Shown here piece by piece: positions 1 through 13,738 of a stretch of 13,738 nt of DNA. The stretch covers positions 1 to 13,738 of the forward strand of contig JALOPK010000059.1 in assembly GCA_025453925.1 (NCBI GenBank), read 5' to 3'. The stretch comes from Candidatus Eiseniibacteriota bacterium (GTDB lineage Bacteria; JAFGKV01). Each line of letters starts with the position of its first letter. Position 1 is the stretch's first letter. Below the pieces are notes generated by a model that saw only the letters and a program-made list of their open reading frames with translations, had not been told where the DNA came from and did not search any database. Both the position numbers and the translations under genes were made by a program.

Positions 1-32
1 TGCGACAGTGCCCGCATGATCACGGATGGAGC

Positions 33-2306
33 ATGCTTGCGCCTGCCATCTCCATGGGGCTTCTCCTCCTCTCCTGCGGCCGGGAGCCTTCGAGCAGAAC
101 CGCCCCAGGCCCCGGGCCCGGAATCGAGAGCCTCCTCGACCAGGTTCCCGATGACATGCCCGCGGGGCCGTGGAGCGCGCTGACGCTTGAGGGCGGCACT
201 TCCGCAGACGGAGACAATCGGGTCCGCCTTGACGGAGGGGGACAGCGTCGCCCTCTGAGTGGCAGGAGGGAGTTCAATTCCGGCGGCACGGTCGTGGTCA
301 GGCTTGCGTACGGCGGGCCGTGGCGGACGAGCGCGACCGTCGAGGCGCGCCTCCTCAAGGATGATGCCATCGTGGCGGTGGACACCAGCGCGCTCGGGCG
401 GAGCTGGGCCGAACTGCGCGTGGCAACTCCCGCGGCGGGCGCCGACGAACTCCAGATCGTGCACCGCACCGGTCATCAGGAAGAAATGCCCTCAGCGTCC
501 GCCATGGCGTTGGAGGTACATTCGTCTGACAGCCGGGTGCTGAGGCGCGCCAGCGCCATGCTGGCGTGGGCGGTCCGCGCTCCCGCTACCGACGCACAGA
601 TGGTATTGGGGGTGAGGAAGTTCGGGCTCACGAGGGAGGGAACTCGCAGGAATGCTGTGGCCTTGTCCTCGGGCGACACTCTGACCTTCGAGGTGCCGCC
701 GGGACTGGGAATCGTGCAGTTGCGATTCTGGTCGGCGGCGCTGAGAGTCATTCCTTCCGAGCCAGGGCGGCTGGTGGTGGAGTGGGAGGACGAGTCGGGT
801 TGGCGCGAGATCGGCTCGTGGGATGCCAGGGATCTGTCGGGAGCGGGGTGGCGGCCGTGGGACTCCCTGCCATTCTCCCGGGCGCGAAGGATCCGTTTCA
901 TGATGAGGGGCGTCGAGCATCTGGTGGCCGTGGGGTCGCCCTTGCTGACGGCAGACCCTGAACTGGGGCCGACACGAAAGAACGTGATCCTGATCGATCT
1001 CGACACGATGAGGGCCGACCGGCTCGGCTGCTATGGGTATCGGGAGAGGCCGACCTCAGCCAGGTTGGATTCGGTGCTGAGCGCGAAGGGCTTCTTCCTA
1101 TTCACGCACGCGTACTCCGCCGGGCCGTGGACGTTGCCGGCCACCGCGAAGTTCATGACCTCCAGATACCGCAACATCGACCGGGACGCCACGCTCCCCG
1201 GGGAGCACACGACACTGGCGGAAACGCTTCGCGGGCAGGGATACTATTGCGCTGCGTTCACAGGAGGCGGCATCCTGCGTCTTCCGGGGTTCGAGCAGGG
1301 GTTCCACCGCTACCACTGGAGCGAGGAGCTGGGCGACGACTACGGAAAGGTGGAGAGCACGTTCCCGATGGCGGCGGCATGGCTCCGAAAGACCGACCTC
1401 AGGCCGTTCTTCCTGTTCGTCCACACGTACGAACCCCACCGACCCTACACGAGGGATGTGTTCTGCAAGGGGTTGCCCCACGGCAGACTCGGTGACCTCT
1501 CGCGCGGCGAGCACCTCAAGCTGCGCACAGTGTTGGGTCATGAGTGGAACGGGGCGCTCTCCCGTGACGAGAGCCTCTATGTGCAGGCTGCCTATGACGG
1601 AGGAGTGAGAGTCGCTTGCGATGCCACGGCGGATCTCCTGACGCTCGTGGACGACCTGGACCTCTGGGGGAACACCGTAGTGGTGATCCTCAGCGACCAC
1701 GGCGAGGAGTTCCGGGAGCACTCGAATGTCTTTGCCGACCATTGCGATGAGTCGGTCTACGGGGAGACAATCGATGTTCCCTTCCTGTTCTATGATCCGG
1801 CCCACGCGCGTGCGGGGATCCAGAGGATCGAGAACGCCGTGAGCACGGTTGACCTGGTGCCCACGATCGCCGGGGCGCTCGGGCTTGCCCCGGCCGACCA
1901 CTGCGATGGGGTCAACCTGGGGCCGCTGTTGGCAGGAGGCACAATCGCGCGTCCCGTGCCGATCATCGCCATGAGTCACCCTGGGTTCACTCCCGGAAGT
2001 GTGCGAAGCGCCGTCATTGTGGACGGGCTGAAGTACATTGCGGCCGACACCGCCATCGCATCGCCCGCCCTCATGTATCCTCGGCACGAGCAATTGTACG
2101 ATCTGCGCCGGGATCCCCGCGAGGCCAGCGACCTCGCCGCGTTGTCACCCAAGGATGTCGACCGTCTTGCCAGGCTGCTGCGTGACGGTCTGTCTGCGGC
2201 TGCACCCCTTGTTGAGGCGGCCGCCGATACCCATCCTGCGATATCACCGAAGCTGCTCGAGCAGCTTCGGGCGTTGGGCTACGCGGTCAGCGACTCGGCG
2301 CGGTAG
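33..2306 (+). CDS. Putative lipoprotein, sulfatase/alkaline-phosphatase superfamily hydrolase
   Basis: Probably an envelope-anchored metal-dependent phospho- or sulfo-ester hydrolase; substrate unknown. Residues 8-15 (MGLLLLSC) form a hydrophobic stretch ending in a lipobox-like LLSC with Cys15. Residues about 20-310 are beta-rich and unrecognised. The catalytic domain starts near residue 316 (NVILIDLDTMRADRLGCYGY) with putative metal ligand Asp324. It continues with PWTLPATA (365-372), EPHRPY (His469) and SDHGEE (Asp555, His556). Where sulfatases carry CxPSR or SxPSR, the aligned residues are Thr367-Leu-Pro-Ala-Thr, so formylglycine cannot form; Thr367 could be a direct nucleophile as in alkaline-phosphatase relatives. 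The ATG at 33 gives a very short, uncharged signal n-region, and the frame is open back to base 3 with an Arg codon there, so the true start may lie left of the window. It is followed by hairpins and convergent with mrfB. Family call secure; specific activity not. Confidence 0.85.
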   Translation: MLAPAISMGLLLLSCGREPSSRTAPGPGPGIESLLDQVPDDMPAGPWSALTLEGGTSADGDNRVRLDGGGQRRPLSGRREFNSGGTVVVRLAYGGPWRTSATVEARLLKDDAIVAVDTSALGRSWAELRVATPAAGADELQIVHRTGHQEEMPSASAMALEVHSSDSRVLRRASAMLAWAVRAPATDAQMVLGVRKFGLTREGTRRNAVALSSGDTLTFEVPPGLGIVQLRFWSAALRVIPSEPGRLVVEWEDESGWREIGSWDARDLSGAGWRPWDSLPFSRARRIRFMMRGVEHLVAVGSPLLTADPELGPTRKNVILIDLDTMRADRLGCYGYRERPTSARLDSVLSAKGFFLFTHAYSAGPWTLPATAKFMTSRYRNIDRDATLPGEHTTLAETLRGQGYYCAAFTGGGILRLPGFEQGFHRYHWSEELGDDYGKVESTFPMAAAWLRKTDLRPFFLFVHTYEPHRPYTRDVFCKGLPHGRLGDLSRGEHLKLRTVLGHEWNGALSRDESLYVQAAYDGGVRVACDATADLLTLVDDLDLWGNTVVVILSDHGEEFREHSNVFADHCDESVYGETIDVPFLFYDPAHARAGIQRIENAVSTVDLVPTIAGALGLAPADHCDGVNLGPLLAGGTIARPVPIIAMSHPGFTPGSVRSAVIVDGLKYIAADTAIASPALMYPRHEQLYDLRRDPREASDLAALSPKDVDRLARLLRDGLSAAAPLVEAAADTHPAISPKLLEQLRALGYAVSDSAR

Positions 2307-2315
2307 CACAGTCAC

Positions 2316-2342
2316 GCCAAGCGTTGACCTCAACTGCTTGGC
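2316..2342 (+). terminator. Hairpin after the sulfatase-like gene, candidate terminator
   Basis: A nearly perfect stem begins 9 nt after the stop: GCCAAGC + GTTGA, loop CC, TCAAC, one bulged T, then GCTTGGC (12 pairs). No T-run follows, so it is not a textbook intrinsic terminator. Its position between two convergent genes supports a transcript-end role. Confidence 0.45.
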
Positions 2343-2382
2343 TGATCGAGCAGGGATTCGGGGGCATCATGCGAAGTACGCG

Positions 2383-2398
2383 GACCCGACTTCGGGTC
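2383..2398. terminator. Short perfect hairpin in the convergent gap, possibly bidirectional
   Basis: GACCCGA and TCGGGTC flank CT, giving a 6-7 bp stem midway between the convergent sulfatase-like gene and mrfB. It could form in either transcript. No T-run is seen on either side. Confidence 0.3.
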
Positions 2399-2428
2399 GC
2401 GCCGGTCGCCCCCTGGGTTGGGCGGACC

Positions 2429-3793
2429 CTACGGCGGCCGCCGCCAGGGCGAGCCCGATGATCGGGCGGCGAGGCGCGAGATGCGGTGCTCGATGTCTTC
2501 CCGGGTGACGCGGAATTCGGCAGCGGGAGACCGGCCCATGGCATCGAGACTGCTGAGGGTCTCCAGGGCCAGCTCCGCGAGGCGCATCGCCTCTCCGTAT
2601 TCTCTGCTGACGTGCTCCAGGTGCTTGGCGACCTCCACGAGCCCGAAGGGGCGGAGCATGGTCCCTTCGGTGGCGATGGTGGAGAACACCCGCACGGCCT
2701 CGTCGCGATCGCCGAGGCGACGATGCAGGAGCCCCAATCTGGCAAGCGTCTCCTCACGAGTCGTCACGGAGCGGAACTCACCCTCGGCGGCCACGCGGTA
2801 GAGTCGGGCGGCCTCCCGGGCGGTCTCCGTTTCCAGTATGCGCGCCACGCTGACCACGTCTTCCATACATCGGGCATCATCAGCTGCACCGCTGAGGAGT
2901 TGCAGCGCTTCAGCCGTGAGGCCGGCAAGGGAGAGGATGTCGTGGATGTTGTGCTCGAACACCGGCCGGAGCGGGCCGGCATCGCCCGAGCGGAGCGCGG
3001 CAAAGTAGAGACCCGGGATCATCGCCCCCGGCACATCCATGTCGCGCTCAACCCCCAGCACCTCGCGTTCAAGGCTGCTGAGGCTGCACCCGGCACCCCG
3101 GGCGCGCCAGAGCCGCCGTGCAGGATGCAGCATGTCCAGGTGGAGAACGGGGATGGGCGCATCGAATACGCGGTTGGTCGCGAACCGCGCCTCCAGGAGA
3201 GGAATATCGAATGCGCGGCCGTTATAGGTGACCATGCCCTCGAAGCGACGGAATCGTTCCGATAGCGTCCACAGGAGCGCGGGTTCTTCGTCATAGTCCC
3301 GTGCGAAGAACTGCTCGACCACGAACAGCGGGCCTTCCACGTATCCGATGCCCACCAGAAATGCAAATGTGCCAGCGGTCGTTGCCAGCCCTGTTGTCTC
3401 GGTATCGAGGCACAGGAGTTGAGAGGGTCGCACGCCCTCGAGGCCAGGGGTCTTGGCCACGCGGCCCATGGTGGGGCTGATCGGCGAATCCAGCGCGGAG
3501 AGCGCGCCGCCGAAACGGCCGCGCCGCGCGGAGAGCGGTGTTTCCGTCCACGTCGCGAACAGCGGGCCATGCGGTGTATCCAGAAACCGGCCGGAGACCG
3601 CGTCTTCGATGCGCACCTGGCGTCGCGGCGGAGGGCCGGCGCTGCGCACGATGCCGGACTCGACGCGGGCAATGAGCCGGCGGAGCATCTCTATGGTCTC
3701 CGGGCGCTCGCCTGCCCGGGATGAACCGGCAGCCGCGCCCGATCCGGACAGGTCGCCCAATCGATCAGACAGCGGGCGTGATGGGGAGCTCAC
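2429..3793 (-). CDS. mrfB: MrfB/YprB-like RNase H-fold exonuclease with probable TPR tail
   Basis: A 454-residue protein. B. subtilis MrfB (YprB) is a metal-dependent DNA exonuclease that works with helicase MrfA in UvrABC-independent excision repair of mitomycin C damage. Residues 1-65 are Gly/Pro/Arg-rich linker. Residues about 125-300 form the RNase H-like (RNase_H_2/DEDD) domain: LCLDTETTG with Asp130 and Glu132, VTYNGRAFDIPLLEAR with Asp196, and HNIHDILSL with Asp285. All four acidic metal ligands are present, so it should be active. Residues about 305-445 are helical and Ala/Glu/Leu-rich with TPR-like spacing, as in the B. subtilis protein. The start is GTG at 3793; the LSDRL motif just after it resembles family N-termini. 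That GTG abuts a heptanucleotide repeat, and no clear Shine-Dalgarno is visible. It lies 220 bp downstream of mrfA on the same strand. Confidence 0.88.
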   Translation of the reverse strand: MSSPSRPLSDRLGDLSGSGAAAGSSRAGERPETIEMLRRLIARVESGIVRSAGPPPRRQVRIEDAVSGRFLDTPHGPLFATWTETPLSARRGRFGGALSALDSPISPTMGRVAKTPGLEGVRPSQLLCLDTETTGLATTAGTFAFLVGIGYVEGPLFVVEQFFARDYDEEPALLWTLSERFRRFEGMVTYNGRAFDIPLLEARFATNRVFDAPIPVLHLDMLHPARRLWRARGAGCSLSSLEREVLGVERDMDVPGAMIPGLYFAALRSGDAGPLRPVFEHNIHDILSLAGLTAEALQLLSGAADDARCMEDVVSVARILETETAREAARLYRVAAEGEFRSVTTREETLARLGLLHRRLGDRDEAVRVFSTIATEGTMLRPFGLVEVAKHLEHVSREYGEAMRLAELALETLSSLDAMGRSPAAEFRVTREDIEHRISRLAARSSGSPWRRPP

Positions 3794-3819
3794 GGTTCAC
3801 GGTTCACAGTTCGCGGTTC
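3792..3819. repeat. Heptanucleotide tandem repeat (4 units) at the mrfB start
   Basis: Four consecutive 7-mers, ACGGTTC, ACGGTTC, ACAGTTC and GCGGTTC, run head to tail (GAACCGT-type on the coding strand). The array abuts and slightly overlaps the GTG start of mrfB, so unit-number changes would alter its leader. Confidence 0.8.
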
Positions 3820-4013
3820 GGGGAGGCGTCGAGTGCGAGACCCGCGCGGACGAAACGGAGGCCCTCCGTCCATTGCTGGCACGAGGTGTGCGCGCACGTG
3901 AGATCGCGACGCACGTCGCTCCCACCGAAGGGGGCGCGCAGTCGGCGGCCGCCAGATAGGGGACCCCTCTCGGTCCCCGTTTCGGGAGGGTGGAACCAGC
4001 GAACGGTCCGAGC
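3794..4013 (-). other. mrfA-mrfB spacer without a gene
   Basis: 220 bp separate two genes expected to be co-transcribed. Besides the heptamer array it holds two perfect stems: ACGGAGG/CCTCCGT around one C (3855-3869) and GGGGACC/GGTCCCC around CCTCTC (3959-3978). Frames crossing it are out-of-frame extensions from mrfA without recognisable domains. I see no promoter. Confidence 0.5.
3959..3978 (-). terminator. Hairpin just downstream of mrfA
   Basis: A 7-bp perfect GC-rich stem (GGGGACC/GGTCCCC) with a 6-nt loop begins 35 nt after the mrfA stop. There is no T-run. It may partly terminate or stabilise the mrfA transcript and so lower mrfB expression. Confidence 0.3.
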
Positions 4014-6368
4014 CTAGGAGCTGTTCGCCGCGCCACTCGTGATCTGCTCCAGCAGAGCCCGGGCGATCCTCTTGGATTCGCGACCCACGAAGTTGACGGG
4101 GCCGACGCACGACGGGCACCCATTGGCGCAGGGGCAATGGCGGATGAGAGAAAGCGTGCGCGCCAGGAGCACATCGTGCGCCCGGAAGAGACCTTCCGAG
4201 AAGCCCACCCCGCCGGGAAGGTTGTCGTAGAGAAACAACACCGGCTCGAAGTCGTCGGGCATCGCCCCCGCCTCTCCGGGAACCCGCCGCATTCCCCCCA
4301 TGGTCTGTTCCACGCTGAAACTCCCCTCGCGGTCTCCCAGGGTGGCGCCGAGATCCCTCGGATCGCACATGAGGTGGACCGCGGCGACATTGTGCAAGGC
4401 GTAGATGATGCCCAAGAGGCCGTCCACCAGCATATCCCGGGGGTAGGGGAGCCCGGCGATCAGCTCCGACGGGATGGTGAACCAGTAGCTCATGGTGTGC
4501 ATCTGGTTCTCGGGCAGACTCACCTCGCCCGCGCCGATGTTCTCCAGCGTGTGAAACTTGATCTTCTTGAATCCCACCACCTGGGTGAACACGAGCACTT
4601 CTCCGTGCTCCACGCTGATGGGACCTGAGGGGCGTTCCTCGAACGAATCGATCACGCGGACCTTGGTGTAGTTGATCGCATCGGTGAAGTAGTCGATGGC
4701 GACCTGCGACACGTAGGCCCGGCGCTCATCGAAGTTGAGCTCATCCACGTAGTACTGGGCGCCCTCGTGGATGTAGATGGCCTTCTCGTGGATCATCTCC
4801 GGCGCGCTGGTGAAGTCGACTTCGCCGATCACTCTGCTGGTGGACCCGGTGCGATCCACTACGATGAAGTTGTCCGAGGACACCGATCTCAGGCTGACAT
4901 GGTCGGCGGGGTAGTTGTCCGACGTCCAATGCCACTTGCCTCCGGCGCGACGCACGACGCCCTCCTGCTCAAGGTATTCAAGGAGCTCCTCGGTCTTTGT
5001 GTCCACCAGGTTCTCGCCCTCCTCAAAGGGCAGCTCGAACGCGGCACACTTCACGTGCGACAGAAGGATGAGGAGGTTCGAAGGGTCGATGAGCCCGTGT
5101 TCTGGGCTGCTGCCGAAGAAATAGTCGGGATTCCGCACCACGTACTGGTCGAGGGGCGCCGAAGAGGCCACCAGCACCGCGGCGGACAGGCCTGCCCGCC
5201 GCCCCGCCCGCCCCGCCTGCTGCCACGTGGAGTTGATGGTGCCGGGATACCCCGCCAGCACCGCGACATCCAGACTGCCGATGTCGACACCCAGCTCCAG
5301 CGCATTAGTCGAAACCACTCCACGCACCGTCCCGTCCCGAAGGCCCTGCTCGATTGCGCGGCGCTCCTTGGGCAGATAGCCCCCGCGGTATCCCCGCACG
5401 AGGCCGGCGTCCGCGGGAGTCTTCTCCACGCGTTTGCGGATTTCGGTCAGGAGGACTTCGGTCGTCATGCGCGCCCTGGCGAAGACGATGGTCATGATGG
5501 CGCTGTTCAGGAAGAGGCCGGCGAAGTGCACCGCCTCGGGGATGTACGACCGCCGTATCCCCAGTTCCTCCTGGATGACGGGGGGGTTGTAGAAGGCGAT
5601 CACCTTCTCGCCCCGGGGAGCACCGTTTCTGTCGACAAGATCGACCGGAGATCCGATGATCCGTTCCGCCAGCTCCTGGGGGTTTGCGATGGTCGCCGAG
5701 GAGAGAATGAACCGGGGCGACGACCCGTAGAACCCGGCGATGCGGCGCAATCGCCGAATCACGTTGGCGACATGGCTGCCGAACACGCCGCGGTAGGTGT
5801 GGAGTTCGTCGATGATGACATAGTTCAGATTCCTGAACAGCCCCATCCACTTCGTGTGATGCGGGAGGATGCCGGCGTGAAGCATGTCGGGATTGGTCAC
5901 CACGATGTGGGCCTTGTTGCGCACGGCGCGGCGCACGTCGCCGGGCGTGTCGCCGTCGTACGTGAAGGCGCTCACCGCGGACCGCAACCGCGGGATCATC
6001 TCCTGGAGCTCGGCGACCTGGTCCTGCCCGAGAGCCTTGGTCGGGAAGAGGTAGATGGCGCGGCTCGACGGGTCCTTGACGATCGAATCCAGGACGGGGA
6101 GGTTGTAGCAGAGGGTCTTGCCGGAGGCAGTGGGTGTCGTCACCACGACATCCCGCCCCTGTCGGACGAGATCGTAGACCTCGGTCTGGTGGGTGTACGG
6201 CCGGTCAATCCCGCGGGCCTCGTACGCCTCCCGGACGGCAGGAGCGAGCGTATCGGGCCAGGAGACATACTCGGCGTCGTGGGCGGGGAGTTGCCTCCAC
6301 GCCGTGATGTTGGCGCCCAACGGGCCGCGGCGAATGCTGTCCAGGATGCTCTGTAGATCGGTGCGCAT
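4014..6368 (-). CDS. mrfA: MrfA/YprA-like DExH-box DNA repair helicase, four-Cys C-terminus
   Basis: A 784-residue superfamily 2 helicase. B. subtilis MrfA (YprA) is a DNA-dependent ATPase and 3'-5' helicase acting with MrfB in mitomycin C repair. Visible motifs: Q-motif-like THQTE (59-63); Walker A TPTASGKT (78-85); FPTKAL (Ia); Walker B/II DELH (187-190) followed by the family-typical TYRGVFGSHV; motif III SAT (224-226); motif V STNALELGVDIG (353-364); motif VI QAGRAGR (384-390). The DUF1998-type end holds CPCANGCPSC with Cys745, 747, 751 and 754, matching the family's conserved four-Cys metal motif. Length is close to the roughly 750 residues of B. subtilis MrfA. The start is ATG at 6368; the upstream ribosome-binding signal is weak. 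mrfB follows on the same strand, and the Tld gene pair diverges upstream. All catalytic motifs are intact. Confidence 0.92.
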   Translation of the reverse strand: MRTDLQSILDSIRRGPLGANITAWRQLPAHDAEYVSWPDTLAPAVREAYEARGIDRPYTHQTEVYDLVRQGRDVVVTTPTASGKTLCYNLPVLDSIVKDPSSRAIYLFPTKALGQDQVAELQEMIPRLRSAVSAFTYDGDTPGDVRRAVRNKAHIVVTNPDMLHAGILPHHTKWMGLFRNLNYVIIDELHTYRGVFGSHVANVIRRLRRIAGFYGSSPRFILSSATIANPQELAERIIGSPVDLVDRNGAPRGEKVIAFYNPPVIQEELGIRRSYIPEAVHFAGLFLNSAIMTIVFARARMTTEVLLTEIRKRVEKTPADAGLVRGYRGGYLPKERRAIEQGLRDGTVRGVVSTNALELGVDIGSLDVAVLAGYPGTINSTWQQAGRAGRRAGLSAAVLVASSAPLDQYVVRNPDYFFGSSPEHGLIDPSNLLILLSHVKCAAFELPFEEGENLVDTKTEELLEYLEQEGVVRRAGGKWHWTSDNYPADHVSLRSVSSDNFIVVDRTGSTSRVIGEVDFTSAPEMIHEKAIYIHEGAQYYVDELNFDERRAYVSQVAIDYFTDAINYTKVRVIDSFEERPSGPISVEHGEVLVFTQVVGFKKIKFHTLENIGAGEVSLPENQMHTMSYWFTIPSELIAGLPYPRDMLVDGLLGIIYALHNVAAVHLMCDPRDLGATLGDREGSFSVEQTMGGMRRVPGEAGAMPDDFEPVLFLYDNLPGGVGFSEGLFRAHDVLLARTLSLIRHCPCANGCPSCVGPVNFVGRESKRIARALLEQITSGAANSS

Positions 6369-6744
6369 GTGCGGAACCTACGGCCTCTCGAGGGTGCGGT
6401 CAATCAGCCAGCGGTGCTGATTCGCGGGTGGGCACGCCCGGGCGGCGGGGTGCGGTTGCTGACCAGGAGCGGACACCCCATGTCCGTGAACGGCGCCGGT
6501 GCCGCGGGTTGACGGCGACCTCGCGCCGCTGCTTGTTGCCGCTGCCGCGCAGGTCCCGCCGGCGGTGTTGACCGTGGGGCCTGCGGGAAAGCCAGCAGGG
6601 AGATCGGAACGACCCGCCATGCGTGGCCTTGGGCGCTCCCGAGCGGGCACGGAAGCTGCATTACGGTGCAGATGTTCTCTTCTGAGACGATGTTGCCGAC
6701 GCCCTGCGGGCGCGATGAGTTGTTCAGGTTCGAAGGAGACGCAG
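6369..6744. other. Divergent intergenic region between mrfA and the Tld pair
   Basis: 376 bp that must hold the promoters for mrfA (leftward) and the Tld genes (rightward). TTGACG at 6509 and TTGACC at 6567 resemble -35 boxes, but neither has a convincing -10 about 17 nt downstream. A small hairpin, CTGCA-TTACGG-TGCAG, lies at 6656-6671. The reading frame of the first tld gene stays open back to 6499, but that part is Arg/Cys/Pro-rich and unlike a protein. Confidence 0.5.
6734..6739 (+). promoter_or_regulatory. Ribosome binding site choosing a TTG start
   Basis: AAGGAG, a near-ideal Shine-Dalgarno, ends at 6738-6739 and is followed by ACGCAG and TTG at 6745. The codons after it encode a normal Sec signal peptide. 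No in-frame ATG upstream (nearest 6715) has a comparable signal. Confidence 0.7.
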
Positions 6745-8460
6745 TTGGAGAAGATACGGCCATTTCTTGCCTCGGCACTTGCCGCGGCGCTGGTATGCGG
6801 AGGCGCGGAGGCGTCTTCCGTGCTGCTGGACGCCATGGAAGCGGAGCTTGCCCGGGCAATGGAGACGATGGGCTCCTCAACCGATGTGCCGCTCTACTAC
6901 ATGCAGTACACGGTCACCGACGAAAGCCGGTTCGAGCTCTCGGCGGCGGACGGCGGTTTCAACGCGCCGGAATCCTCGAGACTCCGATACCTCGACGTTG
7001 ACATACGAGTCGGGAGCATGTCCCTGGACAACACCCACGAGATCAGAGGGGGCGGATCGTCCGACAACTACCCTCCCCGGCGCGTCGTGCAGTTCCCGAT
7101 CCAGGATGAGCCGGGTTCCGCCCGCGCGACACTGTGGGCCGAGACGGAGTATCAGTACCACAAAGCGGTAGATCGCTACTCCAAGGTCGTTACCAACCGG
7201 CAGATCAAGGTGGAAGAGGCGGACAAATCCGCCGACTTCTCTCCCATGCCTCCGCACCAGTACGCCGAAGTGGTCGTGCCCACGCGCAGGGATACCTCGC
7301 TTATCCGGCCGATCATGCGGAGGGCGGCGAAGTACTTCACCGAGCATTCGTTCGTTCTCAACTCAGGCGTGTCCTTCACGATTCTGGACAAGACGACCTA
7401 TCTGGTGTCGAGCGAGGGTCACCGTCTCCAGTTCGGGAATCGCTATCTGAGGATGGATCTCACGGTCGTGGGTATGGCGAACGACGGGATGGAGCTGTCC
7501 CGACACGAGGGCTTCTCCGCCGCGGTGCCCGAGCACCTTCCCGATGAAACCACGGTCATGAAGACGGCCGAGCGGCTCGTGAAGGAACTCCGGCTCCTGA
7601 TCGACGCACCAGAGGTCGAGCCGTACCTCGGCCCCGCCATCCTGCGCAGCCGGGCGAGCGGGGTGTTCTTCCACGAAATCTTCGGACATCGGGTAGAGGG
7701 TCATCGGCAGAAACGCACCGATGAGGGGCAGACGTTCACGAAGAAGATCGGCGAGTCCATCCTCCCGCCGTTCATCAGCGTGTACGACGATCCCACCGTG
7801 TTTCGTCATGGGAAGCACGACCTGCGCGGATACTACGCGTTCGATGACGAGGGCACTCCCGCCCAACGGGTCACCATCGTCGAGCGCGGGGTGCTCAAGG
7901 GCTTCCTGATGTCCCGCTCCCCGATCGACGGGTTCCCTCTCAGCAACGGTCATGGGAGACGGCAATACGGCTACGACGTGGTCTCGCGTCAGGGGAATCT
8001 CATCGTCGAGTCCTCCGAGACGGTCCCCTGGGAGGAACTGCGTCGCCGGCTGATCGCCGAGTGCGAGCGCCAGGGCAAGCCCTACGGTCTGGTCTTCGAG
8101 GACATCGGCGGCGGCTTCACCACGACCGCGCGCCGCGGACCTCAGGCGTTCAAGGTGCTGCCCCTCCTGGTGACCAGGGTGTACACCGATGGACGACCTG
8201 ACGAGATCGTCCGCGGTGTGGATATCGTGGGCACGCCGCTCACCAGTTTCAACAAGATCATCTGCACCGGCGATGACTACGATGTGTTCAACGGCACATG
8301 CGGGGCCGAGTCGGGCATGGTGCCCGCATCCTGCATCTCTCCCAGCATCCTCGTCTCGGAAATCGAGGTCGAGAAGCGCCAGAAAGCCCAGGAAAAGCCC
8401 CCCATCCTCCCGCCGCCGCGATGTGATGCGGGCGGTGCGGCAGTCGGGACACATGGCTGA
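6745..8460 (+). CDS. Exported TldD-like metallopeptidase, active-site residues intact
   Basis: TldD/PmbA (peptidase U62) proteins degrade or trim peptides; in E. coli the TldD/TldE heterodimer acts in microcin B17 maturation and CcdA turnover in the cytosol. This 571-residue protein starts at TTG 6745 behind a strong AAGGAG. Residues 1-23 (EKIRPFLASALAAALVCGG then AEA) look like a Sec signal peptide with AxA cleavage, so it is probably periplasmic. The N-terminal half has the family-type LRVG/SLDNT and W..TEYQYHKA features. The zinc site is HEIFGH at 310-315 (His310, Glu311, His315). The C-terminal Cys used as a third ligand in TldD is Cys519 in NGTCGAESG, followed by VPASCISPSILVSEIEV. The next gene overlaps by 8 bp and encodes a degenerate paralogue, a probable partner. 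Family certain; export likely; substrate unknown. Confidence 0.88.
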   Translation: MEKIRPFLASALAAALVCGGAEASSVLLDAMEAELARAMETMGSSTDVPLYYMQYTVTDESRFELSAADGGFNAPESSRLRYLDVDIRVGSMSLDNTHEIRGGGSSDNYPPRRVVQFPIQDEPGSARATLWAETEYQYHKAVDRYSKVVTNRQIKVEEADKSADFSPMPPHQYAEVVVPTRRDTSLIRPIMRRAAKYFTEHSFVLNSGVSFTILDKTTYLVSSEGHRLQFGNRYLRMDLTVVGMANDGMELSRHEGFSAAVPEHLPDETTVMKTAERLVKELRLLIDAPEVEPYLGPAILRSRASGVFFHEIFGHRVEGHRQKRTDEGQTFTKKIGESILPPFISVYDDPTVFRHGKHDLRGYYAFDDEGTPAQRVTIVERGVLKGFLMSRSPIDGFPLSNGHGRRQYGYDVVSRQGNLIVESSETVPWEELRRRLIAECERQGKPYGLVFEDIGGGFTTTARRGPQAFKVLPLLVTRVYTDGRPDEIVRGVDIVGTPLTSFNKIICTGDDYDVFNGTCGAESGMVPASCISPSILVSEIEVEKRQKAQEKPPILPPPRCDAGGAAVGTHG

Positions 8461-10192
8461 TCCGCGGCGCGCGGCGGCGGCGTTGTTGCTGTGCGTCAGG
8501 GTGTGCGCCGGGGCAGGGTCAGACGCCGCCCCCGACGATTCGGTGTTCGGCGCCATGGAGGACGAGCTGCACCGGTCTCTCGAAGGCCTCTCCATGGTGG
8601 ACCTCGACCCCCCGTACTTCCTGAGCTATGAGGTGCGTGAGCATGCGACCACCGTGGCGGACGCGCGCTATGACGCGATGGTGCGCTCCACCTCCCGCAC
8701 CACGCGCACCCTCGGCATCGACCTCCGGGTCGGCGATCCGTCATTGGATAACACGAACTTTTACGCCGACTGGTCGGATGCGTGGGGCCGGCCGGCGGAT
8801 CTGGTCGAAGAGGATGACTACTGGGCGCTCCGTCATGAGATCTGGTACCGCACAGACAAGGCCTACAAAGCGGCGGTCGAACGGCTCGCGAAGAAGAAGG
8901 CCTATCTCCAATCGCATCCTTCCGATGAAGCGCTGGTCGACCTCTCGCCGGTCGAGCCGTGCGTGCACATCGAAGACCGCCAGTCCTCCGCGGTGGACCA
9001 GGGGGTGATCCACGCCTTGCTCAACACCGCCGTCGAGGCGTGCCACGAGGTGCCCGCACTGCAGGACTGGGATGTCGGATTCCTGGGCGATACCGAAACA
9101 CGATGGTTCGTGAGTTCCGAGGGAAGTCGCGTGCGCACCGTCGGGCACGGCTACGCGCTCACGGTCAGCGGCACCACGCAGGCTCATGACGGCCAGCGCC
9201 TCTGTGCGCAGCGCCGCTACATGGTGCCCACGCTGAACGCGATGCCCACGAAGGAGGATCTCGCCCACGACGTCCGCCGGTTCTTCGAGGAGCTCTCGGC
9301 AATGGCCGGCGCAGACCTGCTCGACGAGTACGCCGGCCCGGTGCTCTTCACCGAGTATGCCGCTGCGCAATTCATGGCCGGCCTCTTTGCGGAGCAGCTC
9401 ACTCTCCCCCGGACTCCTCTGGTGGCAACCGAGTGGATGCGGGAGTATTTCCAACCGGGCAAGCTGGCGGGGAGGGTGAACAGGAGGGTTCTGCCCCGGT
9501 TCGTGACGATCCTTGATGACCCCGGCCGGACAACCTGGCGAGGAATGCCGCTCATGGGTTCCCGGTTCGTCGATGATCAGGGAGTAAGGTGCCGGCCCTT
9601 CGCTCTGGTCATGCACGGACGGCTGGTGACGCTCCCGATCACCCGATCGCCGTCGCGGAAAGTCAGTGAACCGAACGGCCGCGCGATCAAGGTGCAGGCG
9701 GAGGCGGCGGTCCCCGGGATCAGCAACCTCATCGTTCGCGCCGATAACCGTCTGAGCCGCGAGCGGCTGATCAAGGAACTCCGCAGGCTGTGCGTCGAAT
9801 ACGAACTGGAGTTCGGCCTGCTCGTTTCTCAGCTCGAGGATCCGTCGGTCGGCGCCCGATACCGGTGGACCGAGGCGCGCAACGGTGATGACGCGTCGCT
9901 TCTCCCGCCGCCCCTCATGGTGTACAAGGTGTTCGCCGACGACGGCCGGATGGAGCCGGTTCGAGGTCTGGTGTTCGAGGATGTCACCATCAGAAGCCTG
10001 CGGGACATCGTGGCCTGCGGGAAGGACGAACGGGCCTACAACATGTTCGTGAATGCGGGGTTCACCGACATGTCCTACCCTGCCTCCATCATCACCCCAT
10101 CGGTGCTCGTCGAGGAGATGGAGCTCAAGAGCAGCCCAATCAGGGAACCCCTCCCGAAAGTGCGGAATCCGCTCTTCGCGTCTCCGCGGTAG
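8453..10192 (+). CDS. TldD/PmbA-family paralogue without metal ligands, probable TldE-like partner
   Basis: 579 residues, collinear with the preceding TldD-like protein: LRVGDPSLDNT matches LRVGSMSLDNT, GPVLF matches GPAIL, and YPASIITPSVLVEEMEL matches VPASCISPSILVSEIEV. The site aligned with HEIFGH (residues 309-314) reads AGLFAE, and the C-terminal Cys is Ala535, so both His, the catalytic Glu and the Cys are lost. That is the TldE/PmbA condition: a non-catalytic subunit shaping the partner's cleft. The start chosen is ATG 8453, inside ATGGCTGA, which overlaps the upstream stop by 8 bp and suggests translational coupling. It gives MADPRRAAAALLLCVRVCAGAGS, a plausible though imperfect signal peptide (internal Arg). 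ATG 8426 (MRAVRQSGH...) is the alternative. The frame open back to 8189 is only shadow of the first gene. Confidence 0.85.
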   Translation: MADPRRAAAALLLCVRVCAGAGSDAAPDDSVFGAMEDELHRSLEGLSMVDLDPPYFLSYEVREHATTVADARYDAMVRSTSRTTRTLGIDLRVGDPSLDNTNFYADWSDAWGRPADLVEEDDYWALRHEIWYRTDKAYKAAVERLAKKKAYLQSHPSDEALVDLSPVEPCVHIEDRQSSAVDQGVIHALLNTAVEACHEVPALQDWDVGFLGDTETRWFVSSEGSRVRTVGHGYALTVSGTTQAHDGQRLCAQRRYMVPTLNAMPTKEDLAHDVRRFFEELSAMAGADLLDEYAGPVLFTEYAAAQFMAGLFAEQLTLPRTPLVATEWMREYFQPGKLAGRVNRRVLPRFVTILDDPGRTTWRGMPLMGSRFVDDQGVRCRPFALVMHGRLVTLPITRSPSRKVSEPNGRAIKVQAEAAVPGISNLIVRADNRLSRERLIKELRRLCVEYELEFGLLVSQLEDPSVGARYRWTEARNGDDASLLPPPLMVYKVFADDGRMEPVRGLVFEDVTIRSLRDIVACGKDERAYNMFVNAGFTDMSYPASIITPSVLVEEMELKSSPIREPLPKVRNPLFASPR

Positions 10193-10203
10193 CCCGGAGC
10201 ACC

Positions 10204-10228
10204 GCCCGGGATGCGCGCTGCGCAGGGC
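10204..10228 (+). terminator. GC-rich hairpin after the Tld pair
   Basis: GCCC-GGGA-TGCGC-GCT-GCGCA-GGGC begins 12 nt after the stop: a 5-bp inner stem and a 4-bp outer stem with a one-sided internal loop. No T-run follows. Candidate end of the Tld transcript, low certainty. Confidence 0.35.
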
Positions 10229-10324
10229 GCCTGAGGATCACGCCCCCGGCAGGCGCAGTCACCCTCCCGTTGCACACATCCGCCTCCCCTCGCGGACCAT
10301 TGCCGTCTCCTCGAATCGCGCCGA

Positions 10325-10358
10325 GCGGGCACTATTCTAATATTAGAATAGTGCCCGC
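10325..10358. repeat. 34-bp perfect palindrome with AT core
   Basis: The left arm GCGGGCACTATTCTAAT is followed immediately by its exact reverse complement, with no spacer or mismatch. The central 18 bp are only about 11% GC inside GC-rich DNA. No T-run follows. It could be an operator for a dimeric regulator, a site for another dimeric DNA-binding protein, or the end of a former mobile element. The nearest + gene start is more than 1.1 kb away. Confidence 0.9.
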
Positions 10359-10672
10359 GTCAGCCTGGGGCGCAAGGCTGCATCCGAAGACCGGTGTTCA
10401 CGCCGAGGAGCTGCGCCCTTCGCGCCGCCCTCAGCTACCGGCCGTCGCTGGTCACCCCGATCGTTGTCTCTCACAGAGCTGAATGGCGTGGGCCGAGGCG
10501 ACAGCCCCAATACCACCCGCTGAGTCTCAGCGCACTGTAGACTTGAGCAATTCTGCGTCGTCTCGGACGGGGAGATGGTGCAGTTGCCGATGACGTGAGG
10601 GAAGAAACGGGTAGGTGCACCTCACGAGACCACCGCAGCACATGTCCACGCATCCGGAGAACGACTCGCAGA

Positions 10673-10692
10673 CCTGCCTGCCGGCAGGCAGG
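10673..10692. repeat. 20-bp perfect GC palindrome, REP-like
   Basis: CCTGCCTGCC is followed directly by GGCAGGCAGG. Read as protein, such elements give ACRQAG or CLPAGR peptides, as seen in the short frames here. A diverged relative lies about 110 bp downstream. Confidence 0.8.
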
Positions 10693-10799
10693 GATACCGT
10701 CGGGGAGGGCCGCACCCCCGCAGGGGCTGGCAAGAACCTGCAAAGACCCACGGACGAGGCCAAGGCCGGAAGGAAGTGGGAGGGGTATGCTCTGGCGCC

Positions 10800-10852
10800 T
10801 GCCTGTGCGGACACCTGTCTGCCGTGCCGGCACAGGCAGACGCAGACAGGCA
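10800..10852. repeat. Imperfect nested palindrome related to the element at 10673
   Basis: Nested arms: TGCCTGT (10800-10806) with ACAGGCA (10846-10852), GTCTGCC (10817-10823) with GGCAGAC (10835-10841), and GTGCC directly abutting GGCAC (10824-10833), with a bulged A. It shares the ACCTG(C/T)CTGCCG core with the upstream palindrome, so both look like copies of one repeat family. Confidence 0.7.
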
Positions 10853-10879
10853 TGAGCTCGTATCAGCGATGAAGGAGGA

Positions 10880-11280
10880 GTAGCGACCTCTGAGGAGATG
10901 CGCGACATCTCTCTCATTTGGGTACCACCCGGATGAGGCAAAGGAGCTCTCGGTCGTTGCGGTTTCTGGAGCAGCGCAGGTCCCGGGCACAGGACCGGGG
11001 GAAGCCTGAATCGCTGGAAGGGAACGAGGCCCGCGGTAAACCGGCATTGGGAGGGGTGAATGTGTTCCAGCACTTACGCATCACCGATGTGGGGAAGGCC
11101 ACGGGAGGACATGCTACGGTCGCCAACCGGACTCGGGAAATCCGACCGTCCGGGATGACACCGGGGGCCTGGGGAAACGTGACTATGGAAACTGGGTTAC
11201 GGCCCATATCGAAAGGTGCGGGGACCAATCCCCCAGCTGCCTACGGTGCGCGCCCCCAGCTCTATCCCGACCCCGAGGTA
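10880..11280 (+). ncRNA. Highly structured non-coding RNA, class unidentified (group II intron-like?)
   Basis: Successive local stems fill the block: GAGATG/CATCTC (10895-10911); CTCAT-TT-GGGT with ACCC-GG-ATGAG (10913-10937); CGTTGC/GCAGCG (10955-10976); GGTCC/GGACC (10979-10996); GGTG-A-ATGTG with CGCAT-CACC (11055-11085); ACGGTCG/CGACCGT (11116-11149); a GAAA tetraloop on TATC/GGTG (11207-11218); and GGGG/CCCC (11220-11233). At least four stems need G-U pairs that exist only if the + strand is the RNA. No frame here looks like protein. The general look (GAAA loops, TATGG, purine-rich joints) recalls domain I of a bacterial group II intron, but I see no domain V and no reverse transcriptase. 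A truncated intron, an omega-RNA-like element or a new RNA class all remain possible. Ends are approximate. Confidence 0.45.
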
Positions 11281-11370
11281 CCCACCTCTCACTGAACGGC
11301 CGTTGTCCGATTCCGACCTACACGGCAGTGTGCCCCAAACCTCATCCTCCGCACTCTACCCGTGGCAGCG

Positions 11371-11404
11371 CGGCCACCCTGTGGCCGATGTCAGTCGACA
11401 CTGA
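11371..11404 (+). terminator. Tandem hairpins upstream of the sensor gene
   Basis: CGGCCAC-CCT-GTGGCCG (11371-11387, 7 bp) is followed three bases later by TCAGT-CGAC-ACTGA (11391-11404, 5 bp). They sit between the RNA-like block and the start at 11493. They may end the RNA or be part of it. There is no T-run. Confidence 0.35.
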
Positions 11405-11492
11405 GACGATTGAGGGCCGGACTGAATGCGCCTTGACGGCGCGCCGGCCGACCTCAACTTGCCCATGCGCGTACACTTCGCCCGGGGGTACC

Positions 11493-13738
11493 ATGCTTGT
11501 TCCTCTTCTGACTCTCGTTCTTTACGCACACCCGCTCCTGGCAGCCGGCCAGCCCGGCCCCGGGCTCTTCTTCTCCACCCATGCCATGCGTACCCGGCCT
11601 CTCTGCAAGCTCGAGATCCCTGCCGATCTCAACTCGGACGGAGAGGACGAAGTGCTTCTTCTCAGTGACCGTCACCGGGGCGGCGATGAGGTCACGTTCT
11701 TTCAGCTCCTGAGCCAAAGCGGCGACTTCCTCGCCGGCCCCTACCGCCCCGGTGCTGACATCCAGGACCTCCGCGTCCTGAACGTGGACGAAGACGCCAA
11801 TCCCGAGGTCATTGTCTGCACCGAGAGCCCTTCCTTGGTGCAGGTGGTCCAGTCCGGTCTCGATTCGGCGACCAGCCACCCTCTGGAGCAGAGGTCCAGT
11901 GGTCGGGACGCCATCCGGGTGCTGGGCGTCCTTGATGTCGACGACTCGCCTCCGCGAGAGATCCTGCTTGCCATCACCCCGAGGGACTCGTCTGCCACAC
12001 GCATCGCGGCATTCCACTGGGCGGACGGGAAGATCGCCTGGAGTCTGGATCTCCCCGGCGCCCTGGCGGGCGATGCCGTCTGGTGGGGTGCGGATCCTCA
12101 GAGGCCTGTGGTGGTGCCGTGGTCTAGCGCCTCCGGCGCGGGGATCTGGCTAATCGACCGTGCGGGGAGCCTGCTGCGAGAGCTGCATCTCGCCGCCGAA
12201 TCGGTGGAGGTATCGGCTGCGGTTCTCGATGCGCCCTTAGGCGAGTCGAGCCTCGTGACGCTGACGCGTACCGGAAGCGCGGCGGAGCTGGCCGCCTGGG
12301 TCGAGAACGGGGAAAGGCCTCTTGCTTCCATCACGATTCTCGGTGCCCGGCCGCCAGTCATGCTCTGCGCGTACCGCGGGGCCCAGCACATCGCCGTGGC
12401 GACCTACGCAGGCGATGTCGTCGTACTCGACCTCGGCCTCGGTGAAGTGGTGCGATTCGCATTGCCGGACCCACCGGCCACGCTCCTCGCCGCGCCTGAC
12501 CTGGACCAAGACGGATCGTCGGATCTCATCTGCCGGGTTGGGCAGGGGATTGCTTGCGTACGCCTCCCTGACGGGGCGCGGGAGTTTTGGCCGGGAGCAA
12601 CTTCGGCGCATGTCATGCGCAAGGGGTTTGGCAGGAACCCGCTCCTGGTGCTCCGCACCGGGGAGCAGTACTCCTCTCATGAGATGACGGCTGAATTCCA
12701 GCGGCCTGCGGTGCGCCTGACTCCGTTCATCGCCGGGCTGTTCGTCCTTGGCGCCCTCGTTGCGGGAGCCCTGACCGGGCATCTGATCCGCTCCCTGCAT
12801 CAGCGGGGCTTCCATCGCCGGCTGCTCGCCGCCAGCGACGCACCGGCCGCCATCGTGCGCGGCCGCAGCATCGTCTGGGCCAATGGGCCGTTCCTGCGGC
12901 GCCTCCAGGTTCCCGCGCTCCCCCGATCTGCCTCCCTGAGCAGGAGGCTTTCGGCGGCGGGGTTCTCCACGCGGCCGTTTTCCCCGATCCACAGCGGTGT
13001 GCCCATCCACGTCGTCCGGGGTGATCGCTCCTACCGGCTGGTGACCACCCCCTTGGGCCGTGACCCACTCCTGCGTCCCCATCACGTTGTCTGCATGGAG
13101 GAGGTGCCAGTCGGCGCGGGAGACAGCCTCCACGACGCCTGGGCCCTCGCGGCGGGGGAGCTCGCCGGCCAGATCCGCACCTGCTTGTCGACCATCCGCT
13201 TGGCAGCCCAATGGGTGCTCGGCCGCAGCCCCGCGGACGAGCCCACAGTGCGGCATCGCCTGAACCTCGTATTATCGGAGGCGCGCGACCTCCGGAACAT
13301 CGCAGACGTGCTGGCCGAGGCGGCGCAGCTTGCGGACGAGGAACGGAAACCGGTGGACCTCCACGACGTGATCCGCCAGACCATCGCGGTCCGCGGGTGG
13401 GGCCAGTCCGTGACGGCGCACGAAGGAGGTCCGGCCGTTATCCGGGCCAGCCGGCGGCAGATTGTTCTTGCACTCGACGTGGTCCTCGGGCCGCTCCTCG
13501 GGCGGGAGGAGCACGTCCAGGTGCACATCTCAGTGGTTTCGTCGCGCATGGAGGCGGACGACGGCAATGCCCTCACGCTGACGCTGCGGTGTGTCCCCGG
13601 CCACGGGCAGCCCGACGTGAGCATTCCCCGCTATGCGGCCGCCCTGGCCGAGGCGGTGGTCATGTCGCACGGCGGTGCATTCCGCTCCACCAGGAGCGAC
13701 GGCGGTCTCACGATGAGGCTGGCGTTCCCGAGGCCCTG
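11493..13738 (+). CDS. Membrane FG-GAP sensor with degenerate histidine-kinase core (3' end beyond window)
   Basis: A continuous frame of 748 codons runs off the right edge. ATG 11493 follows GGGGG at short spacing, and residues 1-19 (MLVPLLTLVLYAHPLLAAG) look like an uncharged signal sequence. Residues about 35-400 form a probable periplasmic propeller with FG-GAP-type motifs: DLNSDGEDE (45-53), NVDEDANPE (from about 97), DVDDSPPRE (from 148) and DLDQDGSSD (from 336). One TM helix follows (411-432, PFIAGLFVLGALVAGALTG), then a PAS-like segment near 443-520 (AIVRGRSIVWANGPF). The kinase-like core starts near 545. Where NtrY-like kinases have AHEIKNPLTPI this reads AGQIRTCLSTI, with Gly559 in place of the phosphoacceptor His. 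The N box reads LALDVVLGPLL, without its Asn, and the DxGxG box is CVPGHGQ. The end (MSHGGAFRSTRSDGGLTMRLAFP) still matches the HATPase fold. Probably a pseudokinase; partner unknown. Confidence 0.82.
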   Translation, partial: MLVPLLTLVLYAHPLLAAGQPGPGLFFSTHAMRTRPLCKLEIPADLNSDGEDEVLLLSDRHRGGDEVTFFQLLSQSGDFLAGPYRPGADIQDLRVLNVDEDANPEVIVCTESPSLVQVVQSGLDSATSHPLEQRSSGRDAIRVLGVLDVDDSPPREILLAITPRDSSATRIAAFHWADGKIAWSLDLPGALAGDAVWWGADPQRPVVVPWSSASGAGIWLIDRAGSLLRELHLAAESVEVSAAVLDAPLGESSLVTLTRTGSAAELAAWVENGERPLASITILGARPPVMLCAYRGAQHIAVATYAGDVVVLDLGLGEVVRFALPDPPATLLAAPDLDQDGSSDLICRVGQGIACVRLPDGAREFWPGATSAHVMRKGFGRNPLLVLRTGEQYSSHEMTAEFQRPAVRLTPFIAGLFVLGALVAGALTGHLIRSLHQRGFHRRLLAASDAPAAIVRGRSIVWANGPFLRRLQVPALPRSASLSRRLSAAGFSTRPFSPIHSGVPIHVVRGDRSYRLVTTPLGRDPLLRPHHVVCMEEVPVGAGDSLHDAWALAAGELAGQIRTCLSTIRLAAQWVLGRSPADEPTVRHRLNLVLSEARDLRNIADVLAEAAQLADEERKPVDLHDVIRQTIAVRGWGQSVTAHEGGPAVIRASRRQIVLALDVVLGPLLGREEHVQVHISVVSSRMEADDGNALTLTLRCVPGHGQPDVSIPRYAAALAEAVVMSHGGAFRSTRSDGGLTMRLAFPRP

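Follow-up and report, generated by a model that had tools for sequence, protein, structure and literature searches.

Bacterial group II introns usually, though not universally, encode a reverse transcriptase (RT) in domain IV (DIV), and the AGC triad is common to group II introns and spliceosomal U6 RNA. Among the described introns without an open reading frame (ORF), those of Thermosynechococcus elongatus, TeI3, have been demonstrated experimentally to be mobilized in trans by a protein that another intron encodes (PMC2882425). The catalytic triad of group II introns is given as AGC or CGC (PMC4424553). Published surveys rely on the Rfam model of domain V (DV), as in one survey using RF00029 (PMC8919778), and the family described here is invisible to this model.

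The window, the whole stretch of 13,738 nt of the Candidatus Eiseniibacteriota contig JALOPK010000059.1 that was analysed, very probably carries a truncated copy from a family of RT-less group II introns that are nested and mobilized in trans. A sequence-only reading of this DNA had proposed a structured + strand RNA at 10870–11300; structure and strand are upheld, whereas the limits are not, since the profiles place the element at 10586–11271, leaving 11272–11300 outside, and two palindromic insertions interrupt it. That no credible protein frame exists there is borne out by the four ORFs crossing the region, which have no Pfam match. The Rfam scan of the window proposed as a check returned nothing at curated thresholds and, at E ≤ 10, only unrelated matches due to chance. 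Searching related genomes with blastn turned up a single strong match (71% identity over 429 nt), a full-length copy in genome G002 (same family; Candidatus Fermentibacteria; L018 and L058 are the same locus), and weaker ones on plasmids of Cupriavidus, Mycobacterium riyadhense and Niallia, in places that carry no annotation. Phage and plasmid searches gave clear relatives in only three plasmid records, and viral contigs scanned with a domain III (DIII) pattern gave no match; the Streptomyces and Aeromonas plasmid matches were short and were set aside as probably due to chance. With cmscan, D1D4-4 was matched inside the element in L048 (44.3 bits, E 1e-6) and L018 (40.6 bits, E 9e-6), both below the curated cut-off of 49, and D1D4-6 in the flanking host sequence of L049 (40.1 bits), while L050, an RT-bearing intron, gave two D1D4-4 matches (114 and 110 bits) and an RF00029 domain V/VI match (33.4 bits) at the place homologous to the window DV. 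The D1D4 matches in relatives and the RF00029 match in L050 thus assign the window region to the 3′ half of a group II intron, with the following parts.

10586–11271, + strand: the whole surviving 5′-truncated copy of an ORF-less group II intron (nhmmer, family profile and nearest-subfamily profile).
10586–10801, + strand: end of domain I (DI) and domain II, between the lost EBS1 and DIII (profile positions 296–489; the EBS1 of relatives lies just upstream).
10673–10692, no strand: GC-rich palindromic insertion CCTGCCTGCCGGCAGGCAGG in the intron copy, read from the sequence and absent from the family profile.
About 10802–10849 (boundaries approximate), no strand: second GC-rich palindromic insertion in the intron copy, seen as the gap separating the two profile matches.
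10854–10949, + strand: domain III, closing helix 10854–10861/10942–10949 and inner helices, with double-sided changes in most pairs.
10952–11121, + strand: domain IV, without an RT ORF; stem strands 10952–10961 and 11113–11121.
11124–11157, + strand: atypical domain V, CAACCGGACUCGGGAAAUCCGACCGUCCGGGAUG, with GAAAU loop, CC bulge and the triad AAC instead of AGC.
11163–11267, + strand: domain VI (DVI), covarying helices 11163–11165/11265–11267, 11170–11174/11254–11258 and 11178–11185/11242–11250.
11264, + strand: putative branch-point A, 7 nt before the 3′ end, invariant in 24 sequences.
11271, + strand: intron 3′ end CTATCCCGAC, ...CCCGAC, its GAC terminus fitting AY.

The family profile matches the window in two segments, 10586–10801 (E 2.5e-16, model 296–489) and 10850–11271 (E 9.5e-51, model 485–867 of 867). 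The portion of RNA that had been likened to domain I comprises domains III to VI, domain I being the missing part, and the DV that had been reported as not visible is present in atypical form, as a hairpin of about 34 nt with a 2-nt bulge directly before DVI. The latter has the bulged A at 7–8 nt from the 3′ end and the AY terminus that are expected of a group II intron. Sequences similar to the palindrome at 10673–10692 occur as short matches in other genomes, and the one at about 10802–10849 matches dispersed copies in genomes G001, G033, G089 and G094, including genomes of other phyla. Upstream of the element, a perfect palindrome at 10325–10358 with the core CACTATTCTAATATTAGAATAGTG recurs at about 40 places in the window genome; its arms outside the core differ in several copies yet stay self-complementary.

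Folding of the single sequence favours the + strand (z −1.6, with 5 of 100 shuffles equally good) over the − strand (z +0.47), in agreement with the orientation originally claimed and with the conservation of the stems in homologues, but the energy barely beats that of the shuffles and by itself is no proof, so comparative evidence was needed. This came from an alignment of 24 homologues from several phyla, running from DIII to the 3′ end, with a consensus of 75 pairs. In these sequences 94.8% of the alignment cells are paired and 39 of the 75 pairs are kept with both sides changed, the compensatory covariation that had been named as a check; the covariation score is 0.432 against 0.177 ± 0.007 for shuffles (0/500) and 0.05–0.11 for slid partners. 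The DIV helix varies on both sides in five of its nine pairs across the family. One of the G-U pairings originally cited, 10918–10919 with 10931–10932, prolongs the covarying helix 10913–10917/10933–10937, whereas the other two (10957/10974 and 11063/11078) lie outside the conserved structure, 10957 belonging to the first strand of the DIV stem, whose partner is at about 11113–11121. The invariance of DV in this set is not evidence, as the pattern search fixed most of the domain; independent support is provided by compensatory changes in L047, L146 and L162 and by the outermost DV pair, which the subfamily of the window has as C-G where most members have G-C.

The DV hairpin pattern identified 50 loci in genome contigs, comprising many Bacillota, Mycobacterium and another actinobacterium, Gamma- and Deltaproteobacteria, Planctomycetes and Fermentibacteria. 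The elements are 744–988 nt long, starting with GGAG[C/T].GCC and ending with CTA[C/T]CC(C)GAC, and about 35 copies have the precise ends GGAG...CTAYCCGAC. They offer no room for an RT ORF, the longest stop-free frame in the five elements checked being 80–260 codons; DIV is shortened in the family and lacks the RT. With R1, a covariance model of domain III alone that is independent of DV and was used to check the biased DV sample, 3 of 299 genomes from the order of Gracilibacillus massiliensis had matches at E ≤ 0.001, as did 8 of 395 genomes in one further phylum and 4 of 392 in another, the lowest-scoring of these matches being sister elements or ordinary introns. The ORF-less family is widespread but rare. 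In the open-access literature, leaving aside a 2008 survey of ORF-less introns (10.1261/rna.1056108), we found neither a description of this family nor bacterial introns inserted in domain V; its novelty is not certain, but an RT-less intron family with an altered catalytic centre is apparently undescribed; an undescribed RNA had been one of the three suggestions of the sequence-only reading.

By sequence the family is clearly of group II intron descent, and yet two hallmarks are absent. The first is the triad. In ordinary introns such as L050 the lower DV helix is unbroken, with AGC opposite GUU; in the family AAC stands opposite an extra nucleotide, giving a 1×2 internal loop in place of the G·U pair, and the AGC or CGC triad is lacking in the window copy as in the family. 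AAC is present in 52 of 54 pattern-selected DVs, a count biased by a contig pattern that fixed most of DV including its 3′ strand, and one that takes in 13 Gracilibacillus copies and one locus twice; it is also present in all seven strong DV-independent matches from new contigs (L146, L149, L150, L158, L159, L161 and L162). Three low-scoring ORF-less relatives of about 0.77 kb, L148, L153 and L154, retain the AGC triad, faced by AAU rather than GUU; from their sequences they look like a sister lineage, possibly representing an evolutionary intermediate state. The altered triad should impair catalysis provided that DV works as it does elsewhere, and the atypical DV is in part why Rfam misses the window copy. 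The second hallmark is the GUGYG 5′ terminus, in place of which the family starts GGAGC or GGAGT, a 5′ end fixed by the tandem copy in L071, by reconstruction of the host DV and by the EBS1-IBS1 pairing described below. In L071, from Neobacillus pocheonensis, one element of a tandem pair is inserted at the precise 3′ terminus of its neighbour (CTACCCGAC / GGAGCAGCC).

The insertion sites of the family lie in many cases within other group II introns. At nine loci (L048, L056, L057, L067, L069, L073, L085, L091 and L103) the element occupies the apical loop of another group II intron's DV, and joining the flanks restores the hairpin with its 2-nt bulge; L149 and L161 likewise sit in a host DV loop with a restorable hairpin, giving 11 loci, though their hosts are related and the Mycobacterium pair and the Neobacillus group may each represent one event. 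L159 is at the 3′ edge of a host DV. The hosts in L056, L067 and L069 have an intact RT and GIIM (maturase) ORF ending 18–50 nt upstream of the element. In a group of Bacillaceae the element instead splits domain I of a D1D4-6 intron, and in L055 the Rfam match is accordingly in two pieces around it. The twintron arrangement, one intron inside another with removal restoring the host, is seen for the relatives and not for the window copy. The Gracilibacillus copies lie outside group II introns; at least 12 of the 13 (L075 among them) are in a structured dispersed repeat (CGGCTTGCCCA / ... / CTTCGCTTTCCGGGG), the stems of which seem to covary between loci.

Target recognition was analysed in 19 lineages by comparing each element with the 7 nt that directly flank it on the 5′ side. 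A 7-mer complementary to these is found at a single, constant place in the alignment, within CGACC..GT[7-mer]GGGGAAGGCC; pairing scores with each element's own flank sum to 279, while permuted flanks give a mean of 168 and a maximum of 234 (0/5000). We interpret this fixed-site pairing as the EBS1-IBS1 interaction of group II introns; the L057 and L090 lineages show no good pairing, and the window copy has lost EBS1. The pairing places the 5′ end at GGAGC rather than at a GUGYG. The least unlikely of the competing readings holds that the altered DV is inert and that the elements are dead passengers copied along with their host introns. The AAC triad fits such a view, as does nesting inside mobile hosts, which permits hitch-hiking; on the other hand the EBS1 sequence follows the target in each lineage, a match that requires targets to be actively selected, the same DV is retained across phyla, and G. 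massiliensis has 13 copies at 99–100% identity, outside group II introns and in a different repeat; we consider inert passengers unlikely. The near-identity of these copies supports recent mobility. The G. massiliensis genome also has 11 uninterrupted GIIM proteins. As a tentative proposal, one that we regard as only slightly less likely than not, this cross-phylum RT-less lineage may have exchanged AGC/CGC, a triad presumed essential, for AAC with a compensating bulge and may still splice and retrohome, through a remodelled active site or the machinery of host introns, as a hyperparasite of the DV loop of other introns.

The window copy itself differs from its full-length relative L018 of G002 in its 5′ part. 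Both profiles, of the whole family and of the nearest subfamily, begin to match abruptly at exactly 10586, just downstream of where relatives carry EBS1, and run to 11271; the earlier suggestion of an intron relic is right for this copy. Domain I with its exon-binding sites, both of which full-length relatives have, gave no signal upstream of 10586 with two profiles and in eight pairwise comparisons. An intact intron, still splicing but with a domain I diverged beyond recognition, could be accommodated in the roughly 390 non-coding nt that separate 10586 from the upstream stop (10192), where there are weak look-alikes such as GAATG..CAGCCCC near 10480; but the domain I of eight relatives aligns to 10193–10584 no better than to shuffled sequence, both profiles stop at the same nucleotide, two palindromes break up the remainder, and no second copy of the element was found in the window genome, making this reading very unlikely. 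Because domain I is missing, the window copy is best regarded as a 5′-truncated, decayed relic of an ORF-less group II intron, retaining DIII–DVI while EBS1 is gone together with domain I. Upstream lies a pair of adjacent TldD/PmbA-like metallopeptidase genes (6499–8460 and 8456–10192), about 26% identical to each other. For the second of them the other two genomes of the phylum gave no match, and no empty site of the window locus is therefore demonstrable there.

The good preservation of the DIII–DVI structure despite the loss of domain I, together with the dense folding of the + strand, might instead indicate a regulatory or structural RNA domesticated from a group II intron. Such a role is marginally less credible still than an intact intron: the element was not found in the same-genus genome G001, the relatives have no conserved gene neighbour, none of the known relatives shares the truncation of the window copy, and palindromes are inserted within it. 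The HEARO or omega RNA of an IscB- or TnpB-type nuclease, an impression of the sequence-only reading with which a structured intergenic RNA would agree, has a negligible probability and is refuted by the homologues, which have a DV/DVI architecture and flanks that are group II introns, with no HEARO match in the window (E ≤ 10) or six homologous loci (E ≤ 1) and no IscB-type ORF when the window was scanned with Pfam.

Returning to the nested intron family mobilized in trans, full-length members would find their target through EBS1-IBS1 pairing, with EBS1 being retargeted to new sites, and by analogy with T. elongatus they would most likely be spliced and retrohomed by an intron-encoded protein supplied in trans from ordinary group II introns; both the splicing and the use of a host protein are inferred. 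Many such ordinary introns have themselves been invaded by the family, in the DV apical loop or in domain I, and a nested DV insertion would leave the host helix able to re-form. The truncation in the window would be explained by incomplete reverse transcription at insertion or by later deletion. As it stands the window copy would be unable to splice, and its genome as assembled offers no reverse transcriptase to help: RVT_1 gave no match in G000 or G002, and the window genome, in which no RT match was found, is 82% complete, so that a helper may be encoded in the part not assembled. A natural lineage in which the middle G of the triad is changed while signs of mobility are kept would make it testable how far the active site can be altered, and to favour the domain V of other introns is in itself an unusual way of targeting.

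Among the systems comparable to the family, the sister elements L148, L153 and L154 have the same architecture and are alignable from DIII to DVI, differing in AGC with AAU opposite. The RT-bearing D1D4-4/D1D4-6 introns (L050 of Cupriavidus necator and the hosts in L055, L067 and L069) have the same domain order and a similar start of domain I, a homologous DIII core (..GCGAAGGGGCCCTG..), a 5-nt GAAAN DV loop with a CC bulge, and the DVI motif GGAAACGTG...GCGCGCC with the branch A and an AC 3′ end; they differ in having an RT in DIV, the canonical AGC and a GUGYG 5′ end, all three of which the family lacks. Like the family, the TeI3 introns and the TeI3/TeI4 twintrons are ORF-less, multicopy and found inside a related RT-bearing intron. 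However, the insertion site of TeI3 is in DIV, close to where the host ORF begins, whereas the family inserts in DV or DI, and TeI3 arose by ORF deletion in one genome and has ORF remnants, in contrast to a family which spans phyla and has an altered DV (PMC2882425). The inner intron of the Trichodesmium twintron, Tr.e.I8, also lies in domain I of its host and has a DV called atypical by its authors; it differs in encoding its own protein (PMC4649490). The nested introns of Methanosarcina acetivorans (Dai and Zimmerly 2003), as far as they are presented where cited in PMC4424553, are likewise ORF-less and home into related introns, but they are archaeal and their target is the intron ORF.
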